Assembly: GCF_000203815.1 (NCBI RefSeq)
Contig: NW_004457624.1
Span: 3,038,001 to 3,102,000, forward strand
Direction: 5' to 3'
DNA from: Cavenderia fasciculata
Lineage: Eukaryota; Evosea; Eumycetozoa; Acytosteliales; Cavenderiaceae
Length of the DNA stretch: 64,000 nucleotides
Part shown: in pieces, positions 1 to 64,000 of the stretch
How positions within the stretch are numbered: position 1 is the stretch's first letter
How the letters are laid out: each line of letters begins with the position of its first letter
Made by a program: the position numbers and the translations under genes
The notes under the pieces: model-generated
What the model was told of the DNA's origin: nothing
The model's database searches: none
What the model saw: only the letters and a program-made list of their open reading frames with translations

Positions 1-1
1 A

Positions 2-373
2 GGTCATATCAACCAAGTTTTCAAAATCATTCTATATATTGGTACACCCGATCAATTTGAAGTGATTAGACAAGCATCATTGGAAGGTGCACAACTATTA
101 AAAGCATTTTTCAACAAATCAACAACTCCCAACTGCATAGATATGGAACCTTCAATGTTGGAATATGTCATTTCCAAGATGGACAAGATTAATTTAGCCA
201 CTTATTTACTATCCGTTACCAATGCCACTCCCATTCAATATTCAACTCTTAAAAATCTTTGGATATCAACTTTTCCCAATGGAGCCCACTCTGGTTTCTT
301 GCCTAAATTTAAACCTATCAATTATTCTTTAATTCAAATTTATAAACAAGATAAAGAATTTTATAATAAATAA
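2..373 (+). CDS. 3' end of an unrecognised protein, possibly of the dictyostelid ankyrin-type family (5' partial)
   Basis: The reading frame is open from the left edge (codons start at base 2) to a TAA at 371-373, giving about 123 residues with no obvious start, so the gene begins outside the window. The protein is helical and Leu/Ile/Phe-rich, with no catalytic motif I recognise. The style (GTPDQFEVIRQASLEGAQLL followed by short helices) resembles the degenerate ankyrin-like proteins expanded in dictyostelids, and a member of that family follows on the opposite strand. Family assignment is inference. It is tail-to-tail with the next gene, about 75 bp away. Confidence 0.6.
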   Translation, partial: GHINQVFKIILYIGTPDQFEVIRQASLEGAQLLKAFFNKSTTPNCIDMEPSMLEYVISKMDKINLATYLLSVTNATPIQYSTLKNLWISTFPNGAHSGFLPKFKPINYSLIQIYKQDKEFYNK

Positions 374-448
374 AATAAATAAAATAAATAGATAAATATT
401 TTGAAAAAATGAATAAATAAATAATATTATTTATTTTGTTTGCCTCTT

Positions 449-2432
449 TTATTTTCTTGATTTCTTTAAATTTGATCCTTCTATTTGTTGTTTTTGTTTC
501 TTTTTATTCTTTCTAGTCTGATATTGTTGTTGTTCAATATTAATATTATCATTTTCAGTTAATCCCAATTCTTTTTCTTTTTTTAATTTATATTGATTTT
601 TAACAAATAGGAATAATCTATTATAGGTTGAATCTGATTTAATATTTTTCCAAGTACCAACCAATTTAACGTCTATTTGGTAACCAGAATGATAGAGATA
701 TAAAAACATCTCCATGTGAAATCCATTAATTAATCTTTCCATAAATGATTTTTGGTCAATGGCAAGATAATATTTTTTTAAACTTGTCGTGGAAACTAGT
801 TGCCCTTGTTGATTTAGGAAATAGTGGAGCATGTCTACTTGTCCTGATTTGATCATCTCGGGCAGCATTTGTTTGAGTGAATATTGTTTGGGGTACTCTG
901 TCATCATATATTTGATGATTTGAATACTTCCACTCTTGAGGGCACTGTCTAGATTATATACTATCCATTTTGGATGCCTAGAGTGAACGTATTTGAGATA
1001 ATCCAGTCCTGTGCATCCATTGGTCATGACTAGTTTTTGAATCCTTTGACTTTCCTTTTCCTCTTTGATGTAGAGGTTGTAAAGTAGTCTTGACTGACAC
1101 CTAGCAATCACTTCAATATCCGTTGACCATGTCACAGGTCTCAATTGATTGATTCCGGTTTCGTGGCCCAAGAAACCAAGTTGTTGGGCGAGTTGGATGA
1201 CTGGTTGGACGAATCGATGATTCCAGTTGTTTGATACAATAGATACTGCCGATTCGACCGAGGTCAAATGTGGTTTGATCATGTTGATATCCTCTTCTTG
1301 AAATGCAAATTACAGTGGGTTGAATGTCGGGACTTTGGTTGGAGGACAAAAGTCAAAGCGTTCTGCGAGTTGTACGGGTGTAACAACTTGAGATAGATAA
1401 ATATACACTTGTTCACTTTTGATGGTGTATGGCGTAAAACTATTGAGAGGGATGGGATAGTCGTTGTCACGCATCAACATGATGACAGATACCGCATCAC
1501 TGTCCTCTCTCATCATTGCATACTCCATTGCCTGCTCTCTCTCGCCGCTAAACATTTGAATGACGGTTGGCAAGTCCTCCAACCTGACATGCTTGAATAT
1601 CCTATACGAAGTGAATGCATTGGTACCTGTATTCATCGCATCCATTGTCTTTTCAATATGAATCTGTTGATCTTCCATTTCCAACTCTAGCATTTCAGTT
1701 ATACCCAATCCTTGTAACATCATCTTTCCTTTTAGGTATCTATTAATATACGACAAATTGTTTAGTTGGTGAGGATGTCTAACTAGGAAATCATCCAAAG
1801 CTAATTCCAACGAATCAAGGTATTGATTATACTCGATGCTGGTCGATCGATAATTTGCCTTTAACCATTTAGCAGCTTTAATCATTCCAAATGATATTGG
1901 TACCAATTTAAACTGACTTGTCATTTCATCAATTGGAAACATGATACGATGATCAATTAGAAATTGTAGTACATGTTGATGTCCGTGTTTGAGTGCCGAT
2001 AAATAAGATCCTTCAGTTGACAACTTGATTGGGTGTTCCTGATCGAGTAGTAATTTGATGATTTGTAGATTACCAGCTTTACAAGCCGACTGTACCAAGT
2101 CACCACCCAAGAATGAGTTTCTCTTTACTTGATAGAGGTATTTGAATTGTTCTAGATCATCTACACGTCTACATATCATTGCGATTGATTTCTCTGTAAA
2201 CGGTACATGAATACCTCTCTTTAACTTGTCAATCAATAGGTTGGTGTGTGCCTGTTGGTCGTGTTTATTTGATAACATCTGTTCGGCCGTATACCAATGA
2301 TCGTACCGACTAATTCTCTCTATACAACAACCAACATCTCTTCTCTGTTGATCACTTCGATTATGATGTTTAATAGTATCGATTAAAAATCTATTCCTAT
2401 ATATATGTAATAATAATTCCTTTGTTGTCGTC
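449..2432 (-). CDS. Ankyrin-type expansion-family protein, interrupted by an in-frame TAA
   Basis: One continuous minus-strand frame runs from a probable splice acceptor (AG at 2433-2434) to the stop at 449, except for a TAA at 1310-1312. On either side the frame is identical: KVPTFNPL-stop-FAFQEEDIN then MIKPHLTSVESA. The N-terminal part has degenerate ankyrin-like helix pairs (QSACKAGNLQIIKLLLDQ, YLSALKHGHQHVLQFLIDH); the C-terminal part has more (LDYLKYVHSRHPKWIVYN) and ends in a Lys/Gln-rich basic tail. These proteins form a large lineage-specific family in dictyostelids; function is unknown. The interval around the stop offers no plausible GT-AG intron that removes it in phase. The first exon with the start codon lies upstream of 2434 and was not located. 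It could be a recent pseudogene, a sequencing error or a natural truncation. Confidence 0.65.
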
Positions 2433-2434
2433 CT

Positions 2435-2915
2435 AAAATAAATTAATTAACAATAATAATATTGATAATCAGTATCTGCGATAGTTTTTCACTATCTATA
2501 TCTATATCTATATATTTACATTATATTATCGTTACTATCGTGTATTCATTCTACATATATATATATATATATATGTATATGTATGTAAGTAACTTTACTA
2601 AACCGAAACGAAACAACTACTATTTTTTACATTTTTCTTTTTTGATCAAACTATTTAAATTAATAATTATTTATTATTTAATTATTATTAATTACTATCA
2701 TATTTTGATTGAACAAAACAACAACAATCAACAATAATAACAAAATAATAATTTATTCATAAGTTCATAACAACCCGAAATCAAGGGAAGATATTTTTCA
2801 TGAATAATATCTTGGGATTCTTGTTGGCCATCTTTGCTCACAATAAAACTCTATCCTCGATCATAGCTTTCTCTTATCTATTACACCCCCTTTTTGTACA
2901 AATACATATATAACA
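2435..2915. other. AT-rich intergenic region with (TA)n and (ATCT)n tracts
   Basis: Holds an alternating TA stretch near 2555-2575 and short TATC runs. It must contain the 5' exon of the interrupted ankyrin-type gene if the acceptor at 2433 is real, but I could not place it. The open frames here are low-complexity Ile/Tyr runs. A TTACACCCCCTTTTTG motif at 2881-2896 lies just upstream of the micro-gene at 2916 and may be part of its promoter. Confidence 0.5.
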
Positions 2916-3154
2916 ATGCAACAATTCGATAGTATGTGTGTTGTGTGCATAGATAGATAGATAGAAAGATAGATAGAAGATATATAGATTTCAATATTTT
3001 CACTTCTAACTTTTATTCATCACTGTATTTAGACTCATTCAATGAAAGACCCGCATCCAGTGGTGCTGGTAGACGTGGTGGCTTCCTCCCAACCCCTACT
3101 GGTGGTCCAACAATCTATTCACCAGTTGGAAGAAACACCAACTTGGCCATTTAA
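2916..3154 (+). CDS. Two-exon micro-gene, 45-aa Gly/Pro-rich protein
   Basis: Exon 1 (2916-2931) encodes MQQFD plus one base. A GTATGT donor at 2932 and a TGTATTTAG acceptor at 3031-3032 define a 101-bp intron. Exon 2 (3033-3154) continues in phase to TAA. The product is 45 residues, beginning MQQFDNSFNERPASSGAG, with the middle GRRGGFLPTPTGGPTIYSPVG and a hydrophilic end in NTNLAI. It has no signal peptide or membrane segment. Exon 2 is compositionally coding (balanced codons, no stops) inside AT-rich DNA, which is the main support. I do not recognise the family. It is short enough to be missed by ordinary ORF calling. Confidence 0.6.
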
Positions 3155-3351
3155 ATAGTACTTCTTGTCATTCATCACCCCTTTCAAGCAATAAATCAAT
3201 CAATGATCATGGTGCTTTGTCGTCATCATCTAGTCTCTTGATCCAAGAGAAAAATGATATGATTGTTGTTTTGAACACTCTTAAATTCCACTGTCAGTTT
3301 GGATGGCTCCCTCCCTGCTTGGTGCTATATATACATATTTGTCAAACCTAT

Positions 3352-5536
3352 TTAATCCACAAGCTTTAATTTATTTTTTAAATATTTCAATTCATATTCA
3401 ATACTTTGTTGTTCGATCGTATCCAATGATGAATCATCATCTGCTATGGTGGTTGATTCAGATGATTGCTGCTGTTGTTTGATTTCATCAAGTCTTTGTG
3501 AAAAATGGGTATGTAAACAAATGTACATTTGTGATTCCTGTTCAGAGAGTTGAGCGGTGATAATCTCCAACTCTTCACCAAGATTACTAATATTGTTTGT
3601 ATCATGCTCCAAAGAATCCTGTAATTGTGAAAGTGTCTGTCGTTTATCGAGTAATTGTTGTTGTTGTTGTTTAATATCATTCAACAAGGCACCAGCCTCT
3701 GTGAATTTCTTTGCCTCTTTGGCTGTATTTTTAGCCAATTCCAATTGAGGTATCGTTTCATTAATAACATTGATTGCATTCTTTAATACCAATAAATCTT
3801 TTTGTTTTGATAATTTAGATGATTGAATAGATTCAACATCAACATTGATTGATTTAATTTTTTCATTTAATCTAAATTAAAAAAAAAAAAAAAGAAATAA
3901 TTAATTAATATTCTTTTCTTTTCGGAATAGTATTATTTAATATTAAATACATACTGTTCAATATTTAAATTAAATTGACTTATATCATTATTAATTAATT
4001 TAAACTTTTCCTTTTTAGTTTTAATATCTGTGAATGTATTTTGGAATCTATTTAAAATATCTTGGTTCTCTTGTAGTACTTGGTCGATTTCACGGATGGT
4101 ATTAAATGATTCCAAATCCTTTGGATGTTTCATTTCAACTAAATTATTTTCAAGTATATCCAATTCATCCTATAAATTAAATAAATATTTAATACTCCAT
4201 CATTGCATAGTTGTTATTCTATAGTTTGTTTACTTACAACTAATTGATTAATATGATCATCTTTTTCTAGAATATTTTCTTTTTTCTTTTTTAATCTATC
4301 ATTTTCTTTTGTAAACTTTGATGCTACACTGTCAATCTTTTCATCACATGATTCAATGTCTCGGTTTGTAGATTCCATTTGTTTCTTTTTTTCTTCAAGT
4401 ATGAGTAGAATATCATTTATTTCTTGTTGTTGTGATTTCTTTTGATCCAATAATTGATTCTTTTCATCGATGAATGGTGATGCTTGTTGATTGATGATTT
4501 CTTGCAGTGCAGATTGATCTTTTTCCAATAGATCACGATCCAATTGTAAATGACTCTTTTCACGATCGATTGTTTCCTTTTTAACGTTAATGTCATCTTG
4601 AAGATTATTGATCTTTTCTTCGACACTATGTTGATAGATTCCCAGTTCTTTGTCCTTTTCCAATCGAATCGATTCCAATTTCTCTACCAATGAACGTATG
4701 GTTTCACGTTGATCTTTGGTTGCATCATAGGTATCGTCACCGTTCATCAAAGCATCGAGTGATTTGATTAAATTACGTTGTATTTCTCGGTTTCTTTGAA
4801 TGACTGATTGCATCTCTACATCCAATTGACTAGCCAAATCATAGTCTTCACGTTCAACAGCCTCCAACTGTTGTTCTTCAAGTCCCTCTACCTTTTTTAT
4901 ATTATCCAATAATTCTCTATTCAGTTCTTTTCTTTGTTTGTATAGTTTCTTGTAATCATCTTTTATAACTTCAACTGTGTATCTTAGAATACTATTCTTT
5001 TCTTTCCATGTTTGAATTAATTTTGAATTATCATCTATTTCTTCTTCTTCTTCTACTTGTTTTTGTTCTTCTTGAGTTGTAGTAGGTATCTCTATATTGT
5101 TGTTGTTGTTGTTGTTGCTTTCAACTTCAATTGCAGGGTCATTTATCATTTGAGGTAAAGTATCATTTGATATGATAGGTTGTTGTTGTTGTTGTTGTTG
5201 TTGAATGAATACATTTTGGTCTTCTTGTTGTTGTTGTTGTTGAAGAGGATGAGTAAATGATGATGAATCGAGTTGATTCAAAGACACAGGTGGTTGTTGT
5301 TGTTGTTGAGTAGTATGTGTTGCAATTTGTTGTACCGATTGTCTTGGTTGTGCAGGTTGCTTCTTGACAATATTTAAAGATTGAAACATATCCATCTTTT
5401 TTGGTGAGGTTGTTGTCGTAGTTATGATAGGTGTAGTTGCAGGTGTAGTAGGTTCATTTTGTTGAACACTCGTTGTTGTATCATTATTATTATTATTAGT
5501 ATTTGCAGGTTTCTTTGTAAATAAACCAGAAAACAT
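3352..5536 (-). CDS. Coiled-coil protein with poly-Q/N N-terminus, 677 aa
   Basis: Three exons in phase: 5536-4238, 4169-3955 and 3871-3352, with GTAAGT and GTATGT donors. The first ~150 residues are disordered (Asn, Thr, Gln tracts; FTKKPANTNNN, poly-Q blocks). From about residue 165 the protein is almost continuously heptad-like coiled coil (Glu, Lys, Gln, Leu, Ile-rich), with one 25-residue stretch (EAVEREDYDLASQLDVEM) like the UVR helical hairpin. It ends in KLVD. A cytoskeletal, trafficking or scaffold role is possible, but nothing identifies a specific family. The start MFSGLFTKK is the first Met of the frame. Confidence 0.8.
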
Positions 5537-6055
5537 TGATATAGTATCTAATATATATATATCTCAATATGCAAGATATAAATAGTATTGAATGTAGTTT
5601 GTGAGAGCGAGATAAATAGTTAGGTTTGCCGTATCAGAATTATGTATTCATGAATAATTTTAATTTAATATTGATATTTTCGCATTTTGAAGCAGTGTGG
5701 TAGACGATCATTCTCATCCCCATTTGGGATATTATCCTCCTCATCATCATCATATATTATCTATATCTACTATTTCTACTATATCTACTTATTGTTATTA
5801 TTATTATTATTATTATTAAAATCACGATTCACATAATAGATAGATATATTGATCGATCAACCTAAAGAAAGAATAGAGGATCAATGAAAGTGTAGAATAG
5901 AAAGACGAATTTAAAAAGAGGCATTACATTGTAAGTTACAAGATAGCAGAGAGAAAGTAGATGTAGTATATAGGATTGTATTTAAATTAACATATACATC
6001 TTTCTATTCAATCAAGTTAAAAAGAGACAGAGAGAGAGAGAGAGAGATATAGAAA
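5537..6055. other. Divergent promoter region
   Basis: 519 bp between the coiled-coil gene (leftward) and the mitochondrial carrier (rightward). It is AT-rich, with an ATT triplet run near 5797-5818 and an (AG)n purine tract at 6028-6047 just before the carrier start. No coding signal seen. Confidence 0.5.
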
Positions 6056-7106
6056 ATGAAAGATTCTATAAAACAACAACAGACTATAAGTAACATATCG
6101 GCAACGACACCAACAACTTCTATAAATCCAACACACCATAAATTAATTGAAATATTAAGTGGAAGTGGAGCAGGTATCATAACATCATTGTTGACGACTC
6201 CATTGGATGTTTTAAAGATCACTCTGCAAGTACAAACACAATCACAGAGTGTCATTAGTACGACAAAAAGTTTTATTGAATCGGGAGGAATCGGATCACT
6301 GTACACTGGATTAAAACCAACTCTTATAGGCAGTGTGACGACATGGGCAATCTATTTCACAACCTACTCGTCACTCAAAACCAATATATCGAAATACTTG
6401 GACTGCGACATCAACTCTCCCAGTCTCCTAGTATTCTCGGCTATGGCCGCAGGTGCAAATACAAGTATATTAACTGCCCCAATTTGGGTTATAAGAACTA
6501 GATTAATTGTATGTTAAATATATATATATATATATACTTTCAATATAATTAATTTATTAATGTTTCCATTTATTTAATAAGACACAAGAAATGTCAGGAA
6601 GACAAAAAAATTATAATGGTATGACACATGCATTTGTAAAAATAATGAAAGAAGAGGGAGCAGCTGGATTGTACAAAGGGTTGGGACCAAGTTTGTTGGG
6701 CACTCTGCATGTTGGAGTGCAATTCCCAACCTACGAACATTTGAAATTGGTGTTGGAGCGACATCGACCAGAGGGACAACTCACATTTGTAGATATTCTC
6801 ATGGCATCGTCATTGTCCAAGATCATAGCCAGCATGGTGGCCTATCCCCACGAGGTACTCAGATCACGTATGCAAGACAGCTCACCACACTCCCCGCATC
6901 CCTACCAGGGCGGTCTCATCAGCACATTCAAACGAATCGTGCGTGAAGAAGGATTCCAAGCACTGTACAAGGGCATGGGTATCAACCTTCTCAGAGTCAC
7001 TCCTTCCTGCGCCATCACATTCACATCGTACGAATTTCTTAAAAAATATTTTACAACTACTTTAATAAATCATCATAATGATAATGGTAGTGATAATAAA
7101 TCATAA
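6056..7106 (+). CDS. Mitochondrial substrate carrier (SLC25 family), folate/nucleotide-type
   Basis: Two exons, 6056-6508 and 6582-7106 (GTATGT...AATAAG), give 325 residues, a normal size for this family of inner-membrane exchangers. Three repeats are visible, each with the PX(D/E)XX(K/R) signature: TTPLDVLKI near residue 50, APIWVIRTRL at the exon junction, and YPHEVLRSR in the third. Each is followed by the glycine-rich EGG/GxxxLYxGL element (GLYKGLGPSLLG, ALYKGMGINLLR). The second signature, PIWVIRTRL, with a Trp rather than an acid, is typical of the folate/FAD/pyridine-nucleotide and pyrimidine-nucleotide carriers (SLC25A32/33/36 group). Substrate is therefore an inference. The N-terminal ~35 residues are a Gln/Thr-rich extension. 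Confidence 0.9.
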
Positions 7107-7896
7107 CAATGATATCCATCCACCATAGTGCAACTACTTCCATTGTACAATAATATTAATATGTTTGTGAACAAATATAATACCATTTTAATTTAATATT
7201 TGAATATTTAATATTTCCGGTTATTTATTATAATTAATTATAGATGTCTTCTACTCTTAAGAGACAAAAATATAACTCAATATGTATCAAAATAAGTTAC
7301 AATAGATTATTTTTAAAACAATAGTCTCAGACTATTGTTCCTTTAATTCAATCTGGAGTGCTAGTATTATTTCCTTAAAAATACCAAAGTATTTTAAATT
7401 CTTTTTTTTTCAATACTACTTGTCTACTAGTAACTCCACTGGATTCATTTTGTATCTTTAGTTATAAATATATTACCTAGGTGCACGCCTTGGGTTACAA
7501 GAGATGAAATGGAGATTCACAACAAACATTCTTTCATTCAATTTATCATCATATTAGCCTATACACAACACAATCCATTATTCACAAGAGTGTTATTTCA
7601 ATATTTATATATATATACATATTATATATACACCAATACATGTAGCTGCTGTGTATATTCAGATCTTCTAGAAGGAAGGAGGAGGAAGAGGAGAATAGAA
7701 TGTGTACTTAAGAGAGGTTGAATGACAACTATTTGATATTTATGGACATTCAACATTCAACAAACATTCAACATCATTTACTTATTACAACTTTTGTTAT
7801 CATTCATTGTTGATACGTTCATTCATTCATTCATTCATTCATTCATTCATTCATTCATTCATTCATTCATTCTACACAGTTGTTTCTATACATCCA
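7107..7896. other. Intergenic region upstream of the polyketide synthase
   Basis: AT-rich and without coding signal. It contains an 11-bp perfect palindrome at 7317-7339 and a TTCA tetranucleotide array immediately before the PKS start. The array is open in the PKS frame and would add a Phe-Ile-His-Ser repeat if a non-ATG start were used, so I treat it as untranslated. Confidence 0.5.
7818..7872 (+). repeat. (TTCA)n microsatellite, about 13 units
   Basis: An uninterrupted tetranucleotide array ends 25 bp before the ATG of the polyketide synthase. It lies in the likely 5' UTR. Length variation would not affect the protein if translation starts at 7897. Confidence 0.9.
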
Positions 7897-10800
7897 ATGG
7901 AAACTCAAGCCATTCCTATCAAGGAACAAGACATTGCGATCGTTGGTATCGGATGTAGACTACCGGGTGGGTCGCGAACACCACAACAATTCTATGACCA
8001 GTTGGTCGATGGTTTGGATGGTATCACCAAGATGACAGAGGATAGATGGTCAAGATCATTTGTGGATCAAGGTTACATTGCTACTGATCGCGCTGGATTC
8101 TTGGACATGAAAGAGTGGACTCATTTTGACAACCATTTCTTTGGGATGCTTGGCAAGGAGGCTGCTTCCATTGATCCCCAGGTACGCCTCTATCTGTCTG
8201 TGCTTTGGGAAGCTTTAGAAGATTCACATATCGATCCTGCTTCCATAAGAGGATCCAATACATCGGTATTTCTCGGTCAAATGTACGATGGAAACCAACA
8301 CATTCTTTCTCAGGATCTCGCCACAATGATTGCGCAGGTCAAAACAGGTCGTTCAGACTCATCGATCAAAGCATCTTATTGTTATGATTTCCGTGGTCAA
8401 TCGCTTTCGATTGACACTGCTTGTTCATCGTCACTGGTTGCAGTGCTCCAAGGTATCGATACCATCCTCAAAGGTGAAAGTGACCTTTCAATCTGTGGAG
8501 GTGTCAATATCTTTATCGAACCAAAAACATCAATCCAATTCACTGGCGCGGCTATGATTGGAAAGAAGGGTGTATGTGCAACGTTTGATGAATCAGCCGA
8601 CGGTTATGTCCGTGGTGAAGGTGTTGGTGTTGTCATTCTCAAGAAACTGTCAAAAGCAATTGAGGATAATGATAATATCTATTGTGTCATCAACGGTGGT
8701 AGTTGCAACGTCGACGGTAATTGGGAGAAGCTTTCACCAACTGCCCCCTCATCGGCTGCACAACATTTAAACACACAAAATGCTCTCAACAAGGTCGGAG
8801 TGACACCATCGGATATCTATTACGTTGAATGCCATGGTACTGGAACACCGACGGGTGACCCACTCGAAATAGAATCAATATCACGTGTGTTTGCAGGTTC
8901 ACACAGCCAATCCAACCCACTCAGAATTGGATCGGTTAAAAGTAATATTGGACACACTGAAAGTACAGCCGGTGTTGCATCACTCATTAAATGTGCAATG
9001 ATGCTCAAGAATAGAATGTTGATCAAAAATATCAATTTCAACAAACTTAATCCAAAAATCAATCTACTCAATGGTGAAATCAAGATTGTACTTGAAAATG
9101 AACCATTTCCAAATGATGGTAGAATAATTAGAATGGGAATTAATTCTTTTGGTTTAACTGGTAGTAATGCTCATATTATTCTTCAAGAATATAAAAATAT
9201 AGAAAATTTTAATATTAATAATAATAATATTAATGATAATAATAGTACTACTACAGTTGTCTCTATGGATAATGTTGGTAAGTTAATTTTAAAAACAAAT
9301 TTATTTATTTAATTTTAATTTATTAAATATTTATTTATTTAGATTATTTAATTCCATTTTCATCAAATAGTCAAAAATCAATTGATTCTTATATTAATAT
9401 GATCAAGAATAATGTTGAATTGTATAGTAACAAGATGACATTTGAAGATTTTGTTAGATATCAATCACAATCTAAAACAAACCATCCAACTTGTAAAAAG
9501 GTTATCATTGCCAAGGATTGGGAAACATTCTCCTCTGAATCAGTCCAAACCTTTGAAAAACAACAAACCTATGTTTCAAGTATGTCACAATTGAACAGCT
9601 CACCAAAACCAAAGATTGTGATGGTATTTTGTGGACAAGGTGCACAATGGAACGGAATGGGCGAGAGATTGTATCAATGTCCAATATTCCGTAATGCTGC
9701 TGATCGTGTTGATAGATTATTATCTCGCCACTATCAATATTCAATCATTGATAAATTAAGAAAGAGTAATCAACAGGAAATACATCATCCAATCCTCGCC
9801 CAACCAGCAACATTTATCATTCAAGTTGCATTGGTACAATTGTATCAACATTTTGGTATTACTCCATCCATTGTAGTTGGTCATAGGTAAACATATTAAA
9901 ATTAAAAAAAAAATATATTATTTGTTCTAATAATCTTTAATTATAATTTACTTTTAGTTTTGGAGATATAACAGCAGCATGGTGTTCAGGAATAATAACA
10001 TTGGAAGAAGCTGTTAGAATAGTATATTTGAGAAGTGTTGCCCAAAATGATACGATTGGAAGTGGAAGAATGTTGGCAGTATCATTATCATTTGATACAT
10101 TCAAAGAGAGATTCCAACCGTCACAGTATGATTTGGTCGAGTTGGCATGTTACAATTCGGACAACTCTATTGTATTGGCAGGAAATGAAGATCAACTCAA
10201 ATCAATTGATCAACAACTCAAGAATGTTAATGTGTTTAGTGCATTCCTTGGTACACCATGTGCATTTCATTCATCGGCACAAATTGAAACAAAGGAATTT
10301 ATATTCAACAATCTAAATAATATAGAGTATCAATCATCTCAACCAACCATTCCATACTTTTCAACTACAACTTCACAACAAATCATGTTATCGTCTCAAA
10401 TCGATGCTCAATACATTTATGATAATCTCAGACATCCAGTATTATTCCAACAAACAATCAACAACATAGTTGATTTCACAAAGAATGATAATGATGATGG
10501 TAATCAACAACAATATATTTATTTAGAGATTGCACCACATTCAACATTATCATTCTATTTGAAATCATTGTTACCACAAGGAACAAGCAATATTCAATCA
10601 CCACTCAACAAAAAGAAAGATGAAATTGAATCAATTCAATCTTGTCTATCACAACTTTACTTTGGTGGTGTTTGTGTTGATTTTTCAAAACAACTACCAA
10701 CGACCAATGATAATGAATGGAAGAATAGATCAAGACATCTTCCAAGATATCAATGGGACACTGAATACTTTTTAGAGGAGCAAGAAATATATAAAAAGAT

Positions 10801-13800
10801 TAGAACTGGAGGAGTGACAACTACTCTGCTTGGTTTTAGTGACAGTGAATCACTCAATACCTATCACACATTGATCGATGTCAACAGACCATCGTATCAA
10901 TATTTAAAAGGTCACAAAGTAAAAGGAAAATATTTGTTCCCAGGTACAGGATACATTGAAAACATTATCAATGCATTCCCAAACCAAGACATCCACATTC
11001 ACCATCTCCAATTCATTGCACCATTCTTTCTCAAAGAAGGAGCTCCTTGTCAGTTAAAATCAACATTCTTCCAGTCATCGTCGATTGAATATCAAGCTAC
11101 ATTCCAATACTATGATGATAAACTTGGGAAATGGATTAAATCTGCAGTTGGTCGTCTATCTGCCAACAACAGTCCAACACCGAATCCAACCAAAGAATTT
11201 GATAGCGTCGATCAATTACGACAAACATTCAATGTTGCAACCATGAATACAACAGAGGTCTATCAAAAGTTGACAAAGGTTGGATTAATGTATGGAGAAT
11301 CATTTAAAAGAACCAAACAAGTATTGTTTAGCGAGGATGGTTCGATATTGACAGAGATTGAATGCAAGTCTAGAAACCATTTTGAAGAATCAAATACCGT
11401 TTTGAATGCATCAGTTCTGGATTGTCTATTACATTCTTGTATTGTAACGTTTAAAGGTGAACATCCAAAATGTGAAGTTGTATTTGATAGAGTTGAAGAT
11501 TTCCATATCTACTCTAACAATATTCCAAAACATCCATGCAACTCTTTGTTTACAACTACCAAACTCCAACAACAACAACAACAACAACACACCAATTCAC
11601 AAATTGGAAATGAATTTAAAAATTCAATTGATATTATCGATAAAGATGGAAATACTGTCATTAAATGTGGACAAGTAGTATGCACATCTTTGACAAAAGT
11701 ATTAAAAGTACACCATGCCAAAAATCCATCCAAATTCATCAAACATACCATTTGGCAACCTAAAAATGCTCCTTCAACAGAGATGTCACTTTCATCGTCA
11801 GACATACTTGGATATTTCGGAAGATTCTTGGAGTTGTCAACAACCTCTCATAAAGTCATTAGAGTACTAGACTTTGGATTCAATTATCGTATTACCATTG
11901 ATCTCTTTACAAAGTTAATTTCACTTTCCCATCCAAACACTATCATTGATTTTATTACATACGATGATACTCTATGGGTTGACCTCCAAAAAGATAATCT
12001 GTTGATTAAATCGTACAATCCAGAATCAATCAATAAGTCAAGATCATTAACCGATCAAGGTTTTCTTGCAACTAGTTTTGATTTAATTCTATCAACTATG
12101 GAATACATTTCTGAAAACAATCAAATGGCAGGTGAATTTGAAGAGTTATTAAATCCAAATGGTCAACTCGTCATTATCAACACTACCCGTAATCAACCAC
12201 CCTTTATCGATAATAATCATAATAATAATAATATGATAGATCTTTTGGAATCACATCAACTCAATATCACTCATAATAATATTGAATCAAAAGATGAAAT
12301 TGTTTTAATTGGTAGAAAATCAAGTGTTGAAGAAACAAGTATTGAAAAATATGATAATTTATTATTTATTACTCCATCCTCTTCATCATCATCTTCATCT
12401 TCTTCATCATTGGCAAAGAGATTAATTCAACAATCATCAACAAATTTGATTGCAAAGAAAATTAGTTATTTTTCAAATGATGATATTATGGATGAATCTA
12501 AATATCAATCGTTATTAGACTCGATATCATACGATAGTGTAAATTGTCGTAGAGTTGGAATAATATATTTAGAATCATTGGAAGAAATGAACTCTAAAAA
12601 CCTTGAAGTCAAAACAATGCAACTTATCAGATTACATCAAATCATCAGAAAAGAACAACTACCAATTAGATTAATAACATTGATAGCTAGTCAATTAAAT
12701 CATTGTCTAAGATCCATTGCAAGAGAATATGGATCAAAAGCAAGAGGTGAAATGTTCCATTTTAATTCCATCACTATCATTTTGGACGATAGTAGTAGTC
12801 AAGTAACACTTGAAAAGATATTACAATGCGCAAACTCTGAATATCTTGGAGAGAGTGATCTTCAACTTGTATGTCAAAACAACAATCAAGACGATATTCA
12901 ATTATTTGTAGAAAGAATTATAGAATCACCTCAATCATTAGAATTGGATTCAAAGTTTAAAGTTGACAACATTCAAGATTTAAAAGTTAATTTTGAAATG
13001 GACAACAAATACCATCTAAGACAAAAAAAAGAAATCATATTAGATGATGAAGTAGAAATCCAAGTTAAAGCAGCGTCTATTAATTTTAAAGATTTAATGA
13101 TTTTAGAAGGTAATGATTGAAACAAAAAAAAAAAGTATAAATTAAAAATAACTAATTAATTAACTTAATTTAATTACTTTACTTTAGGCAAAGTTGATCA
13201 AAGATTATTCCCAATGGGTGATATTTATAATCCACCACTTGGTCAAGATTGCTCAGGTGTTGTGACAAGAATAGGACCAAAGGTTACAAAATTCAAAGTT
13301 GGTGATGAGGTTTATGGTAATGGACTTGGTTTTGCTTCATCGACAGTAGCATTTGAAGATACGATTGTACTAAAACCAAAGGAACTGTCATTTGTTGAAG
13401 CAGCTTCATTACCCTTGTCTATGGGAACTGCTTGTTTGGTTTTATTCAAAAAGGCAAATATCTATCCAACAGAGTCTATTCTCATTCATAGTGCAACTGG
13501 TGGTGTTGGATTGGGAATGTTAAACCTTTTAAAATTCAAAAAACATACTGGAAAGATATTTGTAACGGTTGGATCAAAGGAAAAGAAACTGTATCTTGAA
13601 AAACAATATGGTTCATTTATCACTGCAATTTTGGGTTACGACAACTTTACTAAAAGTATAACGGAACAGACACAAGGCAAAGGAGTAGACTATGTCATCA
13701 ACACACTCGACTATACAAGAATGCAAGACAATTTCAAATGTCTCTCGAGAAATGGAGTGGTTGTTGATTTGTCGGTTGATCAATTCTTCCAAGCTCGTGA

Positions 13801-15151
13801 TATCGATATGGGGTCACTCAACTTTGACAAGGGATACCTGACATACCACTTTTCACGTAAACAAATGTATATCCACCAAAATATTAAACAAATGGTGGAA
13901 GAAGGATTGGAGGTTCCCCCAATAACAGTATTCCAAAGTCACCAAATTGGCCAAGCATTTGATCATGTACGTTCAAGAAAACATATTGGCAAGGTGGTAA
14001 TAGATTATGAAAATGTTCAAACAGATGTGATTGATCCAATTTTATCACAACCACATAAACCAGTTGAAAGAGTAGATTACGATTTGGACGGTATTCAAGA
14101 AACACTTCTCATCACTGGACAAACTGGTATTGCAGTAGAGTCGCTTGGTTATCTCGTCAAACATTCATCCAAACTACGTGATATCATTGTTGTCACTTAT
14201 TCAACTCCAAAATTTGAAATTCAATTATTGGTCAACGAGCTCCAAAAGAAATCCATCAAACTTTATTTTGTTCGTTGTGATATTGGAGATTATGATCAAC
14301 TCAAATCATCTGTACAAGATCTTTACAAAAGAACGCCAACTCTCAAACCAGTGTCGGTCGTTGTTCACTGTGCCAACACTTATGTGACGATTGCACCCGA
14401 TGACATTGAGCTGGAGAGTCATCATGCAGCCATGTCGGGTAAAGCAACCGGAGCATTTAATCTTCACAATCTGTTTGAAGAGCTTGGTTGGAAACTAAAC
14501 CATTTCCACATGTTATCTTCGGTTGCCAAGTATATCCCTGTCGACGGTCTCAGTTACTCGATTGGCAATGCATTCCTCGATGGCCTATCAAGATACCGAA
14601 GAGACCTTGGATTGGAATCAACCTCTATCAACTGGGGTTCCATTGGACAGGCTGGAAAAGCAGCGTCAGACAAAAGTGTCGGTTTAATCCTACATACGAT
14701 CGGTCTAATGATGATGCCATTATCAGCCATCTATGGTATATATAGAGGCTCATTCATCAACACTACCACACCAATCACCAATCTCATTTGTGCCGATCTA
14801 CAAGCCAAAAGTCTTGTTTCAGAGTTGCCACATCTCGAACATTTCTATTCACATTACTTGAATGTTGCCAACAGTGGCAATGGGGGTAACCTATTGGATG
14901 CAATTGGAAGTGCCGGATCAGTTGTTGACAAAAAGATACTGGATTTCATTTCAGATGCACTTTCAATCGAGAAACATTTGTTAAATGGCGATACCAAACT
15001 CAAAGATTACGGTGTCGATTCAATGACTGCCATTCAAATCAAAGGCCAAATCGAATCAGAGTTTAACAAACCTCACATACTCAATCAATCACATATTTCA
15101 AATGGTACTATTAACTCTATAATTGAAAGTGTTAAAAAGAGTTTGAAATAA
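7897..15151 (+). CDS. Type I iterative (highly reducing) polyketide synthase, 2346 aa
   Basis: Four exons in phase: 7897-9277, 9343-9886, 9958-13109, 13188-15151. Domain order: ketosynthase (~12-430; active Cys176 in DTACSSS, HGTGT, SNIGH), acyltransferase (~560-860; Ser642 in GHSFGD, split by an intron), dehydratase (His961, HKVKGKYLFPGTG), a weak methyltransferase-like region (~1300-1480; VLDFGFN instead of a Gly-rich SAM loop), enoyl reductase (~1660-1985; SATGGVG), ketoreductase (~2010-2240; Tyr2149 present, but the nucleotide loop is TGQTGIAV rather than GGTGGLG), and acyl carrier (Ser2304 in GVDSMTA). There is no thioesterase and no C-terminal chalcone-synthase domain, so it is not a Steely-type hybrid. 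Such enzymes build reduced lipid-like polyketides in the cytosol; the product cannot be told from sequence. The start METQAIP is the first ATG in frame. Confidence 0.95.
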
Positions 15152-15305
15152 AAAAAAAGATTAATAAATAATAGTAAAATTCTAACCTTGCTTGATTTAG
15201 TTTTTCTATCTATCTTTTCAAAAAAACATAATTATATTTATTATTATTTCTTTTATAAAAGACTGCTGTAACTTTGTTGTTGTTAGAGATAATCTTGATA
15301 TTAAT

Positions 15306-16453
15306 ATGGATGATGACGACGATTTAACATTTGAACAAATTAAAAAGTTACAACAAGATCGAAAGAACAATTCATCAAATTACAACACAGAGATTGTAGT
15401 TCAATCAAAGAGCGGTAGTAGTAGTAGCAGTAGTGGTGGTCGAAAGAGTAGTAGTAGTAGTAAACATGGAGACGATGACAATAAAAGAGGAAGAAAGAGA
15501 AATATAGAGGATGAAGAACAAGATCAATACGATAGAGATAGAAGAGACAATATCAGAAATGCATTCGATTCATATACTGCTCCAAAATACATACTTGATA
15601 GTATACCTACTGATCCTGATGATACAGATGATGTATGTAAACATAATATATAGATATATAGATATAGATAGATGGATATATTTAACTAACTTCTTCTTTT
15701 ATCATTTAGCCATTAAAAGAATATAGACCAAAGACAGTTGCAGAACAAGAGACTGAATATCAAAGTAGATGGAGAAAGAGAGGACTCAGTCCTCCAAGAG
15801 ACTACGATCCATTTACTGGAAAGGGTCAGGTAAAAGGTAGATCGTACAAAGACATTATGATTGAGAATCAAATGGCCAAAGAGGAAAAAGAACTCAAAGA
15901 AAAGATTGAAAGAAAAAAGAGAGAGGAACAAACCAACCAACGTAAAGATAGAAGACAACAAGAATTGGAAAGAGAAAGATCGGACAAAGAAAGAAAAGAA
16001 AGTGAAAGAGGAGAAAGATCATCTCATTCATCCTCTTCTTCTTCCTCTTCTTCGACATCATCGATTAAAAAGAAAAAGATTGGTGATGATGATGGTAATG
16101 TTAGTTCATCATCTTCAAATATTAGTTCAGATACCAAATGGTATCTAAAAGTATATAAAAATGGAACGGTTGTTGGTGATCCGATAAGAATCACATCTGA
16201 CCGTCCCGTGACACTTGGTCGTGATGCAACAAAGAATCTGGTGCATCTCGAACACCCAAGTTGCAGTAGTACACATGCTTCGATTACCATCATGAGAGTT
16301 GGTAAACGTCCCATTCTAATGGACTTGAAAAGCACCAACCAAACACATCTCAATGGCACTCCAATCGACCCTTACCATCCAAATGATCTATATCAAGGTG
16401 ACAAGATTCAATTTGGTGGTAGTAGTCGTGACTATGTTATCTATCACACATAA
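15306..16453 (+). CDS. FHA-domain protein, SNIP1/Pml1-like
   Basis: Two exons, 15306-15632 and 15710-16453, encode 356 residues. The first ~235 are charged and disordered: Ser runs, then an Arg/Glu/Lys-rich helix (KERKESERGERSS). A forkhead-associated phosphothreonine-binding domain fills the C-terminus (~245-356), with TLGRDATKNLVHLEHPSCSS as strand-loop core, then a THASI and a DLKSTNQTHLNG segment. The HPSCS...H core and the C-terminal SSRDYVIYH match the SNIP1/DAWDLE/Pml1 group, which act in the spliceosomal RES complex and in small-RNA maturation. The conserved GRxxxxxxHPSCSxxH and N-x-T-x-L-N-G residues suggest a working domain. It is tail-to-tail with PIG-L, 107 bp apart. Confidence 0.85.
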
Positions 16454-16560
16454 GTAGAGAATAGTAGAGTAACCAATAAATGTTATGAATGAATGAAAAA
16501 AAAGAAAAGGTTCTTTCTTTATATTTTGTACAAAAGGTCCCCCTCTAAATGTATTATTAT

Positions 16561-17416
16561 TTAATCTTGTTTGATTTCAACCAAAGTATTACAATAAGAG
16601 TATCGAGAAAAAAGGACAAATAGATATCTAAACCAAACCAACTGACTTGCATGTTGTTTCATAGCCTCAAAATTCTTTCCAAATAGTTTGTATGCCGTAT
16701 ACAATCGATCGTATGATGAGAATATCCATTTGGAGAAAAATACATCTCCAATACCAATATACTTTCTAATGATATTAACAGATTCCAATTCATATCCTTT
16801 AACCTTTGTATTATTCTTTAAATATAATCTATATAATTTGAAATATATTTAATTAATTTCTATTCAATTATCTAACTTTTCTTCTTACTTACTTTACACC
16901 ATTTGATACAGATATATGATTTGGATGACCAGAGACACCACCATGATCAAAGGTTAATATTTGAGTGATACCCCATTGATCTACGTATTTTTGGATATAT
17001 TTTGATATGACGGTTACATCCCAATCCTTGTCCATTCCATCGGGTAGATTGGTATCGTTGACGACAGCCACATGGTCACGTGCCACACCATAGCATCTGC
17101 AGCTATTGACCAACTCTTTTTCTCTAATCTTTCCCAATCCATCGGCATTACCATTGGACAGACACACTACGTGCACTATAGATTCTTCTCCTTGTATACT
17201 TTGATAGTATTCTAGAGTAGGACTAAAGAACATACATTCATCATCTGGATGTGCTATTGCTAATAGTATACGTGTTGTTGGTGTAGTTGTCATATCTCCT
17301 TGCTCCTTTTCTTGATTGATTGTATTACCACCACTATCTTCTTGATTGATAAATGTAATGAATAAATAGGCCAATAATAGAATAAATAGTGAAGAGCACA
17401 CCAATACTACTTTCAT
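16561..17416 (-). CDS. pigL: N-acetylglucosaminyl-phosphatidylinositol de-N-acetylase (PIG-L)
   Basis: Exons 17416-16893 and 16828-16561 join in phase (GTAAGT...TATATAG) to give 263 residues, close to the family's usual 250-270. An N-terminal membrane anchor (residues ~2-24, VVLVCSSLFILLLAYLF) precedes the lumen/cytosol-facing LmbE-type zinc deacetylase fold. Diagnostic motifs are AHPDDE (metal ligands and the catalytic Asp) and GVSGHPNH (third ligand His). The enzyme removes acetate from GlcNAc-PI, the second step of GPI-anchor synthesis at the ER. It diverges from the kinase/pseudophosphatase gene across a 386-bp shared promoter region. Confidence 0.93.
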
Positions 17417-17802
17417 TCATATGTATGAATGAATGATCATCAACCGATTTAAATTGAAATCAATGAAGGGTACCCCCTCCACAAACTAAATAAATTAAAA
17501 AAAAAAACAAACAAATTCTCAAAGCCCGCTCAGAGCAAAAGATAAAGATATCTTTTATTAAACCTCTAATCTTAATCTACCCACCCATCATTACAACAAC
17601 AACAACAAAAATATATCGACGCGTCGACAAACTGCAATAATGAATAACAACACAACAACTAGTAGTATAATATAGAAAGACACACATTATAAATATAATC
17701 AAACAAACCAACCAACCAACTTTGTAAATAATAATAATAATAATAATAATCAGAAAAGAGGAGAGAGAGATAGAGAGAGAAACAATCAACGTTTAGCGGG
17801 GG
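17417..17802. other. Divergent promoter region between PIG-L and the kinase-pseudophosphatase gene
   Basis: 386 bp, AT-rich. It contains an (AAT)n run near 17729-17752, then an (AG)n purine tract ending 20 bp before the downstream ATG. A GTCGACGCGTCGAC-like inverted element (ATCGACGCGTCGAC) sits at about 17614-17627. No coding signal seen. Confidence 0.5.
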
Positions 17803-20800
17803 ATGATGGATTTTAGTCGAGAAAGAAAGATTAGATCTGTCACTGCCTACAAACAATCTAAATTTGATGTAGAAGAGTTGCTGGTATCGTTGGACAAGTT
17901 GTTGAATGAAGCACCACCTGCAGCTACCAGCACCGCCGCTGCAGCTTTGACTAGTCGTGGAAAGAGCGGACTCAGTCTGCAGCAGTGCTGTCAAAAGTTT
18001 ACGGCAGAGGGTTTCAACATCCTACAGAAACTAAGGGAAAAGACAAAGACATTTGATACATCAGACGTATCGTACTTTATCTTGCGAGGAGGTATCACTA
18101 TCCTCATCAAGTGTCTGTGTTTTTGTGGTCGTACCACACTCTCCAATGAAATAGCACTCGAGATATCGCAATACCTTATCGACAATAACCATCAAACGGC
18201 AAGACTGTTTTGCAAGCAGATCATCAACCATCTCTGTGACGACATTGAGTGTGTCGGTGTCTCTGAAACACTCCCAAATTTAATTTCACTCTATCCTATT
18301 AGATCTGTATGTACTATACATACGTGACTCTCTTATTACTTAATACTATGACTAACCATGATGATTTGATTATTATTTGTCTTTAGATATTTATTGAAGA
18401 TTTATGTATACCAAAATTGATTGAAATCTATTATAAGGGATCGATTAAACTTGCAAATGGATTGATCAATAACCAACAACCTGCGATGATACAAATTGAC
18501 AAGGTGATTGACAAACCATTAGAAACACCCAAAGAAGGATGGGCTAATTTATTGGTCAATTCAAAGGTTAAAAGTAACGCTGTCACTTGTCTCAGTAACA
18601 GTTCATTAAATCGAAATAATAATAATAATAATAATAATAACGCCAGCGAGCAAATGAAACGATCGAATCTAAGAGACAGTGGTGTATTGTCACCATTGGA
18701 AACTGCTAGTAATGGAAGCAGCCCAAATGAATCACCAACCATATCAAGTGCCAACAGTAGTTTTAGCAACCTAAAGAATCTTTTACCCAACCTCAACAAT
18801 CTCAATATCAACAACAGCCATGCATCACTACCAACCAGTCCTCCACAAGTTCCATCACTCAAACTATCGGCATTGAAACCAATCATTCCAAAATTAAATC
18901 TACCCATTCGAATTGAAAGCTCTGCAAAAATGACTAGAAGTAGTAGAAGAAGAGAAGACAACAACTCTTCAACTCGTAGTACCACTGGTGAAGTTAAATT
19001 ATTAGATTCAAGCTCAACAAAAGAATTAAGTGATATTGCTACAAAATTGGGTGAAACTTGTAAGTCAAATAGAAAATAAGAAAAAGAAAGAGATTACTAA
19101 ATATTTATTTATTTATCTATTTAGTTGTAACTGCTGATTTAACAGCTTTAATATCATATAAACAAGCAGTTGATGCACATATTAGTCAAACCAATTCAAT
19201 TAAGAGGGCATCATATGCACCAAAGAAATTAGTGTATGATCAATTAATCGGACAAACTCAACATTTACTTTCACAAAACAATAGTATCGATATGCAACAA
19301 TTCCGTTCATCAAATATTTATAAAGTTAGATCAAGTATATTAAAAACTTTAATTGCTGCTACCTCTCATAATCTTTGGTTACTTCAAGTATGTTTGAAAA
19401 ACAAAACAAAAAACAAAACAAAAAAAGAACTTTGGTTAATTAATTAATATTTCTTTTATAGTATGTAAATAATCCAATGAATTTAATATATTCAGAAGTA
19501 TTATTAATGTATAAAGGAATGATACCATATGATTTTGATTATTTAAATTTGGTATTTCAATTTGCCTACAATTGGGCAGACTATGTAGAATATATTCATA
19601 GAATAAGATGGAACGATGTTACAAAGGGAATGACACCTGAAAGAAAAGGTGCCTATAGAAAGAAATTAGATGTATTATTATGGAGATTTAATTATAATAT
19701 TTTAAATATTTTTGAAACAAATGTATGTAAAACAAAAAACAACAAATAATAATAACATAATAATAATATTTGTTTATTTTAATTTTTTAGGTGATTGATG
19801 ATTTAGAACATCAATTACATATGTTGGCAGATTATATGGAACATTGTCCAACAAGAATTATGCCATCACAAGTAGTAGATGTTTGTATTGAAGTTTTATT
19901 AAAGATTAAACATTATTGGTTCAAAGGAAGAATTTCACACGATAGATACAAAGACATACACGTCATTCATTACTTGTTGTGTGTCTTTGATGAAATTATC
20001 ACTCAAAACATGCATCCGCCATTGAACGATCTATTGTTGGCCATTTTCATTGAACGTGAAGACACTTTTAATTTCATCAAACACTATACACAGTTGCTGA
20101 CCAGTAGCGAATGGTTGGAAAAGGAATTCGAACGTGACAAGACAAAGGGTGGAAGTATCAAATTGATAGAGTATAGATGCCGTGTATTTAAACATCACTC
20201 GGTTTGTGTAGATATGATCAAACGATCCATTCAAGTAGACTCTAGAGGAGAAACTGAAAAAACTGAACCAGACCAAGTCCACATCTCTGAACTGGTTCAA
20301 AAGATGGAATATCTCTTGCTTCCTGGTAATGGTGTCATCCTTCCATTCCTTCAATCTGGTTCATTCTATCAAAACTATCTCGTCAAGAAACAAATGATGG
20401 AATTCCTTTGTACCATTTTCTATTTTAAAAAGAATCCTTATACAAAGAAAAAAATTTATATTGATTCTTATATTAGGTATGAATGAAAAAAATAGAAAAG
20501 TTTAAAAAAAGAAATCAAAAACTAATAATAATTTAATTTATTTTTTTTATTTCTTTTTTAGTTATTTTTATATTAGTTTTATTAAATTATATAATAATTA
20601 TACAGTTGATCCACAAACTTTAACATTGTGTAAATTATTTTTAAATATTTTAATTGCATTTTCTATAAAGTATGTAAAAAACGAAAAAAGAAAAAGAAAC
20701 AAATAATATTAATCTTACTAATTTGGTTTTTAGCAAAAATGACAAGATATCATTAAAATTCTATCAATTGAGAACAATGGATTTTATGGTTAGAGAAGTC

Positions 20801-23800
20801 AATTTGGAATATGAAGTTAAACAAAATCGTAATCAATTGGCAGAATCATTCTTTATTAAAAAGGAAGGTAGTAATAACTCACCTTTACTCTCTAATAATA
20901 CATCCAATAATATGATTATAAAACCACTCGTTTCATTGACACCAAATGATAGTAGTAGTACTTCTTCTACTACCTCTTCTGAAATCAAGAAACCAGGATT
21001 ACCATTATTAAAGCTACCACCAAAAGTACCAAATCTTACCAACCTTCCATCAAAAGATGGTAGCAATACAACATCAACACCTACAACTATTTCACCACCA
21101 AAGATACCTACATTAAATATACCACCCAAAGATGGAAACAATGCACAATCGGGAACAACTCCTCCAAAGATACCAACATTGAATATACCACCCAAAGATG
21201 GGTCATCGCCTACTCTTAGTATCACACCACCAAAGATTCCATCGTTGAATATTCCACCAAAAGTTCCCTCTTTGCCAAACCTTCCAACCAAGGATGGCAC
21301 CAACTCACCAATTTCAATGGGTATACCAAAGATACCGGCATTAAACATCCCACCAAAGGATTTACCGGGTGGTAGCTCAGGAACGACCCCTCCTAAAATA
21401 CCAACACTCAATATTCCACCCAAGACAGCTGATGGTGCACCATCAATCAAACCTGTCCTCCCACTGTTGGCACTTCCACCTCGAACCACAAAGAGTGAGG
21501 TACCATCATTACCATCAGAACAAAACCCAGCACCAGGAGGCTTTCTTTCTGCCATTGAACAAAAGATTGATTTACACGATCCAAAATTCCAATTGGTATT
21601 TGGTGATGCTGCAAGTAGCAATACACTTGGCGGTGGAGGTGCTGTTGACCAACCGGAACCAACAGACAAGGAAATTAAAAATGAAAATCAAAGATATCAA
21701 TTGGAAAGAGCCAATAGAAAATTGTATCACGACAAGGAATTACATATTTCTATTTTACAATTAATTTTTAGTTTATTATTAAATCCAAAGTATGAAGAAA
21801 AAAGAAACAAAAAGATAGATAAAAAAAGTATTAATATATTTTTATTTTTATTTTTCTATTTAGTCAAACACTTGAACATTATTATTCAGATCAATATCCA
21901 ATTTTAGCTAAAAAGTTAAATGTACCATTTATTTTACAATCACATATTAATCATACTCAAAACGAACACATTATACCAGAATTGTGTGAAAAGACATTGG
22001 AAATGGGACCAAATCATTATAGAATCCTAAAGTTGTTGTTTAATCGATTATTCCATGCATCACCATTCAAAGATCTTAAAAGAGTGGCCAAGGGTGCATT
22101 TGGTACAGTTTACAAAGGATATGTAGCTCATGACGAAGGTTTGGAGGTTGCAGTCAAACTCATGCCAGTTCCAAAGAGTATTCATGATCGTTGCGTACTC
22201 CATGACATTTTTACAGAGATTCTCATTATGGATACCTTTAGAAGTGATCATCGTGCCTGTCATATGTTTGACTATGGTGTAGATGGTGAAAACTATTGGA
22301 TTGCCATGAAATCCTATAAATGCTCTCTAAAGGAATGGAGATTAAAACAAACTGGAACTTTCCTTCAAAATCTACCATTATATTTGAATATTTATATGAA
22401 TGTTTTATTAACTGTTCAATTTTTAGCTGAAAATAGTAAGAGAAAAAAACAACCCAAAATAGATCTATTTTATACTAATTTTATCTCTCTTTTAGAAATC
22501 AATCATTTTGATATTAAATGTGATAATTTTTTGGTTCATCCAATTAAAAAAGGAACATTGGAAGAAGATTTTTGGAATCAACCAACAAGTGATCCAAATT
22601 TTATTGTTTGTTTAGCTGGTAACTATTTATAAATAATTTATCAATAACTGGTTTTAATCATTTTTATTATTTTATTAGATTGGGGAGAAGCAAAAGTTTA
22701 TATTCATGATATTGATGGATACACAACAAGAAATAGAGGAACAGAATTTATAAAGAGTCCAGAAATGTTGATGATTGCATTTGCTTCACAAAAGACTAGA
22801 GAGAATTTCGATAGAAGAAAAAAGGTTGGAAGTAACACAACGTCGGATGTATGGTCGTTGGGATGTCTCTTTTACGAGTTGTTGACTGGTGACTTTTTAT
22901 TCTATGATGACGATTGGGTAAAGTTCTTTATCCGTGTCACTCAACCCGGTCAAGAACTTATTACACCTGACAAGAAGGCAAAGATTAGCAACATGTCTGC
23001 AATTTGTGACTTTTTGGATTTCATTTTCGTCCGTGACCCATTCTATCGTCCAACATTACGCGATCTATTGACTAAATTTGCAGTAGCCAAGCCACTCATA
23101 TTGGCCGAGTTGGGACAAATCAAGATGAAGCTCAGTCAAGACGATCTGCTAAATATCGAACAACCAAAACAATACTTTAGCGGTGGTGATGGTACAAGAT
23201 ACAAGGGACCTAGCAAGATCAGTGGACACTATACTCCAGGTCGTTTCTTCCCTCATAGCTACAACCTAAACAATCCAACTGGATTGCTCTCCAACAAAAA
23301 TGCAAAGGCATCACAACAAACACTCTCTGATGACTCTTTGGCAAATGAACAACCAGAATTCCCCGAACACAAATATCTCATGGAATATCCTTCAAAAATC
23401 ACCTCTTTTATGTATATATCTTCTTATCAACCTTCCATGAATAGAAATCTTTTAAAAAATAATTATCGTATGTACAAACAAAATAATAGAAAAAAAGAAT
23501 TTATTTATTTATAATTTATTTATTTTTATTTTTTTATAGATATAACTCATATAATTAATTGTACTGGTTCACCAAATGCATTTCCTGATCATTTTGAATA
23601 TTTACATTTACAATTGCACGATGATGAGTCACAAGATATCCTACATTCATTGACTTCGGCATTTGATTTCATTAGAGATGCCATTGTACATCAAGGAAGA
23701 GTATTGATCGTGTCTGATAAGGGAATTAGTAGAAGTGCGGCATTGGCTATTGGTTATTTCATGGATTCTCGATCGATCAGCTATTTTGAAGCTTTTATTC

Positions 23801-24408
23801 TCATCCGTGACTGTCGTTACATTATCAACCCTAATCTTGGTTTTGTAGAGCAACTCTGTCGCTGGGGTAAACAACGTCGTACACAAAAGGGTCTCGCAGA
23901 ATGGGGTGGAGGTATTGAAGCCCAGTTTGCCAATACCAACAACACCACCACTCAGTTCCAATGTCTGTGTGGAGCATGTGTCTTTACGCTGTTGGCACCG
24001 TTTGACTCTACCAAATTCAAGAACCCTCGTAATTGCAACTGCTCCAAAGACCAGAGTCAAGACTGTCCAAATCTTTTGGGTTGCTCTTCTTTCCTACACG
24101 ACATGAAGAAGTTGCACAATTATAGTAGTTCGTCCAATCATGTTATTTGGGGCTACACCAACATTACCAATGTAGTTGGTGATTATAAACGTTCTTCTGT
24201 TGAAATTCAATATCCAAAATCACCTCCAACAAACAGCATTAATAATGGTTCGATCAACAGAAAAGACTGGACACTCTATAAATGTAAAACATGCCACTTT
24301 TTGACATACGCCATCAACAATAATCAAAATAACAATAATCAATTTACAGACAAGACCGTTGCAATCGTAACCAATATCAGAAGTGATAGATTAACTGTTA
24401 AAAGATAA
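17803..24408 (+). CDS. Protein kinase fused to a DUSP-like pseudophosphatase with a Cys-rich tail, 1967 aa
   Basis: Eleven exons in phase: 17803-18306, 18387-19059, 19125-19387, 19462-19722, 19791-20476, 20562-20669, 20734-21789, 21864-22435, 22496-22618, 22679-23467, 23540-24408. Residues 1-~890 are helical with Ser/Asn-rich inserts and no family I recognise. About 890-1130 is a Pro-rich repeat (units like PKIPTLNIPPKDG). The kinase domain (~1254-1590) has AKGAFGTVYKG (first Gly of the loop is Ala), VAVK (Lys1282), HFDIKCDN (Asp1380; HRD Arg is Phe), DWG (Asp1416) and SPE: probably active, but non-RD. The phosphatase-like domain (~1680-1790) has VSDKGISRS, so Ser1737 replaces the catalytic Cys, as in the pseudophosphatase MK-STYX. 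The tail has CLCGAC, CNC and KCKTC clusters, possibly zinc-binding. One gene is supported by unbroken phase through all ten introns. Confidence 0.88.
21002..21480 (+). repeat. Coding tandem repeat, PKIPTLNIPP(KDG) units
   Basis: Within exon 7 of the kinase-pseudophosphatase gene, about eight imperfect units of the form PPKIPTLNIPPKDG alternate with Gly/Ser/Thr spacers. Each unit has two PxxP-like cores separated by an aliphatic patch, suggesting a repeated docking linear motif (for example for SH3-like or MAPK-type partners; inference). Confidence 0.8.
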
Positions 24409-24428
24409 TAAATTTATTTATAATAATT

Positions 24429-24698
24429 TTATAAAGCTGTATATATATACCGAACCATTTTTGTTCTCCTTTGGTTTGAACCAAGACGATTCCAGTGGGG
24501 GTGCCCCCAAGCACCTCCTTTCAGTAGTTGCTCACCTCCTCTGGAATCTTCCATTATATCTGCTGACAAATTCAACCAAGAAGCCACACCTTTTGAGAAA
24601 TAATGAGATGATTTTAAATATCGGTACTTCTCATTGAAAGAATTGTTTGATCTTTCAACTGTTGTGTCTCTTTTCAAGTTTGATTTTGGCATGATCAA
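24429..24698 (-). CDS. Unrecognised 89-codon open frame beside retroelement debris
   Basis: An ATG-started frame with coding-like composition (MPKSNLKRDTTVERSNNSFN...; later SRGGEQLLKGGAWGHPHWN). It has no recognisable domain. Its 5' end abuts the plus-strand RNase H-like relic, so it may be part of the same dead element or an unrelated fragment. No start context or intron evidence supports a live gene. Confidence 0.25.
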   Translation of the reverse strand: MIMPKSNLKRDTTVERSNNSFNEKYRYLKSSHYFSKGVASWLNLSADIMEDSRGGEQLLKGGAWGHPHWNRLGSNQRRTKMVRYIYTAL

Positions 24699-24911
24699 GA
24701 TGAAGTGCTTAAAAAACCAGTATGGTATGAGTCAAGGAAATTAACTAAAGAAGAAGTTAATTATGACCGTGAATACCTAGCAGTTATCAACATGCTGAAG
24801 AAATATGAACATTTACTATTGGACATGGGAGAGTTCACAGTGTACACGGACCATGAAGCGTGTACACACTCCCACAATCAGAAACAACTGTCAATAAGGT
24901 TACCGTCATAA
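24684..24911 (+). mobile_element. Relic of an LTR retrotransposon (RT/RNase H region)
   Basis: The frame open from 24684 reads through KKPVWYESRKLTKEEVNYDRE, then YLAVINMLKKYEHLL and FTVYTDHEA. This is the signature of the reverse-transcriptase-proximal RNase H domain of Ty3/gypsy-type polyproteins: the SRKLT, EKELLAV-like and TDHxA motifs. The frame then dissolves. Further on, 24938-25007 reads NDIGRVRDIVKDNMIDAQRN, which resembles the region after the integrase core in such elements. No LTRs or flanking duplications were found, so this is a truncated, dead copy. Confidence 0.7.
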
Positions 24912-25425
24912 CCGTTTCCATATGCCACCAAGATGTTCAATGACATCGGTAGGGTAAGAGACATCGTCAAAGACAACATGATTGACGCTCAAAGAAATGG
25001 ATTTAAATGAATCTTGTACCTAGTTTGGAACTGTAGCTGTTGTTTTGCTTTCCTCTAAAATTAATTAAAAGTGTAATTAACCATTTTTTAAAAAAAGAAA
25101 TAAAAATTGAGGGTAGTATATATACGCCAATAAATAACCATTACATTAATACATTACCTAAAAGTGTACAAGATCTAGTTCCAAACAACAATATAACTGG
25201 GTATTTTAAAAATTACTAAATAAAGGAACAAAATTTGTTAAGTTATTAATTGAAGTAAAATAATTATGGTTGTGGTTGAAGAAATGGAGTGGTAATCAGA
25301 CTCTCAAATAATTTATTTATTTTATAATGTGGGGTAAATCAATGGGTCAATCTTTTGCAATGAGAAAGAGTTGTGTGACCTTTTTAGATATATTGTTTGT
25401 CATCGGGCGACATTTATTTATTTAT
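24912..25425. other. Decayed repeat region with a possible FNIP-repeat fragment
   Basis: Between the retroelement relic and the LRR gene. A short plus-strand stretch at about 25127-25216 reads INTLPKSVQDLVPNNNI, reminiscent of a dictyostelid FNIP repeat (LPxSVxxLxx...). It is isolated and ends at a stop. The rest is AT-rich with no coding signal. Confidence 0.35.
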
Positions 25426-27693
25426 TTAAATTTTGAATAAATTATTACTAACAAGAGAATCAACTAGATGAGCTGATGATCCATTAGTGTTGTTATTATT
25501 TTGAATATTAGTATTATTATTATTGTTATTATTGATTGGTTTGGTTGGAGTTGAGGTTGGAGTCGGGGCTATAGCCAATTGAGTAGAGAAGGAAGAGGAT
25601 GGAGGTTGTTTTTCCAAAAGGAAGTCAAATAATTGTTTGATGACAAGAGAAAAATCACCTGGGAGGGTGAGATATTTGGAGAGGAAGAGAGTTCTTTCGG
25701 CCATGAATTTGTGTTTTGATTGGATCCAAAAGTCTTTGAGATTGGCACATACCGGTTGGTTGTACGAGACGATGGGACGGAACTGCGATGAGATGGTGGG
25801 GCAGACACGATTAGAGCCAAGACAGAGCTTGCGAATAGTATGGTTCTTGCCAAGTGAAATGAGAAAGTGGATGGCACCAACATTGTCGACAATGTTGTCG
25901 TAGAGTGACAACTCCATAAGGGTAGTGTTTTGCGAGAGGTATTCGGCAATCACCATACCACCTTTGGAGTCGATGTGGTTGTTGTTGAGGTGGATAGACT
26001 TGAGTGTCTTGTTGTGCCAAAGACCATTCTTAACAATATCGATAATATCGGCTGAAGTGAGCTCGTTGTAGCCCAATGAGAGTGATTGGATGGCAGTGTT
26101 GGTGCTGAGCAAGTTGGACAACTCTTCTTTGAGTGCATCTGAGCTGTTGAGGTCACATCCCCAGAGAACGATTTGTGAGATGGTGGTGTTCATCTGCAAT
26201 GTCTGGAAGAGCTCGATACCTCCACCACCAAGTCCACCTCCACCAGCGTAGCATAGCGAACGCACGCATTGATCCTCGTCATCGGCACCACCCTCATCAG
26301 ATAGCGAGCAGTCGGATAAATTGAGCGACCTAAGAGTAGTGTTGGAACCGAGTGACTCTGCAAATGACAATGCAGTCATCTCGGACAATTGGTTGCAGCT
26401 GAGATCAATCGACTGGATGATTGTGTTTTGTTTGAACAAATTGCCAATCATTGCACCAATATCGTCGCCAAACTCATTCTCTGAGAGTGATAGTTCGGTG
26501 ATGGAAGTGTTTTTGTGACGTAATGCATCGGCGATTGCACTGACTGCGCAGTCGTCCAATTCGTTGCCAATGAGGAACAGCGATCTAATGGTATTGTTGA
26601 CTTTGATGACCTCGGCGATATGTGTGCCGTTGGAACCGATTGTGCTAAACGACAGGTCGAGGTGAGTGATGGAACGGTTGGCAGTCAAAGCGTCGCACAG
26701 CGACATGACCATTTCAAGGGACATGGGATTGGCACTCATGTCAAGTGTCTGTACACTGTTGTTCTTTTTGATGGCATCGCAAAAGCTGTAGAATGCACGA
26801 CAACACATGCTAAAGTTGCTGGGCACCTTGAGGACGGTCAACGATGTGCTGTTGGCAATGTACTTGCTGAGTACGACCACATCGGCAAACGATAGTTGGT
26901 CGCGATCAAAGCAGAGTGACCTCAAAGAGGTCATCTCGTCGTTGAAAAGAAGCTTATAGTCGCAGGTTGGGATTGCACCAGCTTTGCTATGGAATTTAAT
27001 GGTTGAAAAGAGACATTTACTGCCACCACTGATAATACCATCGGTCATGAATCGGAGCACGGTGCTCAATTGTCTTCTCGATACTATTTTGACAACTCCA
27101 CATATGCTAATTGGTACAATCTTGTCGGCCCATAATTTACAAACTCCTGCCAAGTTTAATACATTGTTTAAATATTTACAAAATGATGTTGCATCATCAT
27201 TATCACAAGCAGCAGCGGTATTATTATTATTTGTTGCTGTTGTTGTTGTTGGTTTGGTTATTAATTGTTGATTGTTATTGTTTCCACTGCTCTTTTGATC
27301 GCTAAAGTATTGTTTACTTCTTGCTATGCTTTCACTGCTATTGACATCGTAACAAAAGTTGTGAAAGTATGGGTTTGCAGGTACGTCTTGACAAACAAGT
27401 TTTGAATTTAAATGTTTGAATATCTCTACCAATACAAACTTTGGTAAATCATTAATGTTTTCTACTCTATCACATGTTGTTGTTGTTGATGTTTTCGTTG
27501 TTTGTTTGTCTTGATATATCTCTTGTGAAGATGATAATAGTGGATTACAGCTTGATGCTACTGCAGCTGCTGCCGCTGCCGCTACTACCGTAGAGACATC
27601 TGTACTACTACCACCACTACTATTACTACTATTGTTCAAATTGTGCTTAGACAAGTCGTTGATTATATTGCTAAGTATCTTTATGTCTGTCAT
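25426..27693 (-). CDS. F-box / leucine-rich-repeat protein (RNI-like), 755 aa
   Basis: A single exon starting at MTDIKILSNIIND. The N-terminus has Ser and Ala runs. An F-box-like helix set follows (about residues 77-100, NDLPKFVLVEIFKHLNSK, and VCKLWADKI after an Asn-rich insert). From about 260 to 645 there are some twelve ~28-residue leucine-rich repeats of the ribonuclease-inhibitor/NLRC3 type: LDLSFSTIGSNGTHIAEVI, LSLSENEFGDDIGAMI, LNLSDCSLSD, ending SLYDNIVDNVGAIHF. The C-terminus is Thr/Asn-rich and disordered. Such architecture suggests a substrate receptor for an SCF ubiquitin ligase; the F-box call is weaker than the LRR call. Confidence 0.85.
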   Translation of the reverse strand: MTDIKILSNIINDLSKHNLNNSSNSSGGSSTDVSTVVAAAAAAAVASSCNPLLSSSQEIYQDKQTTKTSTTTTCDRVENINDLPKFVLVEIFKHLNSKLVCQDVPANPYFHNFCYDVNSSESIARSKQYFSDQKSSGNNNNQQLITKPTTTTATNNNNTAAACDNDDATSFCKYLNNVLNLAGVCKLWADKIVPISICGVVKIVSRRQLSTVLRFMTDGIISGGSKCLFSTIKFHSKAGAIPTCDYKLLFNDEMTSLRSLCFDRDQLSFADVVVLSKYIANSTSLTVLKVPSNFSMCCRAFYSFCDAIKKNNSVQTLDMSANPMSLEMVMSLCDALTANRSITHLDLSFSTIGSNGTHIAEVIKVNNTIRSLFLIGNELDDCAVSAIADALRHKNTSITELSLSENEFGDDIGAMIGNLFKQNTIIQSIDLSCNQLSEMTALSFAESLGSNTTLRSLNLSDCSLSDEGGADDEDQCVRSLCYAGGGGLGGGGIELFQTLQMNTTISQIVLWGCDLNSSDALKEELSNLLSTNTAIQSLSLGYNELTSADIIDIVKNGLWHNKTLKSIHLNNNHIDSKGGMVIAEYLSQNTTLMELSLYDNIVDNVGAIHFLISLGKNHTIRKLCLGSNRVCPTISSQFRPIVSYNQPVCANLKDFWIQSKHKFMAERTLFLSKYLTLPGDFSLVIKQLFDFLLEKQPPSSSFSTQLAIAPTPTSTPTKPINNNNNNNTNIQNNNNTNGSSAHLVDSLVSNNLFKI

Positions 27694-29091
27694 TTAATCT
27701 TTCTATTAATAATATAATAAAAAAAAGTAAAGAAATAATTATAATGTTAATTTACTGCAATACATAGAAATAGAGAAAGATATATAGTTGTTGTTGTTGT
27801 TTGAAATAATAATAATAAATATATAGAGTAGTAAAAGTGTGGCAAGCTTGTGTCGGTGAAGGAAGGAATATTACTTTTGGTTTGGTTTGGTTAGGTGTGG
27901 GGAGCTTCGATGGTGGTGTTCGATGATTCTAAATTTTTTTTATATTATGAAAAATCTTAATTTAATTCTTCTTTTTTGACGTCAACGAAATATTATTATT
28001 ATAGAGTCAAAAAAACTAAAACTAGTGCTAGTAGTACTTTTTAAATAAATAAATAAATAAGTTAAGAGAGAGAGAGTATAGTTTTACAAATTTGTTGTGA
28101 TGAGAGTGAGAGGGAGAGAGACAAATCAAATGTTTTTTTTTGTTGAACTAGAGAGGAGGGAGGACGGATGCCTACACAATTTTATTGCGAATTTTATCGA
28201 ACATGGAGCCAAAGAATGTTCTGTCTGCAAAAGGATCTCCTTTTTTGTCAAAGATCGAATTTTCTATTTTTTTCGAATTTTTAAAAAACCGACGTCCAGC
28301 GCAAGACAGAACATTCTTTGTGAGAGGTCGCCGCTCTATCGAACAATGAGAGACAATTAAATTTCGCTTGGTCGTTTTGATGGGCGAAATTAATTAACAG
28401 AAAGAATGTGGATCCCACCGATAGATGCCCATCTGGCTCCTCTCATCATCGACTTGGCATTGTAGAGACAAAGAACCATCTTCACACACATCAAAAGAGT
28501 AAGATATCTAGATAGATTGATGTTTGTTTGTTTTGACTTGTCAAGAATGCATTAAATGTATATATGCGTAACCATTATAATCGTCGTGACGAGGAGGAAG
28601 AGGAGGTCGAACATCGAGTAGCAGTAGATCAATCAACAATCCCTCCCCCTTTCATCCATCCCTCTTCTTTGCTTCTTTCTTCTCTCTCTACTCTTATCAC
28701 CATCTATCAAAGAAAGAAAGAATACTCTATATTTTATTCATTAAATCGATATTATACTCTAATATTAGGAAACACAAAGAAGGATTCTTCCTACTCTCAT
28801 CATTACCCCATCATGTTAACAGTCAACCTGGCCGAATGGAATGTGTATGGGGGTGATCCATTTAAAAATAACCACCATCATAAATCTATCATATCATGAT
28901 GGTGATAATAGGAGGGGGTACTTTCACACTTGCTATCTCGAGTTGTTGTTGTTGATGATGGAACTCAACTCATTGTTCTCTCTCTTCTGTATATTCCCTT
29001 CCTTCTTTTTTTTTTTGTTCGAGAATACAATTGTAGCATCCATCTAATTCTTTCCATCTCTCTCTTTTTACCAGTTATTAGATCTATTAAT
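27694..29091. other. Long divergent intergenic region with a 17-bp inverted repeat
   Basis: About 1.4 kb between the LRR gene and the fucosyltransferase-like gene. It contains short open frames without convincing coding character. It also holds a perfect inverted repeat (28210-28226 with 28304-28320) and a smaller one (AATTTCGC/GCGAAATT near 28360-28391). A pyrimidine-rich stretch lies at 28640-28690. No RNA gene could be assigned. Confidence 0.5.
28210..28320. repeat. Perfect 17-bp inverted repeat around a 77-bp loop
   Basis: Left arm 28210-28226 (CAAAGAATGTTCTGTCT) is the exact reverse complement of right arm 28304-28320. The intervening 77 bp is AT-rich with two GAATTTT motifs. It could be the foldback of a non-coding RNA, a short MITE-like element, or chance; no function is assigned. 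Confidence 0.75.
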
Positions 29092-30985
29092 ATGGTCAAC
29101 AACAAAAAACAATATAATCCCAATAATAATAATAATGGAAAATACATTATATATTTATGCATCATAATAGTATCAGTACTTTTTTCAATACTGTATTACA
29201 GTCAACGGATAAGTAGTGATACTACTGATGGTAATTCAAAATCAACACTAGTCCAACACAATAATGCTATAGTTGGTGCACCATCAACAGTGGAACAGCA
29301 AGAAGATAAAGTTGTACCACCTCTATTTATGCAAGTTTTATATTTGCATCAAGAACAATTGAATTTGATATATGATTATAGTGGACCTGATGACTGCTAC
29401 TTTGAGTTGATTGTCTCAAAAGAGAAACTACAACGAAATAGTAATAGTCAATTTAGAAACAACCAAAATACCGGTGGACCATATCGATTATCATGCTTTG
29501 CCTTTTTTAAAACGATACGGGCTGTTCACGAGGATGAAATCGAGTCGCTGGTCATCCACCTAGGTGCCAACATTACATTTGCTCCACAACAATTCCGTGC
29601 ACTCGAAATATTCCAACAGGCCGTTCAAATGTTGGAGCAACGCACTCAACATCATATTGCAGTGGTCGGTCAGTGTCGGCTGTACCCAGTCATCCAAGAA
29701 TTGGTGTTTGACCAATTCGCAACGGTCAATCGAATATGGAACTATCGATACTCTACTAAATCCTATCAAATGGTTGGAGGTTATGCTGAAGTTGTCCTCG
29801 ATTTAGACAACCAGCAACGTTGTGATATGATAGTTGGTAGTCACAAGGAAGAAGGTATACTATTACACATGTACAAAACACAATCACAAAAAGTCAAGGT
29901 ATTTTACAACCATTTGCAACAACTCCAATTCTCTTCCAACTTTTTGGTTAGTGGCGGCAAGGAGTTTTGTGACACACATCAAATCCTATTGCACAAGTCG
30001 AGTGCTAGAGGTATGTGTGGAGCACTCCATCTTCAAGCCTATTCCTTTACACGTGCCATTGAATTTAATAGAATATTTGTCCTAAACGATTCAACTTTTT
30101 CCTTTTTTACAAATGATTGGACCGAATTATTTTTACCCTACTCTATGTAAGAAAAAGAAACAAATGATACATTAAATAGATATATGTTTCTAATATTTTT
30201 TCTATTTTAGATGTAAATGGAATTGGATAAATGAATTTAAAGATTCACAAGTATTAAATGGATTATATGGAACAGATGAATACAACAAGAGTGCAAGAAT
30301 ATCGATTATAGAAAAGGATCATCCTGTAAAGATTACCTTTTTCGTGACACCTAGTAAATTCCCAACACAGTTTATGGACAGTGCCAGGGCATTTAGATCA
30401 CACTTGATGCGATGGATGATGACATTATCGTATCCCATGCGTGAATTCCTTACAACCACGAGGAAACAAGTGTTTGGAGAAAAATTATTGGCCAAAAACA
30501 ATGGACTTGCACCGAGATGCATTGCAATGCATGTACGACACGGAGACAAACTCATCAGTGAAGCCAAGTTGGTCGACCTGCAAGTCTATCTAGATGTATT
30601 GAACAAAAAGATTAACGAGTTTAAATCAAACCTACAGATTGACATTGGCAATGTCTTTTTGATGACTGACAACACAACCATCATCGACCGTATCGAAGCA
30701 ATACCCAATCGACCGTACAAGCTACACTATCTCACCGATGTCGATCGAGGTGACAATGATGTTGCAATGGACATTGAAACTGGCATCATCGACCCATCCA
30801 AAAAGACCATCATTGGAAGACTCCTCCTTGCCGAGCTCTTGATCGCATCCGATTGCGATTACTTTATAGGTACAATGTCATCCAACATTGGAAGAACCAT
30901 CGCCGAACTAATGTCTGCTAAATTAAACAAAGAATATATCCTATGGGAAAGTGTTGATGATACAATTTGGTCTGTTGATCCCTAA
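29092..30985 (+). CDS. Fucosyltransferase-like type II membrane glycosyltransferase, 609 aa
   Basis: Exons 29092-30146 and 30211-30985 join in phase (GTAAGA...TTTTAG). A short Lys/Asn-rich cytosolic tail is followed by a signal anchor (residues ~19-38, YIIYLCIIIVSVLFSILYY) and a luminal domain. The C-terminal part carries AMHVRHGDK, the beta-2 motif of the alpha-1,6/O-fucosyltransferase superfamily (GDP-fucose binding Arg). It also has DYFIGTMSSNIGRTIAELM, which matches the FUT8-type end motif. It is longer than most FUT8 proteins. The likely role is Golgi fucosylation of glycoproteins; the exact linkage is unknown. I chose the ATG at 29092 because the in-frame extension upstream lacks an ATG and reads like 5' UTR. 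Confidence 0.75.
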
Positions 30986-31321
30986 ACAAATAAACGTTAA
31001 GATATATACATATTCATATCTACATAATTTCTTTTCTCTATCATCGAATTGAAATAATAATAAATTTGAAATGTTGTTTTGTTTGCTAAAGTATGTAAGT
31101 TTTAAAATATTAATGTATTTATCTAGATATAGTGTAATGATGATGATAATAATGATGATAATAAAGTAAAGTGTTAGTAAACTTGATTTGATGTTGTGCT
31201 ATGAATGATGTATCTTGTATAGTCAAGTAAACTACATACTTTTTTGTGATAATGGAATATAACAAGTTTAAATGGTCAAATCCACTACTACTACGATTAG
31301 TTACAAAGAGGGTGTGTTTGT
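30986..31321. other. Convergent 3' spacer
   Basis: 336 bp between the fucosyltransferase-like gene and the bc1 subunit gene, which converge. AT-rich with TGATGATAA repeats; nothing else seen. Confidence 0.5.
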
Positions 31322-31543
31322 TTAGTACCATGACTCCTTGTGAGATTCGTGGTAGGTATGGTTGGCCCAGTTGACAGTGACACCGAGAGCAACAAAGTAT
31401 GGAACAATGTAGAGAGCGTTTTCTCTGACACCTCTCTTCAAATGTGGGATGGCATTCTTAAAGTAGTTTACAAACAACTTTTGTTGGAATGGTGATAAGG
31501 TGTATGTGATTTGCTTTCCGTAAACTTTTCCTCCGCCGCCCAT
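31322..31543 (-). CDS. Cytochrome b-c1 complex subunit 8 (UQCRQ/QCR8 family)
   Basis: A single exon of 73 residues. YTLSPFQQKLF followed by a NYFKNAIPHLKRGVRENALY helix and the single membrane span (IVPYFVALGVTVNWAN) matches the ubiquinone-binding subunit 8 family (SYSLSPFEQRAF...RRxRE...VPxF). It is a small inner-membrane subunit of respiratory complex III. Length is normal. The start MGGGGKVYG is the only Met. It diverges from CTP synthase over an 863-bp spacer. Confidence 0.9.
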   Translation of the reverse strand: MGGGGKVYGKQITYTLSPFQQKLFVNYFKNAIPHLKRGVRENALYIVPYFVALGVTVNWANHTYHESHKESWY

Positions 31544-32406
31544 TTTCTTATTTATCTTATTTCTAAAGGGGTAGTAATATATTAGAATCTATAGATTGCT
31601 TGCAAGTTGTTCTGATGAACGAAGAGGAAAGGTGTGTGAATGATCGCAGAGACAGAAAAAAAAAAAAATCAAAAAAAATAAAACAAAAAGTCACACATCA
31701 TCACTCTCTCTTTGTTGTTGTAGAACAAACAAAGATAGAGATATACTATACATTGTATAATATCCTCCTACATATATCTACTTTGATCCATTTACATCGT
31801 TGGCACAATACTACACAATATTTATTATTACGATCTTATCAAGGGATGTCCCTGGTCATATGACACAATCAAACATGACATGACATGATTGTTTCATTTC
31901 ATTATTTTACATTTTTAAAAAACATATTATATTATACTTAGACTCTTATTTGGTTTTAAAAGTAAGTAAAAGGAAAGTACTCCTTTTTCTAGTTGGAAGA
32001 AGTACGGTACTTTGGGAGTACGGCTCGTTTTAATAAACCGCCAAAAAGTAATTAAAATTGATTTTTGTTTTTTTCTCTCGTCACAGCTTGCGTAACCAAC
32101 AAAAAGGCGAACGAGTCGTTTTTAACTCTTTCCTGAACTTTCGTTAGGCAAGTGTAGAGATAAAGATAATTATTTTATTTGTTATATATATATAATATAT
32201 TTTCGTAAATTTATTTATATAATAATCTAAAACAATCGTACTACTTTCTTTAAGTTTTTTAAATCGTTCATTACAAACTATTTAACTAAACCATATCTAC
32301 ACTTTATATATATATCTTTTTTTTTTTTTTTTTAAAAACAACAAACAACAACAAATACATATAAATTTATTTATTTATATACATATATAATTATACTTTT
32401 AAAGAA
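31544..32406. other. Divergent promoter region of bc1 subunit 8 and CTP synthase
   Basis: 863 bp of AT-rich DNA with oligo-T/oligo-A runs (T15 near 32318) and a GC-richer patch at 32008-32150 containing two TCGTTTT motifs in GAGTCGTTTTT and GGCTCGTTTT contexts. These could be promoter elements for two housekeeping genes; no coding signal. Confidence 0.5.
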
Positions 32407-34233
32407 ATGAAATATATTTTAGTAACAGGAGGAGTTTTATCGGGTATTGGTAAAGGTATCATTGCTAGTAGTACTGCAATGATTCTAAAGTCGATGGGTT
32501 TGCGTGTCACATCGATCAAGATTGACCCATACCTTAATATCGATGCCGGTACCATGTCACCATTCGAACACGGAGAGGTGTTTGTGTTGAATGATGGTGG
32601 AGAGGCTGACTTGGATCTCGGTAACTACGAACGTTTCCTCAACGTCTCGTTGAACCGTGACAACAACATTACAACCGGCAAGATCTACAACACCGTCATT
32701 GAAAAGGAGCGTAAGGGTTTGTTCCTCGGCAAGACCGTCCAAGTCGTGCCACACATTTCCGAAGAGATCCAGCAATGGGTTGAACGTGTCGCTCACGTGC
32801 CAGTCGACGGCGAAGAGGGCTATCCAGACGTCTGCGTCATCGAGCTCGGTGGCACTGTCGGTGATATCGAGTCGATGCCCTTTATCGAGGCCATGCGTCA
32901 GTTCCAGTTCCGTGTGGGCCCAGAAAACTTTTGTTTGATGCATGTCTCGCTCGTGCCAGTGATTGGCGTCGTCGGCGAGCAAAAGACCAAGCCTTCACAA
33001 CAGTCGGTTCGCGAGCTCCGTGCCCTTGGTTTGTCGCCAGACTTTGTCATGTGTCGTAGCGGCCAGCCACTCACCTCGGACACCCGTCGCAAGATCTCAC
33101 TCTTTTGCCATGTTGCTCCAGACAATGTCATTGGCGTGCACGACGTCTCCAACATCTACCGTGTCCCCCTCTTGTTGTACCAACAAAACATTGCCAACCT
33201 CATCGTCAAGCGTCTCCATCTCACCCCCAAGGTCGACATTCATATCCACGGCCAAGAGAATGGTCAACAACAACAACAACAACAAGATAGCGGCGCCGAC
33301 GTTGACAAGGTAACTGACGCCTTTGCCGTGCCATACTGGCTCCAATCCTGGAAGGAGATGGCCGACCGTATGGACCGTGTCGGTAACGAGCAGGGATACG
33401 GGCCCATACGTATCGCCATGGTCGGCAAGTACACCGGTCTCACCGACAGCTATTTGTCCGTCATCAAGGCACTCGAGCATGCTTCCATGCACCTCGACCG
33501 TAAGATGGTCATCGACTGGGTTGAAGCCACCGATCTCGAGCCCATCCCCACCGGCACCGCCGCCACCAGCTCGGTCGAGCCATCTGGTCTCGCCTCTGCC
33601 ACTCGTTCAGTCGAGTCGTACGACCGCGCCTGGACAATCCTCAACCAATGCCACGGTGTCCTTGTGCCAGGTGGTTTCGGCGACCGTGGTATTGAAGGTA
33701 TGATCCTCGCTGCCAACTATGCCCGTGTCAACAACAAGCCATACCTCGGTATCTGTCTCGGTATGCAAGTTGCCGTCATGGAGTTTGCCCGTAACGTCAT
33801 GGGATGGGCCAACGCCACCTCTGAAGAGTTTACCAATGTCGGAGGCGGCAAGAACGTCGTCGTCTTTATGCCAGAGGTTTCCAAGACCCATATGGGTGCC
33901 ACCATGCGTCTCGGCTTGCGTCCAACCATCATCAACGACCCAAATAGCAAGATTGCCAAGTTGTACGGCGTCACCAAGGTCGGTGAGGCCGTTGAGGAGC
34001 GTCATTGTCATCGTTAGGAAGTCAACCCAGACGTCGTCGAAGAGATTGACGCCAAGGGTTTGCACTTTGTCGGCAAGGACGACCAAAATGTCAGAATGGA
34101 AATTGTCGAACTCAAGGATCACGTATACTTTGTCGGTTGCCAATTCCATCCAGAGTTCAAGTCTAGACCTATCAAACCATTTCCACCATTTGTTGGTTTA
34201 ATTCCAAGCTTCATGGGATTTTATGGCTTCTAA
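32407..34233 (+). CDS. CTP synthase, with an in-frame TAG before the last 71 codons
   Basis: A single exon encoding the ATP/glutamine-dependent conversion of UTP to CTP. The synthase domain (1-~275; [33 protein letters not shown]) is followed by a Gln-rich linker and the class I glutamine amidotransferase domain with nucleophile Cys450 in GICLGMQ. A TAG at 34015-34017 stops the frame after EERHCHR, where relatives read ERHRHRYEVNP. The same frame continues with [20 protein letters not shown] and QFHPEF to a TAA at 34231, and this segment holds catalytic His581 and Glu583. A truncated enzyme could not use glutamine. The codon before also departs from consensus (Cys for Arg). Codon use is C-ending and biased, typical of high expression. 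Sequence error, recoding or real inactivation are possible. Confidence 0.9.
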
Positions 34234-34461
34234 AAAACCTCTAAAAACAAATAAATAATAATACTTTTTTTTCCCCTCCTTCCCCCCTCTAATAAAATAT
34301 AATATAATATAATAATAATATATGTAACTCAAAACAAATCAAAATCATACCCAAGTACTTATTATTTCTATTATAATAATTTATTTATCCTTTTTTTTTT
34401 TGGCGTGAGTTAATTATTCTTGGATCATCCCAATTATTTTGCTTGTCATATCTTGTCAGAG

Positions 34462-34724
34462 ATGGAGAAAGATGTAGTCCTTTTAAACTGAACCTACAAC
34501 AATAATTATAAATACTTTTTGGCCCCTAACACAATCCATTTCTTTCTTTCTTTCTTTCTTTTTGAAATCTCAATATATATTAGGTTTATCGTTTGGTAGA
34601 TGAAATAACCAAAGTAAATAATGAAATTTACCCTCAATGTGGTATCAAGTTTCTAATTCCTCCAATTATAAATAGTAATTTAACAAAATTTAAAAATATT
34701 CAATTATTTGTTGAATATCAATAA
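34462..34724 (+). CDS. Possible micro-gene or coding relic, 50 codons
   Basis: The region 34584-34724 is a clean 46-codon frame after a TATATATTAG acceptor and reads VYRLVDEITKVNNEIYPQCG... to TAA. An ATG at 34462 followed by EKD and a GT at 34474 could supply a first exon. The donor (GTAGTC) is weak and no homology is recognised. It lies between the ends of two convergent genes. It may equally be the remains of an older gene. Confidence 0.3.
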
Positions 34725-34792
34725 TATTTAAATAAAAAGTATATATACATTCATGTGATCAAATTTCTGTTTAATTATTATTCTTTCTTTTT

Positions 34793-36515
34793 TTAAATTT
34801 GTTGTTGTTGACCAAAGAAAAGTGATAGGTCAACTTGAACATAGGTACCACAACAAGCACAAATTCTAGTGTTTCCAGTACCTTCTTCAAATGCTACATA
34901 CATGGTAGAGTTGGCAGCATGGAAAGCAGCACTAATGACATTCATACCAGTGTTTGCATTGGAACAATCGAAAAAGTCACCTTCGTTGCCCTTTGCACCG
35001 AGGGTGGATGTGATGTTGATGGCTGCCAATTCGTCAATGGCAATCGATGCAGATTGGTAGTACTCAAAGGCATTGTAGAGGAGCATGTAACGAATCATAG
35101 TATCGTCACCTGGTCCTGGTAATTGGTATTGATATTTTCTAATGAGTGGATCGTATCCATGGTTGGTACGATAGACAGCTTGTGGAATGGGGTATCCCAT
35201 TTGGGTCTTGTCACCAGTATTGGGGTCTACATAGATATAGGCAGATTCGAGTGTATCATTGTCTGGGAAAAAGGCAGTGTATCCCTTCATAGTCTCGAGT
35301 GCGTAGGCTGGATGTTCGACAGTATCAACTTCAAAGGCAGACGATAGCATGTGGTTCATACCCATCGTGTTGTTGGTTGCCTTCCAAATATTGAGAGCAT
35401 CTTCTATATTGTTGGCATACTGCATGACATAACGAAGACGATGTGCCCACGACATACCATCAAATGTCACCAAATCCGAGTCATTGTCACTTTCTGCAAC
35501 GAAAATACCTTTGGAAGAGATACCAGTGATGGCACCAAACAAACCGGCAAATCCAACTGCCACATGACTATTACCTCCAGTGGTTGGATGGAAGAATGTG
35601 AGTAACTTGTGCTTGGCAATACCAGTGTCAATGATCCAATCCAAATTACGACCATTATACATCTCTCCTTGAACCGTACGATCTCCCCAAACTGAGAAAT
35701 GACTACATTGCATTGAATCGGGTGATAGCTTTCCATGTGGTACTCCCTTTTTTTCAATATACTCTAAAAATGCTTCAGACTTTAATTCACTATAGAAAGC
35801 TTGAATAAGTATTTAATTGAACTACTACTACTATCTTTTTCTACATTTGTCTTACTTGATTAAAAGATATTCAATATTTTGACCAGCATCGCCTGGGAAT
35901 GAGGAGAGTACTATACATCTAGTGATGGCTTTACCCATTTGAGTGAATCCGGAATGTACTGCACCATCATTGAAACCATTGATTTCATCAGAGAATTCTT
36001 GTGGGAATTGTTTAGAGAGATAATCATCCCATTGCCAATCAAGGAATACTTCAAGTGCATCATTCTCTAAAAAGTTTGGAACCAATGTCTTGAATAATGA
36101 TAAATAATTTTCATATGCTTCATTCTAAAATAGATTAGATAGATAGATTAGTTATTTGTCTCTATCGTATACGGTATATCAAGTTGATGATCATACAGCC
36201 AAAAAAACACCAAGCGAGAAACCCATTTCATAATGTGAACCAGTAAGATTTGCGACCATGATTGGATCAGCGTATCCAGTTGATATCATTGTGTATAATT
36301 GACTTCCATTACTATAAAAAATGATTTGAGAGAGAGAGAGAGTCAGAGAGTCAGAGTCAGGTGTCGTTGTGTATTTTCAAGACAACATACTATTGTTTAA
36401 CTAAAGATAATTGTGGATTATAATCAATTTTGAATGATGGTGTTGCAGCATTGCTAATAGACAATGATGACATTACTGCCAACACTGTCAAGAGGATGGT
36501 ATAATAAAATAACAT
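34793..36515 (-). CDS. dcd1-like secreted Ntn hydrolase, 501 aa
   Basis: Four exons in phase: 36515-36391, 36311-36197, 36124-35856, 35789-34793. A signal peptide (MLFYYTILLTVLAVMSSLSISNA) precedes the enzyme. The core MQCSHFSVWGDRTVQGEMYN then GRNLDW has the Cys (preceded by Gln) and the GRNLDW strand typical of Ntn hydrolases of the acid-ceramidase/C45 type and of the Dictyostelium dcd1A/dcd1B proteins, which have about this length. The mature enzyme would be exposed by autocleavage before the Cys and act in lysosome or outside. Several N-x-T/S sites (NNT, NIT, NST) fit a glycoprotein. Substrate unknown (amide or ceramide-like, inferred). Confidence 0.82.
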
Positions 36516-37273
36516 TTTCTTGCTACACTAATAATAATACTACTACTACTGTTACTATCTGTTATCTCTTGAGGAGAAAGGTGATGATGACTGCTTCTGC
36601 TGCTCTCATTTCTATCGGAAGAGGACTATTAGGAAATAATGAGGTCGAAAAGAAGGTTTGAAGCCCAAAATTTATAAATTTTAATTAATAATATCTTCTC
36701 AGAGATACTTTGTCCTTGAAAGTTCGGCTCTCTTGTTGTGAAATCATCTAGATTCAAAGGAATCTTGACAATAAAGTATCCTTTTATAGGGTAGATACTT
36801 TAAGATAATAATGTAAAGGGTAATAATCTATTCAACCAACATTTGATGTTACACACCTACTCTCTTTTAAATAAAAGTATTTATAATAATATCATTATAA
36901 ATAAAGTATTTGAGTGCTCTAAAGGGTGAGTAAAACAAATTAATATCTTAGGATAAATAAGATAGATAGATAGATGATTCGAATCGACTCGGGAGTACTG
37001 ACATTGACGACCAAAGAGGTGATGATCCTAAAAAAGGAGGAAAACTTCAACAAGAAAAAAAATATTAAATTAAACTTTTTATGAGACAGAGGGTAAGCTC
37101 AAGTGTGTTGTGCTTAAATTACACACATTTATTATTTAATATTTTGAGTTGTTAGAATAACATCAACATCATAATCGAGAAACACGTATAGTACTATACA
37201 ACATAATAATATAATATATATATAAAAGATAAGGAAAGAGACAATATAAATAATAGAGATAGATAGATAGAGA
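36516..37273. other. Divergent intergenic region
   Basis: 758 bp between the dcd1-like gene and the TMEM50 gene. It has a 25-codon ATG frame at 36582-36659 (MMTASAALISIGRG...) that is not convincing. GATA tetranucleotides occur near 36961-36975 and 37259-37270. Otherwise AT-rich. Confidence 0.5.
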
Positions 37274-37812
37274 ATGAGAAAGTTTTTATCAACCTTTTCA
37301 GGCATACTTGTATGTTTCATGATCATCATAATCATCATCATCACAATATAACAATATTGAATGAATGTGATGATGTGAGATGATGTGATGATACCTTTCT
37401 ATTATATTCAAATACTAATACTAATACTATGTATTTATAGTTTGGAGTAGCTTGGTTCCTTTGGATTGATGGACATGTTTATGAAAATACTAGAAATGCA
37501 GCAACACCTGGTTTTGGACCATCTATTCAATGGGTCTATTATCTGCCAGGTATATTTTCGACAGTTGGTTTGGTGATGGCAAATATAATCAAGTTGGATG
37601 GACTCAACTCATCGTCGTTCCTCGGCGATGACTCTTATGTAACAAAGATTCGTATCTGGCTATTTGTCAGCTTTGCTATCAACTTTGGTTGTATTGCAGG
37701 CAGTGTTTGGATTATGGCTGCAACCTTTATGCCACCACATGTAAATAGCAATGCCGAATGGCCTGGTATTGCTCTCACTTTACAAAATGTTTTGATTTTC
37801 CTTAGGTATGAA

Positions 37813-37848
<36 letters not shown>

Positions 37849-38027
37849 AAAGAAAGAAAAGAAAGAAACATCAATCAATCAATCCCTCAATTATTATATT
37901 TATATTTATATTCATATTATGTACAAATCACTTGAAACTAAAACTAACCTATTATTATTATAACCATTATAGTTCATTAACTTTAATGTATTCTAAATCA
38001 AGAAATGAAGATGAGAATCCATTCTAA
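37274..38027 (+). CDS. TMEM50 (SMP1) homologue, four-pass membrane protein, 151 aa
   Basis: Three exons in phase: 37274-37309, 37441-37805, 37973-38027. Four membrane segments are visible: FLSTFSGILFGVAWFLWID, VYYLPGIFSTVGLVMANII, IWLFVSFAINFGCIAGSVWIM and WPGIALTLQNVLIFLSSL. The RIWLFVxF and WPGIAxxxQN strings are diagnostic for TMEM50A/B, ER/endosomal proteins of poorly known function implicated in membrane trafficking. Length matches the family (~150-160). The second intron contains an (AAAG)n array. Confidence 0.88.
37811..37868 (+). repeat. (GAAA)n microsatellite inside an intron
   Basis: A near-perfect purine tetranucleotide array lies in the second intron of the TMEM50 gene, directly after the GTATGA donor. 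It is open in the upstream frame, so unspliced reading would add a Lys/Glu/Arg repeat. Confidence 0.9.
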
Positions 38028-38913
38028 TTATAATAATAGCTCCCTTAATATATAATAATAATAATCTTTTTTTTAACAATAACAACAATATAATATTTGG
38101 ATGGATGGAAAGAAATAGAATAGATTGATCAATCAGATAGATGAATTTAGATACGTTATTAACCCTCCCAACCTCAACCTCAACAACAACAACTTTATAT
38201 ATAAAACTAAACAACCTAACCTAACTTATCCTCCCCTTTAACTACTTTTTTTGTACAAATAAATCAAATCAATGGAATTCAATAACAAGTACTTGTACTA
38301 CTACTACTACTACTACTGGCGCCAACTGAGAGATTAATGAGAGGGATGTGTGTGTGTGATTTGCGTGAACCATTACCAAGATTGGTATGGGCGTATGTAA
38401 AAGGATTATTTCATTACTCAATTGAAAAAGGAAACAAAGGAACAACAATTGTATTATGAAATTTTTAAACTGTATGTAAAATATTTATATCCAATTTTCC
38501 AACATTTAATCGGCCCAATATGCAAGGCAAAATACAAACAAAACCTAATGTACAACATTTTGGCAATAACAGTTGCTAAAGAAGGATTCAATTAGTGTGT
38601 GATAATCAACACGACAAGGTCAAAGCTGCAGTAGACTATTATCAACTGATATTACCTATGATACTTGACTGGATATTGTCCGATAAATATTTTATTACAT
38701 GATTTAAATACTATTTAACTAAGAAGAAAAAAAAGAATAGTACAAGTTGTCAAAATTTATAATTATAATTATTTAATAAATAAAAAGGAAACAGAATGGT
38801 TAATGTTCTTGGTAATTATTATTATTTATTTATTAATAACATTTATTTAATTCTACAATTTTGGATTGGATGTATTCATTTGGATGGCTGGGAATGTTTG
38901 TGAGTCTGGTCTA
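38028..38913. other. Convergent spacer with a possible coding relic
   Basis: About 0.9 kb between TMEM50 and ABCA stops. It includes TAC triplets at 38296-38321. Plus-strand fragments look translated: 38346-38459 reads DLREPLPRLVWAYVKGLFHY... and 38590-38702 reads VCDNQHDKVKAAVDYYQLIL.... Stops and frame changes separate them, so at most this is a pseudogene of unknown family. Confidence 0.4.
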
Positions 38914-41900
38914 CTAGGCATTTGTAATATGAGAAATATTCATTGACTTTTCATCAATAACATATTCACCTCTTTCATTTTGGACACCCATTGTAACTGA
39001 AAAGAAAAAGAAAAAGAATAAGTTAATATATATATATTTATATTATTTATATTATTTATATTTTATATTTTTTATATTTTACCTTTAACAAAAACTTCTT
39101 CAAGGGTACTATTGGCAACACCCCAATCTGTAATTCCAAGTCTTTCACGGTTATCTTCAAATTGTCTAAAGAGAGAGGCAAGGTCAATTGAATTACTTGG
39201 CACTTCATAATTGTAGGTTCCGGCAAGTGAATTGAGGAGTGTGGCACTTGGCAATAATTCACGAACAAACTTTTGAGTGTCTTCTTCACGACCACCTTGG
39301 ATAGTCAACGATACCTTGTAACCCTTACCAAAACGGGAGATCAATTCAGAACTAGATCCAATGCACTTGAGCTCACCACCAACAAAAATACCTAAACGGT
39401 CACACAGTTCTTGAGCCTCTTCCAAGGCATGAGTGGTTAATAGCATAGCACAATTACGTTTGTATCCATTTACAACATCCCACAATTTCTTTCTTGAGGA
39501 TGGGTCCAATCCTAAAACAAACAAAATTAAATAAAAAACAAAATGGTTAAGGGTTTTGGAAATAAAATGATCCATTTCTTTTTCTTTCTTTTTTATCATA
39601 CCAGTACTAGGTTCATCAAGTAAAACAATCTTTGGATTACCCATCATAGATATGGCAACAGATAGACGTCTACGCATACCACCAGAATATTCAACACTCT
39701 TTTTCTCGGTTTCTTCGTGCAAGTTGACTTGTTTGAGTCCATTGTAGACCGCGTCTGTCAATTCTTTACCCTTCATATTCTTGATACGACCATAAAACAG
39801 TAGATGTTCTTCGCCTGTCAAATCATCCCAAAGTACATTGTCTTGTGGACACACACCCATAATCATATGGATCGATTCAATGTCATCACGAATATCCATG
39901 CCAAATACACGTGCTGTTCCAGTGGTTGGTGGGAACAATCCACTTACACAAGAGATGGTAGTTGACTTGCCGGCGCCATTGGGTCCCAAAAAGCCAAAAC
40001 AGATTCCTTGGTCGACTCCAAGTGTCAATGATTTGACAGCCACCTTTTCAGGGGCACCTCCTTGTGCAGGGTAAACCTTTCCAAGATCGCATACCTCAAG
40101 TGCCAAGAGTTGGTCGTGATGTATGACACGTTGACGTTCAATAGCAACATCCTCACTTTCACTTTGAAGGTGTGGTTTGATTGTGATGGGTGTCACTCTC
40201 TTGGCACCTTTTTTGAACCAAAATGATTTTTGTAAAAAGAATAGAGGGTGACGTTTGACACCATAGTCTGACGGTAACACCTCTTCCAGATACAATGCCA
40301 AAATGAGGAATACAACAGCTTCAACAATCATAAATCCATAGATATCACCAAATTGGTATCCTGGATTATTCATCTTGGCAATTGACACACCCGGTCCATC
40401 AAATGAAACATATTTCTTTAATATAAATAATGCTCTATAAAGTACAAATGGTGGGAATATTGATATTACAAATATTGAGCTTGATGGTGTTGAGTCGCCT
40501 AAATTAAAAATAGAAATAGAAAAATTAGATTAAATCATAATGATTATTAATATTATTGTTATTTTTTTGATAGTTACTTGAAAAGATATTATCAATGACA
40601 CGAGAGGCAAGAATACCAGTACCAAATACCCAAATGTAACCAACTACGGTACCAGTTTCAGTTTTTGTAAAAAAGGTTGATAGGAAAAAGGCAAAGCTGA
40701 CCAATGTATGACCCCAAAAGAATATGAGTAAAAAGATGACAAGGGGACTGTTGACTGTAAAGTATCGGAATCTAAACAATGCACCCAATGCCCACACCAA
40801 CATCATGGCAATAAAATAGATCGAGTAGGCAAATATATAGGTGACCAACCAATACGTCTTCATCTCCAACCCCATCATTTTCATAATCTCTCTCAACTTG
40901 TTTTCCTTTTCATAAAGAATTAATCTTAATACTACTGGCATCATTAATTGAAATATGAAAATATATAACATTGCTAAAAAATAAAAAGAAATAGAAAGAT
41001 TAATATTTAATATTATTAATATTTAATTAATATTATTAATTTAATTTTTGATTTAGATTTACTACTTACGACCTAATAAACTAACAAGATCAAAATCTAA
41101 AGTAGCTTGACGAGTTGGGAAATCTTTAATACCATCAAAGATGATTTCAGTTAGACTGGCACCAGTGATGGCACGGAATGATCGTGATGCAAGTGTGTAG
41201 AGTGTACCTAGTTCCTTGCCAAATGAAATAGATCGATTGTATAATAGCGAGACTGCTAGGCTGTCATTGTCAACTTGAGCGAATCGATAGCCACCATTGA
41301 CAATGATGGTCTTCCAATTATCAAATGTTTCGTTTGTAAATTTATCGTATGATTCCATTCGTTCCATTGTAATGGGTGCAGCAATACTAGGAGTGTCTGA
41401 GCAATAGGTTGCATATCTTCCAAGGAATGATTGACCAAAAATAAGTGGGACGATGGTATCACCGTTACTCTTGTTGGTGCCAGCGTATGTTTCGAGTTGG
41501 AGCATCATTGGCTCCACTGTCAAATTTTGGTTGAGTTGATCGATATAGATTAGCGATCTGGCATAGACTGCCGGTGCAAATGCCCTACACTCTTCGACAA
41601 TTGTCTGATTGGTTTCAAATAATGGTGGCATCATTGCTCTTGGATGTAATATCGATGGAATCTTGGCTCCATCTTGATCCTTTACAAAATTGGTTACAAT
41701 TTGTTGAAGAATAAATAATAATAATATCTAAACAAAAAAAGAAAGTTAATAAATATTAAATATTAATAATATATTTGTTTGAATTGATTTACATACAAGG
41801 ATTAAAGGTAAAATAATCTGACAAAGATTAGTTTTGTATTGTCTCCATTGATAGGTAGCCGATTTTCTAAAGAGTGCATTAAACTGGTTGTGAAAGTTTC

Positions 41901-42096
41901 TTTTTGTCTTCATGTCATCGATACTCTTGACCATTTCATCGGCTTGAGCATAACTTAGATTGGCTGTTGTAGTTCCACTTCTAGTTGTTCTCGTCGTCGT
42001 TCCATTATTATTATTATTGTCATTATTATTATTGTCAGGAGGAGATGAAGATCCTACCACTGGAGGTGAAGAAGTTTCATATAGTGATTCCGACAT
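38914..42096 (-). CDS. ABC transporter, subfamily A half-transporter, 920 aa
   Basis: Six exons in phase: 42096-41797, 41727-41070, 40973-40578, 40498-39602, 39511-39083, 38996-38914. An Asn/Thr-rich cytosolic N-terminus precedes the first membrane span, a large luminal loop (~120-320) and the five-helix ABC2 block (MLYIFIFQLMMPVVLR... to DYGVKRHPLFF). One nucleotide-binding domain follows: Walker A GPNGAGKST, signature YSGGMRRRLSVA, Walker B IVLLDEPSTGLDP, switch His in LLTTHALEEA, and the ABCA-type C-terminal regulatory domain (WGVANSTLEEVFVKVTMG). One TMD plus one NBD makes it a half-transporter, as for most dictyostelid ABCA proteins; lipid transport is inferred. The 90-bp intron at 39512-39601 is in frame and stop-free. 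Confidence 0.93.
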
Positions 42097-43373
42097 GATC
42101 CTATGATTGTATTTCCAAGATGTAAAAATTAATTAATAATATATAATATTATTAGGGTAAAAAAATAAATAATATTAGTACTAATACTATAACTAGTTAT
42201 AGTATAGTTGGGTGGGTATAATAATAATTGTATATGTATGAATGAGGAGTAAAAGAGTAAATAAGCAAGACTCTACTGGCGTAGTATTTATTACATTATG
42301 ATAATAAATGTGGGTTGTTGGAGTAGGATGGAGGATGATGAGGATGTCGATATATATCGACTATATAGCAACCATAAAAAAAAATACTTTAAAAAAAGTA
42401 GATTTGATTTGTTTTGATCATAGCATGGCATCAACACAAATACAATTCACCCAACACATCCACCATTTACCCACCACATAATCCATTATTGAATAAATAC
42501 ATTCTATCACTATATCCAACCCTATCCACTATAATATCTACTCGATCATTCATCATGATTATTTAACCCTAACCCCCACCCAAAGATTAATTTCTACAAA
42601 CCTATCTATTGTACTCCGCCAACTGAACTGCTGCTTGCTTGTTACTACCTCTTTTTTAAAAAATATCTATTTATCTTTTACTAACTACTACAACGACTGA
42701 CTACAACTATTATTACTTACTATCTACACCGATTTCTTGTTACAAAACAAAAAGTGGTTGTTGATTGTTTGTCGCATGCGATACATTTGATGTGAGAGGA
42801 GGATCGAACAGAAAGAGAGAGAGTGAATTATTTTTAGACAGTGTTTATTTTTAAAGTGGGATGTCATCATTGATCACGACACGCACCCCAAAAAAGGGGC
42901 TGTCCTACCAATCAATCTATTGGATGATGGACCACCACTTCTCTGTCCCCTGGTAAGTTTTAATATTGATGATCACAACATACACAACATTTTATCTATT
43001 TTATTAATATCGTCATCACTATATTATTACTACTCCTTGATTGCATCATCACACAATACTATCATCCGATCTGAATAATAATAATAATAATAATAAACAG
43101 TTTGTCTTTGTTTGTTCACCATCACACTTTATGTATTTGTAATTAATTAATTGTTAATTGTGTTAATTGAGGGGTAGACAGATAGATAGATAGAGATGAC
43201 CATCGGAATAGTCATATCGATGACCGTTGGGAACATTTCAACTTCCGCTTGAAGAGAAAATTTAATTTAAATTTTTTATTGCTTCTCCCTCTTTGTGGTG
43301 AAGCGATGATACACCCTAAATGAAATTAATATCACGATAGAGATATAGATAGAAAGATAGATAGATAGATAGA
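42097..43373. other. Long divergent intergenic region between ABCA and phosphoethanolamine cytidylyltransferase
   Basis: 1.28 kb, AT-rich. A short plus-strand frame at 42860-42951 (ATGTCATCATTG... ending at a GGTAAGT) could be a 5' non-coding exon or chance. A GATA-rich run directly precedes the downstream ATG. A CCCCAAAAAAGGGG palindrome sits at 42887-42900. No RNA gene identified. Confidence 0.45.
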
Positions 43374-44730
43374 ATGTCAGAGACTAATAATACTACCACC
43401 ACAACTGGAAAGAAACCAATCAGAGTATACGTAGATGGGTGTTTTGATGTATGTATGAGTGGGGAATGATGTTTGAGTTACTTACTGATATACTTTTTTG
43501 ATTATTTTTATTATATGTATAATTAGTTGATGCATTTCGGTCATGCAAATGCTCTTAGACAAGTAAGTAAAAGAGAAGAATAGAAAGTAAAAGATGAAAG
43601 AAGGAAGGATTTATTATCACATGATATTGATATAATCTTTCTCACTTTCCCTCTATATATATAAATTTGTAGGCAAGAGAATTGGGAGATATTTTAGTAG
43701 TTGGAGTTCATACAGATGCAGAGATTGCAAAGAATAAGGGACCACCAGTCATGAATGAACAAGAGAGATACAAGGCTGTACGTGCTTGCAAGTGGGCCGA
43801 TGAAGTTGCAGAGGGTGCACCATACACTGCTACCGTCGAATTGCTCGACCAATTAAACTGTGACTTTTGTGTACACGGTGAAGATATCTCTGTCGGTGCC
43901 GATGGCAAGGACGTCTACGAGACTATTAAAAAGTCGGGCAAGTTCCGTTTCATTAAACGTACCGAAGGTATTTCCACGACCGAACTTGTCGGACGTATGT
44001 TGTTGTTGACCAAGGACCATTTGGCTGCATCGACAGGTCAAGCCACCAGTCCATTGAGTCAAGTCAATCCAAAGGACTTGCATCGTCAATCACCATACAC
44101 TAGTTTGTCACACTTTTTACCAACCACCCGTAAGATTGTTCAATTCTCTGAGGGCAAGGCCCCCAAAGACACTGACCGTATCGTATACATGGACGGTGGT
44201 TTCGATCTCTTCCACGTTGGTCACACCGAAGCACTCCGTCAAGCCAAGGAATTGGGTGACTTTTTAATTGTCGGTGTTCACGATGACAAAGTTGTCAACG
44301 AACAAAAGGGTTCTAATTTCCCAATCATGAATCTTCATGAACGTGTCTTATCTGTTTTATCTTGTAGAGTAAGTAAATATAAATAATAATATTAATAATA
44401 TTAATATTAATAATACTTTATTAATTATGTTTATTTTTTTTATAGTATGTAGATGAAGTTATTATTGGAGCACCATTCAATGTTACAAAGGAGATGATTG
44501 AAAGTTTACGTATTAATACTGTTGTTCATGGTGACGATCCAGTTGTTTCGGTTGATGCTGATCCATACAAGCTTCCAAAGGGATTGGGTATCTACAAGGA
44601 AATCAAGCATACCGAAGGTTTGACTGCCACTGAAATCGTTCGTCGTATCATTGAGAATCGTATGCAATTCGAAGCCAGAAACAAAAAGAAACAACAAAAT
44701 GAAGTTACCTTTATTCAACAAAATCAATAA
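43374..44730 (+). CDS. pcyt2: Ethanolamine-phosphate cytidylyltransferase, 363 aa
   Basis: Four exons in phase: 43374-43448, 43527-43562, 43673-44368, 44446-44730. Two tandem cytidylyltransferase domains are present. The first has VDGCFDLMHFGHANALRQA (HxGH active site split by introns) and RTEGISTT; the second has MDGGFDLFHVGHTEAL, a GVHDD strand and HTEGLTAT. Two HxGH folds are the hallmark of CTP:phosphoethanolamine cytidylyltransferase, the rate-controlling step of the CDP-ethanolamine (Kennedy) route to phosphatidylethanolamine. Length fits the family (~360-390). The product of CTP synthase at 32.4 kb is its substrate. Confidence 0.95.
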
Positions 44731-44875
44731 ACGTAATCAATAAAAATTATAATTATATATAGTTGTATGTCTAACGCGATGTGAATGAATCGATAGTTTG
44801 ATCTATCTATCCAAAAAAATAATTATTAAGATGTTTTATTATTATTATTATTATTATTTTAATGTTGTTTTATGT

Positions 44876-47800
44876 TTACAAATTAACAGATAAAGTACGA
44901 CCTATTGAATTGATACTTGGTAAAGGTAGTGGAGTGGTATGAAGACATTTGTGATGTTTCATGTCCTTTAGGTTGAATGAACATTTACATGATGGACATT
45001 TGACTACATTTCTTTTACACTTGTCACGGAGATGTTTGTGTAAAGAGGTATGGCTAAACTTGGCACCAACACTTTCTTTGACATGGACGAGTTGGTCAGT
45101 GTAGCTATGTTTGAATCCACGCAACATCTGGTTGCAAAATGTACATATTTCCCACATTTCACTGTCATGTGAAAAGATGTGACTGGAATAGGCAGTACGG
45201 GTAAAGTAACCATCGCATTGGTAGCAGTGCAAGTATGCACACTCACTCTCTAGATGGTTGGGCAATGACTCTCGTGGAATGAGTTTGGCCTGACACCCAT
45301 TATGGAATGAATTAGGACATGCAACCATTCTCAACAAACATGCATGTAAATGATCATGTGCATCATTTATATTAACTTGTAAATGACAATCTTTACATTT
45401 AAATGATATGGTATCTTGTCCCCTTGGAGTTGAGCTATTACCACTACTATTACTATTATCATTATTATTGTTGTTGTCAATTTTACTAAATTGACCAGGA
45501 AGTTCTGTACTTGTCATTGGATGTAATGTAGATTGTTTAATGACTGATGCAGATGATGTTAATCTTGATTTATATGTTGTTGTTGTACCATTATTATTAC
45601 TATCTTGATTTTCATTTCCATTATTATTATTATCTTCATTATTATTATTTTCATTTCCATTTGTAGCACTTTTTGAAGTATAATTTGGATCATTATTTTG
45701 ATAAGTTTTACTAAATCCAAATGAACCTTGTTGTTTATCCAAAGCATCGATGTATTCTTTTGGGATGTAGAATGATTCAAATACACGTCTAATTTCCTGA
45801 CGATTACGTAGTTGGAATGACATGATGTAATCTATTTCCTTTTTCTTGTCCATCGAGATTGGGTCTTGACGTGTTGGGATACGATACACTAAACATAATT
45901 GTCGTATACATTTATAGGCACCCTTTACAAAACAGAGTTCAAACAAATAAGGTGCAGATTTGGGACACTTGATTCTTTCGTTGAAAAAGTAAACTAGGAA
46001 ATGACCAAACAATACATCATTGTCGTATCCAATCAACGAATGATAAATCCCATTAAAATAATGGTCCATTGCTTCTTTATCTTGTCCAAACAACTTTTCA
46101 ATAAATGGTTTCAATTCCATCTGTCTTGTCAATGGTTCCCGAATAATAAAATCAAAAATAAATGATACCTTGCAATCAAATAATGAAGAATTGTATGGTA
46201 AAAATGATTCTATTAAATCATATCTACCCAATGTTAATAAATCTCCAAATATCTAAAATAAAACAAATAAAATTAAATTAATTCATAAATCAAATTACAT
46301 TTATATATATTTTACTTACAAGAGTTGATTCAGTATCTGATAATGAAATATTAAATAATTTCATTAAATTTAATAAATTATTACACTATTTAATAAATAA
46401 ATTAAAATGTTAATATAAATTTATATTTATAATTTTGTTTGTTTCTTTTTTTTTTTAATCTCTTACAATATTTAAATCTTGTTTTGAATTTAAGAATAAA
46501 TTAAAAATTTCTTTTGATTGACGATTATTAAAATAAGATTTGTACTTTGGTTTTGATTGAATGTATTGATAAAATTCATCGGTGATGAGGAGAGTGGATA
46601 ATCCATCTTGGTGATGATCAATGAATCGGTCAATGATGACACTGGATATAGGGAATAGGTCACGTTTCTTTAATAGGTACAATAGTTTGGACATTTGAGA
46701 TGCCTTTTTGTTGTATTCTCCGAGGATCGATGGAGACTGGTGGATAGCCTGCTGCTGTACATTCTTGCTAGAACAAGTCGACTCGTCCTGCAAGAGTTGC
46801 TCTAAAAGGGCATCGTGAAGTGAAATGTTTTTTAAAATGGAAATGTCCAATAAATCCATTTGGTGTCCTGTCAATTGATAGATATCCGAACCAGACTCTA
46901 TTAGCAGCGATACCATCTCTAATACAATTTCTTGACTTGTTGTATTATTACATAATGCCAAATGAAGTGGTGTATATCCAATTAAATCTTTCATATTAAT
47001 TATAGAAATAATTTCTTCCCTATCCTCTTCTTCTTGTTTTTGTTTTTTTAAAATATCTAATATTATTTTTAAACTTTCCAAATGACCACCACTAGCAGCT
47101 AAATGGAGGGGAGTTGATTGATTTGGATCGGTATCGTTGATATTGGCACCAGCTTTGATTAAAAGACGGACAATCTCGGGTTGACCAACTGCAAAGTGAA
47201 TGATGGGAGTATCTTTCCAACGTTTGAGTGATACGTCTGCACCGGCCATAATCAATGGTTGGATCATGTGAATGTGGTTGTTGAGTACGGCCAACAATAG
47301 TGGAGACTGCAATGACTTGTTCAACTTGTTAATGTATCCAAATTCGACAGATACATTGAAACAATTCAAACTGCCGTATGCAGCAGCCATGTGAATCGGT
47401 GTGTTTCCATCGCTGTCATTGATACCACTGTTGGTGACAGACAGAGCATTAAAAAACAATGCCAACAATTTATGATTGTCATGTCGTATACATGTAAACA
47501 ATAAATCACATGTTATCGTTCGATCCAAAGATTGTATATCCTTGTCAAATAAATAAGAATTTAACATTCTTGCCACTTTTAATGGATCCCCTTTTTCTAT
47601 ATTTAATTTAATATTTTTAAAATCTTCTATATTTACTTTTTTTGACTACAGAAAATTAAAATAAAAATAAATTAATAAATGATTTGATTTGATTTGATTT
47701 CTATTTACATACTAAATGTTTTTCTAAAATTTCTATACATTTTGAATGACCTTTTTCTTTTGCAATATCTAATGGAGTACGTTCGAGTGAAGTTTGCATG

Positions 47801-50033
47801 TCTGGGATAGCACCATGTTTTAGTAATAGTAGGATGATTTGTTCATGACCACCTTGAGCAGCCCAGTGAAGAGGAGTATAGGAATTATATTCTTCTTTCC
47901 AAGATTGAGCCAAATGAACCAATCGCTTTTCAATCATTTTATATTGAGCATGACGAACCTTTAACATACTTTCATAGTCTTTTAGAGTACTACTATTTAA
48001 TTCTTGTTGTTGTTTTTGTTGTTGTTGTTGTGGTGAAAGTGGTCTAATGCCATCCAATTGCTCCTTGGTTTGTTTGTAAGTGGTTGACAATCTACTTGTC
48101 TGTCGATTACATTCTTCGGTCATATGTACCACCTCTCCACCATAATCCCATACACCAGTCCTCCATGATATCAATGATGATCCTCTCTTTGTTTGTATCA
48201 TTTCATTTAATACTGTTTCATTTCCAGTTTGTATACATAAAAATAATGTAATTTGTGCAAACTTAAAAATAAAAAATAAAAAAGTTAGTAAATGAAATAA
48301 ATATTATTTCTTTCTTTTTTAATTTTCATATTCATTTTACCATTGTATCTAATAATAAATAAGATGATTCTAAATTAAAATTAAATAAACTTGATGTCAT
48401 AATTCCATCTCTAAATAATTTTAAAATCATTATTAATTAAATAATAATAATAATAATAATAATTAGGTTGTTAAAATTAAAATAAATAAATATTAGTTAT
48501 TATTTATTTGTTTGTTCTATTCTATTATTATTTTTTGTTTGTTTTGTTTTTTTTAATTTTATATATATATTACATACGATCTATGCCAATTGATTGAATA
48601 AAATTTATTTTTACCCATCAATAATACATTGGTATTTGAAGAGGTGATATCAGCTCCATTTTCCAACAAGACACGGATACATGATAGACGATTCTGCAAA
48701 TTCGATGTTATATCTTCAAGTCTAAGAAACTTTTTTTTAAAGTTGTCATATAACACGCTGTCCTCGGGGCAACCATACTTGTTCATTAACACACATTCTA
48801 GAATCAGTGGGTTATTGTTTGAAATGGCTGCTTCTGCTGCTCTCATATATGTCTTGCTGTCATGTAATATCGATAAAGACAATACATCGAGTGCTCTCTT
48901 TGTATCATGTTGTTCTATATATCTTATTAAATCTAAAAAGAGAGAGACAAAAAAAAGGGTCAGTCAAACAATGTACATATTGAACAACATGGTAGAAAGA
49001 AAAAGAAAAGGAAAGGGTTCCAACCCATCACTCACTCTCCCCCGTCGTCTTATCTCTCTCTCTCTCTATACACCACACACATATCCCACAACACACACAC
49101 AATACAATTGTATTTAAAGAAAAAAAGATAATCTTGGGGGTTTGTCATATTTGTTTTAGATTTTATAAACAAAATCTGACATGATTATCCAATCTAATCT
49201 ATTTTTGTATATGTGTTTGTGTGTGTGGTTGATGGGATGGGGCGATAGATAGATAGATAGTACATAAACTGTCTATTCATCCTTCATTCTCGTTCAACTA
49301 CTATTATTATTATCATTATTTATAATGTATTTGGACACTTACCAGAACTTAATTCAAGTATCATACGCTTTTTATATTCTCTTTTCCAACCTTTTTGAGG
49401 TACAAAGGTTTGTTTTGGTTTTTGTTGTTGTTTTTCTTTTTGTTGTCCATGTCCATGTCCATGTTCCTGTTCTGTTTGTGATTGTGATTGTGATGCCGAT
49501 TGAACAGGAGGAATTGTGGGGACGTTGAATCTAGAGAGAAAGAGTGGTTTCCATAATCTCTCATCTGATGATATGACCAGATAATAATGACAAGTTTTTG
49601 AAAAGGATAAGAGATCGTATACGTTTAATTGTCCAAGTATACCTAGTAAGGTTTCAGTGGGTAACAACTCCATTGGTGATGATATAAAATTATTTTGTCT
49701 ATACAAATCATATGTTGTCTGTTGTTCTAGTTGTTCTATTTGTTGTTGTTCAATCTTTTTTAGAATATCAATATCTTCTTGTTGGATCTGACTATTGATA
49801 CTAATATTTGGACTATAATATAAATGATGCTGATTTTGATTCTGATTATTGATCAAATTAAAGAAATAATCTTCTTCTTCTTGTTCTCTGTTTGCTTCGT
49901 CTTGTTCTTCTTCTTCGTCGTCGTAAGAATAGTGGTGGTCTTGAACTACTATTGTTTCTTCCTCAAGAGGACCATTAAATACTATATCATTGGTTGTTGA
50001 ACTTTGTGATCGTGATGGAGAATAGTAGCTCAT
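44876..50033 (-). CDS. F-box / ankyrin / TRAF-type zinc-finger fusion protein, 1428 aa
   Basis: Seven exons join in phase: 50033-49343, 48932-48578, 48410-48341, 48261-47713, 47645-46467, 46385-46320, 46252-44876. The acidic, Gln-rich N-terminus leads into an F-box at ~121-168 (MELLPTETLLGILGQLNVYD...DERLWKPLF). Ankyrin repeats are spread over ~245-350, ~500-555 and ~590-800: YTPLHWAAQGGHEQIILLLL, STPLHLAASGGHLESLKIIL and GYTPLHLALC. After an Asn-rich linker, ~1255-1410 holds Cys/His pairs in a TRAF-type zinc-finger pattern: CKDC...H...C, CPNSFHNGCQAKL, CDGYF, CTFCNQML, CPSCKCSF. The combination suggests an SCF ubiquitin-ligase receptor (inference). The junction at 49343/48932 spans a 410-bp intron, so separation into two genes remains possible, but the phase fits and no other start for the ankyrin part is visible. 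Confidence 0.8.
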
Positions 50034-51006
50034 TTAACTTTAGCTACCAAGTGTGTGTGTTGTTGTTGTTGTTGATGATAATAATAATAATATATATACA
50101 ATATAGGGTGAAATTGGGGTTTGGTTAAAGGTTCTATTTACAAAAAGGTAAAGGTTGTGTTGTTGTGATTATTATTATTATTATTGTTATTTAAATTAAT
50201 CCTATTTATCTCAAATTTGTGTGTGTATGTATGATATTATCTTATCTGTGTATTATCTATCTTATCTTCTATTGATTTGAGTAGTGTGGTTGGAAAGGAA
50301 AGGAAAGCTCATGAGGATGTTGATAGAGAAAGAGGATCGAAAGAGGAACTAGGAAAATGTGTCTAGAAGTTGTTGGGGTATAACAATCTAGCTGTTTGGG
50401 GGCATTCCACCACGTGATCCTTGAAACCACGCTCTCTCTGAGAGGATATTGATTTTTTGTGTTTTTGGCTAAACCCAAATACGTATGAGGGGTGGTCGAG
50501 ATAACCTTGATGATGTTGTCGAACCTTTTCGGCTCTTTCTAGTTTAGATACCATAGTTTATTTTACCATCTTTCTATCCTATTATTTTTGTTTTCTCTAG
50601 AGTATTCTCCCCATCTATCAAGATCCTTGTTGGGTCTTTCATCTAAGAGTCCTCTTTCCACATTTGGTTAGATTTTTATATAAAAAAAAAACCGTCACAT
50701 TTTATTTAACCTCTTTGTCCCTATTTGGGTAGAAAATGTTTGTTTTTTAGTTTTAGAAAAACTCAAATTAGTATTTTAGTTTTAGAAACAAAGTACTTTA
50801 ATATTTTTGATTTGATTTTTAAAGAATTTTAATTTACAATTTGATTTTATTTTTTGTATAATAAAAACTATCTTTTTTTACTTTTGGTTGTTGTTTTTAA
50901 ACAAAAAGGTTTTTAGATTTTTTGTTGTTGTTGTTGAGATAGTTTTTTTGATCTAAAAGATTTGTTTGTTTGTTGTTTTTTTTCTAATCTTTTCTTTACT
51001 TTTTAC
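50034..51006. other. Intergenic region upstream of the F-box fusion gene
   Basis: 973 bp between two minus-strand genes. It contains GTT triplets near 50061-50076, a homopolymer-rich 3' part next to the vault gene stop, and the 62-codon frame listed separately. Confidence 0.5.
50363..50554 (-). CDS. Possible small protein, 63 codons, unrecognised
   Basis: An ATG-to-TAG frame, MVSKLERAEKVRQHHQGY... to ARLLYPNNF, has balanced composition and lacks the homopolymer runs around it. It sits upstream of the F-box fusion gene on the same strand. No homology or splice evidence supports it, so it may be chance. Confidence 0.25.
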   Translation of the reverse strand: MVSKLERAEKVRQHHQGYLDHPSYVFGFSQKHKKSISSQRERGFKDHVVECPQTARLLYPNNF

Positions 51007-53702
51007 TTATTTTGGGATATTACCACCAACCAAACCATTGGCAGTATTGAAGAGATTGATTGGTGAAGAACCATCGGTAATCATGAAACTCTTGAGACCG
51101 AGACCAGAGAGGAGCTTGGCTTGCATTTCTGGGCCAGCTTGGGCGATGGATTTGATAGTGTCGGCACCGATGGATCCAACAATGTCTCTAAACTTCTTGG
51201 CATCGATTTCAGTGAGATCCTTGGCACGTTGGATTTCGAGTTCATCCAACTTCTTCTTGTATTGGAGTTCGGCCTCACGCTTTTGCTTGATCAAGAGGAG
51301 TTCAGATTCGGAACGGATCTTGGTGGCTTGAGCCTTGAGCTTGGCTTGGTTAACGTTAGCCTCGGCAGTGATGGCTTGGGCTTCAGCTTGGGCTTGAGCT
51401 TCTGCGGTTGCTTGACCGGTGGATTCGACGGCAGCAGATTGGGCTTGCAACTCGAGCAACTCCTTTTTGGCAAGTTCGGCAGCAGCTTCATCATTGATCT
51501 TTTGACGTTCGAGACGACCACGGGCACCTTGTTCGAGCTTTTCGGCTTCGTGACGGGCAGCAGCTTCTTGAGACTTGGTGGTGATTTCGATGGCCAATTG
51601 GACAGACTTTTGGAGAGAGTCACGGGTACGTTGGTCGACTGGTTCGACAGATTGAATATCAATGTTGGTGACGACGAGACCGTTGGAATTGAAAACAAAG
51701 TTTTCCTTTGGCTTGCCAGTTTCATCAAAACCAAAGACAGAGTGACGGATAATTTCAGCAGAACGCTTGTGGAAGTCGTCAAATGGAACGGCAGCGACGG
51801 CACCACGGACACGCGAGGCGATGGCCTTGCAAGAGTCACCAACAAAATCTGGGACTTGGAAGATCTTTTGGGCATCCTCCTTTTTGGTCTTGTCAATGAC
51901 AAATTGCCAGTTGTAGGACAACTTCAACGAGAGCTTGGCGTGATCAGAGGTTTCGACAATGACAACGTCGGTCATGAAATCTGGACCGAGGTAGAGAGCA
52001 ATAGACTTGATGACGTGTGGACGCTTTGGCTTTTCACCAGAGAGCGAGAGGACGGTAAAGTGTTCGTCTGGACCGAGCATGACCAACTCTGGACCGAAAA
52101 CAACACGAGCCTTCTTTTCCTTGTAATCGTAGATTTGGACGGCAGAGTTGTGTGGGGCACGGTAAGTAACAACACGGGTCTTGTCACGGCTGCCAAAGTC
52201 GGGGTCGTTGGTTTCCTTGGCAAAGACTTCTTCGACGGTCTTGGGCAACTCCTTTTCCCAGAGTTCTTCGTTTGGACGAAGCATATAGGTACGGGCAGAG
52301 AGCGAGGCAACCTTACCAGTCTTGATATCACGGACATAGATACCTTCGTTGTCGTCCAATGGGATCGAGGTACGCTTCTCGGCAACTTCGACTTGGACGG
52401 GTGGGATGAAATCGGTTGGACCATAGATCATCCAACGGTCACCGGCCAAATGGGTTTCGGCGCCATCAGTAAAGGTTTCCTTGGCACGGAGGAGGAGGGC
52501 TTCTTGGTCGTTGAGAATGTAGACTGGGTTGATACGGTTGCCTTCGAGCGACTCTCCTGGACGGAGGAAAAAGGAGACTTCACCCTTGCGCAACTCCTTT
52601 TGACCGAGTTGTGGCTTGCCGTTGGCACCGACTGGGTCGAGGACGACACAGTATTGACGCTTGGAGAGGGTGGTGATGGCAATCTCAGAGACGACGGTTT
52701 CATAGACATCGGCAATATGGGTTTCACGGTCGGACGAGGTGACGAGCCATTCTTCACCGGCCTTTCTTTGGACTGGGGTCTTGCCAGACTCGTCGGTGAA
52801 CGACTTGATGGCCTTGAGGTGGAGAGCCTTCTTGTCGGTCAAAATGTATGCGTTGACAGTCTCGACAATCTTTTCGTCGACGCCTGGCAAGTAGGAACCG
52901 CTTTGACGGACCAACCACTCTTCACCGGCCTTTCTGGCAGTGCCGAGTCTGTCGATACAGGCCTTGTTGGCACGGAGCTTGAGGGCTTGGTTTGGACCGA
53001 TAATGTTGGCCTTGATCTCTTCCTCGACACGGACTTCAATGCGTGGCAAGTAGGTGCCTGGACCTTCGTATAACCATTCGTCACCGGCAACGTGGGTGAC
53101 CTTGCCTTCGGTAAAGTCACGGAGTGCTCTGAGACGAAGAGCACGGAGTGGTGGAACGACTTGGAGGGCAGTGACCTTGCCAACCAACTTTTCACCTGGG
53201 TATAATGGGAATGGGTCTTGAGCAACACGGATCTCTTCATCACCGTGTCTCAACTTGACTTGGTTAAACTCATCCAAAGCCAATGATCCGTCGGCCTTGC
53301 GAACTACTGGGTTACCAATGGTGCAGTAGTTACGGAGTGGAATCATGATCATGGGATCTGGACCGGCAACTACCTTTTCGTGGTCTTGACGTGTAAAGGT
53401 GTTTGGACCAATCTCTACTCTGGTTACATTGGTATTATTATCCAAGACATGAATGTATTGGTATGGTTTGATACGTATCACTAAAATATATAATAGAGAG
53501 AAGAGAAATAAAAGAATGAATAAGTTAGAATAGAGAACTTAAGAAAAATCGTAAAGACTGTAAGACATCAAGTCTAACAACAAATATTGCGTTCAGTTTT
53601 GTGGTCGATCATTTGATAGATCGTTCACTACTTTTGCTCTATTTGTTGTTTCTATTGATGTTGAGTCTTGTTTGATAACAAACCTGAGTTGGTGGCATCC
53701 AT
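51007..53702 (-). CDS. mvp: Major vault protein (paralogue 1), 830 aa
   Basis: Exon 1 (53702-53684) encodes MDATNS. An unusual GTTTGT donor opens a 203-bp intron, and exon 2 (53480-51007) carries the rest. The N-terminal vault repeats are clear: [13 protein letters not shown] near 45, then [51 protein letters not shown]. The shoulder domain (~530-660; [17 protein letters not shown]) and the long cap helix (~660-800; Ala/Glu/Gln-rich) follow, with a Gly/Asn C-terminus. MVP forms the shell of cytoplasmic vault particles. Strong codon bias implies high expression and generates a 650-codon antisense shadow frame. It is transcribed divergently from paralogue 2. Confidence 0.96.
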
Positions 53703-53749
53703 TTTTTAGAGCTTAGATGTGTATAAAGAGTAGTATTAAAAAAGTATAG

Positions 53750-54073
53750 TGAAAAGTGTTAAGAGAGATTGAGAATAAAAATATATATATAAATAAACAA
53801 AGTAAATATATATAGAGAAACCAAGTTAAATAATATAATCAAGTAAGATGGTGTGATGATGTAAAAGAAAAAAGCTGATATTAAAAGATGCTGGCCAATG
53901 GCTCTCTTTAATTATTTTCGAAAAAATTTTAATAAATTTCCTGTAAAAATATCCTAACGTTGACCTCACACAACGTGACGCACACATCGATCAGCTGAAT
54001 TTTTCACAATTCACGGAAGCTTAGATTCATCTTCAGCTGATCGTTGCATTCATCTTTGTATCTGCTGTCATAT
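53750..54073. repeat. Left arm of a 324-bp inverted repeat (vault promoter of paralogue 1)
   Basis: Reverse complement of 55403-55726 with one mismatch by my reading (a T/C difference near the outer end). It occupies the region directly upstream of the paralogue 1 start, beginning 48 bp from the ATG. Weaker similarity continues outward to about 54170 and inward to the start codons. Confidence 0.92.
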
Positions 54074-54182
54074 TAACAATACTATGGAGTGAATTGTGGT
54101 ATTTGGTGTACTTTTAATTTTAATTAATTGATCCTATGAAATGATGCGTTGCTGATCATCAGCTTGATCGTGTGGCGATATG

Positions 54183-54232
54183 ATCGACCATAGAAACACG
54201 CTCATCAGCTTGGCCGTGTTTCTATGGTCGAT
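54183..54232. repeat. 18-bp perfect hairpin between the vault genes
   Basis: Arms 54183-54200 (ATCGACCATAGAAACACG) and 54215-54232 are exact reverse complements around a 14-nt loop. It lies at the outer edge of the left promoter arm. Short ATCAGCTTG motifs recur nearby (loop and 54150-54165). Confidence 0.9.
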
Positions 54233-54372
54233 ACTAATTAATATATACTCGCGATAATCATAATTAGATTATTTAACATCATTATTAATATTAAATACAG
54301 AGGAAACTCGAAAGATCATATAGAACTTGAAGAGCGATGGTTTTATTTAAAGATCTGGTTTGGTAGTATGGG

Positions 54373-54791
54373 TTAAAAATGTTTAATACTACTGTAGTCT
54401 CTGTCTGGTATGATGAATTCGAATACAGATAGGCATTTGATAGATATTTTCACTTCATATACATATGGGGTTTTGATATATGTATATGGTCCTACTTCGG
54501 CCATAATTAATATTGGAATCTGGTTGAATGTAAAACTATCCTCGATCTGTTCGTCATCTTTATCATATCCTTTGTATTGATAATGGCTTTGGTAGTGCGA
54601 CTTTGGTCGATCTAACAATGCTAAAAATAGCTCCACAGTGCTGGGTCATATGGAATGGCTTTTACCATTGTCAATTTGAAGAGGTACTTTCCCTCAAGCG
54701 CCTTGAGAGATTTTTCCAGGTCATAAAGCAAAAGCCTGGCAGACATATCTTGTTGTTGTTGAGGCCGGACTTGAGGGGTCACCTTCTTAAT
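54373..54791 (-). pseudogene. Frame-broken fragment of an unrecognised gene
   Basis: The minus strand from 54791 reads VTPQVRPQQQQDMSARLLLY... KLTMVKAIPYDPALW and then hits a stop. A shifted frame takes over at about 54636 with ELFLALLDRPKSHYQ... to 54373. Both halves look translated and meet at the frame change, as expected for an old gene with an indel. No family recognised, no flanking repeats seen. Confidence 0.5.
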
Positions 54792-54841
54792 CTATCCTAA
54801 TCTATCATATCTACACTTGATATATTGATTGATGATAATCA

Positions 54842-55028
54842 TGTGATTAATTCACACAAAGAACAGTCGATGGTTGATTTGATCGATTGATGATCATGTG
54901 ATTAAAGTCAACAAACAACATACATGAATATATTGGTGGGGCTTGATTCTGATTACGGTCGATGGTTGTGACATTTTTAGATGTGTATAAAGAGTAGAAT
55001 TAAAAAAAGTATATTCGTGAATGAAAAG
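54842..55028 (-). pseudogene. Orphan inverted copy of the paralogue 2 first exon, 5' UTR and intron start
   Basis: Reverse complement of 55720-55906, with one mismatch seen. It includes the 5' UTR, the ATG, the 17 codons [17 protein letters not shown], the GTATGT donor and about 80 bp of intron. There is no downstream exon 2 on this strand in matching phase. The copy starts at the CTTTTCA where the 324-bp promoter repeat ends. Confidence 0.9.
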
Positions 55029-55402
55029 GCAATAAATATAAACAATGGGTCTGACCGAACATAACCAATTGATTAAAAAGGGGTGACGATTATATCTAAT
55101 AGCTGCCATTATTAAACTGTAGACATGTTGACTATGAAATTGATGTTAAATAATCTGATTATGATTATTATACAATGTTATGTAAAAATATAGCTGATCT
55201 CTCTCACAAACAAAAATTATACAAAAGAGTCCCTTTGAAACTTCTTAAGAGCTAATCAAACAAAAGGAATAGCAATTCATCACTGACCATAGCAAGTCTG
55301 CACGACCAAGCCGATGAGCAACGCATCGACCAATTAATTTAAAAAGATAACCAAACAACACTGCAATTAACTCCATAGCAAGTCGCCTCATACTGCATTT
55401 TA

Positions 55403-55726
55403 ATATGACAGCAGATATAAAGATGAATGCAACGATCAGCTGAAGATGAATCTAAGCTTCCGTGAATTGTGAAAAATTCAGCTGATCGATGTGTGCGTCA
55501 CGTTGTGTGAGGTCAACGTTAGGATATTTTTACAGGAAATTTATTAAAATTTTTTCGAAAATAATTAAAGAGAGCCATTGGCCAGCATCTTTTAATATCA
55601 GCTTTTTTCTTTTACATCATCACACCATCTTACTTGATTATATTATTTAACTTGGTTTCTCTATATATATTTACTTTGTTTATTTATATATATATTTTTA
55701 TTCTCAATCTCTCTTAACACTTTTCA
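55403..55726. repeat. Right arm of the 324-bp inverted repeat (vault promoter of paralogue 2)
   Basis: Matches the reverse complement of 53750-54073. It ends 47 bp before the paralogue 2 ATG. The shared promoter predicts co-regulation of the two vault genes. Confidence 0.92.
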
Positions 55727-55773
55727 TTCACTAATATACTTTTTTTAATTCTACTCTTTATACACATCTAAAA

Positions 55774-58468
55774 ATGTCACAACCATCGACCGTAATCAGA
55801 ATCAAGCCCCACCAATATATTCATGTATGTTGTTTGTTGACTTTAATCACATGATCATCAATCGATCAAATCAACCATCGACTGTTCTTTGTGTGAATTA
55901 ATCACGATAATCATGTGTCAATCAATATATACTCAGTAATCTAACCATTTCATTATTTTATTTACTCTATTTATATTTTTGTAGGTATTAGATAATAATA
56001 CAAATGTTGCAAGAGTCGAGATTGGTCCACAAACCTTTACTCGTCTCGATCACGAAAAGGTAGTTTCAGCATCACCATTGTCAATGATTATGATCCCACC
56101 AAGAAACTATTGTATTATTGAAAACCCAGTTATTAGAGGAGCTGATGGAAAGCTCATTCTCGATCAATTCGAACAACCAAAGCTCAGACACGGTGACACT
56201 GAGATTCGTTTTGCTCAAGATCCATTTGCATTATACCCAGGTGAAGTCCTCTTGGCCCCACCAGTCCCACTCCAAGTTGTACACGCCAACAGTGCCCTCC
56301 GTCTCAAGTGTCTTCGTGACTTTGTCGAGGTCACTGCCGACAAGAAGGAGCTCCACCACGTCGCCGGTGACGAGTGGCTCTTTGAAGGCCCAGGCACCTA
56401 CTACCCCAAGGTCGAAGTCCAAGTTGTCGAAGTCGCCAAATCCACCATCATCAAGGAGAACCAAGCCCTCCGTCTCAGAGCCCGTCTCCAAACCACCGAT
56501 CGTAAGGGTGTTGTCCGTCAACCAGGAGAAGAATGGTTGGTCCGTGACAGCGGTGCCTACTTGCCAGGTGTCTATGAAGAGATTGTTGGCTTTGTTGCCG
56601 CTCTTGTCTTGACCGACCGTATTGCCTACCAATTGCTTGCTCTCCGTTCCTTCAAGGATCAATTTGGCAAGTCCCGTCGTGCCGGTGAAGAGTGGATCAT
56701 CACTCAAAAGGACAGCGACACTTACATCCCATCGGTCGATGAAAAGGTAGTTCGTGACTTGAAGGCCATCACCCTCACCAACCGTCAATACTGTATCGTC
56801 GCCGACCCAATCGACCCAACCTCTGGCAAGAACCAACTCGGCCACAAGCAACTCCGCAAGGGTGACCGCACATTCTTCCTCTTGCCAGGCGAAACCTTGG
56901 TAGGTGGTGTCCAAAACGTCAACGTCCTCGCCGAAGACGAAGCCCTCTTGCTCTCGGCCAAGGAAATGTTTGTCGAAAAGACAGAAAAGGAGACTGTTAC
57001 CCGTAAGCCAGGAGACAGCTGGATGATCTATGGTCCAACCGACTATATCCCACCCATTGAAATCGAAGTCGTCGAGAAGCGTAAGCGTATCCCATTGGAC
57101 GTCAACGAAGGTATCTATGTCCGTGACACCAAGACTGGCAAGGTCCGTTCCGTCATTGGCGCCTCGTACATGTTGTCTGCCAACGAAGAGAGATGGCCAA
57201 AGCCCCTCACCCCAATCGTCGACGAGCTCCTCTCCAAGTCGGCCACCCGTGACGCCAACGAAGAGTCCAACGATGTTGAACGTGATCCAACTGAAGTCGT
57301 CACTTACCGTGTCCCACACAATGCCGCCGTCCAAATCTATGACTACCGTAAAAAGGAGGCTCGTGTCATTTTCGGTCCAGAGTTGGTCATGCTCGCTCCA
57401 GATGAAGAGTTTACCGTCCTCTCCCTCTCTGGTAAGATTCCAAAGCGTCCAAACCATATTCGTTCCCTCGCCCTCTTCCTCGGTCCAGATTTCATGACTG
57501 ATCTCATCACTGTCGAAACTGCCGATCATGCTCGTCTCTCCTTGAAGCTCTCCTACAACTGGCATTTCAAGATCGATCCAAAGAATACTAGCAAGTTGTT
57601 TGCCTCATCCGATTTCACTGGTGATTTGTGCAAGGCTACTGGTTCTTTGGTTCGTGCTGCCGTCGCTGCCTCCACTTTTGACAACTTCCACAAGCACTCT
57701 TCGGAAATCATCCACGAAGCTGTCTTTGGCAAGACTGAAGATGGTAGCCCATGCGACCAATTGGTTTTCGAAACCAACGGTCTCGTCATTACCAACATTG
57801 ATGTTCAATCTGTAGAACCAGTTGATCAACGTACCTTGGACTCTCTCCAAAAGTCTGTCCAATTGGCCATTGAAATTACCACAAAGTCACAAGAACAATC
57901 TGCCCGTCAAGATGCCGAACGTCTTGAACAAATTGCTCGTGGTGAATTGGAACGTCAAAAGATTGTTGATGAAGCCCATGCCGAACGTGCTCGTTCCAAC
58001 CTCGTCAAGCTCCAAGCTCAATCTGCCTCTGTCGAATCCACCGGTCAAGCTATCGCTGAAGCCCGTGCTCGTGCTGAAGCCTCACTCATTGCCATCGACG
58101 CTGAAGTCAAGCAAGCCAAGCTCGAATGTGAAGCCTCTGAAATTGAAGCCGCCGCCGAACTCGAACAAACCATTGCCCTCCACGAATCTGAAATCGACCA
58201 CATCCAATCACTCAATGAACTCGAGGTCAACAAGGCCAAGGAACTCGCTGGCATTGAAGTCTCCAAGTTTTCCAACCAAGTCGAAGCCCTCGGTACCGAA
58301 ACCATCAAATCCATTGCCCAAGCTGGCCCAGAAATGCAAGCCAAGCTCCTCGGCGGTCTCGGTCTCAAGAGTTTCATGATTACCGACGGTAAATCTCCAA
58401 TCAATCTCCTCAATACCGCTAATGGTTTAATCGGTAATACTTCATCTGGTTCATTTGGTGATTTCTAA
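55774..58468 (+). CDS. mvp: Major vault protein (paralogue 2), 844 aa
   Basis: Exon 1 (55774-55824) encodes 17 residues. A 160-bp intron (GTATGT...TTTGTAG) precedes exon 2 (55985-58468). Same architecture as paralogue 1: vault repeats ([65 protein letters not shown]), shoulder ([17 protein letters not shown]) and cap helix ([16 protein letters not shown]...), ending SSGSFGDF. D. discoideum also has more than one MVP, which co-assemble. The intron is phase 0 after codon 17, whereas paralogue 1 has a phase 1 intron after codon 6. The two proteins are clearly diverged although their promoters are near-identical. Confidence 0.96.
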
Positions 58469-58702
58469 AAATTGAAAAAAGAAACAAAAAAAAATCATAG
58501 ATCAAAAAATTATCTTTCCCTATCATCACACAAAACAAAAATGTAACACTTTTTGTTTCAATCAAAAAAAAGTTAAAAAAGATAGTTTTATTATAAAACA
58601 AAATAAATCAAAATTGTAAATTAAATTTAAACAAAACAGAATAATAATATAGAACAATATAATTGATTATTTACACTTTTTTTTTTTATATTTATTTATT
58701 TA

Positions 58703-60322
58703 TTAATTGCGTAATGAGAAAAATGTTGGAGGTGATGAAATTAGATTTTGTATATTATTATTATTATTGCGTTTAATGTTTAATGGATTGGGTAATAAAT
58801 CATCAGAACATTCTTGGATATCATCATCTTCTTCTACTTCTTCTTCTTCTTCTTCATTGATTGGATTTATAAGATTGGATATTGATAATTTGGAAGATGA
58901 TATAGAAGAAGATTGATTAATACGATGTTCAGAAAATGGTATTGGTTGTGGATGACTATTATTATTATTATTATTATGATTGTTGTGATGATTATTATGA
59001 TATGGGGAATAACGATTAGGACTTGAATTCCCAGATCCTGTAGAAAGATTTAAAATTCTTGGTGGCGTAGTGGAAGAGGGAGTAGTGGAAGCACTACCAT
59101 TATTTGATGATGGAGGACTACCATTTAATTGGAATGGTTTATCTTCTCGGAGTGGATGTGGAAATGTTGGTGGGAAATCAAATTCATCAATGGATGTAGG
59201 TTGACTAATCCGATGATTCATCATTGATGGAACTTTCTGATCTCTAAAACTAAAAAATGATGGTGTTATATTTCCATTTGGTAAATCATTTACCCCAGTA
59301 TTTTGATTTCTTTGAGGACCTTGATTTCTTAATTGTTGATGAATATATTTTAATTTATGATCAAATATTTGATTATTATTAATATTAGTGTTATTGTCAA
59401 AACTAAATGATCTACTTCTTGGTCTTGCACTTGGTGATGCCATTGATAATTTGTTAATTTCAAATAGTGATTTTGAAGGTGGTACTCCTGATAAAGGTCC
59501 ATTATTATTAGTATTATTGGTTGAGTTTGATTGACCATTGACAGAGGAACGAGTAGGTGAAAACATTAAAGATGAAAAGGATGAAGTCAAGAGTGGAGTA
59601 GAGGTATTTGAATTTGCTGAACCATAAATGGGAGGTGAAAGTATAAAATGATTATTTTGATTATTATTATTATTGGAATGAAATTCAGGTGATAATAAAG
59701 GTGAAAGAATTGGAGATGATGGATTTGATATTAAAATATTGTTGGCTGAAAGATCATCTTCCCATGGATCATTATAATCTTTTAATTTCCAATATCCATA
59801 ACAATCATGTCTATCTGCTCCACTAACAAATAATCTTCTACAATGTGAAAGTGCATCTTGTAATTGTTTTCTCCATCCATTTGTTTCTTTAAAAAAAAAT
59901 TAAATTAATAAATAGAAAAAAGATTTGATTTTTTTTTGTATGTTTTTTTGTTTATATTTACTTTTCTTTTTTGAACAAATAATATCCCAATGAGTAGCAA
60001 CATAACCATAGACATCTTTTTTTAGGTTAAAAAATTCCTTTTCTGGATATAATTGTTTTAAACAATAAAATACAACTCGTAGGATAGAGACCCAAGATAC
60101 TGATCTAGATACTAGACATGGTGGTAATTCTTTGGTACAAATAAGACAATAATTTGGAAATGGACATGGTTCAATGGTTGGTTGAACAATTGGTGATGTT
60201 GCCATTGATGATGGCATTGATGATGATGATGAAGAGGATGATGAAGAAGAATTATATGATGGAGGAGAATTTGATCGATTATCATAATCATCCAAATAAT
60301 GAATTGTGGATGTTTGATTCAT
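58703..60322 (-). CDS. Ser/Asn-rich protein with a possible winged-helix domain, 514 aa
   Basis: Exons 60322-59962 and 59886-58703 join in phase. After a Ser-rich leader (~1-45), residues ~50-155 form one compact ordered unit: CLICTKELPPCLV, VSILRVVFYCLKQLYPEKEFF, DVYGYVATHWDIIC, NGWRKQLQDALSHCRRLFV, GYWKL. The last two elements resemble the recognition helix and wing of forkhead-like winged-helix domains (W...L.HC..F......GYWKL). The remaining ~350 residues are disordered Asn/Ser/Pro-rich sequence with an acidic patch (EEEEEVEEDDD), typical of amoebal transcription regulators. DNA binding is inference. Confidence 0.7.
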
Positions 60323-61253
60323 AATTTCTCTCTCTTTTTTTGGAAAAAAATTAATATTATTTTTTAAAAAAAAACAATGACAAAAAATATTAATATTAAA
60401 ATATTATAATTTAAAATATATGATTTGAATAGTGTAGAAATGCAGTGCAGTGATACATTGACCAAACGACAGGGTATATATTGCAACTAATTAATGAAAA
60501 GATAAACAAAAAAAAAAAACAAAAAAAGTAGGTTGTTGGAGTTTTAATGGCAATTCAAGAATACAGAAGGGTACATAAAGGGGGGGTTAAAAAGACCAAA
60601 GAGTTGGATAATGATGATGATGATGAGGAGGAAAATAGGAAGAGGATGATGATTAATCAGGCAACAGTGTTTAGGGAATTTAAAGTTTGACGTACGTAGG
60701 TGGTTAGGAAAATAAATAAATATATAAATGTGTGGGGGGTTTTTTAAAAAAAAAAATAACCTATATTAGTTAAATGATCAACGGATTGGTTGGTGAGGAA
60801 TTATCTTATCTATTTACCTATCTATTGGAATCTTAAAAAAAATTTGGGAAAAAAAAAAAAAAAAAAAGTAAAAGAAAAAAGAAGAACTTGTCTTTTTTAC
60901 TCCTCTTTTTTGGATAAATATATATATATGGTTGTACTGATTGTATGTATGTGTGGGGGTGTGTTTATGTCAATCAACAAATAAATATTAAATTTAAATC
61001 AACCAATTACAATTGACAATGGATGGATATTTTTTAAAAAACAAAAGTAAAACTGTTTTGGTATTTTTTAAAAAATGAGTAGTTGGGTTGGTAATTGTAA
61101 TCAGTCAAGTAAGACTGACGCTGGCGAGGTGTTGAATAAATGACTCTGTGATACAGTTGGTGGTGGTGGTGGATATTAATATTTTTTGATTTGTTATTCT
61201 CTCTTTGTTGTACAACTTTAAAATAAAAAGGATCAATATTGACTCTTTGATTT

Positions 61254-61284
<31 letters not shown>

Positions 61285-61919
61285 TTGGTTGGGATTAACA
61301 GTAGGAATAGGAAGAGAGGAGGAGAAACAACAAAATAGTAGAAGCGACAACGGCGGATTGATCTATGACGTAAATCATTAAAATAAGTTATTATGTTGTT
61401 ATTGTTGGTGTTTCAAAAAATTATATAATTTTGTTGCCAATTATTCATATTGGCATGTGCCCTCTACTGGCCAGTAGTAGCACGGCTGGCATGTCAGAGA
61501 GAGTGAGTGTCTGTGAGTGTGTTACAACACAAAGCTCCACACTTGTTCTCTCTCCCCTTTTTTGTTGTCACAAACATTCGTACCCCCCTTTTTATTTTAA
61601 AACTTTAAACTAACTTGAAGCAACCACATACGATGTATATAGTGGATTGGTGTTGTTGTTGTTGTTGTTGTATCTGTTGCGCCCACCTCTAAAGATAACC
61701 ACCTACCCCACCACCACTACCACTCCCATTCCAATCCATCCATTGATCTTTTTTTCTCAAAAACAAACAAAGACACACACCCCTACAAAAAGAGAAATGC
61801 ATTTGGTGTGTGAGTGTGTTTGTCGATTCAACCTTTAAAGTGTGATCTGATGTTTGTTGACTGGTTGTCATTTTCATTTTTACCAGTTTAGGATGGATTA
61901 TCGTTCGATTTATTGTTGA
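60323..61919. other. Intergenic region, AT-rich with simple repeats
   Basis: About 1.6 kb. It contains long A tracts (near 60510 and 60848), (GA)n at 61264-61282, GTT repeats at 61651-61672 and a 14-bp perfect palindrome CTACTGGCCAGTAG at about 61465-61478. Small open frames here are low-complexity. No gene supported. Confidence 0.5.
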
Positions 61920-64000
61920 CTATTTGGCAGGAGCAGCTGTTGCGGCGGAGGAAGCTGTTGATTTCACCCCGATTACATTACCAATTAGACCTATTATTAG
62001 AAGACAGATGTAGAGAGAGAGAGAAAAAGAGTGGGAAAGGGTTTTAAAATAAATTAATTAGTTCGGCGCCTGTCATATTTTCTTTTCTTCCATGGTTTTG
62101 TTGTTGTTGTTATTTCCTCTACGAATGAGATCACTTCGACGACAAATGGGGTTCATTATGAATATTGTCACCAACTACCTCTAACCTACAAAAATGGTGG
62201 TAGTGGTGGTCGATCTACTCCTCTTCTTAATAATAATATTTCCACACGTTTTCTCGACGATATATATCGTTCGCTACTTTTGAATCGCAACCATCTCTCT
62301 AGAGAAACCACACAACCTCTCCTCCTTGTCGTGCCCCACCCACCAATTCTCCATACTATACGACACTAAAGTGGAGTGGTTGCTGGGCTTGTTCCCAACC
62401 AAAACTCTCATCTTTTCTTCTCCACCACTTCTACTACGAGAGCTGCAAAGTGTCAAAGAGAGAGAGAGAGAGTAGGAACCCCATTTTAGGTTAATAATGG
62501 ATGGGTGTTTTTGTTGTCATCACACGACAGATTGGTTGTGATTGTTTCGTGGCGGCACGAATGATTGTACATTTTTGAATGCGATGCGATGGTTTTGATG
62601 GTAAATGTTGTGTACTAATTAATTATCGCGATTATCATCATTTGATTGGTCAGATTGACTGAAATGAAGGAGTGAAAGAATGAGAGAGTGAGTGAGAGAG
62701 AGATGATACATACTTCCAATATAAACAACTCCATCCCTTTCAACAACATTTGTGATAACTTTTAGTTTGGATTGACTACCTTGTAATGACCCTAGAATAT
62801 CTCCAGACTAGTACAACAATCAAAAATAAAATGTTAGTTGACTAACCTCTACGATCATTCATCATTCATTTTGTGTAATTTACCTTGGGATCAGCAATTA
62901 CAACCATTGGAACACCATGGGGTTTTGGGAATAAAAAGGGAAGTCTAATTCCCAATCTTTTAATCATTGGATAAGGAGAAAGGAAATCCATAATCTTTGA
63001 TCTCATTCCAAAAATGGCAATATATAATTTACCATCATCACCCATTCTAATTCCATCTGGATACCCTGGTAAATTATCAATAAAAACTTGTGATTTTCCA
63101 GCTACAAAATAAATTAATTAATTTAATAAATAAAATATATAAGTTTTTTGTTTTTTCTTATTTACCATTAACACCTTTAATCCAATATCTTAAAACTCTT
63201 GAAGTTGCAGATTCACAAACAAAAACACTATTTTCTTCTTGATCCAATGTTACTCCATTTGAATAGGCAATCTTTTCAATCAACACCTTTGTTATTTTTG
63301 TCTTTGGGTTGTATGATAGGAATTTTCCAGCAGGTTGACCACTAAAACAAGTAAAAATAGATGGAATATATGTATTCCAATCACCAGCTTTATCTAAAAT
63401 TGGTGCCAATGTTGTACTATCACTAAAATAAATCATTCCATCTGTTGCACATGCTACATCCTATAAAACATTGATACAATAAATAAATATATATACATAA
63501 ATAATATTCTCTACCCCCTTTTTTTTTGATTCCTTTCATACATTTACAAAAGTTAATTTTTGAGTACCATTAAATTGACCAGTTAGAATTTCCAATATAT
63601 TTGTATTTTTGTTTAGTCTTAGTAAACCCTTGACAGAGTCTGCAATCAATAGATTTTCATCTTGATCAAAGAATATACCAAGTGGTCTACCAACCACGAC
63701 TACAGAGTGCGATGGTGATGCAGTACCCGTAGTACCAACATGAACATCTTTATGTTTGATATATCTAATCTCACCAGTTTTCAATGAAAAGTATATATCT
63801 CCTTGTTTATTTATTGCAATTGATTCAGGTCCTTCATATGATCCTAAAAATAAAAAAAAGAAAGATATTAATATTAAAAAAGAAAGAGTGAGAGAGAGAG
63901 ATTCTCTTTTGTATATAACATACCTAAATGTATATAATCAATCTTGTCTAATTCATTATTGGGAGGATAAGCATCACCATATATAGGTTGAGGATGTGTA
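61920..64000 (-). CDS. APMAP / strictosidine-synthase-like six-bladed beta-propeller protein (5' partial)
   Basis: Seven exons are visible in phase, the first running off the right edge: 64000-63924, 63843-63542, 63460-63166, 63101-62884, 62807-62714, 61990-61920. That is six joined segments here, with at least one more upstream. Blade-like strings include YEGPESIAINKQGDIYFS, GRPLGIFFDQDENLLIAD, FVNDVACATDGMIYFSDSTT, SNGVTLDQEENSVFVCES and LPGYPDGIRMGDDGKLYIA, matching the adipocyte plasma-membrane-associated protein / strictosidine synthase family (calcium-dependent hydrolase-like lactonase or arylesterase). The C-terminus VVYIGSLIGNVIG parallels LYLGS of APMAP. The last intron (61991-62713, 723 bp) is far longer than the others. 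Membrane anchor, if any, lies outside the window. Confidence 0.82.

Follow-up and report, generated by a model that had tools for sequence, protein, structure and literature searches.

A Cavenderia fasciculata gene appears to fuse a protein kinase, probably functional, with a phosphatase-like domain that lacks its catalytic cysteine

The window analysed here is a stretch of 64,000 nucleotides of Cavenderia fasciculata (assembly GCF_000203815.1, contig NW_004457624.1, positions 3,038,001 to 3,102,000), which was compared with the whole genome, 31.0 Mb in 21 contigs from one assembly only. Its forward strand carries a gene with the following features, numbered by position in the window.

17803-24408, + strand: whole gene, from the first in-frame ATG to the stop codon; 11 exons, 1967 amino acids (aa)
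21095-21424, + strand: proline-rich region of exon 7 (aa 953-1062), in which the repeat P(P)KIPxLNIPPK occurs five times
22069-23073, + strand: protein kinase domain, Pfam PF00069 (aa 1253-1547; exons 8-10, with introns 22436-22495 and 22619-22678)
22156-22158, + strand: Lys1282 of VAVK
22510-22512, + strand: Asp1380, the catalytic Asp of HFD
22618-22680, + strand: Asp1416, the metal-binding Asp of DWG, its codon split by intron 22619-22678
22679-23467, + strand: exon 10, encoding in the same frame the kinase C-lobe (DWG onward), the linker and aa 1661-1678, with which the DSPc domain opens (18 residues)
23413-23871, + strand: DSPc (dual-specificity phosphatase) domain, Pfam PF00782 (aa 1661-1789; intron 23468-23539 inside)
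23620-23622, + strand: Asp1706, the likely general-acid position, assigned by eye from the motif
23707-23736, + strand: phosphate loop IVSDKGISRS, with Val1736 in place of His, Ser1737 in place of Cys, and Arg1743 kept
23962-24294, + strand: Cys-rich tail with nine Cys (C1820, C1822, C1825, C1844, C1846, C1854, C1860, C1927 and C1930)

The open frame starts at 17797, directly after a stop codon, and reaches its first ATG at 17803. All ten introns run from GT to AG, measure 60-85 bases each and have a pooled GC content of 0.164, compared with 0.351 for the exons. AT-rich DNA, short introns of this kind and runs rich in Asn are features that indicate a dictyostelid. When 16 alternative combinations of splice sites were tried, one left whole codons and a single terminal stop. 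Because the kinase C-lobe and the beginning of the DSPc domain are encoded without interruption in exon 10, we assign kinase and phosphatase to one polypeptide, in which about 113 residues separate the two domains (aa 1547 to 1661) and the rest of the DSPc domain follows beyond one GTATGT...TTATAG intron (23468-23539). Two separate genes would therefore have to split within a domain, and an erroneous joining of adjacent kinase and DUSP genes is scarcely credible when exon 10 runs stop-free from one domain into the other and the remainder lies across a single intron.

Searched against Pfam at E <= 1, the whole protein yields two kinds of domain, protein kinase and DSPc. The kinase match (PF00069, E 2.6e-24, 86.5 bits against a cut-off of 31.7) is far above chance, and PF07714 matches inside the same region (aa 1253-1547). 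Together with Lys1282, Asp1380 and Asp1416, this match places the domain among the eukaryotic protein kinases. Under the rule applied to the Dictyostelium kinome, by which retention of the Lys and the two Asp predicts activity (PMC1420674, in its accessible passages), the kinase is probably active. The prediction has to be qualified because three of its motifs are unusual: HFD stands for HRD, DWG for DFG, and in the nucleotide loop Ala1259 stands where the first Gly is expected. Among solved structures ULK3 is a loose relative (6fdy, E 2.1e-10), and relatives in the protein's own genome are distant, at 26-40% identity, the next best having 28% (E 1.3e-8). A genome-wide search for the kinase family scored 123 of 404 candidates and did not list the window gene, and we draw no count from it.

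The DSPc match (PF00782, E 1.3e-23, 83.7 bits against a cut-off of 33.5) likewise lies far above chance. Above the cut-off, DSPc scores in this genome range from 35.8 to 117.9 bits; since 83.7 bits is strong for a domain without the Cys, the phosphatase fold looks maintained. Measured against the canonical HCx5R, both the His and the nucleophilic Cys are replaced, by Val1736 (GTG) and Ser1737 (TCT, 23713-23715), whereas Arg1743 (AGA, 23731-23733) and the GxSRS frame are kept. A DSPc fold above cut-off with its catalytic Cys replaced makes this a STYX-type pseudophosphatase domain. Retention of the Arg and the Asp together with a Ser at the nucleophile position is also the design of laboratory substrate-trapping mutants. 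When solved structures are ranked by their match to the phosphatase domain, DUSP19 comes first (3s4e, E 1.1e-19), followed by DUSP4, DUSP1 and STYX (2r0b, E 2.4e-16). Ser likewise occupies the nucleophile position in three of the four aligned DUSP19 chains and in the DUSP4 chain, where we take it to be engineered.

The two domains are accompanied by regions of less defined character. The linker and the N-terminal region are rich in Ser and Thr, and no Pfam family scores above its cut-off in aa 1-200, aa 393-877 or the tail. Upstream of the kinase a weak match to PAZ (E 0.0011) was set aside, its 19.4 bits falling short of the cut-off of 28.8, as were two weaker Pfam matches (E 0.081 and 0.12), both below their cut-offs. 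Neither Pfam nor solved structures (best E 0.24) support a zinc-binding fold in the tail.

The domain plan thus agrees with the first-pass annotation of this DNA, which had proposed a single protein with repeated Pro motifs, a kinase keeping its Lys, catalytic Asp and metal-binding Asp, a DUSP-like domain with Cys replaced by Ser at 1737 and Arg kept at 1743, and a terminal Cys cluster. Its residue numbers for the phosphatase loop are exact, and the profile search of both domains that it had suggested as a check recovers each of them. To its description are added the loss of the preceding His and the motif deviations of the kinase.

Among the DSPc matches of the genome the replacement of the catalytic Cys stands alone. 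All 26 candidates from a DSPc search were scored, and 21 of them matched at E <= 0.001, a set in which some members look like other classes of Cys phosphatase that share the profile, and from which highly divergent or intron-split pseudophosphatases could be missing. The loop could be read in every one of the 21. Twenty keep the catalytic Cys, the window gene being the sole exception; HCx5R is present in 19 and SCx5R in one. The latter (L045, G000:C13:313950-314350) has a DSPc score of 32.9 bits, below the cut-off, and its loop, SCKGGKGRTG, looks PTEN-like by eye. The closest other DUSP, at 39% identity (C7:1487414-1487806), has an intact IHCHQGISRS loop in an open frame of 655 aa, and no kinase was found beside it. 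By eye, the long open frames with which it lies (L038, 4494-8124, + strand) resemble gelsolin. Of the 20 other DSPc matches, 13 were scanned with a rough kinase profile (E <= 1e-3), and none had a kinase adjoining, the scan covering only 1.5 kb on each side at 8 of the 13 loci. Genome searches with the tail (aa 1817-1967) and with aa 393-877 returned only the protein itself. Because these searches, and those with the kinase and the DUSP domain, gave no second copy, they supply no paralogue by which conservation of the Ser could be gauged. A scan of viral contigs for the DUSP domain returned five pattern matches, and no relative was among them.

The first-pass annotation had likened the Ser replacement to that of the animal pseudophosphatase MK-STYX (STYXL1), which like STYX is an inactive DUSP fold (PMC3586659, PMC8907265, PMC8622459). 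The likeness holds, and it reaches one residue further than claimed, because MK-STYX reads IFSTQGISRS (PMC3586659, as excerpted) where the window protein reads IVSDKGISRS: the same two residues are lost, giving FSx5R there and VSx5R here, and the Arg is kept in both. By the same excerpted account, restoring His and Cys turns MK-STYX into an active phosphatase (PMC3586659). The likeness is one of the loop, and the overall sequence is not especially similar to MK-STYX, because DUSP19 and STYX both outscore the STYXL1 structure (9fqr chain Xs, E 2.1e-7). In STYX itself the Cys is described as replaced by Gly, and not by Ser as here. MK-STYX is also described with a CH2/rhodanese region, whereas the Pfam search at E <= 1 found only kinase families and DSPc in the window protein. 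To our knowledge, MK-STYX has no kinase domain.

Proteins that combine both activities, or their remnants, are nevertheless in print, and the first-pass claim that no system of this design had been described does not stand. In the accessible passages of PMC2175518, fusions of kinase and dual-specificity phosphatase (DSP) domains in kinetoplastids are named kinatases and described as having leucine-rich repeats (LRRs) and a pair of pseudokinase domains together with a DSP that is active; kinase and phosphatase architectures are mentioned there for Giardia, Tetrahymena and D. discoideum as well, and a Leishmania kinatase has been studied (PMC13210143, seen as an excerpt). Like the window protein, the kinatases hold kinase and DSP domains in one chain. 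They differ in that both of their kinase domains are judged inactive, whereas the single one here keeps Lys, Asp and Asp and is probably active; in that their DSP is active with its catalytic Cys, whereas Ser1737 occupies that position here; and in their LRRs, a family that the Pfam search at E <= 1 did not find in the window protein. For these three reasons we file the protein by its architecture, and not as a kinatase.

Also comparable are three Entamoeba histolytica proteins (EAL46608, EAL47388 and EAL49131), described in the accessible part of PMC3827238 as a kinase with a non-functional phosphatase domain, one of the three being without LRRs; the likeness to the window protein is by description only. 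A D. discoideum 'novel kinase' likewise carries a dual-specificity phosphatase domain (PMC1420674, in the passages available). It shares both domains and comes from another dictyostelid, compared here by description only, and is possibly the orthologue of the window gene. The open-licence PMC literature, represented largely by listings and passages, yielded no paper describing a Cys-less DUSP on a dictyostelid kinase, and a search of it for Dictyostelium, DSPc and Pkinase together found nothing; nor do the accessible passages of PMC9138534 and PMC9485057 contain anything on a kinase-pseudophosphatase fusion. As proteins joining a kinase to a DSP and to a pseudophosphatase have both been published, the design is already described, and the window gene is an interesting new example rather than a new kind of system.

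On the basis of the sequence features, we propose that the kinase-attached STYX-type domain docks or shields phosphoproteins, a reading whose chances we judge to be evenly balanced. With Arg and loop intact and without the Cys nucleophile, the domain would be unable to form a phosphoenzyme and would instead bind phosphorylated or MAP-kinase-like partners without hydrolysing them. Phosphoproteins could thereby be docked beside the kinase or shielded from active DUSPs, and the Pro repeats and the Cys-rich tail might supply further contacts. The model is supported by the strong DSPc match, by the replacement of both His and Cys as in MK-STYX, and by the Cys kept in 20 of the 21 DSPc matches of the genome. 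There is also a precedent in STYX, which is described as a competitor of MKP-2 for ERK and as an anchor of ERK (PMC8622459, as excerpted).

Phosphate binding is not obligatory for such a domain, and in a rather unlikely alternative it would be a phosphate-independent protein-binding surface that holds a fixed partner or dimerises. STYX is reported, in the passages available, to bind the F-box protein FBXW7, and MK-STYX inhibits stress granules independently of phosphorylation of G3BP-1 at Ser149 (PMC3586659, again as excerpted). A plain surface, however, would have no need of the phosphate-pocket parts that are kept here (Arg1743, GxSRS), nor of Asp1706.

More doubtful is an intramolecular switch, in which the pseudophosphatase would turn the kinase on or off by binding a phosphosite elsewhere in the same chain, whether in the kinase itself, the linker or the N-terminal region. 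The spacing of the two domains, about 113 residues in one chain, and the abundance of Ser and Thr in the linker and N-terminal region would suit such a switch, but the structure model, an AlphaFold2 prediction made without an alignment, covers exon 11 only and has a mean pLDDT of 32.6. We are similarly sceptical of an extension of the docking model to a natural substrate trap, common to dictyostelids and a mirror image of the kinatases, in which the Ser1737 domain would capture a primed protein, protect it from DUSPs and present it to the kinase.

A recent loss or a sequencing error, with an active phosphatase as the real or original form of the domain, is very unlikely. There is one assembly only, and the Ser codon TCT is a single base away from the Cys codon TGT; yet the neighbouring His is replaced too, so that passing from CAT or CAC followed by TGT to GTG TCT changes four of six bases. 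An error is improbable because it would require all four to be wrong in an otherwise sound domain (83.7 bits), albeit in that one assembly.

Known pseudophosphatases, as far as the excerpted literature describes them, come mostly from animals and carry no kinase. Here an inactive DUSP would sit on a probably live kinase, in genetically tractable amoebae, which would permit a direct test of a role as a reader of phosphoproteins. Relative to the kinetoplastid kinatases, whose kinases are judged dead and whose phosphatase is active, the dead and live halves are swapped. If these proteins go back to a common origin, the contrast suggests that the joined architecture is retained while activity disappears from one half or the other. 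The novelty of the gene is limited by the earlier reports of both the fusion and the pseudophosphatase form.

The surroundings of the gene hold several other features, characterized by eye. Just upstream on the opposite strand (16889-17416, -) a frame with AHPDDE resembles deacetylases of the PIG-L type, and downstream (24680-24860, +) a short stretch looks like the degraded remains of a retroelement. Further along, a 536-aa open frame (32407-34017, +) resembles the start of CTP synthase. Two similar long open frames, at 51007-53481 (-) and 56078-58468 (+), look like major vault protein; as they lie on opposite strands, they are possibly an inverted duplicate pair.
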